A DNA stretch of 64,000 bases from Collibacillus ludicampi (lineage in GTDB: Bacteria; Bacillota; Bacilli; Tumebacillales; BOQE01): contig NZ_BOQE01000001.1 of NCBI RefSeq assembly GCF_023705585.1, positions 1,129,341-1,193,340 on the forward strand, read 5' to 3'. Position 1 is the stretch's first letter, and each line of letters begins with the position of its first letter. The position numbers were made by a program, and so were the translations under genes. Shown one piece after another: positions 1 to 64,000 of this stretch. The notes beneath the pieces are model-generated. The model was not told the DNA's origin and searched no databases. It saw nothing but the letters and a program-made list of their open reading frames with translations.

Positions 1-30
1 GAAACTCCTTCATTGCGAAGGAGTTTCTTT
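1..30. terminator. Intrinsic terminator hairpin
   Basis: An 11-bp perfect stem (GAAACTCCTTC / GAAGGAGTTTC) with a 5-nt loop is followed by TTT at the very start of the window. It probably ends a plus-strand gene lying outside the window. Bases 31-221 hold no gene I can support. Confidence 0.75.
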
Positions 31-221
31 GCGTTTACATCAATTGGGGGTATGGGGTACAAAAGGATCTTGGGGAAAACCTCTTGTACGGATGAACATT
101 TGGCAGCTTACGAACATCCTGCAAGACAGGATGTACTGGAGCCAACCGATTGTTCATCTCGCTTTTAATATACTACTAGATTTTGTATATGCAAATAGGC
201 CCATAGACTTATTTCAAAATT

Positions 222-662
222 TTATGCCGAAGTTGTCAACATACGCATCAATAAATGGATCGCCTTCTTGGGATGTACCCATCTGCGCAGATCCAAATGA
301 GTAATCACGTGTTGCGATTGTTTCCGGAGAGAACGGATCAATTCCGAGATGTCACTGTCAGAAATATTTTCGTAAAATTCGATCATCTCTTCGTGATCCG
401 CAAATGTTTTGACAATCTTGCTTGTCGCATCGGTTGATCCCGTATCGATCACGATGACCTGAACGTCTCCCTTGTTAAAAGAGGCTGCGCTCACAATCGT
501 GCGCAAAATCCCCTCGACATACATCTCACCGTTTTCCACAATGAGTACGACAGCTTGTGTGATCGTTTCCGCAGCTGTTGACTTCCATAAGCCGGAGACT
601 GCATGTATGATTGCCATCATCAATCCGTAAATCGCGAATCCCCAGAGTAAAAGGGCGAGCAT
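222..662 (-). CDS. Short membrane-anchored glycosyltransferase-fold protein
   Basis: A 146-residue protein. One N-terminal membrane segment (about residues 1-25) is followed by a stretch resembling the first half of a GT-A family 2 glycosyltransferase: a beta strand, then VIVIDTGSTDATSKI, which matches the usual nucleotide-binding D-x-GSxDxT pattern. The rest of a normal GT2 domain, including a DxD metal site, is missing, so catalysis is doubtful. I chose the ATG at 662 because GGGAGG lies 8 nt upstream; an in-frame GTG nine bases earlier lacks a ribosome site. It lies 54 bp downstream of degU on the same strand and may be co-transcribed. It could be a degenerate transferase or a small sugar-nucleotide-binding protein. 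Confidence 0.65.
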   Translation of the reverse strand: MLALLLWGFAIYGLMMAIIHAVSGLWKSTAAETITQAVVLIVENGEMYVEGILRTIVSAASFNKGDVQVIVIDTGSTDATSKIVKTFADHEEMIEFYENISDSDISELIRSLRKQSQHVITHLDLRRWVHPKKAIHLLMRMLTTSA

Positions 663-716
663 AACGGTCACCTCCCTCTTGGTGACATAGTATGCACGCC
701 CATTTTCATTGGTTCG

Positions 717-1412
717 TTACAGCTTGACCAGTCCGTTCTTCGCTGCCATGATCACCGCTTGTGTCCGGTCATCGACCCCCAGTTTGCAAAGGATCGATGA
801 AACATGATTCTTCACGGTCTTTTCCGAGATATAGAGTACCTCACCGATCGTCCGGTTGCTTTTTCCTTCCGCCATCAATTTCAGAATTTCGCTTTCTCTT
901 TGTGTCAAAGAAAAATGAAGGCAAGCATCCTCTTCCCGTTCCATCGTACGCTGGCTCTCCATCTCGGCCGCTTGTCGGCTCAAGCGTTTAAACTCTTCCA
1001 ACAACTTCGTCGTAACTTTGGGATGAATGAATGATGCCCCTTCGACCGTTTTACGCACCGCATCCAGCAGCGACTCGGAGTCCACGTCTTTCAGCAAATA
1101 GCCGTTTGCCCCCACGCGGATCGTCTCAAACACATATTCTTCGTCATCATGGATCGAGAGAATGAGCACTTTGAGCTCCGGATTCAACTGTTTGATCGCG
1201 CGTGTCGCTTCAACGCCATTTTTCTTCGGCATATTAATATCCATGATGATCACATGCGGCATAAGAGCATCGGCCAATTCGACGACGACTTCGCCATCAC
1301 CCGCTTCACCGACAACTTCGAGATCATCTTCCAACGCAAAGATGCGTCTCAATCCTTGTCGAAACAATGTATGATCGTCCGCCAGCAAAATCTTTATAGG
1401 ATCATGTTTCAT
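717..1412 (-). CDS. degU: DegU-type response regulator (NarL/FixJ family)
   Basis: A 231-residue two-component response regulator. The receiver domain (about 7-125) has the acidic pocket ADD at 11-13, the phosphoacceptor D58 in IIMDINMP, and the conserved lysine in LLKDV. A LuxR-type helix-turn-helix follows at about 165-228 (LTQRESEILKLMAEG, then ISEKTVKNHV). Length and architecture match DegU of Bacilli, which controls secreted enzymes, competence and motility after phosphorylation by DegS. It follows the kinase gene by 17 bp on the same strand, as in the classical degSU operon. Confidence 0.93.
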   Translation of the reverse strand: MKHDPIKILLADDHTLFRQGLRRIFALEDDLEVVGEAGDGEVVVELADALMPHVIIMDINMPKKNGVEATRAIKQLNPELKVLILSIHDDEEYVFETIRVGANGYLLKDVDSESLLDAVRKTVEGASFIHPKVTTKLLEEFKRLSRQAAEMESQRTMEREEDACLHFSLTQRESEILKLMAEGKSNRTIGEVLYISEKTVKNHVSSILCKLGVDDRTQAVIMAAKNGLVKL

Positions 1413-1429
1413 CGCACCTCACCTCTCCC

Positions 1430-2575
1430 TCATTCGGAAATCGGCAGTGAAATGAAGATTTTCGTTCCGTTGCCGGGTTGCGAATGAAAATGAATCTCAC
1501 CGCCCAACAACTGAATGCGCTCTTGCATGCCCAAAAGACCGAAACGTCCATGTTCTCGGTTTTCCATGACCCGCTTCACATCAAAGCCTTTCCCATTGTC
1601 CTGTATATGAACGCGAACGTGCGTATCCGCGATCTCCACTTTCACAATCACTTGGGATGCTTGCGCGTGCTTCCAAACGTTCATCAATGCCTCCTGAACC
1701 GCGCGAAAGACTGCAATTTCAAGCCCCCCGTGAAAACGGCGCATCGGGCCAAACACTTTCAGTTGCGCTTCGATCCCGTATTTCTCCTGAAAATGCTGCA
1801 CATAGTGGCGCAGAGTCGGCACAAGACCAAGGTCGTCAAGCGTCATCGGCCGCAAATCAAAAATGATCTTCCGCACCTCTATTAACGAATCGCGTACCGT
1901 CTCTTTCAACTCCCGCAATTCCCTGCGAACAAAATTCATATCGCGATCGAGCATTTTTTCACAAATCTCCGCCCGTAAAGCCACGTTTGCCATCATCTGT
2001 GCCGGTCCGTCGTGTATCTCTCGTGCCACCCGTCTGCGCTCTTCTTCTTGCGCCTGAATCACCTGGACCCCCAGCAATCTCTTATCTTCTGCCGTCTGTA
2101 TGTAGCTCCCGATCTTTTTCAAATCTCCGGACAGATAACTGTATGCAACCCCCAGTTGCGAGACGAGTCCTTCTGCCCTCTTGATCATTTCTTCGAGATT
2201 TTTCAGGCGACGTTGCAATTCATCCCTCCGCAAACGCAATTGCGTTTCCCTCTCCCGTGAGACCATCACCGCGACTTGCAGTCGATGAGCCTCCTCGTAT
2301 ACTTCTTTGATCTTCTCTTCGGGATGCAGGCCAAAATTGCGACTTATCTCTGCCAGACGAAAGCGAGCCAGTCGATAGGAAGATTCCAGTTGATCAACCT
2401 CTTTAACGATCTTGTGCACCTGGGTTTGAATCGCTTCCAGTTCTTCCAAAAGCAACTGACGTTCCAGCCGTGCACTTTCGGCGATCGCAAAAATCTGTTG
2501 TTTGCCCTCATCGATCGCTTGCAAGGTAGCGTTTATGGCTCGGTCGATCATTGTCACATCGACTTCGTTTCCCAT
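1430..2575 (-). CDS. degS: DegS-type sensor histidine kinase
   Basis: A 381-residue cytoplasmic sensor kinase. A long coiled-coil sensor region (about 25-165) precedes a HisKA_3 dimerisation domain with the motif VAREIHDGPAQM, phosphoacceptor H188, and a HATPase_c domain with DNGKGFD and GLLGMQER. Length matches DegS (about 385). The reading frame stays open upstream to about 2839, but the ATG at 2575 has an AAGGAG site 9 nt upstream and its product aligns with the known DegS N-terminus, so I take it as the start. No membrane segments are seen. A terminator-like hairpin sits about 190 nt upstream (separate entry). Confidence 0.93.
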   Translation of the reverse strand: MGNEVDVTMIDRAINATLQAIDEGKQQIFAIAESARLERQLLLEELEAIQTQVHKIVKEVDQLESSYRLARFRLAEISRNFGLHPEEKIKEVYEEAHRLQVAVMVSRERETQLRLRRDELQRRLKNLEEMIKRAEGLVSQLGVAYSYLSGDLKKIGSYIQTAEDKRLLGVQVIQAQEEERRRVAREIHDGPAQMMANVALRAEICEKMLDRDMNFVRRELRELKETVRDSLIEVRKIIFDLRPMTLDDLGLVPTLRHYVQHFQEKYGIEAQLKVFGPMRRFHGGLEIAVFRAVQEALMNVWKHAQASQVIVKVEIADTHVRVHIQDNGKGFDVKRVMENREHGRFGLLGMQERIQLLGGEIHFHSQPGNGTKIFISLPISE

Positions 2576-2755
2576 CGACACTCTCCTTCTCTTTAACATT
2601 TTCCTATAGAATTCGCGATTCGCTTCGTCGCGTATGCTTCGAAGGAAGTTTTTTATGTAGACATATTGTTGTAATTCCATATCTGTCTTAAAAATCCTGC
2701 CAGTCCACGTCAGAGGCATGGCGATTCCTTTTAAAAACGCTGGCAACAGGGAATG

Positions 2756-2785
2756 AAAAAAACGGGCACAGCGTTCGCTGTGCCC
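2756..2785 (-). terminator. Terminator-like hairpin in the degSU leader
   Basis: On the minus strand GGGCACAGC / GCTGTGCCC forms a 9-bp GC-rich stem with a GAAC loop, followed by GTTTTTTT. It stands 180 nt before the degS start. No minus-strand gene is visible between it and the divergent regulator gene at 3084, so it either attenuates degSU transcription or ends a short leader RNA. Confidence 0.6.
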
Positions 2786-3083
2786 AAAAGTGCAATGGGG
2801 TAAGGGTGATATACCATAGGTTTCGCGATTCGATTTCATTTTATGGGGGGGGGCGAAAAAATTTGTTACCGTGAACGTTCTGCATTCTTACGACAAAATC
2901 CATCAATTTAACTGATTTTTCTCAATCTTTTCATTCAAATCCTGCGAAATCGTTTCCTATTCATAGCGAATCATCATTATGAGCCACCAGCCTATTTTTC
3001 TTGGATATTCACACGTTTTGAGCAGATTCATGGTTACAGGATACGATAGGTACACGAATGAACGAAAGGGGGCATTCTGTACC

Positions 3084-4322
3084 ATGAGTGCACATATCGG
3101 TGAAAAGATTCGTAAATTTCGCAAGGAGATCGGTCTGACACAAACGCAATTGGCAGAGGGGATCGTCACACCCAGCATGATCTGTCAAATCGAGGCCGGT
3201 AAAGCGACTCCTTCCTACGCAGTCCTGGAGGCGATTGCCGAACGTCTGGAACGCCCTCTCTCCGATTTGCTTCAAGATACCCAGCCGCAAGGAAAACATA
3301 AAGCGATTTTACTATTGGCACAGTCTTTGATCCGTAATCGGGATTTTGAGCACGCATGCTCGATGCTCGAATCCCTGCTGCAACAAACGCCGCTGCAAGT
3401 CCCCCGCGATGATGTGGAACTCACACTCGCGAATGGCTACATTCATCTGGCCAAATATGAAGAGGCGCAGTCCCTGCTGGATGAATTATTGACGAAAAGT
3501 CTGTATTTAAAAAATATCCCGGTCGCTTTCAGGTGTCTTTTGTATTTGGGCAAACTGGCCCGTTGTTCCGAGAAAAAACAAGTCGCGTTGTATCACTTAC
3601 GCAAAGCGTACGCGATCATGCAACAAGATGACGAGATCCCTTTGGAAGAAAAAATCGAGTTGCTCCAGCGTCTGGGAAGCCTCTATCAGGAACTGGGACG
3701 CACGGAGGAAGCGCATCAATGCTACCAAATGGCATACGAATGGGGACAGAGCGCGCTCAATGAAGAAACTAGAGGACGCATGTACCTGGAAAAAGGTCTG
3801 CATGCATTGCGGCAAATGAACTATGAAGAGGCATGCGATTTTGCAGAGAAGGCCAATGCTTTGTATGAAAACATGGATCATACCCTCGTGCTGGTCGACG
3901 TCTTGCGCAGTTTCTCCTGTATGCTGGCCAAACGCGGCAATCTCACAGAAGCCGTTCGCCGATTGCAAGATTGTCTCTATCAGTACAAACGGCTTGGGGA
4001 TTCTTCCCGGGTGGCCTCCACTGAGTTGGAATTGGCAAAAATGCACCTGGAACAGGGCATGTATTTTGAAGCCGAACAAGCTCTGGAACGCGCGGAACCC
4101 CTCTTGGAACGGAACACGTTTGAACAGGGACTTTATTATCATCTGAGCGCCCTGCTCTATATGCGGACAAGCCGTTATGACGATGTTTTATCCCTACTCT
4201 CCAAAGCATTGCACATCTATCAACAACAAGGGGCATATGATGCTTGTGCCCAAGTGATCGAAGAAACGAACGTCTTTTGCCAAACGATATGGAAAAAAGA
4301 ACAACCCCTTTTGCTTGCATGA
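3084..4322 (+). CDS. XRE-type HTH regulator with TPR repeats
   Basis: A 412-residue cytoplasmic regulator. An N-terminal Cro/C1-type helix-turn-helix (about 6-60; KIRKFRKEIGLTQTQLAEG, then SMICQIEAGKATPSY) is followed by about nine tetratricopeptide-like helical hairpins to the C-terminus. The ATG at 3084 begins exactly where the HTH family usually begins; an in-frame ATG at 2979 would add 35 residues with no family counterpart. It is divergent from degSU and convergent with metK. A paralogue with the same layout lies at 15619-16905. HTH-TPR architecture is shared with RRNPP peptide-sensing regulators, but no signal-peptide gene is evident next to it. Its ligand and targets are unknown. Confidence 0.88.
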   Translation: MSAHIGEKIRKFRKEIGLTQTQLAEGIVTPSMICQIEAGKATPSYAVLEAIAERLERPLSDLLQDTQPQGKHKAILLLAQSLIRNRDFEHACSMLESLLQQTPLQVPRDDVELTLANGYIHLAKYEEAQSLLDELLTKSLYLKNIPVAFRCLLYLGKLARCSEKKQVALYHLRKAYAIMQQDDEIPLEEKIELLQRLGSLYQELGRTEEAHQCYQMAYEWGQSALNEETRGRMYLEKGLHALRQMNYEEACDFAEKANALYENMDHTLVLVDVLRSFSCMLAKRGNLTEAVRRLQDCLYQYKRLGDSSRVASTELELAKMHLEQGMYFEAEQALERAEPLLERNTFEQGLYYHLSALLYMRTSRYDDVLSLLSKALHIYQQQGAYDACAQVIEETNVFCQTIWKKEQPLLLA

Positions 4323-4338
4323 GCAAAAGGGGTTCTTC
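4298..4338. terminator. Bidirectional terminator between XRE-TPR gene and metK
   Basis: AACCCCTTTTGCT and AGCAAAAGGGGTT pair across a short loop. The hairpin overlaps the stop codon of the regulator gene and lies just beyond the metK stop, so it can serve both convergent genes. Confidence 0.8.
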
Positions 4339-4340
4339 CA

Positions 4341-5540
4341 TTACAGACCGGCACCTTGACGGAGCGCAGCGACTTTGTCCGTTCGTTCCCATGGCAGATC
4401 CAGGTCGTTTCGGCCAAAATGACCATAGGCAGCCGTTTGCCGATAGATCGGACGACGCAGATCCAACATCTTGATGATTCCGGCTGGACGAAGATCGAAG
4501 TTTTGTTTGACCAATTCTACGATTTTCTCTTCGGGAATCTTGCCCGTACCAAAGGTATCCACCATGATGGAAACAGGCTTGGCCACCCCGATCGCATAAG
4601 CCAGCTGTACTTCGCATCGATCCGCAAGGTCTGCGGCAACGATATTCTTCGCTACATAACGGGCAGCGTATGCAGCGGAACGGTCGACTTTCGTCGGGTC
4701 TTTCCCGGAGAAAGCGCCACCGCCGTGACGAGCGTATCCGCCGTACGTGTCAACAATGATTTTACGTCCGGTCAAACCGGCATCTCCTTGGGGGCCTCCG
4801 ATGACGAAGCGACCCGTTGGATTAATGAAATATTTGGTTTCGGCATTGATGAATTCCTGCGGAACGACAGGCTTGATCACATGTTCATGCAGATCTTTTT
4901 GGATCGTTTCCAGGGACACATCTTCCGAATGTTGAGTGGAAATTACGATCGTGTCGACGCGGTGTGGCTTCCCATCAACATATTCGATCGTCACCTGCGT
5001 CTTTCCGTCGGGACGCAAATAGGGCAACGTACCGTTCTTGCGCACTTCGGAAAGGCGGCGAGCCAGTTTATGTGCAAGCGAAATCGGCAGCGGCATTAAT
5101 TCTTGCGTCTCATTGCATGCAAAACCGAACATCAGCCCTTGGTCGCCTGCACCGATCGCTTCGATTTCCTCTTCCGTCATTTCACCGGTACGCGCTTCGA
5201 GCGCCTTGTTTACGCCCATCGCGATATCGGGCGACTGTTCGTCGATGGATGTAATCACCGCACACGTTTCCGCATCAAAACCGTACTTCGCACGCGTATA
5301 ACCGATCTCGCGAATCGTTTCACGCACAACCTTGGGAATATCGACGTAAGTGGATGTCGTGATCTCGCCGGCAACGAGCACCAAGCCTGTCGTCACAGAC
5401 GTTTCGCAAGCCACGCGCGCGGACGGATCCTTCGCCAGAATGGCATCCAGTACGGCATCCGATATCTGGTCACAAATTTTATCGGGATGTCCTTCGGTTA
5501 CAGATTCCGAAGTAAACAGATAGCGTCGTTGGGACATCAT
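4341..5540 (-). CDS. metK: S-adenosylmethionine synthetase
   Basis: A 399-residue cytosolic enzyme that makes S-adenosylmethionine from methionine and ATP. Diagnostic motifs are visible: [16 protein letters not shown] near the N-terminus, [10 protein letters not shown] in the middle, [14 protein letters not shown], and the P-loop-like [19 protein letters not shown]. Length is normal for the bacterial family. The start is a double ATG with GGGGG six bases upstream. I looked for an S-box (SAM riboswitch) in the 140 bp upstream and did not see one. The leader region is followed by a hairpin repeat unit. Confidence 0.97.
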
Positions 5541-5667
5541 GAGGAACCCCCTTTAAATCCAAATGATCACGAACTTCGCAATCACACACGATAGTATCCC
5601 AATTTATGTAGCGTGTCAATCATGAATCATGTTCACGTATTACATTTTCATTCTGTCACATACTCCC

Positions 5668-5846
5668 TTGAAAATGTGTAGTTTGGTGGGCGTATGCTTT
5701 GCGTTCGCGCTCCGTGGAGGTCGTCTCGCACGGAACAATGTTCAGATGTCGCGAGACGACCTCCAAAGTCGCTGTCTCACGCAAAGCATTACGCCCACCC
5801 AATGTCACTTTTCATCTTCTGATGGCGCCGCTTGCGGTATGGGGGA
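5668..5846 (-). repeat. Hairpin repeat unit A (single, type I)
   Basis: Read on the minus strand the unit is tail (5801-5846, core GATGGCGCCGCTTGCGG on plus), L arm (5751-5799), 21-nt loop, R arm (5685-5729) and flank (5668-5684). The arms match at the base (GGTGGGCGTA) and at the tip (TGGAGGTCGTCTCGC) but are separated by a non-complementary bubble (TCGCGCTCCG opposite GAGACAGCGACT). It fills the gap between metK and the spore-protein gene; nothing else is seen in 5541-5940. Confidence 0.85.
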
Positions 5847-5940
5847 CTATAGAAAAGAAGCGCTCGGTATACACGAACGCTTCCTTGTATGATTCTATTC
5901 AATGATGAGCAATCCCTATGAGGACTTACTTTGGCAATCT

Positions 5941-6171
5941 TTACTTGTTGGTTCCTTGATTCGCCAACTGTTGTTGCGCAAATGCAACCAATTTTCTTGT
6001 GATCGAACCACCTACGGCACCGGCGTCGCGCGTGCGAATTTCACCCCAATAGTCTTCGCTGCCTTGATAGACAGGTAGTCCCAATTCGGCGGCAATTTCG
6101 TATTTCATATCATCCAACGCTTTATGCGCTGCAGGCACCAATAATGTGTTACGCTTTTGCCCTTTTGCCAT
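5941..6171 (-). CDS. Alpha/beta-type small acid-soluble spore protein
   Basis: A 76-residue DNA-binding spore protein of the alpha/beta SASP family. It carries the two conserved helices: LLVPAAHKALDDMKYEIAAELG and, near the C-terminus, GSITRKLVAFAQQQL (with the GGxITRxLV signature). These proteins coat DNA in the dormant spore and are degraded by the GPR protease at germination. AAAGGAGTG precedes the ATG. It is monocistronic. A forespore sigma-G promoter is expected from family knowledge, but I see only a weak TGAAATA-like -35 upstream. The gene is good evidence that the host sporulates. Confidence 0.93.
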   Translation of the reverse strand: MAKGQKRNTLLVPAAHKALDDMKYEIAAELGLPVYQGSEDYWGEIRTRDAGAVGGSITRKLVAFAQQQLANQGTNK

Positions 6172-6298
6172 AAAGGATCACTCCTTTGCGTGATTCCGGT
6201 AATCTCGATGGATCACCGGTATACCTATTGTTTGCGAAGGAGTGTATTTCAACCTGTAAAAAAGATGGGGTTCTGAGCAAACTTTGCCTCGTTGAGAT

Positions 6299-7105
6299 TC
6301 AGTTCTTTTGAAATCGACCGCGTATATAAGCCGACAGCACCAAAATAGCAAACTTCGGTAACACCAATTGCCTTCTCCAACGGGACGGTTGTTTCAACAA
6401 ACGATACAGCCATTCGATGTGCATTTTTTGCCAGATGAGAGGTGCACGTTTGACCGTGCCGGCAAAAACGTCTAAGCTGCCACCGATGGCAATGGATACG
6501 GGCACTCCCAGTTCCTTTTTATATTTTGCGATAAAGGCGTCCTGTTTTCCCATACCGAGCCCCACCAGCAAGAGATGGGGACGGTGTTGTTTGATCTCGT
6601 CCAAAATGTCAGGGACATCCGATTCTATAAAATACCCGTCCCGCCCGGCAAAATGAACGTGCGGATATTCCCTCCGGAATCTTTGCAAAGCCAATTGATT
6701 GGCTTCCGGTTTGGATCCCAAAGCATATACACGGTATTTTTCCCGGTCGCAAATGTCAAGCAATCGGGGAAGCATGTCCGCCCCTGTCACTCTTCCCTCC
6801 AAAGGAGCGCCAAACAGCCTTCCTGCCATAACGGCGCCGATTCCGTCCGGAGTCACCAGATCCGCCTCGCGCAAAATCGCCGCAAGCTGCGGATTTTCTT
6901 TGGCAATCATGACATATTCCGGATTGGCGGTTACCACCTGGCGTGGCTGATCTTCCTTCATCCACCCGGCAAGCAGTTCTATCGTTTCATCAAACGTTAA
7001 TGTGGAAAAAGGAATGCCCAAAATCTCAATAGTTGGAATCCTTGGTTGTACTGCGCTGTCTCCCACATTCATGATTCTTGTATCACTAAATGTTTCACCA
7101 TTCAT
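6299..7105 (-). CDS. tagA: WecB/TagA/CpsF family glycosyltransferase
   Basis: A 268-residue GT26-family transferase. It has the family core: VTANPEYVMIAKENP, DLVTPDGIGAVMAGR, GADMLPRLL, YALGSKPEAN and LLVGLGMGKQDAFI. TagA-type members add N-acetylmannosamine to the lipid-linked GlcNAc primer of wall teichoic acid or secondary wall polymers at the inner membrane face. Its ATG overlaps the stop of the LCP gene (ATGA), so the two are translationally coupled. With LCP and the divergent csaB this forms a wall-polymer locus. The exact sugar cannot be read from sequence. Confidence 0.9.
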   Translation of the reverse strand: MNGETFSDTRIMNVGDSAVQPRIPTIEILGIPFSTLTFDETIELLAGWMKEDQPRQVVTANPEYVMIAKENPQLAAILREADLVTPDGIGAVMAGRLFGAPLEGRVTGADMLPRLLDICDREKYRVYALGSKPEANQLALQRFRREYPHVHFAGRDGYFIESDVPDILDEIKQHRPHLLLVGLGMGKQDAFIAKYKKELGVPVSIAIGGSLDVFAGTVKRAPLIWQKMHIEWLYRLLKQPSRWRRQLVLPKFAILVLSAYIRGRFQKN

Positions 7106-8073
7106 TCCGTTTCATTCCCCCGCGTCCATCGCTCCACCCAATCATGCAATCGTTTGCGTTCCTCTTGTGTGACGAAGAAATACCAAAGCCCATCGTATCC
7201 ATGAATACGGTTTACCCCCTGAATACTTTCGGTTTGGATCTTTTCAGGAGTTAAGCCGCTGACAAATTCTTTCGTCAAGCGAATTAACGTGATCGGCGGA
7301 ACATCCGTTTTCACATGATCACCGAGGATCTGTGTGATATTGAACCATTTCGGCCAATATTCCATGGATTTTCCCTCTTGTATCATAGCACGTATGACCT
7401 GCTGCTGTCTCCGCATACGGCCCGTATCTGCTTCCGCATCATGGCGAAAACGGGAATAGTCTAACGCTTGCTTACCATTGAGGACTTGTTCCCCGCGATG
7501 CAGGTGGATATGGGTTCCGTCCGTCGGATCATCATAATCCATATTTTTTTCCACAAAAATATGAATGCCTCCCATTTCGTCTACCACGCGTTTAAATCCT
7601 TCAAAGTCAACCACAATTGTATAGTCGATGGGTTCAGAGAGAAAACGCGATACGGTCTCTTTGATGAGCGGAACACCTCCATAAAACATCGCATGATTGA
7701 TCTTCGTAAACCCATAACCCGGCACTTGAACAAATGTATCGCGCGGGATCGGGAGAATGTGTATCTCTTGTTTTTTCGGATTCACAATAGCAACCATAAT
7801 CGTATCGGCACGGGCTTGCTCCCCGTTACGCGAATCTACGCCAAGAAAGAGAAACTTCATCGTCGGTAAAGGCGCGACGGCAAAACCGGCACCCAAAGGC
7901 TCGCCGGCATGCGATGGATGCGCGGGAAAAAAGGAATGAAGATTGTGTAGGTCAGACTTTAGCCCCGGTTGATCATAGATTTTGTATGCGAATCCATATA
8001 GAAAGGTTAACCCGCCAATGAGGATAAGAGCGATGATGATTCCAATCACTCGTAAAAAAGAAAGTAAAGACAT
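7102..8073 (-). CDS. LytR-CpsA-Psr (LCP) family wall-polymer ligase
   Basis: A 323-residue membrane protein with one N-terminal transmembrane helix (about 8-28) and an extracellular LCP catalytic domain (about 70-225): FLFLGVDSR, RADTIMVAIVNP, ILPIPRDTFV, KINHAMFYGG, and the Arg-rich DYSRFRHDAEADTGRMRRQQ. LCP enzymes transfer lipid-linked anionic polymers to peptidoglycan. The frame is open far upstream, but the ATG at 8073 with AAAGGAG nine bases before it gives the normal short cytoplasmic N-terminus. It is the first gene of a two-gene unit with the TagA-type transferase and is divergent from csaB. Confidence 0.9.
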   Translation of the reverse strand: MSLLSFLRVIGIIIALILIGGLTFLYGFAYKIYDQPGLKSDLHNLHSFFPAHPSHAGEPLGAGFAVAPLPTMKFLFLGVDSRNGEQARADTIMVAIVNPKKQEIHILPIPRDTFVQVPGYGFTKINHAMFYGGVPLIKETVSRFLSEPIDYTIVVDFEGFKRVVDEMGGIHIFVEKNMDYDDPTDGTHIHLHRGEQVLNGKQALDYSRFRHDAEADTGRMRRQQQVIRAMIQEGKSMEYWPKWFNITQILGDHVKTDVPPITLIRLTKEFVSGLTPEKIQTESIQGVNRIHGYDGLWYFFVTQEERKRLHDWVERWTRGNETE

Positions 8074-8252
8074 ACGGATTCGCTCCTTTCTGCAAAAAAT
8101 CCATACCGTTAGTATGACCGAAGGAGACGTAAGAATCCCTCCACACGCTTCCTTTCCGGTATGAAGCTTTCCATACACGGGCTGACCTGTTATACTAATG
8201 CTGAATGTGTACCGGACGTGTCCGCATGAACGATGTGAGGAAGGGACGAACG

Positions 8253-9362
8253 ATGTCGCGCATATTAATTTCTGGGTATTATGGATTCGACAACCTGGGT
8301 GACGACACGGTGCTCTTCGGCATTCTCTCCGGAATCCGGAAACGCCGGCCCGACGCAGAGATGGTTGTCCTGTCCAACCAACCCGACAGAACAAGAGAAT
8401 TATTTGGAATTCCCGCATATAACCGCTGGAACGCATTTGTCATCTTTCGCGAACTTCTTCGCTCCGACATGCTCGTGATGGGTGGAGGCACGCTGCTGCA
8501 GGATGTGACGAGTCCTCGCAGCATTCTCTATTACCTGGGGATTGTCGCTCTGGCAAAAGCGTTGCGAAAACCGGTCTTTTTCTATGCGCAAGGGGTTGGT
8601 CCCGTCACACAAAAACTTTCCAAACAGTTGATCCAGCGCGTTGTCAATCGGGTGGATATGATCACTGTACGCGATGACAAATCGCGAACCGATCTGCTTA
8701 CACTGGGAGTGACCAAGCCTCCGATCCATGTGACTGCAGATCCGGCTCTCGTCATCGATACGGAACAGTTCCCCAAAGATGACGGATGGAAGATCCTCTC
8801 CCGCTATGGATTGGAACCATCGACCTCGCATCGGAAACAACCCCTCGTTGGGGTTGCCGTGCGCAATTGGGCAACCGACCACCCCTATCTTCAAGTGCTG
8901 GCTCGCGTATGTGACGACTTGGTGCGCATGGGCTGGCGCGTTGTGTTTATACCCATGCAGTACCCTGGAGATGTAGGGGCGTCCAAACAAATCGCTGAAC
9001 ATATGAAAGAGGCTGCAACCCTTCTCGATGAACAATTCACATTCCGTGACATCTCGAGTATCATCGCGAACATGGACATGATCATCGGGATGCGTTTACA
9101 TTCGTTGATCTTGGCAGCTTTGTACGATGTCCCGTTCGTTCCACTCTCGTATGATCCGAAGATCGACCGATTTGTGCAGCGAGTCGGGATCGCGACAGGA
9201 CTTTCCGTCGATTCGGTTACATACGATCATCTGAAAACACGCGTGCAGCACTGTATCGACAACCTTGAAATGCTCAAACAGATCATGCATGAACACATGC
9301 AAGCACTCAAACTGGAAGCGGAGAAAAGCGGAGAATTGGCCGTTCAATTTTTACAATCGTAA
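8253..9362 (+). CDS. csaB: Polysaccharide pyruvyl transferase CsaB
   Basis: A 369-residue enzyme of the polysaccharide pyruvyl transferase family: ISGYYGFDNLGDD at the N-terminus, GGGTLLQDVTS, KPVFFYAQGVGP, TVRDDKSRTDL, and GMRLHSLILA. CsaB adds pyruvate ketal to secondary cell-wall polymer, which creates the docking site for SLH domains. The ATG at 8253 follows AGGAAGGG; upstream in-frame ATGs have no ribosome site and extend beyond the conserved start. The three SLH proteins at 27.5, 50 and 61 kb are the probable beneficiaries. A terminator follows the gene directly. Confidence 0.92.
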   Translation: MSRILISGYYGFDNLGDDTVLFGILSGIRKRRPDAEMVVLSNQPDRTRELFGIPAYNRWNAFVIFRELLRSDMLVMGGGTLLQDVTSPRSILYYLGIVALAKALRKPVFFYAQGVGPVTQKLSKQLIQRVVNRVDMITVRDDKSRTDLLTLGVTKPPIHVTADPALVIDTEQFPKDDGWKILSRYGLEPSTSHRKQPLVGVAVRNWATDHPYLQVLARVCDDLVRMGWRVVFIPMQYPGDVGASKQIAEHMKEAATLLDEQFTFRDISSIIANMDMIIGMRLHSLILAALYDVPFVPLSYDPKIDRFVQRVGIATGLSVDSVTYDHLKTRVQHCIDNLEMLKQIMHEHMQALKLEAEKSGELAVQFLQS

Positions 9363-9411
9363 AATCCCGTTTGCACAATCCATTTGATGGTTGTGACAAA
9401 CGGGATTTTTT
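9362..9411 (+). terminator. Terminator of csaB
   Basis: AAATCCCGTTTG pairs with CAAACGGGATTT across a 23-nt loop and runs into TTTTTTA, immediately after the csaB stop codon. Confidence 0.8.
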
Positions 9412-9422
9412 AATGTCTGGAA

Positions 9423-9524
9423 GCGAGACGATCTCCACGGAGCACGAACGCAAAGCATATGACCGCTGGACCTTCATCGAACCCAAGCGCAAAGCGATAC
9501 ATCCACCCAAGCACTAATTTTCAA
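9423..9524 (+). repeat. Half hairpin-repeat (R arms only)
   Basis: Two R arms follow each other: the type-I arm (9423-9461, GCGAGACGATCTCC, then CACGAACGCAAAGCATATG) and the type-II arm (about 9470-9508, CCTTCATCGAACCCAAGCGC) with its flank AAGCACTAATTTTCAA. This is the right half of a nested unit like that at 62.4 kb; the tail and all L arms are absent. The rest of the 9363-9741 gap is AT-rich with no other feature. Confidence 0.8.
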
Positions 9525-9741
9525 GTAAGCCTTCAATGTCCCATGCAGTGCAGATATTGAGATGAGCCTCTTTGCGCTCACATAATAAAATTTCTAATCA
9601 TCCGTTTTATTTGATGATTCTACCTTTTTATTCGGCGATTGCAGTATGATTTAATCTTTTTTAATCTTTTCTATCTTTCTATCCAATCTTATAATAATTA
9701 GTATGAACTTGCAGTGATGATAGAAAGAGGGTTTCGCTCTT

Positions 9742-10596
9742 ATGAACAAACCGGTCGGCTTATTCTCGGCAATTTTGATCACGTTTCTACTCGCAGGTTG
9801 TGGCGTCCATTCGACTGTAAGCCCTACAGTTGAGCCGCCGTCACCATCCATTCAGGCGGAACCTCTTGATGTTCACAAAGCAAAACCCATGCCGGAAATG
9901 TCTCAACATCCACAAGAGGACGCTGACATTCCGCGCACATATCACGGACCTGTCCCGATCTTAATGTATCATTCGATTCACTCAGACCCTAAAAATACGT
10001 TGATGGTCTCACCCGATACATTCGAAGCGGAAATGCAACATCTTAAAGATACCGGCTATCATGCAATCACATTCAAAGACTTGGAAGACTGGAAGGAAGG
10101 TAGACCTCTCCCCAGCAAACCCATCATAATCACATTTGATGACGGGTATAAAGATAACTATACAGTTGCCTTTCCGGTTCTGAAAAGATTGGGTCTGAAA
10201 GCGACGATCTTTGTTGTCTCCGGTTTTGTGGGGGGCAAAAACAATCTCTCATGGGATGAAATCAAGGAAATGCAACAATCCGGTGTCATCGAAATCGGTG
10301 CTCATACGGTTTCTCATTTGGATCTGACAAAGCTTTCGGAAAAACAAAAATGGGAAGAAATTCACGGATCGAAAGTAGCGATCGAGGAGCAGATTGGTTG
10401 TCCCGTGATCGCCTTCGCTTATCCTGCAGGCCGCTATGACGACGCGACAGTGAAGGAAACAGAGAAAGCGGGATTTGAGTTTGCCGTCACAACCAGAAAC
10501 GGACTCGCCACTCCCCAGCAAGGGTTACTCACACTGCATCGCATCCGTGTTCCCGGCAATGAATCCGCTGAAGCTTTTGCAAAAGAGTTTCCATGA
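9742..10596 (+). CDS. Lipoprotein polysaccharide deacetylase (NodB domain)
   Basis: A 284-residue secreted lipoprotein. The signal peptide ends in the lipobox LLAGC (lipidated C20), then comes a Pro-rich linker (to about 65) and a NodB/CE4 deacetylase domain. Catalytic features are visible: TFDDGY at 131-136 with the Asp pair, the metal-binding HTVSH at 188-192, and the AYPAGRYD motif. The family removes N-acetyl groups from peptidoglycan or wall polysaccharide. AGAGGG precedes the ATG. A terminator follows. It stands alone between two repeat units, facing the secreted metallopeptidase gene. Confidence 0.92.
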   Translation: MNKPVGLFSAILITFLLAGCGVHSTVSPTVEPPSPSIQAEPLDVHKAKPMPEMSQHPQEDADIPRTYHGPVPILMYHSIHSDPKNTLMVSPDTFEAEMQHLKDTGYHAITFKDLEDWKEGRPLPSKPIIITFDDGYKDNYTVAFPVLKRLGLKATIFVVSGFVGGKNNLSWDEIKEMQQSGVIEIGAHTVSHLDLTKLSEKQKWEEIHGSKVAIEEQIGCPVIAFAYPAGRYDDATVKETEKAGFEFAVTTRNGLATPQQGLLTLHRIRVPGNESAEAFAKEFP

Positions 10597-10628
10597 AGAT
10601 GATCAAACCTTCTTGTTTGATATTTTGC

Positions 10629-10663
10629 AAGACCGTGAGCTCTGTGAGCCCATGGTCTTTTTT
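10629..10663 (+). terminator. Terminator of the deacetylase gene
   Basis: AAGACC pairs with GGTCTT around an inner stem, followed by a run of T, 33 bp after the stop codon. Confidence 0.65.
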
Positions 10664-10675
10664 CAAGAATAGGCC

Positions 10676-10830
10676 CGTTGCGCCAACAGAGGATAAAAAA
10701 ATGCCTTTGAACGGGCGTGACGCTTCGCGTGAGACAGAGACTTTGGAGATCGTCTCGCAACAACTAAACATATTACAAGCGAGACGCCCTCCGCGGAGCG
10801 CGAACGCAAGATACGCCCGTTTAAAGGCAT
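10676..10830 (+). repeat. Hairpin repeat unit C (single, type I)
   Basis: A degenerate tail (about 10676-10700), L arm (10701-10758), 20-nt loop and R arm (10779-10830). The base of the stem is longer than in other copies (ATGCCTTTGAACGGGCGT / ACGCCCGTTTAAAGGCAT), while tip and internal bubble follow the family pattern. It lies between convergent genes and ends three bases before the stop codon of the metallopeptidase gene. Confidence 0.8.
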
Positions 10831-10833
10831 GAT

Positions 10834-12144
10834 TCAAGAAAGTGTATCGATTTCCAATAGAGTAATTCCCAGATGATGATCCGTCAGCGGATAATCGGTC
10901 GAACCATCCGTATACGTCGTCCACGCATTCAGCAAGAAATAATCACCATACGCCGACTCGATCGCGAACCCGCCATTTTGTATCGTTTTTCCCGATAAAC
11001 GATCATGAAGCGGCTTTATGCCGATAAAAACCACATCCGGATCGGGCGTGCCCGGAGCAGGCACTCGTTCGCCCTGCGGAAGTCCTGTGATCCGTCCGGA
11101 TGGATCGATGATCGCAGTATACGTTCCGGCAGGCAGTCGATAACGGGTCCAGTAACTTTGCCCTTTGCCCATCAGTGCGAAGTAACCGGAAAAATTTGCT
11201 TCTACACGGAACTTGATACGTACCCCTTTATCCGTCCGCTTCATAAACCGGTTCATATCTTTAATAAATCGCTTCTCAAAAGCTTCCTCATTTTCTCCGA
11301 ACGCATGCAAAAACGGATCTTTTTCCCCGTTTTTCACATAGGAGAGATACTTATGAAAGGATGCTTCCCCGTAGCGTCTGATTAAGGAATCAACAGCAAA
11401 GTAATCCTGAATTTCTACATTATAAGAAACCTTTTCCGTAATTGTATCCATAGGATCGCTGATCAACGGAATCCATTGGTTCTTTGCTAAAGCATCCAAG
11501 ACGGAATAGCGCAACTCTTTCGTTTCATTATCTGTGAGCAATTGTGAACGGCCCGAAGCTTCCGCCTGCAAACCCAAACGCCAGGCGATTCCTTCATTGA
11601 TCCAACTGGGCATCTCCTTCGATACTCCGTATTGATTCAAAGCGACATGTGTCAGCTCGTGCTGCAACACGTTTGCTAATAATCCGTCGCCAGGGTTACG
11701 GCTTAATACGATGACGATATCATTTTCTGCCGTCACACCATTGCTTTTCTCCGCGATCGCTTCGATCTCGTCCTGGGGAAATTGCAATCGCTTCAACGTG
11801 TCACGATAGGCGTTGAGATCGGACGCCACATACAGATGGACAGGCTGAGTCAAGCGGATCCCCAGTTCGCGTTCAATCCGTCCCGGCATATCATTTTGCT
11901 GAATCATTTGCCTGATATGGTTCAATGTGTCTTGTTTGACCTGTTGGTCAAACGTTTTCACTTGAATCTGAACCGATGATGAGGGTAGGAGTAGCGAATT
12001 CAGGGGAACGGCTAATGAAAACGTCTTACCATGTGATCCGCCAGGAACGTTTGTACCGGCCGCCCAAGCGCTTCCGGTGGTACCTGCCATCACCGTAATC
12101 AGCGACAACCCAACGATCGTGGTGCTCCATTTTTTCTTTTTCAT
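10834..12144 (-). CDS. Secreted zinc metallopeptidase, MA-like
   Basis: A 436-residue exported protein. A signal peptide (about 1-29, ending AWAAG) precedes a gluzincin-type domain with the zinc motif HELTH at 162-166 and the third ligand region PSWINEGIAWRLG (E184). The C-terminal 150 residues form a beta-rich domain of unknown role with no membrane segment. Family members of the peptidase-MA type act outside the membrane, but the substrate is not predictable. AGGAGAGG-like bases precede the ATG. It sits next to the flippase gene on the same strand, 72 bp downstream, which may be only proximity. Confidence 0.82.
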   Translation of the reverse strand: MKKKKWSTTIVGLSLITVMAGTTGSAWAAGTNVPGGSHGKTFSLAVPLNSLLLPSSSVQIQVKTFDQQVKQDTLNHIRQMIQQNDMPGRIERELGIRLTQPVHLYVASDLNAYRDTLKRLQFPQDEIEAIAEKSNGVTAENDIVIVLSRNPGDGLLANVLQHELTHVALNQYGVSKEMPSWINEGIAWRLGLQAEASGRSQLLTDNETKELRYSVLDALAKNQWIPLISDPMDTITEKVSYNVEIQDYFAVDSLIRRYGEASFHKYLSYVKNGEKDPFLHAFGENEEAFEKRFIKDMNRFMKRTDKGVRIKFRVEANFSGYFALMGKGQSYWTRYRLPAGTYTAIIDPSGRITGLPQGERVPAPGTPDPDVVFIGIKPLHDRLSGKTIQNGGFAIESAYGDYFLLNAWTTYTDGSTDYPLTDHHLGITLLEIDTLS

Positions 12145-12216
12145 AGGTATCCTCTCCCATCTTCATCGTAACAGCTGAGAGAGGATTGTTTCAATATAAA
12201 AAATGCGACAGATCTT

Positions 12217-13842
12217 TCATCCTCGTGTCGAACGAACGGCAACACGATCCAAGATCCGGAGCAGATATTTACCGAAGAAAGGAATATAGCCGACTTCTTT
12301 GCGTTCAAGCCCACCGAGCATGAGCAGTGCCGCCATGTAGATCGCGAATCCCACCGGAAGTACGAGGAACAACACTACGGTAGAAAGAATCCGCTCGTTC
12401 GGAATGATCCCGACCAACAGAGAATGGACACCTTGACGCGTGAACCAAAGCGCGAGACCCATGATGGCGGAAGTGATCACGGGCCGTACGAGAAGCACAC
12501 CCAGATGCAAACGAACTTTTGTATATTTCAACACGGCGCGCACATTCAAACCCGATGAAATCAAGTATGCGATCACCGTAGCATAAGCGGCGCCGATAAT
12601 CCCGAAACGGGGGACGAGAAAAATATTGAACAGAAGTTTGCAGAATGTCCCGAACATCATATTGCCTACAGGCAGATAAAACTTTCCAATCCCCTGCAGG
12701 ATATATGTAGTGACCAATTCATACGCGGCAAAAACGCTCATCAATGCGACGGATGCGACAACGGGAGCCCCTTGCGCGTCTTTAAACAACATGATGTTGA
12801 TCTCGGTGGGCAAAGCGATCAAAATGGCCGCAGCCGGCAATGTAATCAGCGCGTTCAAACGGAAGGAAATCTGCACGCGCTCCTGCAGCAACTTCTCATT
12901 CTTTAAGGTGATCGCTTCCGTAATCGCCGGCATGAGCGACAAACCCATCGCCGTAGCAAAAGACAGGGGCAACTGAATGAGACGCAAGGCACGTCCCGTA
13001 AAGATCCCAAATTGTTCAGTCGCTTCGTCGATCGGCATCCCGGCTACATGCAACAGATTCGTAATCGTGAAGGAATCGACACTGCTGGAAATCGGCAAAA
13101 CCAACGCTCCAAGCGAGATTGGAAGAGCATATTTCGACAGGTTTTTCACAACCGTCCACGAATCGAGCGCCACCTGCCCGGTCATTCGCGGCTCATAGCT
13201 TCTGCGCAACCGGCGCACATGGATATAGAGATAGATCAGACTGGCCAGAGCCCCTATCGCTCCTCCGAATGTCGCCGCGGCGGCCCCTTCTTTTGCCGTG
13301 TACCCGAGATGCAACACCCACCATGTGCCAAAAACGATGAAACCTACACGGACAAACTGTTCCACCACTTGCGAGTTGCCGGATGCCTTCATATGATGAT
13401 TGCCCTGCATAAAACCGCGCATGGCGGACAATGGCGGTACGATCAGGAGCGCAAAAGCGATCGCCCTCATAGCAAGCGTGGCGTTCACATTCCCATCCCA
13501 TTTGGCTAAATATGGTGACAACAGATACATCAGCAGGAACGTGACGATACCTGTAATGATCATCAAGCGGCTGGCAGCCCGATAGATCTGGTCCGCTCCG
13601 TCAAAATCGGAGAGGGCCACGCGCTCGGCGACCGATTTGGACATCGCGAGCGGAAAGCCTGCCGTCGAGAGGATCAACATGGTCGTATAGACGGGATAGG
13701 CAAACTGATAAAGACCGATCCCGTAGTCACCGATCATGTTCTGCAGCGGAACCACGTACACAACACCGAGTATCTTGGATATCAGCCCGGCAAGCGCCAG
13801 TGAAAACGCTCCCCGGACAAAAGTTTGGCTCTTTCCTGACAT
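12217..13842 (-). CDS. MurJ/SpoVB-type polysaccharide flippase (MOP family)
   Basis: A 541-residue integral membrane protein with about 14 predicted helices. The N-terminus (RGAFSLALAGLISKILG) and the repeated polar positions in the helices match the SpoVB/MurJ branch of the multidrug/oligosaccharidyl-lipid/polysaccharide exporter family. These proteins flip lipid-linked sugars such as lipid II across the membrane; SpoVB acts in spore cortex formation. AAGGAGG precedes the ATG. The neighbours are other envelope genes. I cannot separate a SpoVB role from a vegetative lipid II or wall-polymer flippase. Confidence 0.88.
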   Translation of the reverse strand: MSGKSQTFVRGAFSLALAGLISKILGVVYVVPLQNMIGDYGIGLYQFAYPVYTTMLILSTAGFPLAMSKSVAERVALSDFDGADQIYRAASRLMIITGIVTFLLMYLLSPYLAKWDGNVNATLAMRAIAFALLIVPPLSAMRGFMQGNHHMKASGNSQVVEQFVRVGFIVFGTWWVLHLGYTAKEGAAAATFGGAIGALASLIYLYIHVRRLRRSYEPRMTGQVALDSWTVVKNLSKYALPISLGALVLPISSSVDSFTITNLLHVAGMPIDEATEQFGIFTGRALRLIQLPLSFATAMGLSLMPAITEAITLKNEKLLQERVQISFRLNALITLPAAAILIALPTEINIMLFKDAQGAPVVASVALMSVFAAYELVTTYILQGIGKFYLPVGNMMFGTFCKLLFNIFLVPRFGIIGAAYATVIAYLISSGLNVRAVLKYTKVRLHLGVLLVRPVITSAIMGLALWFTRQGVHSLLVGIIPNERILSTVVLFLVLPVGFAIYMAALLMLGGLERKEVGYIPFFGKYLLRILDRVAVRSTRG

Positions 13843-14084
13843 AAGTCCTCCTTAAAACAAGCATGACCTTATCCTACTATACTACAAAAGGGGAATGCTC
13901 TCTAGTTTAGATAATGAGTTAGGTATATGCATTCGCTCTTCCGTGTTTAACTTCAGGTAAAACTATCCCGACTTGCTGACTCCCAACGTTTTTAAAACCA
14001 TTATCGAACACGTACTGAATCCCAATTTGAAAAAATAATAAAAAAATATTGATAGAATCCGCGATCATATTATTATCTAAAATA
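13843..14084. other. AT-rich intergenic stretch
   Basis: Between the flippase gene and the palindrome at 14085 I see no supported gene, hairpin terminator or repeat unit. Confidence 0.5.
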
Positions 14085-14104
14085 GATACTAACCGGTTAG
14101 TATC
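14085..14104. promoter_or_regulatory. 20-bp perfect palindrome, operator-like
   Basis: GATACTAACCGGTTAGTATC is its own reverse complement over 20 bases. The form ACTAACCGGTTAGT resembles operators bound by TetR-family repressors. No TetR gene lies in the window, and the nearest downstream sequence is a decayed coding remnant. Confidence 0.45.
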
Positions 14105-14121
14105 GATATTTTGAATGAGTA

Positions 14122-14235
14122 TTTTCCAAATTCTTTTCGTGGGCGGGCGTTGATATTGATGCAGACGGAGGTTCTATCGTCTTTCCAGATGATATCTACA
14201 ATTCTCCACATACCGCTCAAAGCTGGAGGGGCTAA
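14122..14235 (+). pseudogene. C-terminal remnant of an unidentified gene
   Basis: An open frame after a TGA encodes about 35 residues (including WAGVDIDADGGS and FPDDIYNSPHTAQSW) and ends in a TAA that sits inside the loop of the following terminator, as a real gene end would. No start or upstream part is present. I do not recognise the family. Confidence 0.4.
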
Positions 14236-14251
14236 AGAGCCCCTTTTTTTG
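14228..14251 (+). terminator. Intrinsic terminator
   Basis: GGGGCT / AGCCCC with an AAAG loop followed by seven T. It ends the remnant just upstream and stands only 16 bp before the next start codon. Confidence 0.75.
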
Positions 14252-14266
14252 TGAAGGAGGTACGTT

Positions 14267-15333
14267 ATGTCCGCGAAAAAGTACACTCTCATATTCTTTT
14301 TATTCGCACTTATGATTCTTTCGGGATGTTCTAATCATAAGATGCAACTAGATTCTTCGAATCTTCTGATAAGCGATACTCATAACTTAGAAATTGTGAA
14401 CTTGAACAATAATAATGATCGCATGGTTTCCAATGGTATTTTCCTACAAAATTTGTATTATGATGCCTTCAATAAAAAATAGTTTCTCCTGGTATGTCTT
14501 CAGAAAAACCGTTTTTCGGTTTACTATTTTTAACAAATGATCATTCGTTCGAATCAAAAAGTACAAAACCGTTTGTTCCTGTTCATTTGTATGCATACCG
14601 GAATATCTACTTTATGGACTCCGCACAAATTTTACACGATGAGAATATGCAAGTAACAGCACTAGGTTTTTATGACGTCCAAGCGCAAAATATCGTATCT
14701 ACCATTCATATTCCAGGTGTCGTACAGGATATAACAGGGAGTGGAAACAAAGCTTTTGTATCAAGTTATTACCCTCCACAAGTGGCGATAGAAGACAAAC
14801 TTCCAGAAAAGAAGTCAAACATTTACGAAGTTGACCTGGATACGAAAGCAATAAGACCCATTTTTAAAGAGGATCAAAAATATGTTCCGCTTAGGATCAT
14901 TTCCGGGGGGCCATACATCTACGGAATCTTTCAAGGTGAAAGTGCCGATTTTTTACCTAAAGACGCTCCTAAAAATATACTCGTGAAAATTGACCCAAAA
15001 ACAGGTACCCTTTTAAATCAGGTTAAACTCCTCCCATATGCTAAGGATTTAGTCCTCTCTTCAGATGGGAGAAATATCTTTGTAACGCATTTCGAAAAAT
15101 TAGCGAGTGCGACTCCAATCTCTGTTCCAATCAGCCGAGTCAGCACCGAAACATTTGATGTAAAGGAAGTTACGGGTAATTTTCGAGCGTGCTCAATTGT
15201 ATCCATGAATGGAAAGATATATGTAGGGGATGAACTCAATCAACAACTTACTGTCATCGATGAACAAACTTTACGGATCGAAAAGACCATACCGGTTAAG
15301 CTTAGTGCTATCTATTTATCGAAAACGGAATAA
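14267..15333 (+). pseudogene. Beta-propeller-like lipoprotein, split by a frameshift
   Basis: Two adjacent frames look like one gene. The first (14267-14482) has a strong AAGGAGG site, a signal peptide with lipobox LSGC, and 71 residues. The second (open from 14476, first ATG 14494, ending 15333) continues with 279 residues of repeated beta strands and patterns such as DLDTKAIRP, KIDPKTGTLLNQV and VIDEQTLRIEKTI, typical of YVTN/WD-like propellers. The join lies at a run of six A (14474-14479) just before a TAG; one extra A would fuse the frames into a protein of about 355 residues. A true mutation, sequencing error or slippage at the A run are all possible. Function unknown. Confidence 0.7.
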
Positions 15334-15523
15334 AAGACGCCGCGAACCCTTACACCCTTCAAAATCGGATCGCCATATGTTGTGGACCAATCACCGACTG
15401 GGTGTAATATTGAGTACGACGGCTCAGCAGCACGAAAGGAAAAACTACCGAAGTTTAACATCAAATACTAAGATCGCTTGAACGGCTTTTTGGTATTTAT
15501 GCGGAATGCGTCCCAAAAGAAAA

Positions 15524-15567
15524 AACGCCTGATTCTCTCAGGCGTTACAGCGTGTAGACCAAGTACC
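15524..15567. repeat. Hairpin plus conserved 20-bp motif, copy 1
   Basis: AACGCCTGA / TCAGGCGTT forms a 9-bp stem, followed at once by CAGCGTGTAGACCAAGTACC. Nearly the same motif follows a different hairpin at 40020-40068. It may be the end of an insertion element. The stretch 15334-15520 contains no gene I can support. Confidence 0.45.
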
Positions 15568-15618
15568 TGTGGTTCCCATGTTCTACAAGCTGAAATCATG
15601 TACATTCTTGTTTTTTCA

Positions 15619-16905
15619 TTACAAATATAGCCCTTTCATTTTTAAGCTTTCCTCCATTGCACGGGTCGCTTGCAACATCGCTGTATTGGCCGCTGCAAGA
15701 TCGCCCTGTGACTGATAGATGTGGCTGAGTCGGGTATGGACATGAATCAGTTCCGAATAGAGGTTCTCTTTCTCGAAACGGGCAGCCGCTTGTGATAATG
15801 ACGCAACGGCCAATTCGGCCGATTTCATCTCCCATGCCACCCTCCCGAAAATTTCTAGGGAAACCGCTTTGAGGCTGCTCTGCTCCGGAATCATCGCCAA
15901 TCCGCGCTGACAGTATTCCATGGCCTGCTCGTAATCCCCCATGAAGGAATACAATTCGCCCATCCGTACATAGACGTAGCCCATCTGCTCATCATTTTCC
16001 TGCTCTTGATAGTCTTCCAGAACCTCCTGGTAGACTCTCTTCGCTTCCTCGTAATCCCCAAGCCTGCTTAGATAGATGCCGAGTTTCGTTTTACATTCGC
16101 CTACATTGGTCACGCGATGGTCGCTCTTGTACATGGTAATCGCGGAACGCGTGTAATCGGACGCTTTACGGAAATCCTCCAGCTTTCCGAACATGTCCCC
16201 CAGTCCCTCATAGGCCTTTCCGATTTCGAACAGTTCAGTCGTTCCTTGAAGTGCTGTGAGAGCATCTTCATAATATTCAATCGCATCTTCATACGGGCCG
16301 AGATAAGCGGTCGCATCCGCCAGTTTTCGCAACACTTTGCCTTTTAAGGCGCGATCCGCCTCGTCGAGTCGTCTCGTTTCACGTAATGCCTGTAACAAAA
16401 AGTGTCGCGCAAGGATATAATCGTTCCGCTGGATTTTGCAATAAGCCAACTGATCCAACACTTGAACGACCAATCGCCGGTCTTTATCGAGCGATACTTC
16501 ACGATAGAGGGTCTCCAGTTGTTCGACCGCCTGCTCATAGTCTTCATTCTTCAAATATGCTTCCGCCAAATCGAACTTGACTTCGAATGACTGCATGCCA
16601 GGGGAATTCAACAGCTCTTTTAAGATTTCGATCGCTTTCTCATAATCCTGAGACTGCATCATCGCGCGTGCAAGCTTGTAACGGCTGTCCAGTTCCAATT
16701 TTTCCTGTATGTCATTCAGAAAATAGTCGATCGACACTTCCAAGCGCTTGGCAAGAGCTTCTAGCAGTTTGTACGAAGGATTCGCTTTGTCGGCTTCGAT
16801 CTGGCTGATCATGCTGGGAGTGACCAATCCTTCAGCCAAATCCGTTTGTGTGTACCCTTTCTTAATGCGCAGATCTCTGATTTTCATGCCTAACGTTTTC
16901 GCCAA
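15619..16905 (-). CDS. XRE-type HTH regulator with TPR repeats (paralogue)
   Basis: A 428-residue regulator with the same plan as the gene at 3084: HTH at about 6-60 (KIRDLRIKKGYTQTDLAEG, then SMISQIEADKANPSY) followed by TPR hairpins to the end. I propose the TTG at 16905 as start: AAAGGCGG lies about 9 nt upstream and the product then aligns without gap to residue 1 of the paralogue (MAKTLGMKIR against MSAHIGEKIR). Longer in-frame starts at 16953 or 16914 are possible. It is alone on its strand. Partner, ligand and targets are unknown; the HTH-TPR plan is also seen in RRNPP regulators. Confidence 0.87.
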   Translation of the reverse strand: MAKTLGMKIRDLRIKKGYTQTDLAEGLVTPSMISQIEADKANPSYKLLEALAKRLEVSIDYFLNDIQEKLELDSRYKLARAMMQSQDYEKAIEILKELLNSPGMQSFEVKFDLAEAYLKNEDYEQAVEQLETLYREVSLDKDRRLVVQVLDQLAYCKIQRNDYILARHFLLQALRETRRLDEADRALKGKVLRKLADATAYLGPYEDAIEYYEDALTALQGTTELFEIGKAYEGLGDMFGKLEDFRKASDYTRSAITMYKSDHRVTNVGECKTKLGIYLSRLGDYEEAKRVYQEVLEDYQEQENDEQMGYVYVRMGELYSFMGDYEQAMEYCQRGLAMIPEQSSLKAVSLEIFGRVAWEMKSAELAVASLSQAAARFEKENLYSELIHVHTRLSHIYQSQGDLAAANTAMLQATRAMEESLKMKGLYL

Positions 16906-17059
16906 CTTGCTCACCCGCCTTTTTCGAAATCTTCTATACATATATTGTATCATTCTTTCAGAAAAATGGAAGTTATTTTTGATAGATGATGCTTAATTTT
17001 CTTTAAAGTTATTTTATTTATGCAAGGTCAATATCTTCTTAAAAACGGCTTCTTGGGAC

Positions 17060-17088
17060 AAAAAAAGACGTGATCATAGCGATCACGC
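17060..17088 (-). terminator. Terminator of the acetyltransferase gene
   Basis: On the minus strand CGTGATC / GATCACG with a short loop is followed by TCTTTTTTT. It lies about 100 bp beyond the stop of the gene at 17185. Confidence 0.7.
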
Positions 17089-17184
17089 GGAGGCCAATGA
17101 GGGATATGGTGATAGGTGTATTCTCATGATAAACCATATTTGCGGAAAAAGTATGGAAAAGCAACTTTCACGAGGCTCTTCCTT

Positions 17185-17889
17185 TCAGGGTTTCCACTTG
17201 ATGTTTTCGCGAATCACGCGGGCCGGATTACCGCCGACCAATGTATTCGGGGGGACATCTTTTGTGACAACGGAACCGGCCGCAACGACCGCTCCATCAC
17301 CGATGGTTACTCCTTTTAAGATCGTCGCTCGCGAACCGATCCATACGCGATTCCCAATCGTAATCTTTTTCGTGTTCGGACATCCGGGTTGGATGTGATG
17401 AAAATCGGTATCCATCAGTTGCACATCCCATGAGATGGCACAATCGGAGCCTATCTCGATATCCGATTTTACGATCACCCTTGAATTGGCTGTGATATAG
17501 CTGCGGTCACCGATTTTCAAGCGGGCGTTCGGCCCCACGAGGATCCGTACACCCGGACCCAAGCACACCTGTCCGTCGATCTCCAAAGTCCCGCCATCCG
17601 CAACTTGAATCACATTGCGGTCCAGTCCTTCTTGACCATTTTGCCCGATCTGTGTATTCATCCGTCCGACAATAAACTGTTTGCGAACGATCAAGTTTGC
17701 TGTTGGTGAAATCCTCCATCTCGTCTTCCAATGGGTGAACACCGGCAGGGGCACAGAAATGCTCCCCACGCGAAGACTCCAATACAAACTGTAAAGGTAA
17801 GAAAACAAGTCGCCTTTCAGAATCCGTTTGCTCACACGTCTGAATATGCCTTCCCTGCGGGATGAACGCTCTTCACATTCGGAACGCAT
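17185..17889 (-). CDS. Left-handed beta-helix acyltransferase
   Basis: A 234-residue protein whose C-terminal two thirds are hexapeptide repeats (GVRILVGPNARLKIG, IGSDCAISWDVQLMDTD, then ITIGNRVWIGSRATILKGV and IGDGAVVAAGSVVTKDVP) typical of maltose/galactoside O-acetyltransferase-like enzymes, with the catalytic-type H in DFHHI. These trimers transfer acetyl groups from acetyl-CoA, often onto surface sugars. The ATG at 17889 has AAAGGTG nine bases upstream; an ATG at 17922 is also possible but its GGGAGG is only two bases away. It is divergent from the two-component operon. Acceptor unknown. Confidence 0.82.
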   Translation of the reverse strand: MRSECEERSSRREGIFRRVSKRILKGDLFSYLYSLYWSLRVGSISVPLPVFTHWKTRWRISPTANLIVRKQFIVGRMNTQIGQNGQEGLDRNVIQVADGGTLEIDGQVCLGPGVRILVGPNARLKIGDRSYITANSRVIVKSDIEIGSDCAISWDVQLMDTDFHHIQPGCPNTKKITIGNRVWIGSRATILKGVTIGDGAVVAAGSVVTKDVPPNTLVGGNPARVIRENIKWKP

Positions 17890-18099
17890 AAGTGTTGCAC
17901 CTTTCAAACCTGACAACGTCATATCCTCCCTTGTTTCAGGCTTTTCATAATGAAATGGCAGGCATTGAGTCAGGTGACGTATGTCTACCAAATGATTAAA
18001 TCCTTAATGATCATATACCCGAAATGTGTCTGTGAGATGTCGAGTTTGTCAACTTACGAACAAATCGCTAAGATAAACTCATATGAAAGGAGGGCAACG

Positions 18100-18777
18100 A
18101 TGCAGACTATCCTGCTTGTTGAAGATGAAAAGCCGATCGCCCGACTGTTGCAAGCCTATCTGAAACAAGCCGGCTACCAGGTCGTTGTCGCCAGTGACGG
18201 TGTGGAGGCGATCGAGATCTTCGCTCGGGAAAATCCTGCCCTAGTGCTATTGGATCTGATGCTTCCAGGTCAAAATGGCTGGGTGGTTCTGGAGGAGATT
18301 CGCAAGCAGAGCAGTTGCCCAGTGATCATGCTGACCGCAAGAGGAGATGTCAAGGACCGGATTCGCGGCTTCAAGGAGGGGGCGGACGATTACATTCCCA
18401 AACCGTTCGACCCGGAAGAAGTGGTGGCTCGTGTACAAGCCGTGTTGAGACGTTCGGTCGGTTTGATCGAACAAGATATGGTGCAGATTGGCCGACTGAC
18501 CGTCGATTTTTCCGCGCGTACCGTTTCTCTCTCCGGAGAACCGGTTCCCTTGGCCCCGCGTGACTGGGAACTGCTCGCTTTTCTTATCCGCCATCCCAAC
18601 CAGTGCTTCACGCGAGATCAACTGCTCGATCACGTATGGGGGATGGACTACAGCGGTGGTGACCGCGCCGTCGATGTAGCGATCAAACGATTGCGCCAAT
18701 CCCTGAGAGACTGGCCGCCATCGGAAGGAGAGATCGTCACCATCCGCAGAATGGGGTATATGTTACGTGTTTTCTAA
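18100..18777 (+). CDS. OmpR/PhoB-family response regulator
   Basis: A 225-residue two-component regulator. The receiver domain has the acidic pair in LLVEDEKP, phosphoacceptor D52 in LLDLMLPG, and the conserved K in IPKPFDP. A winged-helix DNA-binding domain follows (about 130-223; PLAPRDWELLAFL, FTRDQLLDHVWG and VDVAIKRLRQSL, ending IRRMGYML). GAAAGGAGG precedes the ATG at 18100. The stop overlaps the start of the kinase gene by 11 bases, so the pair is co-translated. The stimulus is unknown. Confidence 0.93.
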   Translation: MQTILLVEDEKPIARLLQAYLKQAGYQVVVASDGVEAIEIFARENPALVLLDLMLPGQNGWVVLEEIRKQSSCPVIMLTARGDVKDRIRGFKEGADDYIPKPFDPEEVVARVQAVLRRSVGLIEQDMVQIGRLTVDFSARTVSLSGEPVPLAPRDWELLAFLIRHPNQCFTRDQLLDHVWGMDYSGGDRAVDVAIKRLRQSLRDWPPSEGEIVTIRRMGYMLRVF

Positions 18778-20224
18778 AACAACAAAACCATCCGGCCGCA
18801 GTGTTTCCCTGCTGCGTTATTGGACGACCCGCTACGTGCTCGTTTTGCTCGGCAGCCTGTTCGTTATCGGTGTGATCGCCATCTATTGGGTACGCAGCAA
18901 TGCATATGAACAAAGTTTTGAATTGATGGAACTAAGGGCTTTCCAACTTGCCGACCTCTGCGCACAGGTTCTGAACGGCCCCGGGTCGCTTGAAAAACTC
19001 AAACACCTCAAGGAAATCCGCACCAACCGCTCGGTCATCCAACTGATGGATCATCAGGGGCACTTGTCGATCCTCTCTAACGGGAAATACGAAGAGATCG
19101 CCAGTACCTTGCCTGATCACACCCGTTTGTTTACCGAGATTTTGCATGGCCAATCCACAAGAGAAGTGATTCCGGTGGACGGACAAACATGGCTTCGTGT
19201 CGGTGTCCCAATTCCAGAAGAAATTCCTCATGGCAGCGGGCTTTTTCTTTCGGTGCCGGCAACGGATGTTCTGCCCAAATTTGAGCAGCTTTACGGACCG
19301 ATCGCTTCCCTGATCGGCTCGGTCGCATTGGCCGGGTGGCTTGTGATCTATTTTCTCTCGCGAAAACTCACCTCTCCTTTACGTCAGGTGGCAGAAGCGG
19401 CACAAATGATCGCAGAAGGCGGTTACGACCCGGATTTGCCGAAAGAAGTCAAAGAGAGGGAACTGCAGCAATTGATCACCTCCTTTCGCGACATGGCCGA
19501 ACGATTGAAACAGCTCGAACAAATGCGCACCGAACTGCTCGCGGGCGTCTCCCACGAATTACGCACCCCGATCACTTCGATCCGAGGGATGATCCAGGCG
19601 GTACTCGGAAAGGTGGTCACGGATGAAGAAGCGGACGAATTTCTACAGATCTCGCTCGAAGAAGCCAAACGCCTGCAAAAAATGGTCGAGGATTTGCTCA
19701 GTTTTTCTTCGTTCGAAGCGGGGGCCATTCCGCTGCAAAAGAATCCTGTGGAACTGGCCGCACTGGTGGAAGAAGTCATTCAGCAGCTCCGCGTACTCAG
19801 CCAATTTGCCGATGTGCGCATCGAGCGCGATCTCCCTGAGAACGCTGTGTGGATACAAGGGGATGCGGGACTGTTACGCCAGATTCTCATCAACCTGCTC
19901 AACAACAGCCGCGCCGCCTCTCCCCCTGACACAACCATCCGTGTTACCCTGCGCGAACGCGACGGGCAGATCGAACTCGATGTACAAGATGAAGGCCGCG
20001 GAATCCCGCCGGAAGAGCAGCCGTTTATTTTCGAACGTTTTTATCGCGGAAAAAACGGCCAGAAACAAAACCGCGGCCTCGGCCTCGGCCTGACGATCTC
20101 TCGCATGCTTGCCCAGGCACATGGCGGAGATTTGGTACTTGTACAGACGTCGCCCGCCGGTACCACCTTCCGTATCATCCTGCCCGTTTTTCCGCATCGT
20201 AAACAGCACAAGGCCTCTCCCTGA
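18767..20224 (+). CDS. Membrane sensor histidine kinase
   Basis: A 485-residue kinase and partner of the preceding regulator. Two membrane helices (about 22-42 and 175-196) enclose an extracellular sensor of about 130 residues; then come HAMP (about 197-250), HisKA with VSHELRTPIT (phosphoacceptor H263) and HATPase_c with NLLNNSRAA, DEGRGIPPE, and GLGLGLTISRM. It starts with GTG at 18767 inside the regulator gene. Signal and regulon cannot be read from sequence. A terminator follows. Confidence 0.92.
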   Translation: MFSKTTKPSGRSVSLLRYWTTRYVLVLLGSLFVIGVIAIYWVRSNAYEQSFELMELRAFQLADLCAQVLNGPGSLEKLKHLKEIRTNRSVIQLMDHQGHLSILSNGKYEEIASTLPDHTRLFTEILHGQSTREVIPVDGQTWLRVGVPIPEEIPHGSGLFLSVPATDVLPKFEQLYGPIASLIGSVALAGWLVIYFLSRKLTSPLRQVAEAAQMIAEGGYDPDLPKEVKERELQQLITSFRDMAERLKQLEQMRTELLAGVSHELRTPITSIRGMIQAVLGKVVTDEEADEFLQISLEEAKRLQKMVEDLLSFSSFEAGAIPLQKNPVELAALVEEVIQQLRVLSQFADVRIERDLPENAVWIQGDAGLLRQILINLLNNSRAASPPDTTIRVTLRERDGQIELDVQDEGRGIPPEEQPFIFERFYRGKNGQKQNRGLGLGLTISRMLAQAHGGDLVLVQTSPAGTTFRIILPVFPHRKQHKASP

Positions 20225-20244
20225 TAAAGGAAGAGGCCTTGTTT
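20210..20244 (+). terminator. Terminator of the two-component operon
   Basis: AAGGCCTCT / AGAGGCCTT with a 13-nt loop, then GTTTT; it overlaps the last codons of the kinase gene. Confidence 0.7.
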
Positions 20245-20358
20245 TCATTTCAAAAAAATTTTTCTCGACTTCGACAAATATCAACAACTTTTTCGGCAGC
20301 GTTCAAGTATACTGGTGCTTGTGTTTGAATTTTTATGATTGATTTTGAGGGGATCAGA

Positions 20359-20529
20359 ATGGATGAACACATATTGCAAAAGATCATCGAACAGTTACAA
20401 TTCGAACTGATTCAGTTGGCTGCGGAAAAGAAAAGCCTCACTGATGAAACGGTTATCGCCAAGAGTCAGTTGTTGGACAAATATTTGCTGATCGCTCAAC
20501 GCGAAAAGATGAAACAGGTATGCCGTTAA
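20359..20529 (+). CDS. Spo0E-like aspartyl-phosphate phosphatase
   Basis: A 56-residue helical hairpin protein. The second helix carries the family signature S-Q-x-L-D (KSQLLDKYLL). Spo0E-type proteins dephosphorylate Spo0A-P and so delay sporulation. GAGGGGATC precedes the ATG at 20359. It stands alone after the two-component operon. The short length leaves some doubt about its target, but the signature and size fit the family well. Confidence 0.8.
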   Translation: MDEHILQKIIEQLQFELIQLAAEKKSLTDETVIAKSQLLDKYLLIAQREKMKQVCR

Positions 20530-20547
20530 TCGTTCAAGACGCACTGA

Positions 20548-20889
20548 TTATCGCACAATCAAAGCTACCCCGATCATGATCACCACGACTCCCATCCAAC
20601 GGGTGAAAGAAACAGGTTCATGAAAGATCAGCCACGCGGCGATCACCCCGAATACATACGAGAGACTCTGCAACGGATAAGCCACGCTAAGATTCACACG
20701 GGACAGGACGCCAAACCACAAGCCGGTCGCCAATACATACAAGAAAAGCCCTGTCAGGATCCACGGGGATAAAAATACTTGCATCCAATTGGACAGATGG
20801 AAGCCCCCTGCTTGTTCCAAGCCCATTTTGAAAAAAATTTGCCCAACGACAAGCAACAGTACATTGAGCAAAAGAAGCGTATAAACCAT
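20548..20889 (-). CDS. Small EamA/SMR-type membrane transporter
   Basis: A 113-residue protein with four predicted membrane helices, ending in a typical RWMGVVVIMIGVALI segment. Similar small proteins (ArnE/ArnF-like) flip undecaprenyl-phosphate-linked sugars. Its ATG overlaps the stop of the upstream DUF2304 gene (TAATG), so it belongs to the same unit as the GT2 gene. A flippase for the GT2 product, used by the GT39 enzyme upstream, is the simplest reading; this is inference. Confidence 0.78.
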   Translation of the reverse strand: MVYTLLLLNVLLLVVGQIFFKMGLEQAGGFHLSNWMQVFLSPWILTGLFLYVLATGLWFGVLSRVNLSVAYPLQSLSYVFGVIAAWLIFHEPVSFTRWMGVVVIMIGVALIVR

Positions 20890-21269
20890 TACACAACTTT
20901 CCTTTCGCCGGATGAGGACGGTTCATGTTTCTTGGAAGGCGCGCTCAGTTGCTCTTTTAATAGCGCCACTTCCTGCGTCAAACGCACAACCCGGTCATTC
21001 AGTTTCGAGATCACCACAGTTAAATGCAAGATGAGTGTAAAACAAAAGATCAAACCGAATAAAAATAACATCGACGGCGCATAATAAATATGAAGATAAG
21101 AAGCCATTTTTTCCACAAGCGAACGGCTGGATGACAAGACAATCAAAACGAGACCTACCAGAAGCCACAAAAGCGAATACTGCTCTTTCAGTCGCTTCCG
21201 CCGCACAAGATCGAGAACGACGAAGATGAAGACGACCGAAAAAGCGATCGCGAATACGAATACATCCAT
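20889..21269 (-). CDS. DUF2304 family membrane protein
   Basis: A 126-residue protein with three predicted membrane helices (about 5-22, 35-53, 63-85) and a charged C-terminal coiled region. Its pattern (RRKRLKEQYSLLWLL) is typical of DUF2304 proteins, which are often encoded beside dolichyl-phosphate-mannose-synthase-like GT2 genes, as here. The biochemical role is unknown. GAGGGGGGA precedes the ATG. Confidence 0.8.
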   Translation of the reverse strand: MDVFVFAIAFSVVFIFVVLDLVRRKRLKEQYSLLWLLVGLVLIVLSSSRSLVEKMASYLHIYYAPSMLFLFGLIFCFTLILHLTVVISKLNDRVVRLTQEVALLKEQLSAPSKKHEPSSSGERKVV

Positions 21270-21292
21270 TCCGATTCCCCCCTCGAATACGA

Positions 21293-22006
21293 TTACGTTT
21301 TCGTGATCGTAGGTTTGCGCAATACATTCATCACGAGCGCAAGCCCGACCTTTACCATGTAATACACAGATTTCAGCGGTGTGATCGACGAGCGCCCCGC
21401 CTTCCTCTCTTCCATTTCCACAGGCACTTCCCGGATTTTGTACCCATTCAGATGAACGAGTACGAGCGCTTCAACCTCCGGATAATCGGTCGGGTAGTTC
21501 TGTGCGAACAGACGCATCACATTTCGGTTGACGACGCGGTAACCGCTCGTCGTATCGTACACGGGTTTGCCGATGATCAAGCTCACCATTTTTGAGAGAA
21601 TGATCATCCCGATGCGCCTCGTCCACGTGGAGCGATAGCGGGTTTTCTCCACATAACGGGAACCGAGAATCAGATCGGCTTCCCCCTTTTCCAGGTGAGT
21701 GAGCAAACGCGGAAGATCGGCCGGATCGTGCTGTCCGTCCGCGTCGATCTGCACGGCCGCGTCATAGCCGTTCCGATAAGCATACAGGTAACCGGTCTGC
21801 ATACCGCCGCCGATTCCCAGGTTAAATGGCAGATCGACCACTTGCGCGCCCGCCTGCCGAGCGACCTGGGAAGTCGCATCCGTTGACCCGTCGTTGACGA
21901 CCAACACATCGACAGACGGGACGGCACGGCGAATCTTTTGGATGACATGACCAACGCTCTTTTCTTCATTATAAGCCGGGATGATGACCAGGACTTTCTT
22001 GGACAT
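21293..22006 (-). CDS. GT2 polyprenyl-phosphate glycosyltransferase
   Basis: A 237-residue GT-A enzyme resembling dolichyl-phosphate mannose synthase: VIIPAYNEEKSVGHVI, VVNDGSTDATSQVA, the metal site DADGQHDP and LILGSRYVE. Such enzymes load a nucleotide sugar onto undecaprenyl phosphate on the cytoplasmic face. AAAGGAGG precedes the ATG. With DUF2304, the SMR-like transporter and the GT39 gene upstream it forms a sugar-lipid donor system; the sugar is unknown. A 560-bp cluster of hairpin repeats separates it from the GT39 gene. Confidence 0.9.
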   Translation of the reverse strand: MSKKVLVIIPAYNEEKSVGHVIQKIRRAVPSVDVLVVNDGSTDATSQVARQAGAQVVDLPFNLGIGGGMQTGYLYAYRNGYDAAVQIDADGQHDPADLPRLLTHLEKGEADLILGSRYVEKTRYRSTWTRRIGMIILSKMVSLIIGKPVYDTTSGYRVVNRNVMRLFAQNYPTDYPEVEALVLVHLNGYKIREVPVEMEERKAGRSSITPLKSVYYMVKVGLALVMNVLRKPTITKT

Positions 22007-22041
22007 GATGCGGCCTCCTTTCTATATAGAAATTCAGTGCT

Positions 22042-22544
22042 GGGGAGGGTGTAATGCTTTGCGCGTAATAGCGACTCAAGGTAGCCACTCATTGCGCAAG
22101 CGGCACCATCAGAAGAGTGAATAATGTCTTTGGGGAGGCGTAATGCTTTGCGTGAGACAGCGACTTTGGAGGTCGTCTCGCAACATATGATCATATTCCG
22201 TGCGAGACGACCTCCACGGAGCGCGAACGCAAAGTATACGCCCAACAAACTACACATTTTCGAGATAGCCACTCATGCCGCAAGCGGCACCATCAGTGGA
22301 TGATCGTTTCATGTGCGGGAAGAAAAATGTAAGGCTGCCACAAGCAACGAAATTAGCTTTTGGGTGGGTGTATCGCTTTGCAGCGTAGAGGTGAGTGGAA
22401 GGTCGTTCCGAAACCGCTATTAATAACCCAAGCGGAACGACCTTCATCGAACCCAAGCGCAAAGCGATACATCCACCCAAGCACTCATTTTCAAGGCAGA
22501 TGTCTCGCACAAAGCATGCGCCCACCAAACCACACACTTTCAAA
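22042..22544 (+). repeat. Tandem cluster of hairpin repeat units (D)
   Basis: Head-to-tail units fill the gap between two glycosyltransferase genes. They are a truncated L-arm piece (22042-22077); a complete type-I unit with tail (22084-22125), L arm (22134-22181), loop, R arm (22202-22243) and flank to 22263; a complete type-II unit with tail (22268-22358), L arm (22361-22410), loop, R arm (22432-22478) and flank to 22494; and a truncated R-arm end (22502-22544). All have the same orientation. Type II differs from type I by a TCGTTCCGC rather than TCGTCTCGC tip. Confidence 0.85.
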
Positions 22545-22573
22545 TCAGCTGTCTCACACAAAGCTAACTTTCA

Positions 22574-23755
22574 CTACACGTTCCCCTCCTGCCTCGTCAA
22601 TAGCCGGGCGAGGACGATCGCTCCCCCCATGATCAGAAACGGCATCATCGGAAACGCATAGCGGGTCAAAGGCAAGAACATCAATTGAATCCCCGTCATG
22701 CCGATGAGAATGAACGCGAAGAGACGAAGTTCGCGCCACACCCAGGCGAGAACAACGCTCAACCATCCTATCACGACGATGGGCAGATGCATGGGAATGA
22801 GACTATCAAGGAAGCCTGCGTGCGGGATATCGTACCAAGGGCCACGGAACATATACCACCATTTCCCGACGGTAAACCATTTGATAAACAACCAAGTTTC
22901 CTGAGTAAAACCTTCCCGAATCCTCTTCCAGGCGAGTGCGCTCTGATCCACCCCTTGCAGATTTTTAAAGAGCGCGTCCCCTTCACGGAAATACGGGTCT
23001 GTCCCTGCAAGCAAAGGATTGCCGCTTTGCGTGGCCAATAACACCAAATGCCCCAGCGATTCCAGATTGCGGATCCACCAGGGAATCATCACGAGGACGA
23101 ACCCGAGTCCCGTGGCTGTCAAGAGCCAGAGGATGTTCCTACACCTTTGGATGAAAAAATGATAGAAAAGCGGAAGAATGAGCAGAGGCGCGCTCGCCGG
23201 ACGAACCAGCACCGATAACGCGAAAACCCCGCCGCTGAGAAACGTCCATCCGACCGACTCCTTCTGCATGCCGAGCAAAAACAGATACACGTAAAGCATA
23301 AAGAGAAATACAAACAATGTTTCCGTCAATATGGCAGCCGGTGACCAAACCATGCTGACATAGAAAGCGGAAACCAGCGCTGTGAGCATGGCTGCCGTTA
23401 CCCCGTGCAAACGGCGGACGATCAGATAACTGAGCAGAATCGTCCCGACTGACAGCAAGGCCTGGATCCCGCGCACTTTCATTAATGGGCTGCCTGCACC
23501 CGCCCAAAACAACTTATAAATCATGGCGAGAAACAAAGGATATCCCGGCGTGACATACGCATCCGGCCCGCCTCCCCAGTAACTGTAGACCCCTGTCGTC
23601 AAGAGGCGGCGCACCATCGCATCATAATTCTTGGCATCGCCGAACAGAGGAGGTTGTTGTACTTTCACAAGAAAATAGAATCGCAGTAGAAGCGCTGCAA
23701 GCAAAATGAGCGAAACGAGAAACCATTCCCCTCGCAGCAGCCTTGTCTTCGCCAT
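22574..23755 (-). CDS. GT39-type membrane glycosyltransferase
   Basis: A 393-residue multi-pass protein (about 9-10 helices) of the ArnT/protein-mannosyltransferase superfamily. The N-terminal periplasmic-loop signature is present (LFGDAKNYDAMVRRLL, then PDAYVTPGYPLFLAM) with the acidic catalytic-type residues. These enzymes use polyprenyl-phosphate sugars on the outer face of the membrane. GAGGGAGCAC precedes the ATG. The GT2 donor gene lies downstream on the same strand. A second gene of this kind is cut by the window edge at 62892-64000. Confidence 0.85.
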   Translation of the reverse strand: MAKTRLLRGEWFLVSLILLAALLLRFYFLVKVQQPPLFGDAKNYDAMVRRLLTTGVYSYWGGGPDAYVTPGYPLFLAMIYKLFWAGAGSPLMKVRGIQALLSVGTILLSYLIVRRLHGVTAAMLTALVSAFYVSMVWSPAAILTETLFVFLFMLYVYLFLLGMQKESVGWTFLSGGVFALSVLVRPASAPLLILPLFYHFFIQRCRNILWLLTATGLGFVLVMIPWWIRNLESLGHLVLLATQSGNPLLAGTDPYFREGDALFKNLQGVDQSALAWKRIREGFTQETWLFIKWFTVGKWWYMFRGPWYDIPHAGFLDSLIPMHLPIVVIGWLSVVLAWVWRELRLFAFILIGMTGIQLMFLPLTRYAFPMMPFLIMGGAIVLARLLTRQEGNV

Positions 23756-23857
23756 GTGCTCCCTCTTTTCAACAGTATTTCGCGAACATTATATCATAAT
23801 CAACTTTGGCTATGATATAATCGACGGGGTATTTGTCAGGGAGGAGGGGAATTTTTT

Positions 23858-25078
23858 GTGAAAATAGACACATATAAGAACTGGGGCATCATCGCACTGA
23901 CCTGGTTCCCGCTCGTTGACTTCGCGTTACGAAAGATACCGATCGTGGGAGTCCTCGGTTCCGTATGGGACAAGCTGATCCTGATTGTCCTCGCTGCTCT
24001 GGCTTTGAGACGCTATCTGCTGGGGGAGCGGATCGAACAGTTGCCGTACCACCGTGTATTGATCGCCTTCATTCTCCTTGGAGTCGCTTATCTGGCGATC
24101 GACCTTTCAAGTTTCGCTGTCGATTTTGAAGGATTCCGTGCGGTATACTGGTACGCTTTTTACGTGTTTGTCCTTCCCTATTTTATAGATGAGAAATTCG
24201 CCAAAACGCTCGTGCGTTGGAGTCTCGTGGCAGCATTATTGATCAGCTTGCACGGGATTTACCAGTTCATTGTGAAAGCGCCGATCCCAAGCAACTGGGT
24301 GGATGCGGGGGAAACTGTGCGCACCCGCGTATACTCTGTTTTTGGCAGCCCCAATATTATGGGCAGTTACCTGATCCTGATGTTCCCGACGGCGGCAGGC
24401 ATGGCATGGGCCGCACGTTCACGGAAAGAACGATTGTTCTTTGCGTTGATCGCCGCCGCGACGTTAGCCGCTCTCGTGTTCACATATACGCGCGGCGCTT
24501 GGATGGCACTCTTTGCCGCGCTTGTCATCATGGCTGTCTTGTTTGACAAGAGACTGCTCATTCTCATCCTGGTAGCGGGTGTGGCTGCATTGTTCGTCCC
24601 GGCTATTCACAAGCGCGTGTTTGAACTGTTTACACCGCTTTATTGGATGAAAAGCGCCAAAGACGGACGGATTTTCCGTTGGTTGCTCGCATATGACATC
24701 ATTCGGCACAACCCGCTGTTCGGCGCAGGACTCGGCCATTTCGGGGGAGCAGTCGCCGCAAGAAACTTCAACGCTCCCTATTCCGACAACTATTATGCCA
24801 AGACTTTGGGGGAAATGGGGATCGTCGGTCTGAGCACTATGCTCACTCTGTTTGTCACGGTGATGCGCAACTTGTATACAAGGATTTTTAAACCTTTGCG
24901 CGTTCACCAGGACTGGCCGCTCTTGCTAGGGATGTTCACCGGCTGCCTCGCCGTTTTGGTGCAATGCGCGGTGGAAAATGTCTTTGAAGTGCCTGCCATG
25001 AACTTCATGTTCTGGCTATTCGTCACCTTGATCGTGATTATGACGCGCGCTTCAGGAAAGGAGGAAAGCAAGGAATGA
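23858..25078 (+). CDS. O-antigen ligase/polymerase-like membrane protein
   Basis: A 406-residue protein with about 11 membrane helices and the Wzy/WaaL-type pattern: VFGSPNIMGSYLILM, FTYTRGAWMA and, late in the protein, the HNPLFGAGLGHFGG signature with the conserved R/H residues. Members polymerise or ligate surface polysaccharide outside the membrane. It starts with GTG after GGGAGGAGGGG and overlaps the next gene by four bases (ATGA). It is the first gene of a three-gene unit, divergent from the GT39-GT2 unit. Confidence 0.85.
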   Translation: MKIDTYKNWGIIALTWFPLVDFALRKIPIVGVLGSVWDKLILIVLAALALRRYLLGERIEQLPYHRVLIAFILLGVAYLAIDLSSFAVDFEGFRAVYWYAFYVFVLPYFIDEKFAKTLVRWSLVAALLISLHGIYQFIVKAPIPSNWVDAGETVRTRVYSVFGSPNIMGSYLILMFPTAAGMAWAARSRKERLFFALIAAATLAALVFTYTRGAWMALFAALVIMAVLFDKRLLILILVAGVAALFVPAIHKRVFELFTPLYWMKSAKDGRIFRWLLAYDIIRHNPLFGAGLGHFGGAVAARNFNAPYSDNYYAKTLGEMGIVGLSTMLTLFVTVMRNLYTRIFKPLRVHQDWPLLLGMFTGCLAVLVQCAVENVFEVPAMNFMFWLFVTLIVIMTRASGKEESKE

Positions 25079-26733
25079 AAGCGAATGGGATCCCATCATC
25101 GAGACGATCGAGCATCCTTCCGATCGTTCTGCTTGTGCTCTATGCCGTCTTCCTTGTGACCTTCTATGATTTGGTCGTCATCCCTCTCGCGTTGGATCTC
25201 TCCTATATCGGGTTTCTCATGATCGGCGCGGGAGCAGTCATCAGCTGGTTCGCCATTCCGAAAGCATGGAGACGTACCTTTTCCTTGTTGACTTTGCTGA
25301 TCCTGCTTCTTTGTTATGGAGTCAACAGCATCTACTCCGACTCGCTGGCATGGCGGTTCGTCGAATTTCCGGTGATGTTTGCGATTCTGGGGTGGATTGC
25401 TTCTCGATACGCGAAAATTCGCTGGACATACACATTGACCCTGCTCGTATCGGTAGCCGTCCTGCTGGCGCTCATCCCTTTGGGAAGCATGCCTTTCTAC
25501 AGCAAGTTCGGGATCGCGGCGAAAAGCGATCAGTTGGATGCACGCCCGCTGTTTCCCCTATATCCGCTCGTCAACAAGGGGAACGCGATCTATTCATTAG
25601 GCGACCTGCCTAAAACGGACGAACAGGATACGTTGCAAGAAGACGAACAACAACTGGAACAAGTCAAAAAAGGGTCGAATGCTTCCTCCACACTCCGCGA
25701 TTGGTTCAGCCGCTTGTTCGGCAAGAAGCCCGTCGATCCGAATGCGGTTGCCGCACGCATCAAGAAACAACTGGAAAATGTCGACGTCTTACAGTTCACT
25801 CCGGATACAGGGTACAAAAAGGAACCCGCCACGCAAGCGGAAGTCGCTTCCCTGCCTTTTTCTTCGCTCGGGCTGGCAGGCTTCCCTTACTATTCATCCA
25901 GTTGGAGCGTGGAAAACGGTGTGGTCAAGCAGCATTTTACGCCTGTCGATGATCCCAAACAGGTGCTTACCAGTTTCTTTGATCCGTTATCCATCACTGT
26001 CGCCATGGATGAACGGGCCGCTCGCTCGGTGAAAGAGAGCCGCAACAACTGGAATGATAGGTTTGGCCTGCATACAAACGTGGAGATTCCGGGTGCGACA
26101 ATCATCGGCCAAGGCAAGTTTCTACCGGGTACCGGCACGCAACTGGTGATCGAAGGAGCGAACGAATTGAAACTTGTGGATGCCAGCCATCCGGATGGAC
26201 CAGCGCTCGCCACGTGGAAAGGAACATGGGTAGAACCTTTAACGAGCGATCTGATCATCGCCGATATCGACGGAGATGGCCTGGACGAACTTCTGATCAA
26301 TACCACGCCGGCGAAAATCTTGAAATTGAAACCTGACCACACATGGGAAACGTTATGGCAAAGCGGCCTGGCGAAAGAGAAAGATTCGTTCCGCTTTGAA
26401 TTTGTAAGCCATGACCCGAATCTGAAGAAACCTGTGATCATCGCGAATGACCCGAGTCTGATCCGCGATGTGAACACCCGATATCTTACGGCTTATACGT
26501 ACGACAACGGTCAATTGAACCGTGTATGGCGGATGTATAAGGAGAATATCGTCTTCCCGCACCCGATTTCTGCAGATCTGTGGGTGACACAACTGTACGG
26601 TACACAACAATTTTTCGTCTTGAAGTCTCTACCCTATCCTGTCGTGCCTGTACTTGTTGGGTTGTATGGGCTGTTGGTGCTGGCAGGTTACGGTTATCAA
26701 TGGGTGCAAAGGGGGAAAGGCCGACATGCGTAG
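25075..26733 (+). CDS. Membrane protein with FG-GAP-like exported domain
   Basis: A 552-residue protein of unknown function. About five to six helices lie in residues 15-145, a linker with charged coiled stretch follows (about 190-240), then a large exported beta-rich region containing an FG-GAP/VCBS-like repeat (LIIADIDGDGLDELLIN), and a final membrane helix (about 520-542). It overlaps the upstream Wzy-like gene by 4 bp and the downstream lipoprotein gene by 8 bp, so the three are translated together. The D-x-D-x-D-G repeat may bind calcium. A role in surface polymer assembly is suggested only by context. Confidence 0.75.
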   Translation: MKANGIPSSRRSSILPIVLLVLYAVFLVTFYDLVVIPLALDLSYIGFLMIGAGAVISWFAIPKAWRRTFSLLTLLILLLCYGVNSIYSDSLAWRFVEFPVMFAILGWIASRYAKIRWTYTLTLLVSVAVLLALIPLGSMPFYSKFGIAAKSDQLDARPLFPLYPLVNKGNAIYSLGDLPKTDEQDTLQEDEQQLEQVKKGSNASSTLRDWFSRLFGKKPVDPNAVAARIKKQLENVDVLQFTPDTGYKKEPATQAEVASLPFSSLGLAGFPYYSSSWSVENGVVKQHFTPVDDPKQVLTSFFDPLSITVAMDERAARSVKESRNNWNDRFGLHTNVEIPGATIIGQGKFLPGTGTQLVIEGANELKLVDASHPDGPALATWKGTWVEPLTSDLIIADIDGDGLDELLINTTPAKILKLKPDHTWETLWQSGLAKEKDSFRFEFVSHDPNLKKPVIIANDPSLIRDVNTRYLTAYTYDNGQLNRVWRMYKENIVFPHPISADLWVTQLYGTQQFFVLKSLPYPVVPVLVGLYGLLVLAGYGYQWVQRGKGRHA

Positions 26734-27484
26734 AATCCGACCGCTAATGCTTCTTGTCATGTTCTTTGCGGTTTTATCGCTCGGCGTGAGCGGATGCGGT
26801 ATCCACTATACCGCCCCCAATGCACAAGAGGCGCCGTCCCAAACGGAAGAAAAACACGTGGATCCGAACGGATGGTCCGCGATCCTGGAAGCAATCAACA
26901 AAAACCAAACGGTCACCAAGTTCGGAATGAACGGCAATCTCTACGTGCGTGAACGCGGACGTACCCATCTCTCTTCCATCTACGGCAATGTCATCTTGCC
27001 CGATCAGATCGTCATGTCACAGTCGGTCGACGGCCGTTCGTACTATATTTTTCAAGACCAACATTCATCCTATTACCGCGAAGACGGAGCGTGGCGCCCG
27101 AGCTCGCGCGTCAAACTGCCTGACATCTGGGCATCGTTGGAGCGCCTGACGAAGATGAATCCGCCGACCGTCTATCGCTTAAAGGATCAGATTCTGATCA
27201 GTTCGAACACACATGTGTACCAATTGGAAGCAGATGCCGTGCCTTTGGCGGGATTCCCTGTTCCCGAAGGAAAATCGGTCCCCACGCTGTATACGTTTTA
27301 TATTGACGCAAAAACGCATTACTTGATGAAAATCGAAATGGAATCCGTCAGCGGCGTCGATGATGTAGGCACATTCGTAACCAATGCGTCCATTCAATTT
27401 TTCAGCCTGAATGATGACAACTTGAAAGTGGAAATGCCTCCGGAACTGAAAAATCAGTTGAAGGAAGAGGCGAAGAGAAAATAG
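26726..27484 (+). CDS. LolA/LppX-like lipoprotein of the Wzy-type operon
   Basis: A 252-residue lipoprotein with lipobox VSGC and a beta-rich mature part. The central pattern (MNGNLYVRERGRTHLSSIYG, then TFYIDAKTHYLMKIEME) resembles outer-face lipoproteins that fold as a half-barrel, such as LolA/LppX/YjgB-type domains, but identity is uncertain. The ATG at 26726 is preceded by GGGGGAAAGG; longer in-frame starts lie inside the upstream gene. It is the third gene of the unit and is followed by a terminator. Confidence 0.72.
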   Translation: MRRIRPLMLLVMFFAVLSLGVSGCGIHYTAPNAQEAPSQTEEKHVDPNGWSAILEAINKNQTVTKFGMNGNLYVRERGRTHLSSIYGNVILPDQIVMSQSVDGRSYYIFQDQHSSYYREDGAWRPSSRVKLPDIWASLERLTKMNPPTVYRLKDQILISSNTHVYQLEADAVPLAGFPVPEGKSVPTLYTFYIDAKTHYLMKIEMESVSGVDDVGTFVTNASIQFFSLNDDNLKVEMPPELKNQLKEEAKRK

Positions 27485-27491
27485 CGAAACA

Positions 27492-27529
27492 AACGAGGCT
27501 CTGCCGTTCTTTGCAGGGCCTCGTTTTTA
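27492..27529. terminator. Bidirectional terminator
   Basis: AACGAGGC / GCCTCGTT with an inner CTGC/GCAG stem, followed by TTTT on plus and by A-rich sequence serving the convergent SLH gene. Confidence 0.75.
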
Positions 27530-27531
27530 TG

Positions 27532-29751
27532 TCACTTCAAACCTGCGTAATAAGGCGGATGACTGTTTTTCAAATGCTGTTGCATCTGTGACACGACATA
27601 TGCGATTTGAGCGCGTGTGACTTTCTCAACCGGATGAAAATGCACGCCATCTCCCGACATCAGCCCCAGTGCTTTGACAATCGCGATACTCCCCAGGTAT
27701 GGATCATCTTGCGGGGTGAGATCTTCAAACGGTTTGACAAAGATCTCTTTCTTCGCGGAAAGTTCTCCGTATCCGAGAGCATGGGTTGCCAAATCCGCCA
27801 ATTCTTCGCGCAGGATGGGCTCATTCGGGTGAAACTCTTGCAGATTTTTGGGGAGCCATCCCATCATTACGGCCGATTCGATAAATTCGTAGTTCGGGTC
27901 TGTCGGCAAGACGTCTTGATAAGAGGATTTGGCCACGGCATAACGGGGGAACGAAAGCCCCAGAACGAACGCGCGCACCGCTTCTCCACGGGTTACAACC
28001 GCATCCGGGTGCACCTTGTCGCCATCCAGCTTAAATACGCCCCTGTTGACCATTTCCTGCAGTTCCTTCTCTGCCCAATGTCCCTTGATATCGCTTACTT
28101 TCCGGTTATCGGCCGGTTGGCCCCAAGGAGTCAACCATTCCCCGGAAATCGCATCCAAGCGAGATGCAGGATCTGCGGCTGCCGGTGCGTAAACCAGAAG
28201 AACATTTCCCCATTTCGGACCGTTCCCGGACTCGCTGTTTTTCTCCATCAGACGTACATATTGGAGTTGCAGTGGGAACTTTTCCAAGATCTTCGCTTTC
28301 GCCGCTTCCACAGACATCGCTTGCTTCGGATCCGGATAGGGAACCGATTGATTTTCCGGAAGTCGGTTCATGGAATGATATTGTACGACTTTGCCAGTTT
28401 GGCCATCGACAGTGAGGTCGATCGTTTGATCGTCCGACAGGATCCCGTTGACCAGATGGCCAAAATGGAAATTGTAACCGTTCATTCCTTTAATGTCCGT
28501 AAATGCCGGTTCTTGATTCAAGAGAGCAAATGAATGGAGTTGGGTCGGCGCCGCTTGTTTCACAAAAGCGATCGCTTTCTCGCGCGCTTCTTCCCTGCTC
28601 AGTTTCGGCGTCTGCTTCTCATCAATCGGAGAACCCGGAGTGAATAAATCGCGCAATTCTCCAGTGTTCGCATCGACCGCGATTTCGATCGTCCCGTTTT
28701 TGGGATCTCCTCCTTTCATCCAGGAGAAGCGCCAGACTTTGATCTGATTGTTTTGCCATGTGGTGAAAGAAGCGTTTTGTAATGTATAGGAGGAATCGAT
28801 CATCGACGCATACCCTTTGGCCAGTTTCAAGGCTGTTTCTTGATCGACATTGCCGTTTGCAGGAGCTGGTTCCGCCTTGTCCGCCAGAGGAACCGTCGGT
28901 TGGCTGGGTTGGAGTTCTTCTCCCGACTGTGTGATCATTTTTCCGGTATGGGCATCCATGATTGGAAAGCCACCCGCGCCGAAGAAAGGCAGCTGGTTCA
29001 CTTGACTGGTGTATATTAGATGCATCTCGGGGGCTGACGTCCCCGGTTGGATGACGCTTTCATACTGTAACTGCAGCGGCAGTTGAGCGGAATACAAAGT
29101 GGCCGCTTTTTCCTTATCGATCACGGATTCGGCTTTCGGAAATTGATCATCCGAGAGAGACCATGTGAAATTATAATTGACGAGATTACCTTGCCCATCG
29201 ATTGTTATCGTAAAACCGTCCATCGGGAAGGGAATCCCATTGACCGTACGCACAAAACGGAACGAATACCCGCTCATTCCTTTCACGTATGGCATGTTGA
29301 CAGCTTCTTGATCCGTGGATATTTCTTGTACAAGAGCAGCCTTGTCCGGTTCGAGTTTTTGTATCCACGCTTTGGCCTTTGCTCTCGCATCATCGCGCGT
29401 TACCTTCGTTTCGCCATTGGATGAGTCTCCCCACATGTTTAGCGAGACGATATCGCCTGTCTTCGCGTTCACAATCGCGTGAATGCTTGCATGATCGGCA
29501 AAATTGTTTTTCGCCCAGGTGAAAATCCAAACCGAATTGTTGACCCCCGGCATTCCGAAATGATCATCGCTTTGCACGGACTCGAGTTTGTAATCATCTG
29601 ATATCGAGAGAATTTGTTGCACCTTTTTCATCGCCTGGTCTTGTGTCAAAACAGACGTTTGTGCAGAGTCCGCCCCCGCCAGTGTTGGTGATGCAAACAC
29701 AAGCGTCATGGCCAATGTGACGGCGGCCCATTTCCTGTTTCGTCCCCGCAT
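27532..29751 (-). CDS. YcdB/YcdC-domain protein with C-terminal SLH anchor
   Basis: A 739-residue secreted surface protein. A signal peptide (ending TLAGADS) is followed by repeated PepSY-like YcdB/YcdC domains (recurring VNAKTGDIVSLN, VDANTGELRDLF and VDGQTGKVVQYH) and by three SLH domains at about 555-720 (VSDIKGHWAEKELQEM, then YQDVLPTDPNYEFI and FEDLTPQDDPYLGS). SLH domains tether it to pyruvylated wall polymer. The ATG at 29751 has GAGGTG nine bases upstream; a GTG four codons earlier lacks a site. A paralogue without SLH lies at 44486-46228. Its exact role is unknown; PepSY domains often inhibit or regulate secreted proteases. Confidence 0.88.
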   Translation of the reverse strand: MRGRNRKWAAVTLAMTLVFASPTLAGADSAQTSVLTQDQAMKKVQQILSISDDYKLESVQSDDHFGMPGVNNSVWIFTWAKNNFADHASIHAIVNAKTGDIVSLNMWGDSSNGETKVTRDDARAKAKAWIQKLEPDKAALVQEISTDQEAVNMPYVKGMSGYSFRFVRTVNGIPFPMDGFTITIDGQGNLVNYNFTWSLSDDQFPKAESVIDKEKAATLYSAQLPLQLQYESVIQPGTSAPEMHLIYTSQVNQLPFFGAGGFPIMDAHTGKMITQSGEELQPSQPTVPLADKAEPAPANGNVDQETALKLAKGYASMIDSSYTLQNASFTTWQNNQIKVWRFSWMKGGDPKNGTIEIAVDANTGELRDLFTPGSPIDEKQTPKLSREEAREKAIAFVKQAAPTQLHSFALLNQEPAFTDIKGMNGYNFHFGHLVNGILSDDQTIDLTVDGQTGKVVQYHSMNRLPENQSVPYPDPKQAMSVEAAKAKILEKFPLQLQYVRLMEKNSESGNGPKWGNVLLVYAPAAADPASRLDAISGEWLTPWGQPADNRKVSDIKGHWAEKELQEMVNRGVFKLDGDKVHPDAVVTRGEAVRAFVLGLSFPRYAVAKSSYQDVLPTDPNYEFIESAVMMGWLPKNLQEFHPNEPILREELADLATHALGYGELSAKKEIFVKPFEDLTPQDDPYLGSIAIVKALGLMSGDGVHFHPVEKVTRAQIAYVVSQMQQHLKNSHPPYYAGLK

Positions 29752-29786
29752 TGATCTCTTCACCTCGCAAAAAATGTGATCCTACA

Positions 29787-30215
29787 ATGAAAACTAGTGC
29801 TTAGGTGGATGTATCGCTTTTCGCTTGGGTTCGATGAAGGTCCAGAGGTCATATGCTTCGCGTTCATGCTCTGTGGAGGTCGTTTCAGCAGGTATATGCA
29901 TTGCGCTCATGCTCCGTGAAGGTCGTCTCGCATGGAATCATAATCAAATGTTGCGAGACGACCTTCAAAGTCGCTATTACGCGCAATGCATATACCCTTT
30001 TACGTCCAAAGGAAGCGAGACGATCTTCGAAATCGCTGTCTCACGCAAAGCATATGCCTATTAACGGTTTAAAGGAAGCGGAACGACCTTCCACTCACCT
30101 CTGCGCTGCAAAGCGATACCATCCACCCAAAAGTCACCCTGTAGCTTTTGGCAGTCTTAAACATTTCTTCTCTACCAAGAAACTTTTCTTCTTCTGATGG
30201 CGCCGGTTGCGGTAT
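29787..30215 (-). repeat. Triple-nested hairpin repeat E
   Basis: Three hairpin units sit one inside another. Outer type-II arms are 29801-29842 and 30079-30130; middle type-I arms 29847-29888 and 30015-30060; inner type-I arms 29890-29931 and 29953-29996 around a 21-nt loop. The tail (30131-30215, core GATGGCGCCGGTTGCGG) adjoins the outer L arm and the flank AAAACTAGTGC the outer R arm. All three levels keep the same L-to-R polarity on the minus strand. The layout matches the copy at 62330-62767, inverted. Between 30216 and 30403 only AT-rich promoter-like sequence is seen. Confidence 0.88.
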
Positions 30216-30403
30216 GGGGGTATGAGAAAGCGCCATACACAAAATTGGGTGACTTTTCTAACAAAAGTGTAACATATAGGCATGGTCGAAGTATATCAAA
30301 TGATGGAAGATGAAAGAAAAATGATAGGGTATAGGAATCCTCGAAGCTTCATAGAATAATTACTTATTCGTCTGATTCATTGCGTTACGAGGTGGGGAAG
30401 CGT

Positions 30404-31381
30404 ATGAAGATAGTCGTGTTGGACGGTTATACATTAAATCCAGGAGATTTAAGTTGGCATTCATTGGAGGAGCTTGGGGACGCAACGATCTACGAGCGTA
30501 CGCCCGAAGAACGGATCATTGAGCGTGCAAGCGGCGCCGAAATCGTGCTCACCAACAAAACGCCTTTGAAAGCGGAGACTCTCGCAAAACTGCCAGACCT
30601 TCGTTATATCGGCGTACTGGCTACCGGTTACGATATCGTGGATATACAAGCGGCCTCCCGCAAACAGATCGTTGTCACGAACGTTCCAGAGTATGGAACA
30701 AAATCAGTAGCCCAGATGGTATTCGCCTTGCTTTTGGAGTTATGTAACAAAGTTCAGTTACACAGTGATGCGGTAAAAAGCGGAGAGTGGGCAAGAAATC
30801 CGGACTGGTGTTTCTGGAAAGCCCCTCTCATTGAGTTGGCAGGCAAAACGATGGGGATTATCGGTTATGGCCATATCGGTGAGCAAGTGGCTCGCATTGC
30901 TTTGGCCATGGGTATGAATGTCGTAGCGAATCGGCGATCGGCTAACAAACATCACCCTTTTGTTGATTTGAAGGGACAATCGTTTCAATGGGTCGATCTA
31001 CAGGAGCTCTTACGCATCTCTGATGTAATCTCACTGCACTGCCCTCTTACCCAAGAGACGAAAGGTCTTATCAATAAGGAAAGCTTGAGACTGATGAAGC
31101 CTACGTCTTTTCTCATCAATACGGCACGCGGGGGTCTCGTCGTCGACGCGGATCTTGCCGACGCGCTGAATCATGGCGTGATTGCGGGAGCAGCGTTGGA
31201 TGTCTTGTCCAAGGAACCGCCTGGAAACGATAATCCGTTGCTGACGGCAAAAAATTGCTTGATTACGCCTCATATCGCCTGGGCATCAAAAGAAGCAAGA
31301 CAGAGGTTACTGGAAATTGCCGTGAACAATATACAAGCGTTTTTGGAGGGAAAACCCGTGAATGTGGTAAACAAGGATTGA
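30404..31381 (+). CDS. D-isomer-specific 2-hydroxyacid dehydrogenase
   Basis: A 325-residue NAD(P)-dependent oxidoreductase, resembling glycerate/hydroxypyruvate reductases. The nucleotide site is GIIGYGHIGEQVA (about 148-160). Catalytic residues sit in the usual motifs: TARGGLVVD (R), LSKEPP (E) and ITPHIAWAS (H). AGGTGGGG precedes the ATG at 30404. It is monocistronic, directly after the nested repeat. The substrate (glyoxylate, hydroxypyruvate or another 2-ketoacid) cannot be fixed from sequence. Confidence 0.9.
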   Translation: MKIVVLDGYTLNPGDLSWHSLEELGDATIYERTPEERIIERASGAEIVLTNKTPLKAETLAKLPDLRYIGVLATGYDIVDIQAASRKQIVVTNVPEYGTKSVAQMVFALLLELCNKVQLHSDAVKSGEWARNPDWCFWKAPLIELAGKTMGIIGYGHIGEQVARIALAMGMNVVANRRSANKHHPFVDLKGQSFQWVDLQELLRISDVISLHCPLTQETKGLINKESLRLMKPTSFLINTARGGLVVDADLADALNHGVIAGAALDVLSKEPPGNDNPLLTAKNCLITPHIAWASKEARQRLLEIAVNNIQAFLEGKPVNVVNKD

Positions 31382-31558
31382 CGGAAAAACAATTTGATAT
31401 GAACGACATTGTGTACTTCAAATAGAAGCCGAGAACACATCGAGAACTGAGCTGCGAGACACAGGTATGGTTGCTGCTAATCTCGACATACCTTTTGAAG
31501 GTTGGGTACGATTGCCCTTTTGACTGGGAGCATGCTTAGGTATGAAGAAGAGGGCCAT
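31382..31558 (+). other. Intergenic stretch with a possible coding remnant
   Basis: A short plus-strand frame around 31448-31522 reads LRDTGMVAANLDIPFEGW and stops. It looks protein-like but is too short to identify. Confidence 0.25.
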
Positions 31559-31584
31559 CACCACAGGATTCCTGTGGTGTTTTT
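31559..31584 (+). terminator. Intrinsic terminator before the GNAT gene
   Basis: CACCACAGG / CCTGTGGTG with an ATT loop, followed by TTTTT, 25 bp before the next start codon. Confidence 0.75.
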
Positions 31585-31608
31585 ATGTGAAAGAAGGGAT
31601 GAGGTAAG

Positions 31609-32157
31609 ATGAAATTGGTGGGACACAAAATCTATTTGCGATTTTTAGAGGCCACAGATGTGGGGGCGTTGGCAGAGATGCACCGTAGAAACCGAGAATT
31701 TTGGCAACAGTATACCCCAGAACGGACCGAGGAGTTCTATATGGAGGAATATCAGTTAAATCGAATCCAAACCAGCTTGGCGAAGATGGAAAGAGACGAG
31801 CAATACACGTTCGGCATTTTCCTCGTCGGTACTGATGAACTGATTGGCATCATTGAGTTAACTGAAGTAGTACGTGGTCCTTTACAGACATGTTGGCTAG
31901 GCTATTATGTAGATCAATCGCACAACGGACATGGCTATACTACTGAAGCTGTGCGCCTGATCGTTGACCATGCCTTCGAGGTTCTCAAGTTGCACAGAAT
32001 CGAAGCAGGGGTCATGCCACATAACATCGGGTCGATTCGAGTTTTGGAAAAGGCAGGATTCCATAAGGAGGGGCTTTCCAAGAAGAACGTGAAGATTAAC
32101 GGGAAGTGGGAAGATCATTTACACTTCGCTATCGTGAATCCCAATGATTCAGAATGA
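31609..32157 (+). CDS. GNAT acetyltransferase, RimJ/RimL type
   Basis: A 182-residue acetyl-CoA-dependent N-acetyltransferase. The family pattern is clear: IYLRFLEATDVGALAEMH at the start, GIIELTEVVRGPLQTCWLGY, the acetyl-CoA loop NGHGYTTEAVRLIVD, and RIEAGVMPHNIGSIRVLEKAGF near the end. RimJ/RimL enzymes acetylate protein N-termini, though many paralogues have other amine substrates. GATGAGGTAAG precedes the ATG. It is monocistronic. Confidence 0.9.
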   Translation: MKLVGHKIYLRFLEATDVGALAEMHRRNREFWQQYTPERTEEFYMEEYQLNRIQTSLAKMERDEQYTFGIFLVGTDELIGIIELTEVVRGPLQTCWLGYYVDQSHNGHGYTTEAVRLIVDHAFEVLKLHRIEAGVMPHNIGSIRVLEKAGFHKEGLSKKNVKINGKWEDHLHFAIVNPNDSE

Positions 32158-32308
32158 CTAGGACGCCCCAATTTTTCTAGTGAACCGGTGCAATTCCCGC
32201 ATGCTTAGAAAATGAAATCCCCTATCTGAGAGATAGAGGAAAAATAAAGGGTTTCGGGTAGGCAATAATATTTTACTATTTTATAAATAATCAGATAATA
32301 TAGCGGTA

Positions 32309-32362
32309 CATGACGTCTTTCTTTTTCCTAACGAGAAGAATCTAATTTTGTAAAACACTCAT
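32309..32362 (+). mobile_element. Right-end remnant of the IS seen at 35.8 kb
   Basis: This 54-bp stretch closely matches the last 54 bp of the deleted IS at 35761-36280 (ACGTCTTTCTTTTTCCTAAC, then TCTAATTTTGTAAAACACTC). Only the end is present. The remainder of 32158-32515 is AT-rich, with promoter-like sequence and AAGGAGG for the next gene. Confidence 0.6.
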
Positions 32363-32515
32363 GATTTCAAGAGAAATAGACAGGAATCACTATAATCCAA
32401 AAATTTATTTAGTTTATTTGCTATTCTAAGACTTTATTTTCTCTTAACATATATTTTATATCATTATATTGTCTATCAATTACATAATTAATTATGGATC
32501 AAGGAGGTAACATTT

Positions 32516-34498
32516 TTGAGAAAAGGGGTTAAGGGTTTGTTTTCATTCGATGTAAAAAAGAGATTGATCCTGTCATTCGCGATCATTCTGATCATTCCCA
32601 GTATGATCATTGGTTGGGTCTCCTATCAGACGGCGAAAACCAAAGTCGCTGTCGAGATTCAACAAGCTGCTGACGAGAACGTTAAGCTCATCAACCAAAC
32701 GATCAATGAGGCTATCCAAGCCAAAATGCGCGATATTGATTACTTTTCACAGAGGGTGAATCAGGAAGATCTCAACAGTAAAGATCATCTGCCCGTGAAA
32801 GAACAACTGGATGCCTATGCCAAACTCCATCCGGATCTACTTTCAATCTACGTGGGAACAACTACCGGAGAATTTATTCAATCCCCGAAACTCTCCCTTC
32901 CTTCTGGATATGATCCCCGCAATCGGCCTTGGTATCAGATGGCCATGAACCATAAGGGGAATATCATCATCACAGAACCTTTTTCGACTGCCAGCACCGG
33001 CCAAATGACTGTGACCATCGCGAAAACGTTGCAAGACGGATCCGGGGTTGTCGCGCTTAATTTGAACCTGCAATATTTATCAGATGTCGTGAGTCAGGTA
33101 AAAATCGGAAAAAACGGATATGTATTTCTATTGGATAAGACGAGTAAGGTGATTGTCCATCCTGCGATGAAGCCGGGTACCGAAGCGAAAGGCTATGAAT
33201 CGGATATGATGTCCAAACGGGATTCCGGTGTCTTCGATTATTTATATGATGGTCAGAGCAAGTACATTGATTTTGTTAGCAACAAAACGACAGGGTGGAA
33301 AATTGCCGCCACATGGAAGGCGGATGAAATTGACGCAGCCGCTTCATCCATCTTTCACACGACAATGCTTGTTATCGTTCTTTCCTTATTTGCAGGCGCA
33401 GTCATTGTCTGGCTGATCATTCGCTCCATCTCAGGCCGCTTCAAAGAATTGAACGATGCGGCGGAGAGAATCAGTCAAGGTGACCTCACAGAAACGATAC
33501 AAGTGAGGGCGAATCATGAGTTTGACAAACTGGCCATGGCCTTTAATCACATGAGTGAATCTCTACGCACAATTATTAATCAGGTGCAGGAAACCGCTGA
33601 CCATGTGGCGGCTTCTTCTATCGAGTTGAGAGCGAGCGCCGAACAAACGAGCAAGGCAACGGAACAGGTGGCTATGGCGATTCAAGAGGTAGCCAGCGGT
33701 ACGGAGAACCAGACGCGAGGTGCCGAAGAGAGCGCAAAAGCGATGGAGGAAATGGCCGCGGGTATCAGTCGCATCGCTGAAAGTTCATCCATCGTTTCTG
33801 AGGTGGCTTCTGAGACGATGCAACAGGCGGAAGAAGGCAACCGTTTTGTTCAAAATACGGTTAAGCAGATGAATGCGATCAGCGACTCTGTCAAACGTTC
33901 AGAAGAATCGATCTTGCACCTGGTGGAGCGTGCGCATGCGATCGAAAAAATCGTCGAGTTGATTACAAATATCGCTGACCAAACCAGTTTGCTTGCACTC
34001 AATGCGGCGATAGAGGCGGCAAGAGCTGGAGAATCAGGCCGCGGATTTGCCGTTGTCGCGGATGAAGTGAGAAAACTTGCCGAACGAACGGCTGAATCGA
34101 CAAAACAGATCACCTATTTGATTGAAGAAACGCAGAAAGACACGAAATCTACAGTGGAATACATGGGACAAGTGAAAAAAGAAGTGGAATCGGGCCTTTC
34201 CGTGGCACAAGAAACGGAACAGAAATTCGTACGTATTTTCGAATCAATGAACCGAATCGCCGGACAAATCCAAGAGGTTGCTGCAACCGCTCAACAATTG
34301 TCGGCCGGAACGCAACAAGTAGCCGCTTCCGTAGAAGAGATGGCACGCGTATCGCAAGAAACGGCGGCACATTCGCAAAATGTTGCGGCAATCACGGAAG
34401 AACAATTGGCTTCTATGGAGGAAATCGGTTCCTCTGCAGCAAACTTGGAAAAAATGGTGGAAGAATTGCAAAGCCTCATGCAACGTTTCAAAGTCTGA
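32516..34498 (+). CDS. Methyl-accepting chemotaxis protein, dCache type
   Basis: A 660-residue membrane receptor. A first helix (about 14-36), a Cache-type ligand-binding domain (about 40-280, with [12 protein letters not shown] and [19 protein letters not shown]), a second helix (about 283-305), HAMP (to about 355) and a cytoplasmic signalling domain with the conserved tip [28 protein letters not shown] is usual in dCache_1 domains that sense small acids or amino acids. It starts with TTG after AAGGAGGTAAC. No chemotaxis genes are nearby. A strong terminator follows. Confidence 0.93.
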
Positions 34499-34502
34499 CT
34501 AA

Positions 34503-34527
34503 AAAAGCGGGGAAATCCCCGCTTTTC
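34503..34527 (+). terminator. Terminator of the chemoreceptor gene
   Basis: AAAAGCGGGG / CCCCGCTTTT with an AAAT loop, immediately after the stop codon. Confidence 0.85.
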
Positions 34528-34551
34528 TATCATACTTCCGAGAATGTCGTC

Positions 34552-34662
34552 TCAAGCATTGTTGACCTCGTCAGCCTTTGCAAAGAGACCAGCATGAGCA
34601 GCGCCTTTAATCTCTAAGAATTCACCATGGGGCATCTTCTCGGCAGCTACTCGAAATAAATG
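34552..34662 (-). pseudogene. C-terminal remnant of an alpha/beta hydrolase
   Basis: The minus strand encodes about 36 residues ending in a stop, containing AAEKMPHGEFLEIKGAAHAG and then LFAKADEVNNA. This is the usual end of an alpha/beta-hydrolase fold protein, with the catalytic-type histidine in GAAHAG. Everything upstream of it has been replaced by the promoter of the methyltransferase gene. Confidence 0.6.
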
Positions 34663-34663
34663 C

Positions 34664-34692
34664 TTGACAAAATTTTATTATTGTGGTATTAT
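34664..34692 (+). promoter_or_regulatory. Sigma-A type promoter of the methyltransferase gene
   Basis: TTGACA, a 17-bp AT-rich spacer, then TATTAT: a near-consensus promoter. The leader that follows contains an inverted repeat (CTATCTC at 34745 and GAGATAG at 34765) shortly before the ribosome site AAAGGAGG. Confidence 0.7.
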
Positions 34693-34793
34693 TAAATTTT
34701 AATGATTGACACAATGGTTAGGTTTGGTATACTTCTTTTTAGATGCTATCTCTCGGTGCCTAAGGAGATAGGCTCTAAAAGGAGGATATTCAA

Positions 34794-35696
34794 ATGAAAG
34801 AAAACCAAGTCAGTCTTACTGCAATAATGACCGCCTACTTACGTGCCTACCATGCCATGAATGATACCCCAAAAATTTTTGATGACTTTCTAGCCTATCG
34901 TTTGATACCAGAAGAAAGACGTGCACTCATTGAACAAGGATTTTCTAGGGCTCTCCAAATTCATGTTCCTGAAAGTAGCTTGGCAGACTCCGACCAGGCG
35001 ACAAATGCCTTGCCGTCTTTATTGCAAGCCATGGGGTTACCTCATGTCCTTAGCCGTTCAAGATATACGGAAGATAACCTTGATCAGGCTGTAAAAAAAG
35101 GGGTGGAGCAGTATGTGATACTCGGGGCTGGGATGGATACCTTTGCTTTTCGCCGACCGGATCTCCTTAGTCAGGTTCAGGTATTTGAAGTTGACCACCC
35201 GGCCACACAAGCCTTCAAACGTAATCGACTGGCTGAATTAGAATGGGAAATCCCATCAAATCTTCACTTTGTACCTGTTGATTTCACAAAGGAGAGTTTG
35301 GCTGATGCACTCAAGGGAACTTCGTATGACTTTCAGACTAAAAGTTTTTTTAGTTGGCTAGGGGTCACCATGTACTTAACTCGAAACGAAGTGTTCGCAA
35401 CGCTGCGTTCCATTACCGATATTGCCCCCGTGGGCAGTGCGGTTATCTTCGATTACTTTGTACCGGAAGAAGCTACTCCACATATGAAAGAGATGCAGGA
35501 GAATTTACGAAAGATAGGCGAGCCGATGAAAACGACCTTTGACCCGTCAACACTGGCTTTTGAACTGGAACGTTTAGGGCTCCGTCTTCACGAGAACTTA
35601 AGCCCATCCGATATCCAAGAACGCTATTTTCAGAGTCGAACGGATCGTTATTATGCGAGTAAACATGTGCGCTTTGCGTGGGCAGTCGTAGAGTAA
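34794..35696 (+). CDS. Class I SAM-dependent methyltransferase (TIGR00027/LCMT-like)
   Basis: A 300-residue methyltransferase. The SAM-binding signature VILGAGMDTFAFR (about 105-118) and the acidic loop VFEVDHPATQAFK identify the leucine-carboxyl-methyltransferase-like family often annotated as TIGR00027. Substrates in bacteria are mostly unknown and include small metabolites. AAAGGAGG precedes the ATG, and a near-consensus promoter lies 100 bp upstream. Its AT-richer sequence, setting among remnants and own promoter suggest an acquired cassette. A weak terminator (GTCGGG, CTCGGC, T-run at 35731-35757) follows. Confidence 0.85.
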   Translation: MKENQVSLTAIMTAYLRAYHAMNDTPKIFDDFLAYRLIPEERRALIEQGFSRALQIHVPESSLADSDQATNALPSLLQAMGLPHVLSRSRYTEDNLDQAVKKGVEQYVILGAGMDTFAFRRPDLLSQVQVFEVDHPATQAFKRNRLAELEWEIPSNLHFVPVDFTKESLADALKGTSYDFQTKSFFSWLGVTMYLTRNEVFATLRSITDIAPVGSAVIFDYFVPEEATPHMKEMQENLRKIGEPMKTTFDPSTLAFELERLGLRLHENLSPSDIQERYFQSRTDRYYASKHVRFAWAVVE

Positions 35697-35730
35697 AAAA
35701 TATGTTCTCTCATATTAGATGATTATTAAC

Positions 35731-35757
35731 GTCGGGTTGAGTGCTCGGCTTTTTTTA
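35731..35757 (+). terminator. Weak terminator of the methyltransferase gene
   Basis: GTCGGG pairs with CTCGGC (two G-U pairs) and is followed by seven T. Confidence 0.45.
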
Positions 35758-35760
35758 TAT

Positions 35761-36280
35761 ATGAGCCTTTTGCATTATTCCTATCCCTTATGCCGTAAGG
35801 CATAAAACAAAAGAAAAAAGGACTTTACCCCAATTTGTAGAAAGTTCAAGTGACCAAACTCAATTCTTTCCACAGGAGGTAAAGTCACTTGTATATTCTA
35901 CAACAAACTCTGTTTTCCTTTGAAGATTGGATGAAACTTGAGTCTCAAGAGACATAGAAACACAAAACCGTGGCAGGAATTATACAAGAAGCGTACGAGT
36001 GTAGAACGTTGTCATTCTCGATTAAAAGAGTATCTTACGGCAAATGATCTTCATGTGAAAGGGATCCGCAAAGTAAAATCTCACATGTATATTAACGCAA
36101 TCGTTCTATTGGCTTCCGCCTTAGCCATGACCAAAGCAAACGCATACAAAAATGTAGCTTAAAAACGGTATTGGATTCGTATAAACAATTTTTTCTGGAA
36201 AATATAGGTTTTTGATTAAGAGCATGATGTCTTTCTTTTTGCCTAACGGCAGAAAACTAATTTTGCAAAACGCTCATATA
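35761..36280 (+). mobile_element. Internally deleted IS with both ends
   Basis: Terminal inverted repeats ATGAGCCTTTTGCATTATT (35761-35779) and its near-complement at 36262-36280 (16 of 19 match) bound a 520-bp element holding a collapsed transposase gene. A right-end copy also survives at 32309-32362. The element cannot move by itself but could be mobilised by a full-length relative. Confidence 0.7.
35889..36162 (+). pseudogene. DDE transposase, N- and C-terminal ends fused out of frame
   Basis: A TTG after ACAGGAGG starts a frame reading LYILQQTLFSFEDWMKLESQ and then stops. In another frame from 35938 a C-terminal transposase part follows (RTSVERCHSRLKEYL, then GIRKVKSHMYINAIVLLASA), with the glutamate of a DDE catalytic triad in VERCHSRLKE. 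The middle of the gene, several hundred codons, is missing. Confidence 0.7.
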
Positions 36281-36308
36281 TATGAAATTCCAAAAGAGAT
36301 GGGAGATC

Positions 36309-36446
36309 GGGAATTAACCCGCTAGTACCGGTTATCGGATGAAGAATTAAAAGTAGTCGATCAGCAGTGAGGAGCAGCTAACCGATTAGGATTCGCTGTG
36401 CAGATTGGTTACTTGCGTTTTTCCGGTCGTCCCCTGGCAGCAATAT
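36309..36446 (+). pseudogene. Tn3-family transposase N-terminal remnant
   Basis: A frame with three stops reads YRLSDEELKVVDQQ, a stop, then GAANRLGFAVQIGYLRFSGR and PLAA. This matches the N-terminal DUF4158 region of Tn3-family transposases, in which R-G-x-x-N-R-L-G-F-A-x-Q-L is conserved. Nothing of the catalytic part remains. Confidence 0.65.
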
Positions 36447-37100
36447 GGGTGGAAAGTACACTATAATTGGCCGTTCTCTACCGCCATGCCTACTTCATCG
36501 ATAGAAACCTGATCACCAATATGCTCTCCTTAGAAACTTCTATACTGGCTACTAAGAATAACTAAATCATCATAATTATTGAAATCATTTCTATATCATT
36601 TTACTTATACTTAACCTTGTTTTTATTTTGTATTCAAGAAAGAAAAGTATCATTCTAAGTGAGAAGTGAATACAAGTTTCTTGGTTGGAGATTTGGAGAA
36701 ACCTATAGCGAGATACATCTGTAAGGCACCTATTTTTGTCCTTAAGATCTTGCTATAGGTTTAATTGTCTCATAAGGAGGGAGCACAATTTATTGAAGGA
36801 ATGATATGCTCGACTGACTGCGAACAAGAAGGCCGCTTTAGTGTACTTGAACATAAGTTGAGCGGGATTTTCTCACCGTAAATATCGGCGTGTTTATGCT
36901 TTGGAAAATGGATTTGCCTCCTGTATGATACGAAACCAGATGCGATCGTAACAGTTCCCGGCTTCGTGCCAGATATGAAAGCGAAGAAATAATTATACAC
37001 ATATTCTGTCCATTAAAGATTGATTGTTGAAAATACGAAATCCAATGCAGACTGCAAACGGTGCCTTCGCTGTTTCAGCAGGAAACCAAAATTATGGAGG
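36447..37100 (+). other. Decayed intergenic stretch
   Basis: AT-rich sequence. An 11-bp inverted repeat (AAACCTATAGC at about 36699 and GCTATAGGTTT at about 36750) may be a terminator. A plus-strand frame around 36780-36991 with one internal TAA (ending IVTVPGFVPDMKAKK) looks like a broken short gene, not identified. Confidence 0.35.
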
Positions 37101-37113
37101 GCCTATCTAACAG

Positions 37114-37797
37114 ATGACGAGGTATCATTCAATTCTTTTTGATCTGGACGGCACATTGCTTGATAGCCGAAAATCGGTCATTCAGGCGACTTATGAAACA
37201 GCTTGCAAGTTTCTACCCGAACGCCTAAGTTATGAGGATATAAATGCAAGGTTTGGAGAACCTTTTTCTGAATTTGTATCCTTTGTCGGGCTTGAAGCAC
37301 AAGCAGACGAGCTGCTTGCTTACTACATGGCACAAGTCGAGAAAAATCATGACCGTTTGGTTCGACCTTATCCATTTGTGATTGAGGGTATTGCACTGTT
37401 ACGTGAAAAGTATCAATTAGCAATTGTAACAAACAAGGAACGCCGCTTAGTCATGCGAGGGTTAAACCATTTCGGACTTTCAGATGCCTTTGATGTGATC
37501 GTCTGCATCGATGATGTTCAACATGGAAAACCGAGCGCGGAACCGATTCTAAAAGCGATATCGCTGTTAGGTTCTACACCTGACCGTTGCTTGATGGTTG
37601 GCGACACGATATTTGACGTCATGGCAGCCGAGAATGCAGGAGTAGATTGTGCTCTTTTGAGGTACGAGGAAAGCGGATTGGCTGAACAAGCTGTCACATA
37701 CGAGTTTTACAAGTTTCAAGATTTGGTCAACTTTCTCATCACTGAAAAAAATCCAAGTATGCTAACGGATGTTCGGTCAATTCCTCAAATGAGCTGA
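37114..37797 (+). CDS. HAD-family hydrolase (phosphoglycolate-phosphatase-like)
   Basis: A 227-residue phosphatase of the haloacid dehalogenase superfamily with a helical cap. Motif I is ILFDLDGTLLDS, motif II lies in IVTNKERR, the lysine in HGKPSAEP, and motif IV in MVGDTIFDVMAA. Such enzymes dephosphorylate small phosphate esters. GGAGGGCC precedes the ATG. It leads a three-gene unit with an MFS transporter and a TIM-barrel protein, suggesting use of an imported compound that passes through a phosphorylated form. The substrate is unknown. Confidence 0.88.
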   Translation: MTRYHSILFDLDGTLLDSRKSVIQATYETACKFLPERLSYEDINARFGEPFSEFVSFVGLEAQADELLAYYMAQVEKNHDRLVRPYPFVIEGIALLREKYQLAIVTNKERRLVMRGLNHFGLSDAFDVIVCIDDVQHGKPSAEPILKAISLLGSTPDRCLMVGDTIFDVMAAENAGVDCALLRYEESGLAEQAVTYEFYKFQDLVNFLITEKNPSMLTDVRSIPQMS

Positions 37798-37865
37798 GTT
37801 TGAAAAGGAGTAATTCCAGATATCTGTTCAAGAAACAATGATAGAATCCGAAAGGAGTTGAAGAT

Positions 37866-39218
37866 ATGAGCTTTCAACATCTAGACTCTGCACATCTGAA
37901 ACGCTTCCAAAGACGAGTTACTCTTTTGTCGGCTGCAGGTACATTTCTTGATGGCTATGATCTGACTGTTATAGCAGTCACGTTGCCTTTCCTTGTGAAA
38001 CAATGGCACATAAGCCCAGCTCTTTCAGGTCTGGTAGCTTCTTCTGCCGTAATCGGTGTGTTAATTGGTTCTTTAGTTTTTGGGAATTTAACCGATACAT
38101 TTGGAAGAAAAGCGATGTATGTAATCGATCTACTTTCATTTGTCATTTTCGCAGCTTTAACGGCCTTTGCTCAGAACGTTTGGCAACTCATCATATTCAG
38201 ATTCCTTCTGGGACTTGGTATCGGGGCTGATTACCCCATATCCGCTACTCTTGTCGCTGAATTTAGCTCATCCGAGCGACGTGGGCGCCAGGGAACGTCA
38301 TTAGCGGCAATCTGGTTTGTCGGTGCAGTTGCTGCATACGTCGTTGGCATTCTTTTTATGCCGTTTGGGGCAAATGCATGGCGGTATATGCTACTTTTAG
38401 GTGCTATCTTTGCGCTCGTCGTCTTTTTTCTCCGATCCACAATTCCGGAATCACCCAGATGGTTGGCATCGAAAGGACGAATTAAAGAGGCAGAAGAAAT
38501 TCTGAAGCGACTGACAGATCAACAGGTTGTTTTGGCAAATGAGACTCATGAGAAACATGGTTTGATTGACATCTTTTCTGGTAAACTGTGGCGCCGTACA
38601 CTTTTTGTTTGCGGCTTCTGGTTTACTTACGCTGTAGCCTATTACGGGATAACTATGTATACCCCGACGATTTTAAAAGCATTCACACATGGTTCTCAAA
38701 CCAGCGCGAATATTGGGTCCGCTATCATAAGTATACTCGGGGTTTGCGGCGCGGTACTCGGATCCTACTTAGTAGAAGTGTGGGGACGTCGACCACTTAT
38801 GATTCTCGCTTTCTCAGGTCTAACAGGTGCCTTAGCTATATTGGCTGTAAATCCACATCCAACGATGAATTTTTTGGTTATTCTCTTTAGTTTAGCGGTC
38901 TTATTTGCCACCATGGGACCCGGGATTCTCAATTTTGTATATCCGACAGAGTTGTTCCCCACAAGTATAAGAGCCAGTGCATCCGGATTTGCAACAGCCC
39001 TTAGCCGAGTTGGCGCTATTCTTGGAATCTTGGTTTTCCCTAATTTAGTGACTTCCTGGGGAATTGGTCCCGCGCTTTGGCTTTTTACACTTGCAGGTCT
39101 CATCGGGCTAATCTTCTCCATTTGGTTGGCCCCGGAAACCAAAGGACGCAATTTAGAAGATTTGAACGATGAGAAGGAATCGCACTTTAAAAAAAATGAA
39201 ATTTTGTTAAATAGATAG
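37866..39218 (+). CDS. MFS metabolite:H+ symporter
   Basis: A 450-residue transporter with 12 predicted helices. The N-terminal pattern FLDGYDLTVIAVTLPFL, the loop GNLTDTFGRKAMYVID and RFLLGLGIGADYPISATLV place it in the sugar/aromatic-acid/metabolite symporter branch of the major facilitator superfamily. GAAAGGAG precedes the ATG. It lies between the HAD and TIM-barrel genes (68 and 12 bp apart), so the three probably form one operon. The transported compound could be an organic acid, a polyol or an aromatic acid. Confidence 0.9.
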   Translation: MSFQHLDSAHLKRFQRRVTLLSAAGTFLDGYDLTVIAVTLPFLVKQWHISPALSGLVASSAVIGVLIGSLVFGNLTDTFGRKAMYVIDLLSFVIFAALTAFAQNVWQLIIFRFLLGLGIGADYPISATLVAEFSSSERRGRQGTSLAAIWFVGAVAAYVVGILFMPFGANAWRYMLLLGAIFALVVFFLRSTIPESPRWLASKGRIKEAEEILKRLTDQQVVLANETHEKHGLIDIFSGKLWRRTLFVCGFWFTYAVAYYGITMYTPTILKAFTHGSQTSANIGSAIISILGVCGAVLGSYLVEVWGRRPLMILAFSGLTGALAILAVNPHPTMNFLVILFSLAVLFATMGPGILNFVYPTELFPTSIRASASGFATALSRVGAILGILVFPNLVTSWGIGPALWLFTLAGLIGLIFSIWLAPETKGRNLEDLNDEKESHFKKNEILLNR

Positions 39219-39230
39219 GAGACTACCTAA

Positions 39231-39998
39231 ATGGAATTGTGGCTTAGTCTATGGTCAATAGGTCCTAATCTTACGGAAACTGATTTATTGAAAATTAAAG
39301 AGGCCGGTGTTCAGGGAGTAGAAATTTGGGCTGAGCATCTGAAAGCGGATGAATACCTGAGGTTGGCAAATCGATGCGGACTCAAGACGGGAATGCATTT
39401 ACCGTTTCATGATTTGAATCTGGCAACTTTTGATCCTGTTGTTGCGGAGCGCACTCTTGAAGTTCTTTCGGAATGGATTCAACGTTTAGCCGACCATAGA
39501 GCAGAACACGCGGTTCTACACGCCGGATACGCATGGGCGTATGAAGACCGACATGAAGCGCTATTTAAAGTAAAGGAACGTTTACATGTATTAGTTGATA
39601 TTGCAAGCAAGGCTGGAGTTCAATTATTACTTGAGAATCTCATACCGGACAAGCTAAATTATACCCATAACTTTGCTTCGACTGTTAAAGAATGGACTGA
39701 ACTGCTCACTGATTGTAATCTCGGAGCTTGTCTGGACATTGGTCATTTGGCCATCATGGAAGAAGATCCAATAGATACCCTAAAAAAACTGGGAGATCGT
39801 CTTATGTCCGTTCATTTTTCGGATAACGATCGAGCAGCAGATCTACATTTGCTCCCTGGTGACGGAAGTAATATTACAGCAGGTTTATGTGATTACCTAA
39901 AAGCTGAGGGATTTACGGGCCCCTTAGTATACGAAATAAATCCATATCGGTATACAATGGATGAAATTCTCCTGAATGTAAGGGATGCTCGATTGTAA
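39231..39998 (+). CDS. Xylose-isomerase-like TIM-barrel protein
   Basis: A 255-residue protein of the sugar phosphate isomerase/epimerase (AP-endonuclease-2-like) superfamily. Metal-ligand positions are visible: HLPFHDLNL, HAGYAW, LLLENLIP (E), CLDIGHLA (D, H), and SVHFSDNDRAADLHLLPGDG. These proteins isomerise or cleave sugars, inositols or keto acids. It is the third gene of the HAD-MFS-TIM unit, 12 bp after the transporter. A hairpin (40020-40048) follows. Confidence 0.87.
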   Translation: MELWLSLWSIGPNLTETDLLKIKEAGVQGVEIWAEHLKADEYLRLANRCGLKTGMHLPFHDLNLATFDPVVAERTLEVLSEWIQRLADHRAEHAVLHAGYAWAYEDRHEALFKVKERLHVLVDIASKAGVQLLLENLIPDKLNYTHNFASTVKEWTELLTDCNLGACLDIGHLAIMEEDPIDTLKKLGDRLMSVHFSDNDRAADLHLLPGDGSNITAGLCDYLKAEGFTGPLVYEINPYRYTMDEILLNVRDARL

Positions 39999-40019
39999 GG
40001 CATCATGGACACTCGTTAA

Positions 40020-40068
40020 AACAAGCCTGGCTGACCGCCAGGCTTGTTCAGCATGTAGACAAAGTACC
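40020..40068. repeat. Hairpin plus conserved 20-bp motif, copy 2
   Basis: AACAAGCCTGGC / GCCAGGCTTGTT forms a 12-bp stem, followed by CAGCATGTAGACAAAGTACC. Compare copy 1 at 15524-15567: the stem differs but the 20-bp motif agrees at 18 positions. There is no T-run, so it is not a standard terminator. The rest of 39999-40301 shows nothing else I can support. Confidence 0.45.
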
Positions 40069-40301
40069 GAAGGATCTATTTCTATTCTCGAAATCCCGCC
40101 TTAACGGCAGGCTGGGTGAAGTTTATACAGACTTGATGATCATGATTTTCTTCCAAATACCACATGGTTCGTATTCGCTTTCTCATATTCTTGGTGGTGC
40201 ATGAACCATTTCAACAAGAAAATTGCGCGGGTTACCATGCAAGCACCGCCGATCCTTGTCGATACTTGGTTTTCAATAGGGGTTTTGGTTGTAATGGCAG
40301 A

Positions 40302-40877
40302 TCATAGATTTGATATACTTCGCGACAACCGGCTCTCATACTCCCACAAATGTGTTTTGCTCGTCGAAACCGCAAGGGCCCCGGCTTCAAAGAATGTTTC
40401 CAAGTCTTCTTCCCGTTCGATAAATCCTCCCAAGATGATATTCGCTCCCGTACTCTCCTTGATTTCGGCAATCTTCGGGTAGGAATAGGAAGGAAGCAGT
40501 TCAATGAAATCCGGTTTTCCGTGCTCCGCTGTTTTCAAGATCGTCTTCACGGAATGCGAATCAATCATGAACCCGCGCTGAACGGTCGTCAATCCGAACT
40601 TTTTGGCATGCAGGAGACTTGAAGTTCTCGTGCTGATAATCCCGTCGATCTTAATGTCTTTGGCCAGATAGTGAATGGACGCCTCGTCCTCTTTGATTCC
40701 CTTGATCAAATCCAAATGGAGAAAAATCTTTTTATTTAGCCGCTTGACAATCTCTACGAGAGGGCGCAGGTGGATGATCTCGCCTTCCAGCAGAAAAATT
40801 GTGTCCGAGGGGGCGGAGGCGGCTTTCTCCAACTCCTTAAACCCCCTGACTGCAGGAATCACCGTATATGGCTTCAT
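40302..40877 (-). CDS. glpP: Glycerol-3-phosphate-responsive antiterminator GlpP
   Basis: A 191-residue TIM-barrel-like RNA-binding antiterminator. The sequence follows GlpP throughout: PAVRGFKELEKA, FLLEGEIIHLRPLVEIVKRL, FLHLDLIKGIKEDEASI, DGIISTRTSSLLHAKK, and IELLPSYSYPKIAEI. With glycerol-3-phosphate it prevents early termination in the glpD leader. It lies 50 bp downstream of glpD on the same strand. The cognate terminator at 42622-42685 is visible. Confidence 0.94.
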   Translation of the reverse strand: MKPYTVIPAVRGFKELEKAASAPSDTIFLLEGEIIHLRPLVEIVKRLNKKIFLHLDLIKGIKEDEASIHYLAKDIKIDGIISTRTSSLLHAKKFGLTTVQRGFMIDSHSVKTILKTAEHGKPDFIELLPSYSYPKIAEIKESTGANIILGGFIEREEDLETFFEAGALAVSTSKTHLWEYESRLSRSISNL

Positions 40878-40926
40878 GAGGCTCGGTCACCTCTTTATCG
40901 TTTTCTGTGCAATTGTTCTGCAGATT

Positions 40927-42597
40927 CTATACGAATTGTACCGCATTTCTGTATTCTTCTTCAAACTGCTCCAGGAAGGAAAGCTTTTGTTCTTCGTTCC
41001 ATTCAAGAAGTTTTGCCATTTCCTCCAGCAGAATCCGATAAACCGGTTCCAGCGTTTCACGTTCAAAGAACAACCTTCCCGTCCGTCGGATCAAAAAGTC
41101 GTTTAAATTCACTGCCATTTCTTCTTCGATGCAGTACGAGAGTTCCGCACACATGAGCAGCAGGGAAGGATCTTTCTCTGGATGGGCCGCACGAAGTTCG
41201 AGCGCTTTCTCCATGATTTTCGCTGCATTCGTCCCGAACCTGCCGACCAGAACAAGGACTTGTTCTTCACTGATGCCCATTTGAGCACCGGCTTTCGCGT
41301 GGATGATTCTCACGAACGCAGGAATTTGCTCCGGGTGAGAGAAATCGCCCCCTGCCAACACGATCTTGTCAGTCGTACACTCGTGAAACTCTCTCCCTTC
41401 TTCCGTCTTTAATTCCTGAACGACCAGATCCACCACTCGTTCCGCCATCTTGCGGAATCCGGTCAGTTTTCCGCCGGCAATCGTAATCAATCCCGATGGA
41501 GAATGAAAAATCTCATCTTTCCGCGACAGTTCGGACGGCAACTTACCGTCTTCATGGATCAGGGGACGCAGGCCCGCCCAACTGGAAGTGATATCTTCCT
41601 CTTTCAGACGTACCGACGGGAACATATGATTCACCGCTTCCAAAAGATAGGCCACATCATCTTTGGTGACGCGGGGGGTTTCCAGATTTCCGTGATAATC
41701 GGTGTCCGTCGTGCCTATATAAGTCGCCCGATCACGCGGAATGGCAAAGATCATACGTCCGTCCGGCACATCAAAATAAACGGACTGGCGCAGGGGAAGC
41801 CTGTGACGCGGGACAACAAGATGTACACCTTTTGTCAAATGGAGACGTTTTCCGTATAACGACTTGTCTTTTTCCCTTACTTGATCCACCCAAGGCCCGG
41901 CGGCGTTGACAACTTTCTTCGCAAAGATTTCATACTTTTCTCCCGTCAAAACATCTCGCACTTGTACCCCGATCACTTTCTGATCTTTGTACAGAAATCG
42001 GGTGGCTTCCGTATAGTTCACACAAAGAGCCCCATAGGAAGCGGCCGTCTTGATCACTTCAATCGTCAGCCGCGCATCATCGGTACGATACTCGATGTAA
42101 AGCCCGCTCCCTTTCAATATATCTTTTCGCAGCAGAGGCTCAAGTTCCTCCGTATGACGCTTGGAGAGCATGACTCTTCGTTCTTCTTGGGCGACCCCGG
42201 CCAACCGGTCATAGATCCACAGACCGATGGATGTTGCCAATCTCCCATACGTACCGTTGGCGACCAACGGGAGCAGCATTTTTTCCGGAATCACGATGTG
42301 GGGAGCGTTCCGGTACAAAGTATCCCGTTCCCTCCCCACTTCTTTGACCAGGTTGACTTCCCCCTGCTTCAAATAGCGAAGCCCGCCATGAATCAGTTTG
42401 GTCGAGCGGCTGCTCGTTCCCGCTCCAAAATCCTGTTTTTCCACCAATCCCACATGCAATCCGCGGGAAGCCGCATCCAAAGCAATGCCCGCACCGGTAA
42501 TTCCTCCACCGATGATGATGACATCCAATGGCTCGTTCGCCATGTCTTCAAGATACTGCCTTCGGTTCTTCGTTGAAAGCTGCCTCTCTCTTTTCAT
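40927..42597 (-). CDS. glpD: Aerobic glycerol-3-phosphate dehydrogenase
   Basis: A 556-residue FAD enzyme at the membrane that oxidises glycerol-3-phosphate to dihydroxyacetone phosphate and feeds quinones. The FAD site is IIIGGGITGAGIALDAA; family motifs GTSSRSTKLIHGGLRYL and TIAGGKLTGFRKMAE are present. The frame is open to 42693, but the ATG at 42597 has GAGAGG upstream and gives the normal N-terminus; the extra codons cover the leader terminator. Confidence 0.95.
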   Translation of the reverse strand: MKRERQLSTKNRRQYLEDMANEPLDVIIIGGGITGAGIALDAASRGLHVGLVEKQDFGAGTSSRSTKLIHGGLRYLKQGEVNLVKEVGRERDTLYRNAPHIVIPEKMLLPLVANGTYGRLATSIGLWIYDRLAGVAQEERRVMLSKRHTEELEPLLRKDILKGSGLYIEYRTDDARLTIEVIKTAASYGALCVNYTEATRFLYKDQKVIGVQVRDVLTGEKYEIFAKKVVNAAGPWVDQVREKDKSLYGKRLHLTKGVHLVVPRHRLPLRQSVYFDVPDGRMIFAIPRDRATYIGTTDTDYHGNLETPRVTKDDVAYLLEAVNHMFPSVRLKEEDITSSWAGLRPLIHEDGKLPSELSRKDEIFHSPSGLITIAGGKLTGFRKMAERVVDLVVQELKTEEGREFHECTTDKIVLAGGDFSHPEQIPAFVRIIHAKAGAQMGISEEQVLVLVGRFGTNAAKIMEKALELRAAHPEKDPSLLLMCAELSYCIEEEMAVNLNDFLIRRTGRLFFERETLEPVYRILLEEMAKLLEWNEEQKLSFLEQFEEEYRNAVQFV

Positions 42598-42621
42598 ATC
42601 CAGTCCTCTCCCATTCGAAGT

Positions 42622-42685
42622 AAAAAAAAGACCACAACAAAGGCAATCTATTCTTGGAATTTGAATAGTAGCCTGTGTTGTGGTC
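42622..42685 (-). promoter_or_regulatory. Leader terminator of glpD, probable GlpP target
   Basis: On the minus strand GACCACAACACAGGC and GCCTTTGTTGTGGTC pair, with an inner CTATTC/GAATAG stem, and run into eight T, 25 bases before the glpD start. In Bacillus subtilis GlpP acts on just such a leader terminator. A TATAAT-like -10 lies upstream at about 42735. Confidence 0.8.
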
Positions 42686-42756
42686 GTCTCCAAATCTCAG
42701 ACCGTTACACTATGTTATTGTTCCATCACAATTATATCCCATTTGCTTTCGAATTT

Positions 42757-44289
<1,533 letters not shown>

Positions 44290-44485
44290 TCAAAATTATA
44301 TTCTTCAATCAAGTGATACCAGGAGAAAAATCATGTATTTTTACAAAATACTTTCTATGATAGCGATAATTTGCAATCTATACTATCCATAAATTAGAAT
44401 ATTTTTACTAGATGTGTTAAATTCCAATTTGAAGGAAAGATAACTAGATAGATCATAGACTTTTTTCGCTAAGGAGGCCGATCAG

Positions 44486-46228
44486 GTGAAAAATTTGCAA
44501 AAACTAGCTACCGCAACGGTTCTCGCGGCAGTGGTATCTACCGTTCCCCAGTCTGCATGGGCAGAGCAACCGGTTCAGGCAAAACAGGAAGCAGAAATCC
44601 AGAAACAGCAGGTGCCTGCAGATGTGATTCAGAAAGATCAGGCGATTGCGAAAGTAAGAAACTTGTTTGATGGTTTAAAGGAACTTCCTTACGCCGAAGC
44701 CTATTATGTACCAGATCACATTGGAATGTATAGTAACCCGGTCTGGAGTCTTACCTTCTCAAAAGAGAACTTCACGCAGTTGAAACAAGAGCCGCAGAAG
44801 AAAAATGAAGATGGTCCGAGAGATGTGCTCCATGCCATATTGGATGCAAAAACAGGACAACTTCTCAACTTTTCGCGCCAAAATCCCGACTGGATAGGAG
44901 ATAAGGAACCGTCCGCCCAGCAAGCCAGGCAAGCGGCCGCCGATTTCTTGAAAAAAATTGCCCCGGACCTATCCAACCGTGTACAAGTGGACGATGTCAG
45001 TAGCGGTACGATGGGTTTTTACAGTCAAAAAGGAAAAAAGGAGTACCGCTGGAGGTTCGCAAGCGTCAACTTTTACGAAACTGTTCACGGAATCCCGTTT
45101 CATTCGAACTGTGTGTCTATTCATGTAGACCCATACGGCCATGTTGTCGGGATGAATGTTTTCTTCCGCTTTGACAGTTCGAAACTGCCCGACCCCGCGA
45201 AAGCCATTCCTCTTGCAAAAGCGGAAGAGATCTTCTCCCGGCAGTTAAAAATGAACAAGATGTATATGACGGGATATACACAACGAGATGAGAACGGCAA
45301 GTTCAAGTGGGTTGAACACCCCGTACTCATGTTCACGCCGAATAACGTGCCTCCGATCAATGCGCTCACCGGTCAACCCGCAGAAACATTCTTTTTCCGG
45401 TCATGGAATGAAGAGCCTAAGAAATTCACCTTGGACGGTCTGGGGAAAACGCTACAGGCAGAAAACAAAGAAGAAGCGAAACGTCTCGTAACGGACTTTT
45501 TTAAATTAGATCTAACGAAATTCCAGTTTGAAGAACAACAGGATCCCGGGTTCGAATCCGATCGAGAGATGTGGAACTTCAACTGGACAGAAAAAAACAC
45601 CGGAGGTTCTGCAGAACATCCAAAATTCGTGCACGCGACATTTGATGCGAAGAGCGGTCAGTTGATGGGCTTGTTTATGAATGAAAATGAAAACAGTGAT
45701 AAGCCCACGATTACTTTAGAAGAAGGTCAAACGAAAGCGTTGGAATTCCTGAAATCCCAACTGCCAACAGGTGAACAGGAAATATTTCTGATGTCTTCGT
45801 TCGACGAAAGCAATTTCGAACAACCTCCGAAATGGTACGATCCATCAAAAGAGAAGGCTCAGCAGAATTTTAAGCCTGAACATGTTTACTCGTATACTTT
45901 CAATCTCGGCCATCAAGGGGTGCCTATTGCCGATTTAGGATACTCTGTGCAAATTGACGCCGTGACAGGCCAAATCGTCGGTGTCTATTTGCCTGTTCTT
46001 AAGCCAATCCATCTGCCGGACAATAAAAATACGGTTTCTGAAGAGGTCGCTAAGGAAACATTTTTGCATGACCAGCCATTACACTTGCTTTATAACTGGC
46101 CTGAATTTCACATGCAAATCGCTCCGGAGGGCCAACTGCTTTACGAACCGGATTTCATTCACATGGGTAAATTCAGTTATATCGATGCGTTTACCGGCAA
46201 AACGGTCGTTGTGGATGTGAACAGATAG
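44486..46228 (+). CDS. Secreted YcdB/YcdC-domain protein without SLH
   Basis: A 580-residue exported protein. A signal peptide (ending SAWAEQ) is followed by PepSY-like YcdB/YcdC repeats with the recurrent pattern D-A-K-T-G-Q-L (ILDAKTGQLLNFSR, then ATFDAKSGQLMGLF and QIDAVTGQIVGVYL). It is a paralogue of the SLH-bearing protein at 27532 but ends without a wall anchor, so it may be released. GTG start after AAGGAGG. Role unknown; PepSY-type domains are linked to protease inhibition. Confidence 0.85.
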   Translation: MKNLQKLATATVLAAVVSTVPQSAWAEQPVQAKQEAEIQKQQVPADVIQKDQAIAKVRNLFDGLKELPYAEAYYVPDHIGMYSNPVWSLTFSKENFTQLKQEPQKKNEDGPRDVLHAILDAKTGQLLNFSRQNPDWIGDKEPSAQQARQAAADFLKKIAPDLSNRVQVDDVSSGTMGFYSQKGKKEYRWRFASVNFYETVHGIPFHSNCVSIHVDPYGHVVGMNVFFRFDSSKLPDPAKAIPLAKAEEIFSRQLKMNKMYMTGYTQRDENGKFKWVEHPVLMFTPNNVPPINALTGQPAETFFFRSWNEEPKKFTLDGLGKTLQAENKEEAKRLVTDFFKLDLTKFQFEEQQDPGFESDREMWNFNWTEKNTGGSAEHPKFVHATFDAKSGQLMGLFMNENENSDKPTITLEEGQTKALEFLKSQLPTGEQEIFLMSSFDESNFEQPPKWYDPSKEKAQQNFKPEHVYSYTFNLGHQGVPIADLGYSVQIDAVTGQIVGVYLPVLKPIHLPDNKNTVSEEVAKETFLHDQPLHLLYNWPEFHMQIAPEGQLLYEPDFIHMGKFSYIDAFTGKTVVVDVNR

Positions 46229-46245
46229 GTGAAAGTCGAACGCGG

Positions 46246-46287
46246 TCATCCCTCACCCACTGCTTCAAAGGTGGGGGATGAGCTTTT
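46246..46287 (+). terminator. Terminator of the YcdB gene
   Basis: TCATCCCTCACCCAC pairs with GTGGGGGATGA across a 10-nt loop, then GCTTTT. The sequence resembles hairpins at IS200/IS605 right ends, so it may derive from such an element. Confidence 0.55.
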
Positions 46288-46344
46288 CATCCTCTAATGA
46301 ACCCGCCTGCACGGCTGTAACCGCCCATTGAACAAGGACGGTGT

Positions 46345-47976
46345 TTATCGCAATAATAGACGGATGGCAACGGGCATCATATCCAAAAGTGTTTCAAAAG
46401 CAAAATCGATATCTAAGCGTTCTGTCCATTTATGGGCATCCCTTCCGACGGGGCCGAGATGGACGACAGGAACGTTGAGCGCTTCCAACTCGGCGACCGG
46501 AAGCGAATATCCTTTCTCCCAAAGCGGCATATTGGCACTCAAGGAATGCAAAGAGGCGGAGGAGAACCCAAACCCCGTATAACTGGAGTCGGAAATACCC
46601 GAAAAGTAATTTTGCTTCTTTAATGTGACGCCGTGTTTTTCTTTTGCATAGGTGATCATTTCTTGCACGACCTGCCGGATCAACGGATGATTCCGCGAGC
46701 TTACAGGTGGGTAGAAAGGAGGAGCAAAGAACAGCACGATCATCGGCCACTTTTCTTTCGCTAATTGGGAGAGGGTATCTACCATATGGATCGATACCTC
46801 ACGCTCATCTTGGCCCCTTTGATTCACCAGTACATGGTCAAACAGTTCCTTGATTTTTTCTTCGCCGTACGTTTGCAAAACATGCGCGACCAACTCTTCA
46901 AACGTCAGAACATTCACGCGTAGAGATTTAGGTGTATAACCCTCCAGTTGCGCGAACCTTTGAGCCTTGTTCGTGTAAGTCCGTTCGATTTCTCGAGCCA
47001 CCTTTTCAGCCGATCGGCGCAAGTGGTCGACAATGGCTTCCAGCGGTTTTTCCATCAAGAAGAGATTAAACAATGTGACGGCACGATGGGTAACCTGTGT
47101 GGAATACGCTTCTTTCAGATCCTTGAAGATGAGATTGGTGGGCGGCGGTGTGACTTCACCCTCTACGACTTCACAGAACTCCGTGTTCAGTTCTAGTTCG
47201 TTCGTCATCAGTGAGGCCATGTAGTTTGCATTTAATCCTGAAAATGGTTCGCCGACGTGCGTCTCTTTTCCGCAACAGAAAAATCCTGGCAGCAGTTTCC
47301 CATTGGATCCGGTGTAGATATATTGATTCTCGTCTCCCGGGTAACGGGAAAACATCGGCTCCGAATTCAGGCACGCTTTATATTCAAGATCGTAACTTTC
47401 GGCCAACTGCAACAATATCGGAACGGCGGCCCTCATTCCCTCCGAGTTGACTTCCTCGTCCGGAACGGTCAACAAGAGCAGATTGCCCGCGAACGAACCT
47501 GCACACGCTTGCTCGATCATCGACATATGTAATGCGAGCCCGCATTTCATATCCATGATTCCCCGTCCGAACAGCCAATTCCCTCGTTCCATATCCCGCT
47601 GTACATCGATAGGCATCTCATCTTTATGACGAGAATACGTTTCGGTAAGCTCTTGCGGCTGGAAAGCGAGCGACTGCCATTTTCCGTAATCCTGTACATC
47701 CACCACATCAAAATGGCTGAGCAGAATGATCGTGTTTCTTGTATCTTCATCTTTTTTGACAAGCGCAGTAACCAGCTTACGCCCGTCATGCAACGGATGC
47801 ACTTGTACGTGTCCCGGATTTTCCTGAAAATATGGCAATGTTCGCAGTTCCTGTTCAACAGTTTCCGCGATCGCGATTTCTGCTTTCGAACCTGTTACAC
47901 TGGGGATCTTCACTAGTTTCGATAACAGGTTCACGAGTCCCGCTTTCGTCTGCCATCTCACTGCGCGTGTTTTCAT
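46345..47976 (-). CDS. RocB-like M20-family peptidase
   Basis: A 543-residue metal-dependent hydrolase. Zinc-ligand motifs: LLSHFDVVDV, GRGIMDMKCGLALHMS and TVPDEEVNSEGM (catalytic Glu pair). Overall pattern and length fit the RocB-type branch (arginine-utilisation protein RocB in Bacillus), whose reaction is poorly defined. The ATG at 47976 has GGAGGG seven bases before it; the TTG two codons earlier does not. It follows the amidohydrolase gene by 27 bp, so both are likely co-transcribed and may process an imported amide or peptide. Confidence 0.88.
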   Translation of the reverse strand: MKTRAVRWQTKAGLVNLLSKLVKIPSVTGSKAEIAIAETVEQELRTLPYFQENPGHVQVHPLHDGRKLVTALVKKDEDTRNTIILLSHFDVVDVQDYGKWQSLAFQPQELTETYSRHKDEMPIDVQRDMERGNWLFGRGIMDMKCGLALHMSMIEQACAGSFAGNLLLLTVPDEEVNSEGMRAAVPILLQLAESYDLEYKACLNSEPMFSRYPGDENQYIYTGSNGKLLPGFFCCGKETHVGEPFSGLNANYMASLMTNELELNTEFCEVVEGEVTPPPTNLIFKDLKEAYSTQVTHRAVTLFNLFLMEKPLEAIVDHLRRSAEKVAREIERTYTNKAQRFAQLEGYTPKSLRVNVLTFEELVAHVLQTYGEEKIKELFDHVLVNQRGQDEREVSIHMVDTLSQLAKEKWPMIVLFFAPPFYPPVSSRNHPLIRQVVQEMITYAKEKHGVTLKKQNYFSGISDSSYTGFGFSSASLHSLSANMPLWEKGYSLPVAELEALNVPVVHLGPVGRDAHKWTERLDIDFAFETLLDMMPVAIRLLLR

Positions 47977-48003
47977 CCGCAACCCTCCATTGTTTTATAT
48001 CGC

Positions 48004-49599
48004 CTATCGCTGATAACGAATGTCCCCTTCGGTGATGGTCATTTCAATCTCTGTGTCCAAAAGCTCGTCCGGATCTTCCATTGAGAAAAGGTCTTTCGAA
48101 TAGACAGTGACATCGGCCCATTTTCCTCTTGTGATCGTTCCTTTTTCGTGTTCCTCATTTGTTGCCAAGGCACCACCCCGTGTAAATAACTTGACGGCGT
48201 CAAGCATCGACAATTTCTCTTTTTCGTTCCAGCCTTGATGCGACTCCCACGGTGCCCTGCGTGTGACGGCGGCATGAATCCCCAGAAGGGGATCAATGGG
48301 TTCTACCGGTGCATCCGACCCGCCCGCACACATGACTCCGGAAGAAATCATTGTTTTCCACAGATAGGAATTCAGCATTCTTTCTTTTCCAAGCCTTTCA
48401 ATAACCCAAGGGAAATCACCGACAACGAATCTGGGTTGGATGTCGGCGATACGGCTGGGATGAACCAAGCGATGAATGAGATCCTCACGCAGGATCTGAA
48501 CGTGTATGAGCCTGTCACGATAAGCGACAGATGGAAATTGATCGAGGATCTGCAAGACGTTTTCGAGGGCTTGATCCCCGATTGTGTGAACGGCGACAGG
48601 CATGGAATATTCCCGCGTTTCACGGATGATCTCATAAAGTGTTTCTTGATCATGAATCGCCTCTCCAAATTGATCCGGGGCATCATGATAAGGCTCGGAA
48701 AGCAACGCCGTTCTCCTTCCTAATGCGCCATCGGCAAAAATCTTGACGGCCCCAATCCGGAGCCTGTGATTTCCGTATCCGGCGTACATCCCTCTTTCGT
48801 TTAGTGCTTTTACGTATGTAGAATCAATCAAAAGGTTGCAGCTCAAACCGATTTGTTCTTCTTCAATCAATTCTCGATACATTCGATACGTTTGATCGAG
48901 TCCTCCCAAGTAGCGGAGATCATCGGTATGAACACTCGTTAACCCTTTTCTCAACGCAAGTTCCATCGCTTGTTTCAACGCGTGTTTTAATTCATCGTAG
49001 GATCTCTCCGGGATGTGTCGGGTAATCAGGTTTGAAGCCGATTCAAGAAGCAAACCTGTCGGTTTTCGGGTAACCGGGTCAAGAACAACCGTCCCCCCAG
49101 GGGGAATCGTTGAGGATGGATCAAAACCACTCATTTCGAAAGTCTTACTGTTCACAAGGAATGCGTGGCAGCAGATCCTTCCCAAAAACACGGGACAATG
49201 GGGAGCGATTTGATCTAATTCTTCGAGAGTAGGAATCGTACCGTCTTCAAACTGGTTTTCATCCCATCCCCCGCCCAACAGCCATTCACCCGGCAGAAGT
49301 GTATTGGCTTTTTCTCTGATCTTATCCAACATTTCCCTTTTTGATTTTACTCCGGTCAAATCGAGTTCAAGGAACTTTAACGCAACCCCCGAAAGATGAA
49401 GATGACTGTCAACAAGCCCTGGTGTGGCCATCTTGCCTTGCAAATCAACGATTTTCGTTCCGGGCCTTCCCCATTGAAGCATCATATCCCGGTGTGTTCC
49501 CAGATCAAGAATCCTTCCGTTTTCGACGATGATGGTCTCAACCTGCGGATTGTTTTCATCCAGTGTATAGATGCTTCCATTTGTAAACATGGTTCTCAT
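48004..49599 (-). CDS. YtcJ-like metal-dependent amidohydrolase
   Basis: A 531-residue enzyme of the amidohydrolase-3 group. The N-terminal beta-sandwich is followed by the metal motif PGLVDSHLHLSG; later come GLTSVHTDDL, VAVHTIGDQAL, and the Asp in MCAGGSDAPVEPIDP, ending in TKGKWAD-type sequence (ITRGKWADVTVYSKDL). The substrate class (N-acyl or cyclic amides) is not predictable. The ATG at 49599 has AGAGG upstream. It is the first gene of a two-gene unit with the M20 peptidase. Confidence 0.9.
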   Translation of the reverse strand: MRTMFTNGSIYTLDENNPQVETIIVENGRILDLGTHRDMMLQWGRPGTKIVDLQGKMATPGLVDSHLHLSGVALKFLELDLTGVKSKREMLDKIREKANTLLPGEWLLGGGWDENQFEDGTIPTLEELDQIAPHCPVFLGRICCHAFLVNSKTFEMSGFDPSSTIPPGGTVVLDPVTRKPTGLLLESASNLITRHIPERSYDELKHALKQAMELALRKGLTSVHTDDLRYLGGLDQTYRMYRELIEEEQIGLSCNLLIDSTYVKALNERGMYAGYGNHRLRIGAVKIFADGALGRRTALLSEPYHDAPDQFGEAIHDQETLYEIIRETREYSMPVAVHTIGDQALENVLQILDQFPSVAYRDRLIHVQILREDLIHRLVHPSRIADIQPRFVVGDFPWVIERLGKERMLNSYLWKTMISSGVMCAGGSDAPVEPIDPLLGIHAAVTRRAPWESHQGWNEKEKLSMLDAVKLFTRGGALATNEEHEKGTITRGKWADVTVYSKDLFSMEDPDELLDTEIEMTITEGDIRYQR

Positions 49600-49832
49600 C
49601 AACCGAACCTCTCTTTCTCCCTTTCGTTTAGAGACATCAGCCGAAACGTTAATATTCCTTTGTTTCCCATGTTATATGAAACATAAAATTCAATGATTAT
49701 ACATGATAAAGCATCATTCTCTTTGTCTTTTCACACGATGTATAAAAGTATAAACGAAACCCGTATGCTTTCATTCCGGACACATAAAGAAAAAGACAGG
49801 ATGTCTCATGCATCCTGTCTCTTATTAAACGA

Positions 49833-50036
49833 GTGCTTGGGTGGGTGTATCGCTTTGCGCTTGGGTTCGATGAAGGTCGTCCCACCCGGATTCTTAACAG
49901 AGGTTGCGGAACGACCTTCAACTCACCTCTGCGCTGCAAAGCGATACGACCCACCCAAAAGCCACTCCATTGCTTGTACATCATCTAATCTCTCTTACCG
50001 CTCAAGAAATTTTTTATTCTGTGATGGAGCCGCTAT
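49833..50036 (-). repeat. Hairpin repeat unit (single, type II)
   Basis: Read on the minus strand: tail (about 49971-50036, degenerate core GATGGAGCCGC on plus), L arm (about 49905-49970), loop, R arm (49836-49889). The tip reads TCGTCCCACC on one side and GCGGAACGACC on the other; the base is GGGTGGGTGTATCGCTTTGC. The unit ends 12 bp from the stop of the large SLH gene. The rest of 49600-49832 shows no gene. Confidence 0.8.
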
Positions 50037-50047
50037 ACGACATATGG

Positions 50048-52699
50048 TTACCATGGGAAGCTAGCAAATTGGTTCCACTCATAATCGGTTGCTGTGCGTC
50101 CGCGATAGGTGGAATAGCCGACGGCACCGCCGTCTTTTGCCGCTTGCATGGCCCCTTTGATTTCATCGGCGGTCGGATATTGCCAGGAATCAAACATATT
50201 GTAGGACTGGCCGATGATATGGATAGGCTTGTCGCCTACCTTATTGTGCATCGCGGCGATTTCGTCTTTGATCGCATTGTACGCATCCGTATAGGTGTAA
50301 GGTCTTTCCTTGTAATGCCAGTACACCATCGGCGCCATGACATCGTAGTACTTCGCCAATGTGGACCAAGGCAGGTTCGGTCTCCATGTCGCCGGATACA
50401 CCACGGCGATCATCGGATAATAAGGACCGAAATTGTCGCGGATTCCTTTCGAGAACTGCTCGATGTTGTAAGCACTGAGATTCTCTTCGAGGTCAGCCGC
50501 GAGACCGTCCACTTGGTCACCGCTGGGTGTCTTATAATTGATCACATTGACAGTCTGTGACGCATCCTTCCACGGATCTTTCAAGTCGGCATAAATCCAT
50601 CCAAGTACGGCGATGCCCGCGTCGTGCGCTTTCGGGAGGAAATCGTCCAGCGCATCTTGTCCGTAGAAACCGTCCATCGTTGTGGAGACTTCCAGGTACA
50701 CATGTGTGACGCCCGCAGCCTTGAGGCGATTGATCGTGTCTTGAACCGGGTAGTTCTTCCAGTCGCGCCACATCATCCAGTCTCCTTTGCCGCGGACAAG
50801 ATCGGCCGCTTCCGTATAGACATACACCGGTTTCGAGATCGTCTTGTTGCCGATCGTCACTTGGATCGTCAAAGGACCTTTGATGTTTTTCGGCGTGAAT
50901 GTTCCCACCATCGGGTTATCTGTCGTTCCGAACGTTCCCCGGTTGTTATCGTCAGCACTAAATTTCACTCCGGAAGTGATCGCATTGCCCCACGCGTCTT
51001 GTGCATTCACCTGAAGCGTCACCGTTTGCAGGGGCTTGATGAACGTGGAAGGCGCCACATGTACGCTCATCTGTGCCGCATCACCGGGAACGACCGTAAA
51101 CGATGCGGGCGCGTCAAGGGTTATCCCATTGGCGGAAACGTTGGCCGTATATGTACCCGCCCGCGTTTTGCTCACGGCGAAATTGACAGTACCGTTCACA
51201 GTCTGCGCTTGCAACGTTTGGCTTCCGTCCGGACCGTTGATGATCATTGTGATCACCCTGCCGTTGTCACTCGTATCCACCTGGCCGTCTTTGTTTTTCA
51301 CATTGAGAGTTAATGTGACTGTTTGGGTCGGCTTGATTGAACCGTAATTGGTGGAGGTGAATGCGAGATGTTTGCCGTCTGCCGAGCCTGGATTCGTTTG
51401 GCCGGGGTTGGGCTGACCAGGATTACCCTGACCGGGATTCGGCTGAGAATCGGCGACGGTCACATCGATGCTTTTGGAGACGGTCGATGAACCCTGTCCT
51501 TGTCCTTGCAAAGTCGCCGTGACGGTTCCTTTGCCTGCCTTCTTCGCGACAAAGACGCCACCGTCTTTAACCTCACCGATATCTCCGCTCACACTCCAAA
51601 CGACCGGCGGATTTGCGATCTGTTTATTGTTGCCGTCGTAGCCGTTCACCGTCAATTTCGTCTCTTGCCCCACTGTTGTCGACAGGGAATCAGGAAGGAT
51701 CTCCAGACGCTGAATCTGGCCTTTCACTTCGACTTGGGCGCTGCCTGTCAACACGGTCCCATCCGGGTATGTGACAGTCGCCGTCACTTGGCCTGTGCCA
51801 CCCGTTTGTGCGGTAAAGAGGCCTTTGTCGTCGATTGTGCCGATTCCTCCGCTGACGGACCATTTGACGGGAAGGGAAACCACATTTCCGTCAGGATCCA
51901 ACGCCGTAACCGTAAACCTTTGTGTGGCCCCGCTCACCAAGGAAACGGTTTGCGGATAGATACTCACGGAACCTTTGGGTTTTTCCACCGGTTTCTCGGG
52001 CGGGGTTTCCGGTTGCGGTTCTTCACGGAGTTCGCGGAGTTTATCATCCGGCACATGGATCATATGGGCGATCACCGAAGCTGCCGCCGCACGTGTCGCA
52101 TGATCGAGCGGTTGAAACGAACGATCTGGATACCCGGACATCACACCGAGATATGCGGAAGCGGCAATCGGCTTTTTCGCATAATCGGCAATATCGTTCA
52201 CATCACGATAAGACAATGATGAGTTGAGTACGGAATCGGGCACTTGCTTCACTTGCAGAGCGTTCGCGATCATCACGGCCATATCTTGACGGGTGATGTT
52301 TTGCTCCGGGCCGAATTCGTTCTCGGAAATCCCGCTGATCAAATGGTTCTTGTAAGCAGTCTGGATATAAGGAAACGCCCAGTGATCTTTGCTTACATCC
52401 TGAAAAACCGGGGTTGTGTCCTTATCCAGCGGGAGATTCAAGCTTCTTACCAAGAGGGTGGCAAATTCCGCACGTGTCAACTGGTCATTGGGGTAAAAGC
52501 GGTCTTTGCTTTTTCCGGAAACGATACCTTGGGAAACGAGAGCGGAGATCGCCGGTTCGGCCCAGTAGCCTTCCGGTACATCAAGAAAAGGTGTTGCTGC
52601 GTAACTGACGGAAAGAGGTAACCACTGCGTCATCGCGACAGCTCCCGCGAGAGCAGTCATAGATAAACGCTTCCTATACGTCTTCCAACTCCTACTCAC
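50048..52699 (-). CDS. SLH-anchored protein with Ig-like and glycosidase-like domains
   Basis: An 883-residue secreted protein. Signal peptide (ending VSYAAT), three SLH domains (about 37-215: FLDVPEGYWAEPAISAL and similar), two Big-2-type Ig domains (about 240-410, each with VSG-x-IG), a Pro-Gly-Asn linker (NPGQ repeats, about 415-435), two more Ig-like domains (about 440-640), and a TIM-barrel C-terminus (about 650-883) with VTHVYLEVSTTMDGFYG, VLGWIYADLKDP, GLAADLEENLS, MAPMVYWHY and GYSTYRG. The barrel resembles putative glycosyl hydrolases; the acidic residues in LEVS and ADLEE are candidate catalysts. GTG start after GGAAGGATG. Probably acts on wall or external glycan. Confidence 0.85.
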   Translation of the reverse strand: MSRSWKTYRKRLSMTALAGAVAMTQWLPLSVSYAATPFLDVPEGYWAEPAISALVSQGIVSGKSKDRFYPNDQLTRAEFATLLVRSLNLPLDKDTTPVFQDVSKDHWAFPYIQTAYKNHLISGISENEFGPEQNITRQDMAVMIANALQVKQVPDSVLNSSLSYRDVNDIADYAKKPIAASAYLGVMSGYPDRSFQPLDHATRAAAASVIAHMIHVPDDKLRELREEPQPETPPEKPVEKPKGSVSIYPQTVSLVSGATQRFTVTALDPDGNVVSLPVKWSVSGGIGTIDDKGLFTAQTGGTGQVTATVTYPDGTVLTGSAQVEVKGQIQRLEILPDSLSTTVGQETKLTVNGYDGNNKQIANPPVVWSVSGDIGEVKDGGVFVAKKAGKGTVTATLQGQGQGSSTVSKSIDVTVADSQPNPGQGNPGQPNPGQTNPGSADGKHLAFTSTNYGSIKPTQTVTLTLNVKNKDGQVDTSDNGRVITMIINGPDGSQTLQAQTVNGTVNFAVSKTRAGTYTANVSANGITLDAPASFTVVPGDAAQMSVHVAPSTFIKPLQTVTLQVNAQDAWGNAITSGVKFSADDNNRGTFGTTDNPMVGTFTPKNIKGPLTIQVTIGNKTISKPVYVYTEAADLVRGKGDWMMWRDWKNYPVQDTINRLKAAGVTHVYLEVSTTMDGFYGQDALDDFLPKAHDAGIAVLGWIYADLKDPWKDASQTVNVINYKTPSGDQVDGLAADLEENLSAYNIEQFSKGIRDNFGPYYPMIAVVYPATWRPNLPWSTLAKYYDVMAPMVYWHYKERPYTYTDAYNAIKDEIAAMHNKVGDKPIHIIGQSYNMFDSWQYPTADEIKGAMQAAKDGGAVGYSTYRGRTATDYEWNQFASFPW

Positions 52700-52874
52700 T
52701 CGACAACATCCTTCCTAATTATTGACACAATCTTTTTCGACAAAAAAGTTGGAACCCCTGCTACATCTAGTAAATTTTTCGCTAGAACTTGTCACTTTTT
52801 GTAGGTTGGAGGAAATGGGGGATATCGTTAGCAACAGCCTGAGGCATCATACACTTGCACAGAACATCAAAAAC

Positions 52875-52914
52875 AAAATAGCCCTTTATTTCTTATCGAA
52901 ATAAAGGACTATTT
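52875..52914. terminator. Hairpin terminator of the MFS operon
   Basis: AAAATAG, CCTTTATTTC / GAAATAAAGG, then CTATTTT: a long nearly perfect stem that can work in both directions. It lies 56 bp beyond the transporter stop. The rest of 52700-52970 shows no gene. Confidence 0.75.
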
Positions 52915-52970
52915 TACAAAGCAGTTATAAAGTTCTGAATCAATCGTTCGTTCCTGTATTCAGTCCCAGC

Positions 52971-54260
52971 CTAAACAAGCGGACGGTCGGGTCGAACACC
53001 AAACCACAAGAGAATCGCACCCAGAACGGGAACAATGCTGAGTAATAGAGTAGTCTCCCAGCCAAGATTCTGCGCCAACCATCCACATGCGATTGGCGAT
53101 AAAAAAGCCCCGATATTCCCCCAAAGGTTCATCCATCCTGAAACGGAACCAGCAAATTCATTTCCCAAATCATTCGCAACAGCCCACGACGAAACAACAG
53201 GCAACCCAAGAGCTCCGAGAGATATCGTTAACCACACCACGTTCATAAGAGGTTGTGTTGCGTGTGCCGCTAAGTACATCGCTACTGTAAAGACGAACAA
53301 TCCTGCAATTACTAATCCACCACGGGCAAGTAACCTCGATTTTCCTTTACGGATCAATCGATCAGAAAATGCTCCACCTGTCATCACACTCACGAAGATT
53401 GCGAGCCAAGGAAAGCTGGCTGCGAATCCCATCTTAGAGAGCGAGAAGTTACGCGCTTCCTGCAAATAAGTAGGTAACCACACCAAAAAGAACGTTACGA
53501 TGTAAAGCACAACAAAGTATTGTAGCCCCAGCGCCCAAAAGCGTCCGTTCTTAAGAAATTTTCCCCAAGGCGCTTTCGCTTTTCTTTCTGTATCGATAGA
53601 CCTCCCGTTTGAAATGATCGTCAGTTCTGCCTTGTTAACAAGTGGATGTTGTTCGGGTCTGTTTCGTCCCAACATAAACCATACGACCGCTAACAAAATT
53701 CCAATCATTCCGAAAACGTAGAAGACGGAATGCCAACCCCAAACTCCAACAATAGCAACAGTAATCGAAGGCGCAATGACCGGACCGAAATAAGAACCGG
53801 CTAAGAGGGCACTGGAGGCCCTTCCCTTTTCTTCTTTCGTGAACCAATAGGAATTGAATACGGCGTTTCCCGGATACATGGGCCCTTCGCCTACGCCAAA
53901 CAAGAAACGTACGAACGCCAATAGACCATAAGAAGAGACAGCAGCGGTTAGCATCGTAAAAACAGACCACCAGACCAACGCGAGCGACACAATCGATCGG
54001 GCGCCAAATTGTTCGGCGAGTAGACCTGCGGGTATTTGAGATACTGCATATCCTATGGAGAATAAGGAGTTGAGCCAACCAAACTGTACCTTATCCATGT
54101 GAAAATCTTTCATCATGGCTCCAGCCACAACAGAAATATTTGAGCGATCCATATAGGCGACAAGCCCTATCAAGAAAAACACAAAAGCCAGCCACCACCG
54201 CACGCGTGTAGGTGCCGGAGTTACGGTCTCCGTTTTATTTTTAAAAACTGTTTGCGCCAT
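52971..54260 (-). CDS. MFS transporter, anion:cation symporter type
   Basis: A 429-residue transporter with 12 predicted helices. The N-terminal pattern YMDRSNISVVAGAMM, the motif AEQFGARSIVSLALVWWS and GVGEGPMYPGNAVFNSYWF are typical of the ACS/phthalate-permease-like branch that imports organic anions such as sugar acids or aromatic acids. AAAAGGAGG precedes the ATG. It is the last gene of GntR-DUF2848-nitrilase-MFS, 16 bp after the nitrilase gene, so it probably imports the substrate of that pathway. Confidence 0.9.
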   Translation of the reverse strand: MAQTVFKNKTETVTPAPTRVRWWLAFVFFLIGLVAYMDRSNISVVAGAMMKDFHMDKVQFGWLNSLFSIGYAVSQIPAGLLAEQFGARSIVSLALVWWSVFTMLTAAVSSYGLLAFVRFLFGVGEGPMYPGNAVFNSYWFTKEEKGRASSALLAGSYFGPVIAPSITVAIVGVWGWHSVFYVFGMIGILLAVVWFMLGRNRPEQHPLVNKAELTIISNGRSIDTERKAKAPWGKFLKNGRFWALGLQYFVVLYIVTFFLVWLPTYLQEARNFSLSKMGFAASFPWLAIFVSVMTGGAFSDRLIRKGKSRLLARGGLVIAGLFVFTVAMYLAAHATQPLMNVVWLTISLGALGLPVVSSWAVANDLGNEFAGSVSGWMNLWGNIGAFLSPIACGWLAQNLGWETTLLLSIVPVLGAILLWFGVRPDRPLV

Positions 54261-54276
54261 ACCGATTCTCCTCCTT

Positions 54277-55059
54277 TTAACAACGATACAGATTCGGAAC
54301 TCTATCTTTAAAGACGGGCACTCGTTCGCGAACCGTTTTCACCATATTCAAGTCTATATCCGCGTACAAGATGACAGGCTCTGATCCCGCTTCCGCAACG
54401 ATTTCTCCCCATGGATCGTAAACAATCGAGTGTCCGTTAAATACATCGTTTTCATTTCTGCCAGCCATATTGGCGCCGATCACGTACAATTGGTTTTCAA
54501 TCGCTCGCGCGCGCAACAGAGCAAGCCAATGTTGTTCCCTTTGAATGGGCCATTGAGCGGGCACAAACAAGACACATGCACCATCAAGAGCATAACTCCG
54601 GATGAGTTCAGGAAATCTTAAGTCGTAACAGATAATCGTGGCAGCAGAAAACTGCTCAATTTCATAAATGTTGTACTCGACACCAGATGTTAAATATTTG
54701 TCTTCTTCCATCAAACCGATTAAATGTATTTTGCTATAGACATTAATGGCATTCCCTTGTGGATCAAAGGTAATCGATGTGTTCTTCACACCGCCATCCA
54801 ATTGAATAGGGAAAGAACCGCCTACAATGTATACTTGATGTTCCGATGCTTTTCGAGAGAGAAATTGACTCGTAGGTCCGTCAAGCGTCTCGGTATGTTC
54901 CGCTAACCGAGCAAAATCGTATCCACTTGTCCACATCTCAGGCAGAACGATCACTTTTGCGCCATTCTGCGCGGCTTCGTCTATGTAGGTCTCCGCGGTT
55001 TTTCTATTTTTCTCTTTGTCCCCTTGAATGACATTCATTTGACATACTGCGATCTTCAT
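54277..55059 (-). CDS. Carbon-nitrogen hydrolase (nitrilase superfamily)
   Basis: A 260-residue amidase-type enzyme with the Glu-Lys-Cys triad in place: E41 in VLPEMW, K110 in VYSKIHL and C144 in IICYDLRFPE. Size and motifs fit the omega-amidase/Nit2-like branch, which hydrolyses short-chain amides. TTAAGGAGG precedes the ATG. It lies between DUF2848 and the MFS gene in a GntR-controlled unit. The actual amide or carbamoyl compound is unknown. Confidence 0.92.
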   Translation of the reverse strand: MKIAVCQMNVIQGDKEKNRKTAETYIDEAAQNGAKVIVLPEMWTSGYDFARLAEHTETLDGPTSQFLSRKASEHQVYIVGGSFPIQLDGGVKNTSITFDPQGNAINVYSKIHLIGLMEEDKYLTSGVEYNIYEIEQFSAATIICYDLRFPELIRSYALDGACVLFVPAQWPIQREQHWLALLRARAIENQLYVIGANMAGRNENDVFNGHSIVYDPWGEIVAEAGSEPVILYADIDLNMVKTVRERVPVFKDRVPNLYRC

Positions 55060-55071
55060 ACGTTTGCCTCC

Positions 55072-55758
55072 TTAATTCGCGAAAATGTTTTCCACCTTAT
55101 AAACATGAACGATCGATCGATCGAAAACAGGATCCGTCATGGTTAGGCGATAGGCCGAACCGTATTTGAATTTTCCTTCAAGAATCGGCACAGTTCCACA
55201 AAATAATACGCTTCCATTTTCATCAATACAATTACGTTTATGGGCAAATTCAAGTATCTCATGAACGGGGAGTACAGAGGCCAAGGAGCCTTCTTGGTAC
55301 AATTCCCATTGATCATTCATTTTGATTTCACAAGTTAAATGGATTTGATCCCAGTGCACAAGGACTTCTTCTAACGGCCACGCCTCAGTTGCAACCGGCT
55401 TGGGGCATGCTTGTTTTGCATAGGGGATGCTGATCGCCTCAAGTTTACGATCGGTATGGTCGGAGCCTACGCTGACAAATTTCCCGTCAGAGGAAATGAG
55501 GATTACAAATTCCACTTCTCCAGAGGTTTGTTCACCTAAGATTTGAATATCCTTGTCTTGTGTAACCAGTAAGTTACTGATCGGATAGACCATCGGGACT
55601 TCAGGAGGTGCCGGAATTCCCTCATGTGCTAATTCTTCTATGTGCATTCTGACCGCTTCCTGGTTTCGACCGGAATATCCGATACAAACACTTTTCGCTA
55701 CGTGTAATGAAAGTACTTTCCCGTTTGGTAAAGAAAATGTTAACTGATTCACCCTCAT
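55072..55758 (-). CDS. DUF2848 family protein
   Basis: A 228-residue cytosolic protein. It has the features of DUF2848: CIGYSGRNQEAVRMHIEEL near the start, then PMVYPISNLL, FVSVGSDHTDRKLE, KQACPKPVATEAWPLEEV and GTVPILEGKF. The fold resembles fumarylacetoacetate-hydrolase-like enzymes, and members are found with amidases and transporters, but no reaction is established. Its ATG follows the GntR stop codon with no gap. I cannot name its substrate. Confidence 0.82.
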   Translation of the reverse strand: MRVNQLTFSLPNGKVLSLHVAKSVCIGYSGRNQEAVRMHIEELAHEGIPAPPEVPMVYPISNLLVTQDKDIQILGEQTSGEVEFVILISSDGKFVSVGSDHTDRKLEAISIPYAKQACPKPVATEAWPLEEVLVHWDQIHLTCEIKMNDQWELYQEGSLASVLPVHEILEFAHKRNCIDENGSVLFCGTVPILEGKFKYGSAYRLTMTDPVFDRSIVHVYKVENIFAN

Positions 55759-56424
55759 CTACTCCTCATAGGTTTTTTTTACCTCTTCTTCTGTCTTCTT
55801 CAAATGATCGATGATCGCTTCCTCCGCTCTTCCTTCTCTTAAGCCTTCAATAATTTTCCGATGTTCCTTAATTACATCCTGCCATCTCGGCAAACTGTGA
55901 AGAGCCTTTACGCCAATTCTGCGCATCATATCTGAAATTTGCTCGGAAATTGTTAAAAGTCTGTCATTGTTTGCTAATTCGTATAAAACTCGATGAAAAT
56001 CCCGATCCAAAATAATAAATTGATAAATATTTTTTTTGGCCATTTCCGTTTCCATCAATGTAACGAGTGCTTCTAACCGATTCAGACTCTGATTGTCGAT
56101 CTCGGATTGGACTTTCCGTACTACGGAGGTCTCAAGAATCAATCGAAGTTCGAATATATCTTCTATTTCTTTAGCAGTAATAGGGCTGACATAAGTCCCC
56201 TTATAAGGAATCGTATACATCCACCCTTCCGCTTCCAGTGTTTGAATCGCCTCACGAAAAGGTGTTCGGCTTATATGGAACTGCTCTTGAGCGCGCCGCT
56301 CAGTGATCATTTCATTTTCTTTTAAAACCCCGCTAATGATTGCTTCCTTTAAAATGTTATACGCCTGAATACGTAAAGGGACAGGACTCGGCAGTTTCAG
56401 ATCCAAACTAACATCTCCATTCAA
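55759..56424 (-). CDS. GntR-family regulator with FCD domain
   Basis: A 221-residue repressor of the FadR/FCD group. A winged helix (about 15-80; AYNILKEAIISGVLKENEMI, then ISRTPFREAIQTLEAEG) is followed by an all-helical FCD ligand domain (about 90-215) with the metal/ligand residues in LDRDFHRVLYE and KEHRKIIEGL. The start appears to be TTG at 56424 without a clear ribosome site. It heads the four-gene unit. A 28-bp perfect palindrome lies directly upstream (56433-56460), likely its own operator. The inducer is probably the pathway substrate. Confidence 0.9.
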   Translation of the reverse strand: MNGDVSLDLKLPSPVPLRIQAYNILKEAIISGVLKENEMITERRAQEQFHISRTPFREAIQTLEAEGWMYTIPYKGTYVSPITAKEIEDIFELRLILETSVVRKVQSEIDNQSLNRLEALVTLMETEMAKKNIYQFIILDRDFHRVLYELANNDRLLTISEQISDMMRRIGVKALHSLPRWQDVIKEHRKIIEGLREGRAEEAIIDHLKKTEEEVKKTYEE

Positions 56425-56432
56425 AGGATGGT

Positions 56433-56460
56433 TATCATATATAATATATTATATATGATA
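56433..56460. promoter_or_regulatory. 28-bp perfect palindrome, probable GntR operator
   Basis: TATCATATATAATA followed by its exact reverse complement TATTATATATGATA, ending 9 bases before the regulator start codon. AT-rich palindromes in front of FCD-type genes are commonly autoregulatory sites. Confidence 0.65.
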
Positions 56461-56554
56461 TATCCATTTCGTCAATGATTTTAGAATTAAGAGAATTTTT
56501 GAGTGGCATTTTGATCGGTATTCCATGTGTACGGATGATCCAAGTCAACAAACA

Positions 56555-56597
56555 AAAAATGCAGCTTGCCTCGCAACAGGCGGCTGCATTTTTGTTT
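56555..56597. terminator. Terminator of the M48 peptidase gene
   Basis: AAAAATGCAGC, GCCT / AGGC, GCTGCATTTTTG form a strong stem that can act in both directions, about 65 bp beyond the peptidase stop. Confidence 0.75.
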
Positions 56598-56662
56598 TGA
56601 CTTCAATACGAAGCCTCCAGAAAATGATCAAAGCTGTTTTCATCTTTTGATCCTATCTGGTT

Positions 56663-57925
56663 CTATTTTCTTTCTTTACTCTCCGCAAAAGCGATCCTCT
56701 CCGAGAGTGTCGGATGGTCATACAGGAAAAATTTAACTACCGAAGGAGGATTAGGTTCACTAAGACTCTCGGAAGCTAATTTTTGGAAAGCATGTACCGC
56801 TACGCCCGGTTTCCCTGTCATCTGAATCCCGTACACGTCCGCCGCGTGTTCATACACGCGACTGATATAGTTTTCCAGAGGGGAGGTGGCGAATGATACG
56901 ATCGACACGACCAATAAAACGAGAGGAAGGGAAGCATGATCGGACAAGGAGCGAACGCCCCATTGGTTCCCGTACCGTGCGATCAGATGGGGCAACAAAC
57001 GGGATAAAACCCACAACAGGATGAACAATCCACCGATGGATTCGAGCATCCCCCACACCACATGGTGCATGACATAGTGCCCCATCTCATGCCCCATGAT
57101 AAAGAGAATCTCATCATGGGAAAGTTTCTTCAATGTCGTATCCCACAAGACGATCCGAGCGCTGGGTCCAATCCCGTTCACATAGGCGTTCACCGCATTG
57201 GTCTTCGTCGACATATCCACTTCATACACTTGATCCGCCGGGATATTCGCCTGATGCGCGAGTGACAAGATGTCCGCCTTCAACGCCTGATCTTGCAACG
57301 GTTGAAATTTGTTAAAAAGGGGATCGATGACAAGCGGTTGAATAAACATCAAAAAAACGATCACCGGAATGAAAGCCAGCCAATACCAGAACCACCACCG
57401 TTTCGGACTTTTGCGCACGATCGCATACCCCATCCATACAAGCGGAACCGCGATGATCACAGAAACCAGCCAGCTTTTTCCCAGATCCGTCAACCAATCG
57501 CCCAGCACTTGATTGGATAATCCGTACTCCCGGTTGACTCGATAAGAAAAATAGCGAACCGGCAATTCAAGCAAACTGAGTGTGAACATCAGAAGGACAG
57601 TGAATAAAGCGGCTTGCCCAAACGACCGCTTGAACATGCGCGCGGCCCATGTGCGAAAGCGAGCGGACAACCCGAAAGCAAGGATCAACAGATACACAAG
57701 CCATTCATACCCTTGGGAGGCAAAGTAAATCGCTTCTTTCGTCCGTGAGAACGATACGGCCTTTGCCAATTGATCCGGCGACATGAACGACAGTGGGTTC
57801 GCCGGATCCCCTGACGGATATGTACCGGAAGTTGACGGATCTACATAGACCCACCAAGAAAGCAAACCCAATCCGATCAACATCGTGAGATAAACCGCAG
57901 GAAAGATCCGTTGTCCGCGTTGCAC
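56663..57925 (-). CDS. M48-family membrane metalloprotease (STE24-like)
   Basis: A 420-residue membrane protein with about seven helices and the zinc motif HEMGH at 279-283, plus the third-ligand region near EHAADVYGIQM. The layout is that of CAAX-prenyl-protease-1/Ste24-like M48 enzymes (YhfN-type in Bacillus), which in bacteria take part in membrane protein quality control or processing. It starts with GTG after GGGGGAGGAG. It is monocistronic. Natural substrates are not known. Confidence 0.9.
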   Translation of the reverse strand: MQRGQRIFPAVYLTMLIGLGLLSWWVYVDPSTSGTYPSGDPANPLSFMSPDQLAKAVSFSRTKEAIYFASQGYEWLVYLLILAFGLSARFRTWAARMFKRSFGQAALFTVLLMFTLSLLELPVRYFSYRVNREYGLSNQVLGDWLTDLGKSWLVSVIIAVPLVWMGYAIVRKSPKRWWFWYWLAFIPVIVFLMFIQPLVIDPLFNKFQPLQDQALKADILSLAHQANIPADQVYEVDMSTKTNAVNAYVNGIGPSARIVLWDTTLKKLSHDEILFIMGHEMGHYVMHHVVWGMLESIGGLFILLWVLSRLLPHLIARYGNQWGVRSLSDHASLPLVLLVVSIVSFATSPLENYISRVYEHAADVYGIQMTGKPGVAVHAFQKLASESLSEPNPPSVVKFFLYDHPTLSERIAFAESKERK

Positions 57926-58016
57926 CGCTCCTCCCCCTTTACAAAGAAATGGGCGAAACCGTAATCATGAAATCATGGACGACCTATGTATATGCGGCGA
58001 GCCCCAACGGTATGAT

Positions 58017-59003
58017 TTATCGAAGGGGATACACGAAAGGATGTACCCACTTCTTCGCTATATGATCCCGTACCCACAGGACAATGCGGTCGTTATACAC
58101 CTCAACCATACGGCTTTCACTCTTATCAAGTGAATTATCAACCGTGAACGTCGAGGAACCGCCGACATAGAGGACATTTTCCAACTTGCGGATCTGGTCG
58201 CTGTGCAACATCGATGCATGCGTATGACCGGAAAACCAAATGATCGGACCTTGATGCTCGCGCAAAATTTTGCGGATCTCCTCGCTCTGCTGTACGCTTC
58301 CGGGATCGCTTTGTGTGACCGTGTGATCGAGAGGTTGGTGCAAGAAGACAAATGTCAACCCTTGATCCTTGGCCAACGTATCGCGGAACCAAGCCAATTG
58401 TTCTTTACTGATATAAGCTCCGTCCGCAATCTGTTTATAATGTGCCTTGAACTCTTCCGGCGCCAAAAAGATAAAATGATATCCTTTTATATAGCGGTCA
58501 TAGTAGGGGTTGTCCAGTTGAAATGCATTGTCAAAGCGCCATCTGAGCTCAAGATCGGTGACGTTCTTGTTTGTAAAAACTTCGTAATACTCATGATTCC
58601 CCATCGTCGGATACATTGGCCAAGGTGCATACTTTTGCAGAATTTCTTTAAGAAGTTGATAGTCGCCCGCTTTTCCGTTAGTCAGATCACCGTTAATCAC
58701 CAAAAAATCAGGTTGAAACGGGCGAATGTCTTCAAGAGCGGCAATAAATTTCTGCGATGCGGTTTTTTGCCATGGATCATTGGATGCCATCACATGTACA
58801 TCGGAAAAGACTTGAAAACGCATGACCGGATCTTCCGTTTCCGCGGCGGCAGCGATCGAAGCTGTCGGCGTCACGGATATCCCCGCTTGGGGCATTGTCA
58901 CTTCTTCCGCATATGCAGGTGCTGTCCTGAATGGAAACAGCGTCATCCAGATGAGAAAAAGAAACAAGCCTGATCGACTCATCCTCCGAAACAACTTCCG
59001 CAT
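58017..59003 (-). CDS. Exported calcineurin-type metallophosphoesterase
   Basis: A 328-residue secreted enzyme. A signal peptide (about 1-31, ending APAYAEE) precedes a calcineurin-like domain with all metal motifs: FSDVHVMASND, VINGDLTNGK, TMGNHEYYE and WFSGHTHASML. Members hydrolyse phosphomonoesters, diesters or nucleotides outside the cell. The ATG at 59003 has AGGAGG eight bases upstream; the frame is open to 59084, but the earlier start lacks a site. It is monocistronic. The C-terminus carries no anchor. Confidence 0.9.
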   Translation of the reverse strand: MRKLFRRMSRSGLFLFLIWMTLFPFRTAPAYAEEVTMPQAGISVTPTASIAAAAETEDPVMRFQVFSDVHVMASNDPWQKTASQKFIAALEDIRPFQPDFLVINGDLTNGKAGDYQLLKEILQKYAPWPMYPTMGNHEYYEVFTNKNVTDLELRWRFDNAFQLDNPYYDRYIKGYHFIFLAPEEFKAHYKQIADGAYISKEQLAWFRDTLAKDQGLTFVFLHQPLDHTVTQSDPGSVQQSEEIRKILREHQGPIIWFSGHTHASMLHSDQIRKLENVLYVGGSSTFTVDNSLDKSESRMVEVYNDRIVLWVRDHIAKKWVHPFVYPLR

Positions 59004-59194
59004 GCATGTTCCCTCCTTAAACTCCCTTTGGTATTTAGTCTCTCTTTTGGGTAAAAAAACATGAGAAATACTGTTAGTTAACATTTACCACACAAAGACT
59101 TATTCTACCAAAAGTATTCCTCTGAGAGAAACGCGAAGAAAGTTGCTCCCTTTCAGTTTTCACGCCGTTTCCTTCCGACAGTACGATTTTTCGG

Positions 59195-59899
59195 TCAAGA
59201 GATCCATTTGGCTACCATATAAGCGACTCCTGCTGCCAATCCTCCCACCAACATCGTCTGCCAAGCACTTTTGAAAGGTTTGGTACCCATAAATTTACCT
59301 TTGGCATAGCCGAAAATAAACAGTGCAAGAAGCGTAACAATCACAGATACAAACAGACCGGTTTTTATATTCTGAAGGAACATGTAAGGCAAGAGAGGGA
59401 TAAGTCCGCCGATGATATAGGACAATCCAATGGTGAGCGAACTGTTTCGCGCCCGTTTGGGATCCGGTTCTTCCAGACCCAATTCAAATTTCATCATGAA
59501 ATCCACCCAACGATCATAGTCTTTGCTGATCGATTCAACAGCAGACGCGACATCCTTGTCTTCCATTCCCCAACTGCTCAAGATTTCCGCAACTTCTTCT
59601 CTTTCACGATGCGGCAGTTCGATAATTTCCCGGCGTTCCCGCTCCAACTCGGCCAAATAATGGTCACGCTCCGTGCGTGCAGCCAGATATCCGCCGAGTC
59701 CCATCGCGATCGAACCGGCCGCGATCTCCGCCAAACCCGCAATGACAACCAGGGATGATGATGATAATGTGCCCGACAATCCGGCGGCGAGAGCAAAAGG
59801 TACCGTTAAACCATCCGCCATGCCGATCACAACGTCGCGTACGAATTCGGAAGCCATAAAATGATTCTCCACGTGTTCCATTACCGCTTTCTCGTTCAT
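59195..59899 (-). CDS. VIT1/CCC1-family iron/manganese transporter
   Basis: A 234-residue membrane protein with five predicted helices. The family signature is clear: FVRDVVIGMADGLTVPFALAAGLSG near the start, GSIAMGLGGYLAARTERDHY and the Glu-rich cytosolic stretch (ELERERREIIELPHREREE) that binds metal between helices 2 and 3. These proteins export or sequester Fe2+/Mn2+. The ATG at 59899 follows AGGTGGGG; the frame extends to 60001 through a hairpin, which argues against the longer start. A Fur-like site and hairpin stand in its leader. Confidence 0.9.
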   Translation of the reverse strand: MNEKAVMEHVENHFMASEFVRDVVIGMADGLTVPFALAAGLSGTLSSSSLVVIAGLAEIAAGSIAMGLGGYLAARTERDHYLAELERERREIIELPHREREEVAEILSSWGMEDKDVASAVESISKDYDRWVDFMMKFELGLEEPDPKRARNSSLTIGLSYIIGGLIPLLPYMFLQNIKTGLFVSVIVTLLALFIFGYAKGKFMGTKPFKSAWQTMLVGGLAAGVAYMVAKWIS

Positions 59900-59924
59900 C
59901 CGGTCCCCACCTTCTTTTGAAATC

Positions 59925-60001
59925 ATGCAATTAAGAATAAGAATCATTTCATAACCCCTAAAAATGACACATGCTACTGCCGTTATGACAGTAGCATGCA
60001 T
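59925..60001 (-). promoter_or_regulatory. Leader hairpin and Fur-like box before the transporter
   Basis: A 9-bp stem (ATGCTACTG / CAGTAGCAT, 59970-59997) is followed on the minus strand by TGAAATGATTCTTATTCTTA (about 59929-59948), which resembles a Fur/PerR box. Both fit a metal-controlled leader; neither is proven. No other feature is seen in 60002-60205 apart from AT-rich promoter-like sequence. Confidence 0.4.
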
Positions 60002-60205
60002 AGTTTGAGCGGGTTATGATCTTCAGTTATATACGGGTAATTATAAGGAAGGAATCTGATAGAGTCAAGGGATAGACCAAGTGTGGCTTTACCTAATTTC
60101 GATTTACAATCATTAACTATTATTATCCCCCAAAAATTATTTGACATATTTGTTTCGAAAGCATAATATTAATATCAATACATTTCCCGAAGGGGATGAT
60201 TTCAC

Positions 60206-60313
60206 TTGAAAACTATTATTCATTTTCTGACTGGAATCTCTCTCGCTTTTTTAGCCGTTGGTATAGCACCTTTCTTGGCGATTAAAGAATCGGTATTAAA
60301 TTTCTTCATGTGA
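60206..60313 (+). CDS. 35-residue membrane peptide
   Basis: A small gene starting with TTG, preceded by AAGGGGATG, and ending in TGA just before a terminator. The product is almost all one hydrophobic helix (ISLAFLAVGIAPFLAI) with K and E near its end. No family is recognised. Start, ribosome site, size and terminator together support a real gene. It could be a small membrane regulator or toxin-like peptide; nothing in the sequence decides. Confidence 0.5.
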   Translation: MKTIIHFLTGISLAFLAVGIAPFLAIKESVLNFFM

Positions 60314-60316
60314 TAC

Positions 60317-60338
60317 ACCACCTTCGTTGGTGGCTTTT
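60317..60338 (+). terminator. Terminator of the small membrane gene
   Basis: CCACC / GGTGG with a TTCGTT loop, followed by CTTTTTAT. Confidence 0.7.
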
Positions 60339-60662
60339 TATGTATTCCATCACCTCAACATAATGGCCCCTCAACATCTACGATTCCTATCATATCCTCG
60401 TATCCATTCTCTTGTCAGTACGAGCAACTATGCAATGCACATGACTTCATTGGTCGTCTGGGCATCATCCCTCACCAAAGAAATCGGTAGTTCCGTCGTT
60501 TTCGTCTGTGCGGACTGTCAAAAGTCAACATCGAAGTTAGCGTGATTCGTCTTGCCAATCTCCTCAAGAAAGCGTCGGTTAGGACAAAGGATACAGAAAA
60601 AAGCCAAATAGCTTTTTCAAAAAGAAAGATGTAACATGAAGTGAAAAATTCAAATTTAAAGT
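60339..60662. other. Intergenic stretch, possible decayed IS
   Basis: No clear gene. Around 60541-60633 the plus strand reads VIRLANLLKKASVRTKD and stops, which could be a transposase C-terminus, next to a hairpin with IS-like GGGGCTGTCCCAAAAG ends. The case is weak. Confidence 0.3.
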
Positions 60663-60705
60663 GGGGCTCTCCCAAGTAGATTTTATCTACTTTTGGGACA
60701 GCCCC
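60663..60705. repeat. Long inverted repeat (IS-end or terminator)
   Basis: GGGGCT, CCCAAGTAGAT / ATCTACTTTTGGG, AGCCCC form a nearly perfect stem of about 19 bp. The word GGGGCTGTCCCAAAAG on the minus strand is common at ends of some IS families. The next 275 bp (60706-60981) show nothing further. Confidence 0.5.
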
Positions 60706-60981
60706 TTTCGAGATAAAAAATATCCGAAATAGAAATTAGCCGAAAAAATTAGCTTAAAAGTTCGCCGTAAGTAAAAGTTAGCATTTGCAACCCGAAAGCG
60801 CTGCATAACCAGAGTTCTGATTCCCGTGGATAGAGTTTAACTCAAGCCTTCATCGACAGATTTCCCGGGGAATAGACATCCGATGCTGTCCATGCGTGTC
60901 GAACCCTGAGGTGAAAAGAGATGATTTTGTCTCCTTGTCTACCCCCGCGCGGAAGTACCTTCTGTTCGTTTTACCACAGCA

Positions 60982-62151
60982 CTATTGATTGCTAGCAGTT
61001 GTTGTCGTGCTATTTGTGGCTCCTGTTCCGGCAGAAGTGGTTCCATCGGTGCCCGCCGTCGTACCGCTTGCGGTTGTCGAGCCATTATCTGTACTGTTTC
61101 CGGTCGTGGAATCACTCGTACTTGTAGTTGTCCCGCCCACGGTTGAAGAACCATTGTCCGTGTTGGTTCCGCTGGAAGCAGTTCCTGTTGTCCCTGTGGT
61201 CGTATTGGTCGTTGTCGAATTATTGTCTGAGCCGGTTCCGGAAGTCGTTGTACCGCTCGTCCCCGTCGTATCACCAACGGTAACTGTTGATCCATCGTCT
61301 TCGGTGGTTCCGGTAGAAGAAGTTCCATCGATCGTGCCGCTATCAGTACCCGTATCGCTGACCGTGGTTCCTGCACTCGTCGCATCACCGCTCGTGGTGG
61401 TTGTCGAACCAACATCCACCGCAACGCCTGTGTTTTGCAATCGATCTAACAAGGTAGCCGCTTCGGCACGTGTAAGAACACGATTCGGCGCAAAGGTGCC
61501 GTCTTTGTTTCCGTGTACCAGATCATATTTGACGGCGGTTGCCACATACGGACGTAGTGCGGGGGTTATTTGATCCGCATCACTGAAGTTTTCGTGCAAC
61601 AGTTGATCGGCAGAGTCTGCATCCATCAACTGAATGCTCGGATCCAACTGCATAAGGATTTTTACCAATGTGACCGTAACATCTTGACGACGCGCTCCAT
61701 CTTCCGGATGGAAATCATAGCCGCCGATCAGATCGCGGAATTTATCAAAATAATCTTTCGCCGCTTCCACGTATTTAAATTCCCAGCTATTCGGCGGTAC
61801 ATCATTGAAATCTTGCGTGTTGGACGTATTTTTCAGGTGAAAATAACGTGTGACCATCGTCGCGAATTCGTCTCTTTTTACGGTAGCATTCGGCTCGAAA
61901 CGTTTATTCCCTTTTCCGGACAAAATCCCTTTGCCCACAAGATCGCGAATATACTTTTCCGCCCAGTGCCCATTGATATCGTTCAATTCTATTTTGTTGT
62001 TGATAATGTTCGTCGTATTGGTAATGTGGATGTTTTGCACCGCATGTCCTTTGCCGACAATCTTGATATTCCCGTTGCTTTGCGCAAATGCAGGCACAGC
62101 GCTCAAAGAAAGAGTGGAGAGAACCGACAGAGTGGTAACCATTTTCTTCAT
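60982..62151 (-). CDS. SLH protein with Thr/Ser/Gly-rich tail
   Basis: A 389-residue exported protein. Signal peptide (about 1-23, ending PAFAQ), a short beta segment, three SLH domains (about 57-245: LNDINGHWAEKYIRDLV; FNDVPPNSWEFKYVEAA; FSDADQITPALRPYVATA) and a low-complexity tail of about 140 residues made of T, S, G, D and N without charged or aromatic clusters. SLH domains bind wall polymer; the tail would stick out as a flexible, possibly O-glycosylated stalk. No catalytic domain is present. AGGTGATAGG-like bases precede the ATG. Confidence 0.88.
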   Translation of the reverse strand: MKKMVTTLSVLSTLSLSAVPAFAQSNGNIKIVGKGHAVQNIHITNTTNIINNKIELNDINGHWAEKYIRDLVGKGILSGKGNKRFEPNATVKRDEFATMVTRYFHLKNTSNTQDFNDVPPNSWEFKYVEAAKDYFDKFRDLIGGYDFHPEDGARRQDVTVTLVKILMQLDPSIQLMDADSADQLLHENFSDADQITPALRPYVATAVKYDLVHGNKDGTFAPNRVLTRAEAATLLDRLQNTGVAVDVGSTTTTSGDATSAGTTVSDTGTDSGTIDGTSSTGTTEDDGSTVTVGDTTGTSGTTTSGTGSDNNSTTTNTTTGTTGTASSGTNTDNGSSTVGGTTTSTSDSTTGNSTDNGSTTASGTTAGTDGTTSAGTGATNSTTTTASNQ

Positions 62152-62278
62152 GTCCTATCACCTCAATGCAAGTATGATTTGATAGGTTAAGAGTACCTCA
62201 GAAGTATGGAATAAATATGGGATAATCATGAAATTCTTCTTTACATTCACTATTGACTTTTTGAGTCATTCGATGTAT

Positions 62279-62323
62279 AGCACGAACACAAAGTATGTAC
62301 CCACAGGCCATTCATTCTCAAAG
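62279..62323 (+). repeat. Truncated R arm of a hairpin repeat
   Basis: GCACGAACACAAAGTATGTA, then CCCACAGGCCATTCATTCTCAAAG corresponds to the R-arm end and flank of a type-I unit (compare 22223-22263). It directly precedes the nested copy in head-to-tail order. Confidence 0.6.
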
Positions 62324-62329
62324 TAACCC

Positions 62330-62767
62330 TTCACTCCGCAAGCGGCGCCATCAGAGGATGAAAAGTTTCTTGTGCGGGAAGAGAGATTTAAGCTTCCTAA
62401 TGCAACGGAGTATCTTTTGGGTGGGTTGTATCGCTTTGCAGCGCAGAGGTGAGTTGAAGGTCGTTCCGCTTCCCTATATCTCATTTAGAGGGCATATGCT
62501 TTGCGTGAAACAGCGACTTTGGAGATCGTCTCGCCTCCTTTCGGATGTAAAAGGGTATATGCATTGCGCGTAATAGCGACTTTGAAGGTCGTCTCGCAAC
62601 ATTTGATTATGATTCCATGCGAGACGACCTTCACGGAGCATAAGCGCAATGCATATACCCGCTGAAACGACCTCCACGGAGCATGAACGCAAAGCATATG
62701 CCTCAAAGACGACCTTCATCGAACCCAAGCGCAAAGCGATACACCCACCCAAGCACTAGTTTTCAAA
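62330..62767 (+). repeat. Triple-nested hairpin repeat F
   Basis: Plus-strand order: tail (62330-62416, GCAAGCGGCGCCATCAG core), outer type-II L arm (62418-62469), middle type-I L arm (62489-62534), inner type-I L arm (62553-62597), 21-nt loop, inner R arm (62619-62660), middle R arm (62665-62703), outer R arm (62708-62750), flank AAGCACTAGTTTTCAA. All levels have the same polarity. It is the inverted counterpart of 29787-30215. The remaining bases of 62152-62891 hold only promoter-like and AT-rich sequence. Confidence 0.88.
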
Positions 62768-62891
62768 GTAGCTGCCTTTAACAAAAGCTAACGAATGTAA
62801 ACGACATTAATAAAAATCCGACTATTTCATTTCATCCGGTGCACTGACAATCAAAGCCCGGGTCATGTTCCCGGGCCTGTCGTATAACCGC

Positions 62892-64000
62892 TTATACTTC
62901 TTCTCCTTCATGAGTGATCGCCTGAGTCAGCCGTTCGATCATCCAGCTCACACCGATGAGAAAAAACGGATCGATCACAAACACATAACGCGCTTGTCCT
63001 TCCGTGGCGAAAATCACCAAAGTAGAAAAAACGATAAACAGCAAGTTGATTTTATGCAAAACGTTCAACGGCCTGCGACGAAGAAAAAGAAACAGGAGGA
63101 TCAAACTGTACAGCAAACCGCCGCCTACAACGACCCATGCGGCTGCACGCGCTCCCTGCATCAATGGTTGAACCCACACCTGATCAAATCGAATCTCCGC
63201 ATTCGACATCGTCCATTCCTCAATCTCCCGGCCGACATTGAAGTAACTGACTGCCAGACGGTCTAGCCCTAGCAAAAATGCGTCGCGCGGATGAGTCGTG
63301 ATCCATCGCACGGCTTCTTGGCGTGCCAGTTGCATCGCATCCACTTCGTTATACTCGCCCTTTTCATCCAGAATGCGGTCGGTTTTAAATATCGAATGCG
63401 GTACCTTCATCGGATCCATGTACATCCCTTTGTTGAGATCATTATTATTGATGTACAAAACGAAATTCCCGTTGGTGGAAATCGGAACAAAACGATGAAA
63501 CACCAGATAGTTCCGCAACGTCCATGGAGAGATGACGAGCGCCATGAACACACCGGCATAAATTACGGGAACACTGATCGAGAAAATGCGTGACCACAAT
63601 CCTTTTCTCCGCTCCGTCCATCCCTGCGCACCCGCCGATCTCTTTTGCTGAAGCCTTTGCCCCCTTCTCTCCCACCACAACATACACGCGTATAGGGCGG
63701 GAAAAACTGCGTATTGAGGTTTGACCAGACTTAACATGCCCATAAACGTTCCTAAGAGTAACGGATTCCACCGTCCTCCTGTACGATAGGCGAAAAAACA
63801 CAAAATCACGAGGATTAAGGTAACCGCAAGAATCTCCGTGCTCAAAAGGCTTGTATAACTGACGGCAGGCGGAAAAACAGCCGTGAGAAGCGCGGCCCAC
63901 AATCCAGTGCGTTCATTGAAATAGCGGCGAACGAGCAGATAAGCGCAGACGATCCATACGAGACTCAAAAGTACATTGGCGATTTTGGCGGCGAGAATGG
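62892..64000 (-). CDS. GT39-type membrane glycosyltransferase (5' end outside window)
   Basis: The visible part is 369 codons, with the frame open to the window edge (ILAAKIANVLLSLVWIV precedes the first internal start), so the gene is cut. About eight helices are seen. Patterns such as YFNERTGLWAALLTAVFPPAVSY, SLVKPQYAVFPALYA and a C-terminal RYVFVIDPFFLIG match the dolichyl-phosphate-mannose-protein-mannosyltransferase/ArnT group. It resembles the gene at 22574. Acceptor unknown. Confidence 0.8.
   Translation of the reverse strand, partial: ILAAKIANVLLSLVWIVCAYLLVRRYFNERTGLWAALLTAVFPPAVSYTSLLSTEILAVTLILVILCFFAYRTGGRWNPLLLGTFMGMLSLVKPQYAVFPALYACMLWWERRGQRLQQKRSAGAQGWTERRKGLWSRIFSISVPVIYAGVFMALVISPWTLRNYLVFHRFVPISTNGNFVLYINNNDLNKGMYMDPMKVPHSIFKTDRILDEKGEYNEVDAMQLARQEAVRWITTHPRDAFLLGLDRLAVSYFNVGREIEEWTMSNAEIRFDQVWVQPLMQGARAAAWVVVGGGLLYSLILLFLFLRRRPLNVLHKINLLFIVFSTLVIFATEGQARYVFVIDPFFLIGVSWMIERLTQAITHEGEEV

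Follow-up and report, generated by a model that had tools for sequence, protein, structure and literature searches.

The window analysed here is a stretch of 64,000 nucleotides from Collibacillus ludicampi (C1:1129341-1193340; genome of 4.09 Mb in 7 contigs). At positions 29,782-30,220 it contains three imperfect hairpins nested concentrically, a three-level palindrome whose minimum-energy fold is a single rod, or long hairpin, of three stacked stem units with regular internal loops between the stems. The fold energy is -182.5 kcal/mol, against -132.5 +/- 5.5 for shuffled sequences (z = -9.06). A partner copy with an overall identity of 88% lies at 62,313-62,771 on the reverse strand. A repeat search of the window places inverted arms at 29850-30015 and 62535-62700 (166 nt, 95% identical), and more inverted arm pairs between both copies cover the outer levels and the tail. 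The inverted arms and the fold show that the three-level nest with an inverted partner 32 kb away, as claimed in the original prediction, is real. The loop sequence quoted there matches exactly at 29932-29950, and the interval given (29787-30215) was nearly right, the element spanning about 29,782 to about 30,220. Table 1 lists the parts of both copies together with the other family members in the window. In the inner arms of the first copy, ATTGCG on the left pairs with CGCAAT on the right. The repeats in the window stand amid several S-layer and cell-wall genes (4341-63968) encoding SLH proteins, a polysaccharide pyruvyl transferase, WecG and glycosyltransferases.

Table 1. Members of the repeat family in the window. 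Positions are those of the window; OL and OR, outer left and right arm; L and R, left and right core arm; T, tail.
Feature	Position	Strand	Remark
Type-B single-core copy (L R T)	5689..5849	+	
Partial copy (OL L)	9425..9521	-	
Fragment with one right arm R	10722..10758	-	
Type-A simple copy, then head-to-tail type-B copy	22054..22491	-	
5' terminal motif CTACAATGAAAA	29782..29793	+	family consensus CTAYCTTGAAAA
Outer left arm OL, level 1	29790..29842	+	profile match
Middle left arm L, level 2	29850..29886	+	
Inner left arm L, level 3	29891..29929	+	ATTGCG subfamily, GCTCCGT internal-loop motif
Terminal loop GCATGGAATCATAATCAAATGTT	29930..29952	+	
Inner right arm R, level 3	29953..29993	+	internal-loop motif AAAGTCGCT
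Linker travelling with inner core, ACCCTTTTACRTCCRAAAGGAA	29994..30014	+	
Middle right arm R, level 2	30015..30055	+	
Middle-core linker, TTAACGGTTTAAAGGAA type	30056..30077	+	
Outer right arm OR, level 1	30078..30133	+	
Spacer OR to tail	30134..30175	+	
3' tail T, small hairpins	30176..30220	+	usual end GGRCTA(YCTTGAAA), degenerate in this copy
Type-A simple copy, unnested	49827..50043	+	comparison form
Second triple-nested copy	62313..62771	-	5' motif CTACTTTGAAAA at 62771-62760
Second copy, left side	OL 62763-62711, L 62702-62664, L 62659-62621	-	
Second copy, right side	R 62597-62557, R 62534-62494, OR 62469-62414, T 62372-62325	-	

Identity between the two triple-nested copies varies strongly along their length. 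The inner hairpin is identical at 102 of 103 positions, the outer arms at 103 of 109 and the middle arms at 72 of 78, against 15 of 22 for the linker and 26 of 42 for the spacer. Given this unevenness, the copies are relatives rather than the outcome of a fresh duplication; "near-identical", as they had been called, describes the inner hairpin (99-100%) but not the whole. The pair had also been proposed to recombine and flip the 32-kb segment between them as a switch. Indeed, the 166-nt inverted arms, 95% alike and including the longest exact run common to both copies (95 bp), offer homology sufficient for occasional RecA-dependent inversion. Nonetheless, very many pairs of family members in opposite orientation exist in the genome, and the neighbouring genes tested around both copies (an SLH-domain protein with YcdB/YcdC and PepSY domains, a 2-hydroxyacid dehydrogenase, a second SLH protein and a PMT_2-like glycosyltransferase) include no recombinase. 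Between 40 and 64 kb, GC skew values (-0.075 to -0.087) match those of the rest of the replichore and so fit the present orientation, which argues weakly against frequent flipping. An inversion switch is therefore unsupported, and we consider it highly improbable. The window pair is nothing special either: the stretches analysed contain at least 16 triple-nested copies of type A and at least 149 family loci.

The size of the family was estimated in several ways. BLAST with the 429-nt query returns at least 98 matching pieces in the genome, pattern counts give 103 outer left arms, 151 core right arms and 96 exact apex hairpins, and a covariance model of the core yields at least 150 matches. For the inventory, five modules were profiled in 471 kb of stretches around pattern matches, window included; 149 clusters could be parsed, so that the family numbers at least 149 loci. 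Their common plan runs from a constant 5' end, CTAYCTTGAAAA, to a constant tail; type A has an outer pair of arms, which type B lacks, and the cores are stacked at the apex. Spacing over the 149 clusters is regular: OL-27-OR-41-T in the simple type A, OL-8-L-23-R-22-OR-41-T with one core and OL-8-L-4-L-23-R-22-R-23-OR-42-T in the triple form. Type B reads L-23-R-12-T and frequently carries a nested core of its own (L-4-L-23-R-22-R-12-T). In the 471 kb, type A accounts for 46 simple copies, 16 triple ones and 38 whose nested core is single or incomplete, next to type-B copies with one core (16) or two (12). Overall, the five modules occur in more than 50 arrangements.

Elements of every depth class start near CTAYCTTGAAAA and stop at GGRCTA, usually followed by a degenerate YCTTGAAA; the same 12-mer is therefore present at both ends, and its conservation fades outward on either side. 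Over 79 elements, the left and right CTAYCTTGAAAA are no more alike within elements than between them (p = 0.29). There is thus no ordinary target duplication of the kind that marks a classic MITE, and the terminal motif looks like a preferred site resembling the joined ends. Tandem A-B or B-A pairs mostly have a single CTAYCTTGAAAA-type motif in between.

Near-identical copies are found in unrelated surroundings. Over the 240 nt between ACTACCTTG and GGGGGACTA, both included, the simple A copies at 1803496 and 3503159 share 97.5% identity, although their flanks differ; the two-level B copies at 1581817 and 3033640 are 98.9% identical over 267 nt, again with unrelated flanks. This indicates that elements, some nested ones included, moved as units; the dispersed near-identical copies point to insertion. 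The original prediction would fail if all nested copies stemmed from segmental duplication including the flanking genes. This was checked and is excluded, given the same ends in all depth classes and the unrelated flanks: the 32 flanks of the 16 triple copies have nothing in common, except between two copies 0.8 kb apart. (Several copies lie within 12 kb at C1:1210600-1222500, including two triple-nested ones at that distance with repeated DNA between them.) The further suggestion that the nested form is itself the mobile unit holds in part. A whole two-level element did move (1581817/3033640), but the triple form is not the spreading unit: its best other copy among the matches listed is at most 88% identical to the query, its levels are uncorrelated and its inner module occurs in different host types.

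This lack of correlation is evident when the levels are compared. In the 16 copies available for a Mantel test, inner left and inner right arms correlate strongly (r = 0.90) whereas outer and inner levels do not (r = -0.04, p = 0.52, on these 16 copies only); the two levels have separate histories. Pairing is level-specific as well: in 40 of the 45 copies compared, arms pair better within their own level than crosswise, with a mean advantage of 13.2 kcal/mol (Wilcoxon p = 4e-8), and the numbers of left and right arms are equal in 89 of 119 blocks. The remaining observations concern the core itself. Together with its 22-nt linker, the ATTGCG core forms a 127-nt module that is 99-100% identical across A and B hosts, against 72-90% for the host arms; the core must therefore be younger than its hosts and have been passed among them. 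The 5' end and the tail are both absent from inner cores. The nested levels are consequently not whole inserted elements, and nesting by end-to-end insertion of such elements was rejected, the terminal modules never occurring in inner cores. Given the uncorrelated levels and a 127-nt module common to divergent hosts, we infer that nesting grows by transfer of cores into hairpin tips. Nested type-A tips lack the left CCCGC, the partner of GCGG in the simple tip, so that acquisition of a core replaces part of the tip. Mosaic junctions fall at short common motifs: at 904645 the 5' end of a B element is joined to the 3' half of an A element at ACGACCTTC, and at 1496406 an A arm switches to L at GCTTTGCG. 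Asymmetric blocks with surplus left or right arms (LLLLRR, LLR) are what slippage between direct repeats would give.

The main competing explanation regards the inner core as a tiny non-autonomous transposon, with a transposase that inserts into or replaces stem-loops, and nesting as repeated self-insertion. It would account for a near-identical 127-nt core and linker in many hosts, and for cores that sit nearly always at a hairpin tip of which part is lost. Stem-loop-replacing transposition has been published for IS1272 of the IS1182 family (PMC5678879), and genome-wide transposase searches, covering PF01797 and PF13751, detected two remnants of a DDE_Tnp_1_6 (PF13751) transposase, one inside the window. 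One of these matches, however, is a frame interrupted by an in-frame stop and the other a short fragment, both in DNA unlike the element; moreover, the cores lack constant ends of their own, and no flanking duplication was found. We therefore regard a self-inserting core as unlikely. The remnants are located at 35947-36105 of the window, between the two triple-nested copies, and at C1:2050631-2050987. An IS1182-type parent was rejected, as only these two degraded pieces are present and they have no DNA similarity to the element. No gene for a Y1 transposase or RAYT (PF01797) was matched in the genome while the controls were positive, and mobilisation of the IS200/IS605 type was rejected as well.

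Searches of other genomes and databases were largely negative. The element has no DNA match in 60 relatives (none of the same genus or family) or in plasmids, phages and viral contigs, and the apex pattern none in 397 genomes of the class; 298 further genomes sampled from the phylum likewise gave no match under strict filters. An apex-pattern match in one Micrococcales MAG was taken as chance, and a viral contig with the loop motif was rejected because it does not fold into the hairpin. Rfam contains no covariance model that matches the hairpins at its gathering score, the only hits being chance miRNA matches (E about 0.7-0.9). Two genomes do respond to the core covariance model. In G004 (same order, other family) it has two significant matches, and a DNA search yields 11 pieces of a family that is low in copy number, has the same layout and carries the loop motifs GCTCAAACAG and CAAACTCGC. 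Downstream of the hairpin, three of four copies there have a sequence like CTTGAAAAT, reminiscent of the ends found in our genome. In G060 (same class, another family) the model matches four copies of one low-copy family. These have stems that differ widely from ours, yet share the internal loop: its 5' strand reads GCTCCGT and its 3' strand AARGTCGCT, as in 104 of our 116 cores. Homology to our cores is likely for the G060 hairpins and possible for those of G004; it is not proven for either, since the E-values come from a short calibration and are rough, and a model of this type favours long hairpins.

The arms of the cores show clear signs of compensatory change. Among 106 distinct cores, 107 double-change cells were counted against 37.4 +/- 5.7 in shuffles, which do not correct for the relatedness of the sequences. 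At C1:621895-622008 the left arm has become an exact reverse complement of its partner, even through the internal loop; this perfect palindrome is what fold-back template switching predicts. Hairpins are known to be created and maintained by template switching (PMC8794818). As this process can produce complementarity and compensatory changes, neither proves an RNA function.

Copies are mainly intergenic. An overlap of more than 100 nt with a greedy ORF call was seen for 30 of 149, some of which may be spurious ORFs within elements. Between co-directional genes the canonical strand is antiparallel to the genes in 69 cases and parallel in 22. Elements also lie more often on the lagging side (105 against 44), but in lagging-strand gene pairs they are still antiparallel to the genes (11 against 6, small numbers). 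Gene direction thus explains the orientation at least as well as replication does, and an orientation set by replication is not favoured. The sign of the GC skew changes near 1.55 and 3.55 Mb of contig C1, which places the likely origin and terminus away from its ends.

It might be argued from these patterns that selection maintains the hairpins as functional structured RNAs or as protein-binding sites, for instance for mRNA stability or regulation, with spread being secondary. The strong covariation, the orientation tied to flanking genes and the GCTCCGT/AARGTCGCT loop, kept also in all four G060 copies despite their different stems, are consistent with such a role. Yet the association with particular genes is not fixed, related genomes differ widely in copy number (at least 149 loci here, about a dozen or none elsewhere), Rfam holds no matching family, and covariation can also arise from template switching. 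Selection for function as the primary cause is, in our view, a rather improbable explanation.

With respect to known systems, the repeat combines features of several. EFAR elements of Enterococcus faecalis are composite miniature insertion sequences that reportedly entered stem-loops, part of the targeted stem-loop being lost in the process. They resemble our repeat in being palindromic, non-coding, variable in length and made of several sequence modules; the likeness is one of description, and our repeat differs in stacking its modules concentrically with level-specific pairing. BOX elements of Streptococcus pneumoniae are non-coding and have constant end modules and a variable number of internal ones, boxB copies being tandem direct repeats. 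Constant ends, variable internal modules and the lack of coding capacity are common to both, but our repeat gains its extra modules as hairpin pairs, at the tip. EFAR is counted among the bacterial MITEs (PMC3733652). Our repeat is likewise short and non-coding, with many dispersed copies in unrelated flanks. Like bcr1 and other MITEs of the Bacillota it is foldable, though without demonstrable terminal inverted repeats with target duplication. BIMEs and REPINs are likewise mosaics; their palindromic modules number in the hundreds, are mostly extragenic and lie between genes that are co-directional or convergent. In the manner of BIMEs our modules are combined in many arrangements, with cores common to different host types. 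REP units measure 20-40 bp and bear a tag, GTAG or CGTC, those of the GTAG kind being associated with a Y1 tyrosine transposase (PMC3733652). In contrast, our genome is without a Y1_Tnp gene and our units, about 105 bp, are nested rather than side by side; at about 105-127 nt with internal loops they do not have the REP build, and CGTC lies inside the apex stem instead of forming an end tag. IS1272, finally, is an autonomous IS with 16-bp ends (PMC5678879), where our genome has only degraded PF13751 remnants. The repeat is a new variant, an elaborate modular palindromic mobile repeat.

On the basis of modularity, common ends, unrelated flanks, level-specific pairing and module exchange, we propose, with a probability of roughly 0.6, a high-copy, non-coding, palindromic mobile repeat that gains cores at its hairpin tips by template switching or short-homology recombination. 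Complete elements of any depth, with their constant ends, would be dispersed by a putative trans-acting activity to unrelated, mostly intergenic sites resembling CTAYCTTGAAAA. An existing hairpin would gain a hairpin core (left arm, loop, right arm and linker, about 105-127 nt) at its tip, the likeliest route being template switching or short-homology recombination between copies via their common GGTCGTC...GACGACC apex stem. Fold-back template switching would keep the arms of one level complementary, at least in part, and single left or right arms may later be lost or duplicated through slippage between the direct repeats that nesting creates. That template switching instead of a transposase places the cores is what we infer, as are the enzyme chemistry and any function.

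A broader and more speculative reading, which we hold to be a long shot, is an undescribed mobile hairpin system of the whole class: hairpins marked by GCTCCGT/AARGTCGCT, whatever their stems, would be recognised by a putative protein or RNA, and cores would enter the tips of their own kind, with concentric growth as a result. If true, the present genome would be the runaway case of this class-wide system, with about 150 or more loci and nesting up to three deep. A concrete handle for finding the recognising factor is offered by the internal-loop motif, which a second family retains although its stems are unrelated. Bacterial palindromic repeats are mostly single or side-by-side hairpins. Here, about 150 natural copies occur at graded stages, with zero, one or two nested cores, asymmetric forms and one perfect palindrome, so that the growth, pairing and rearrangement of long palindromes can be read from a single genome.
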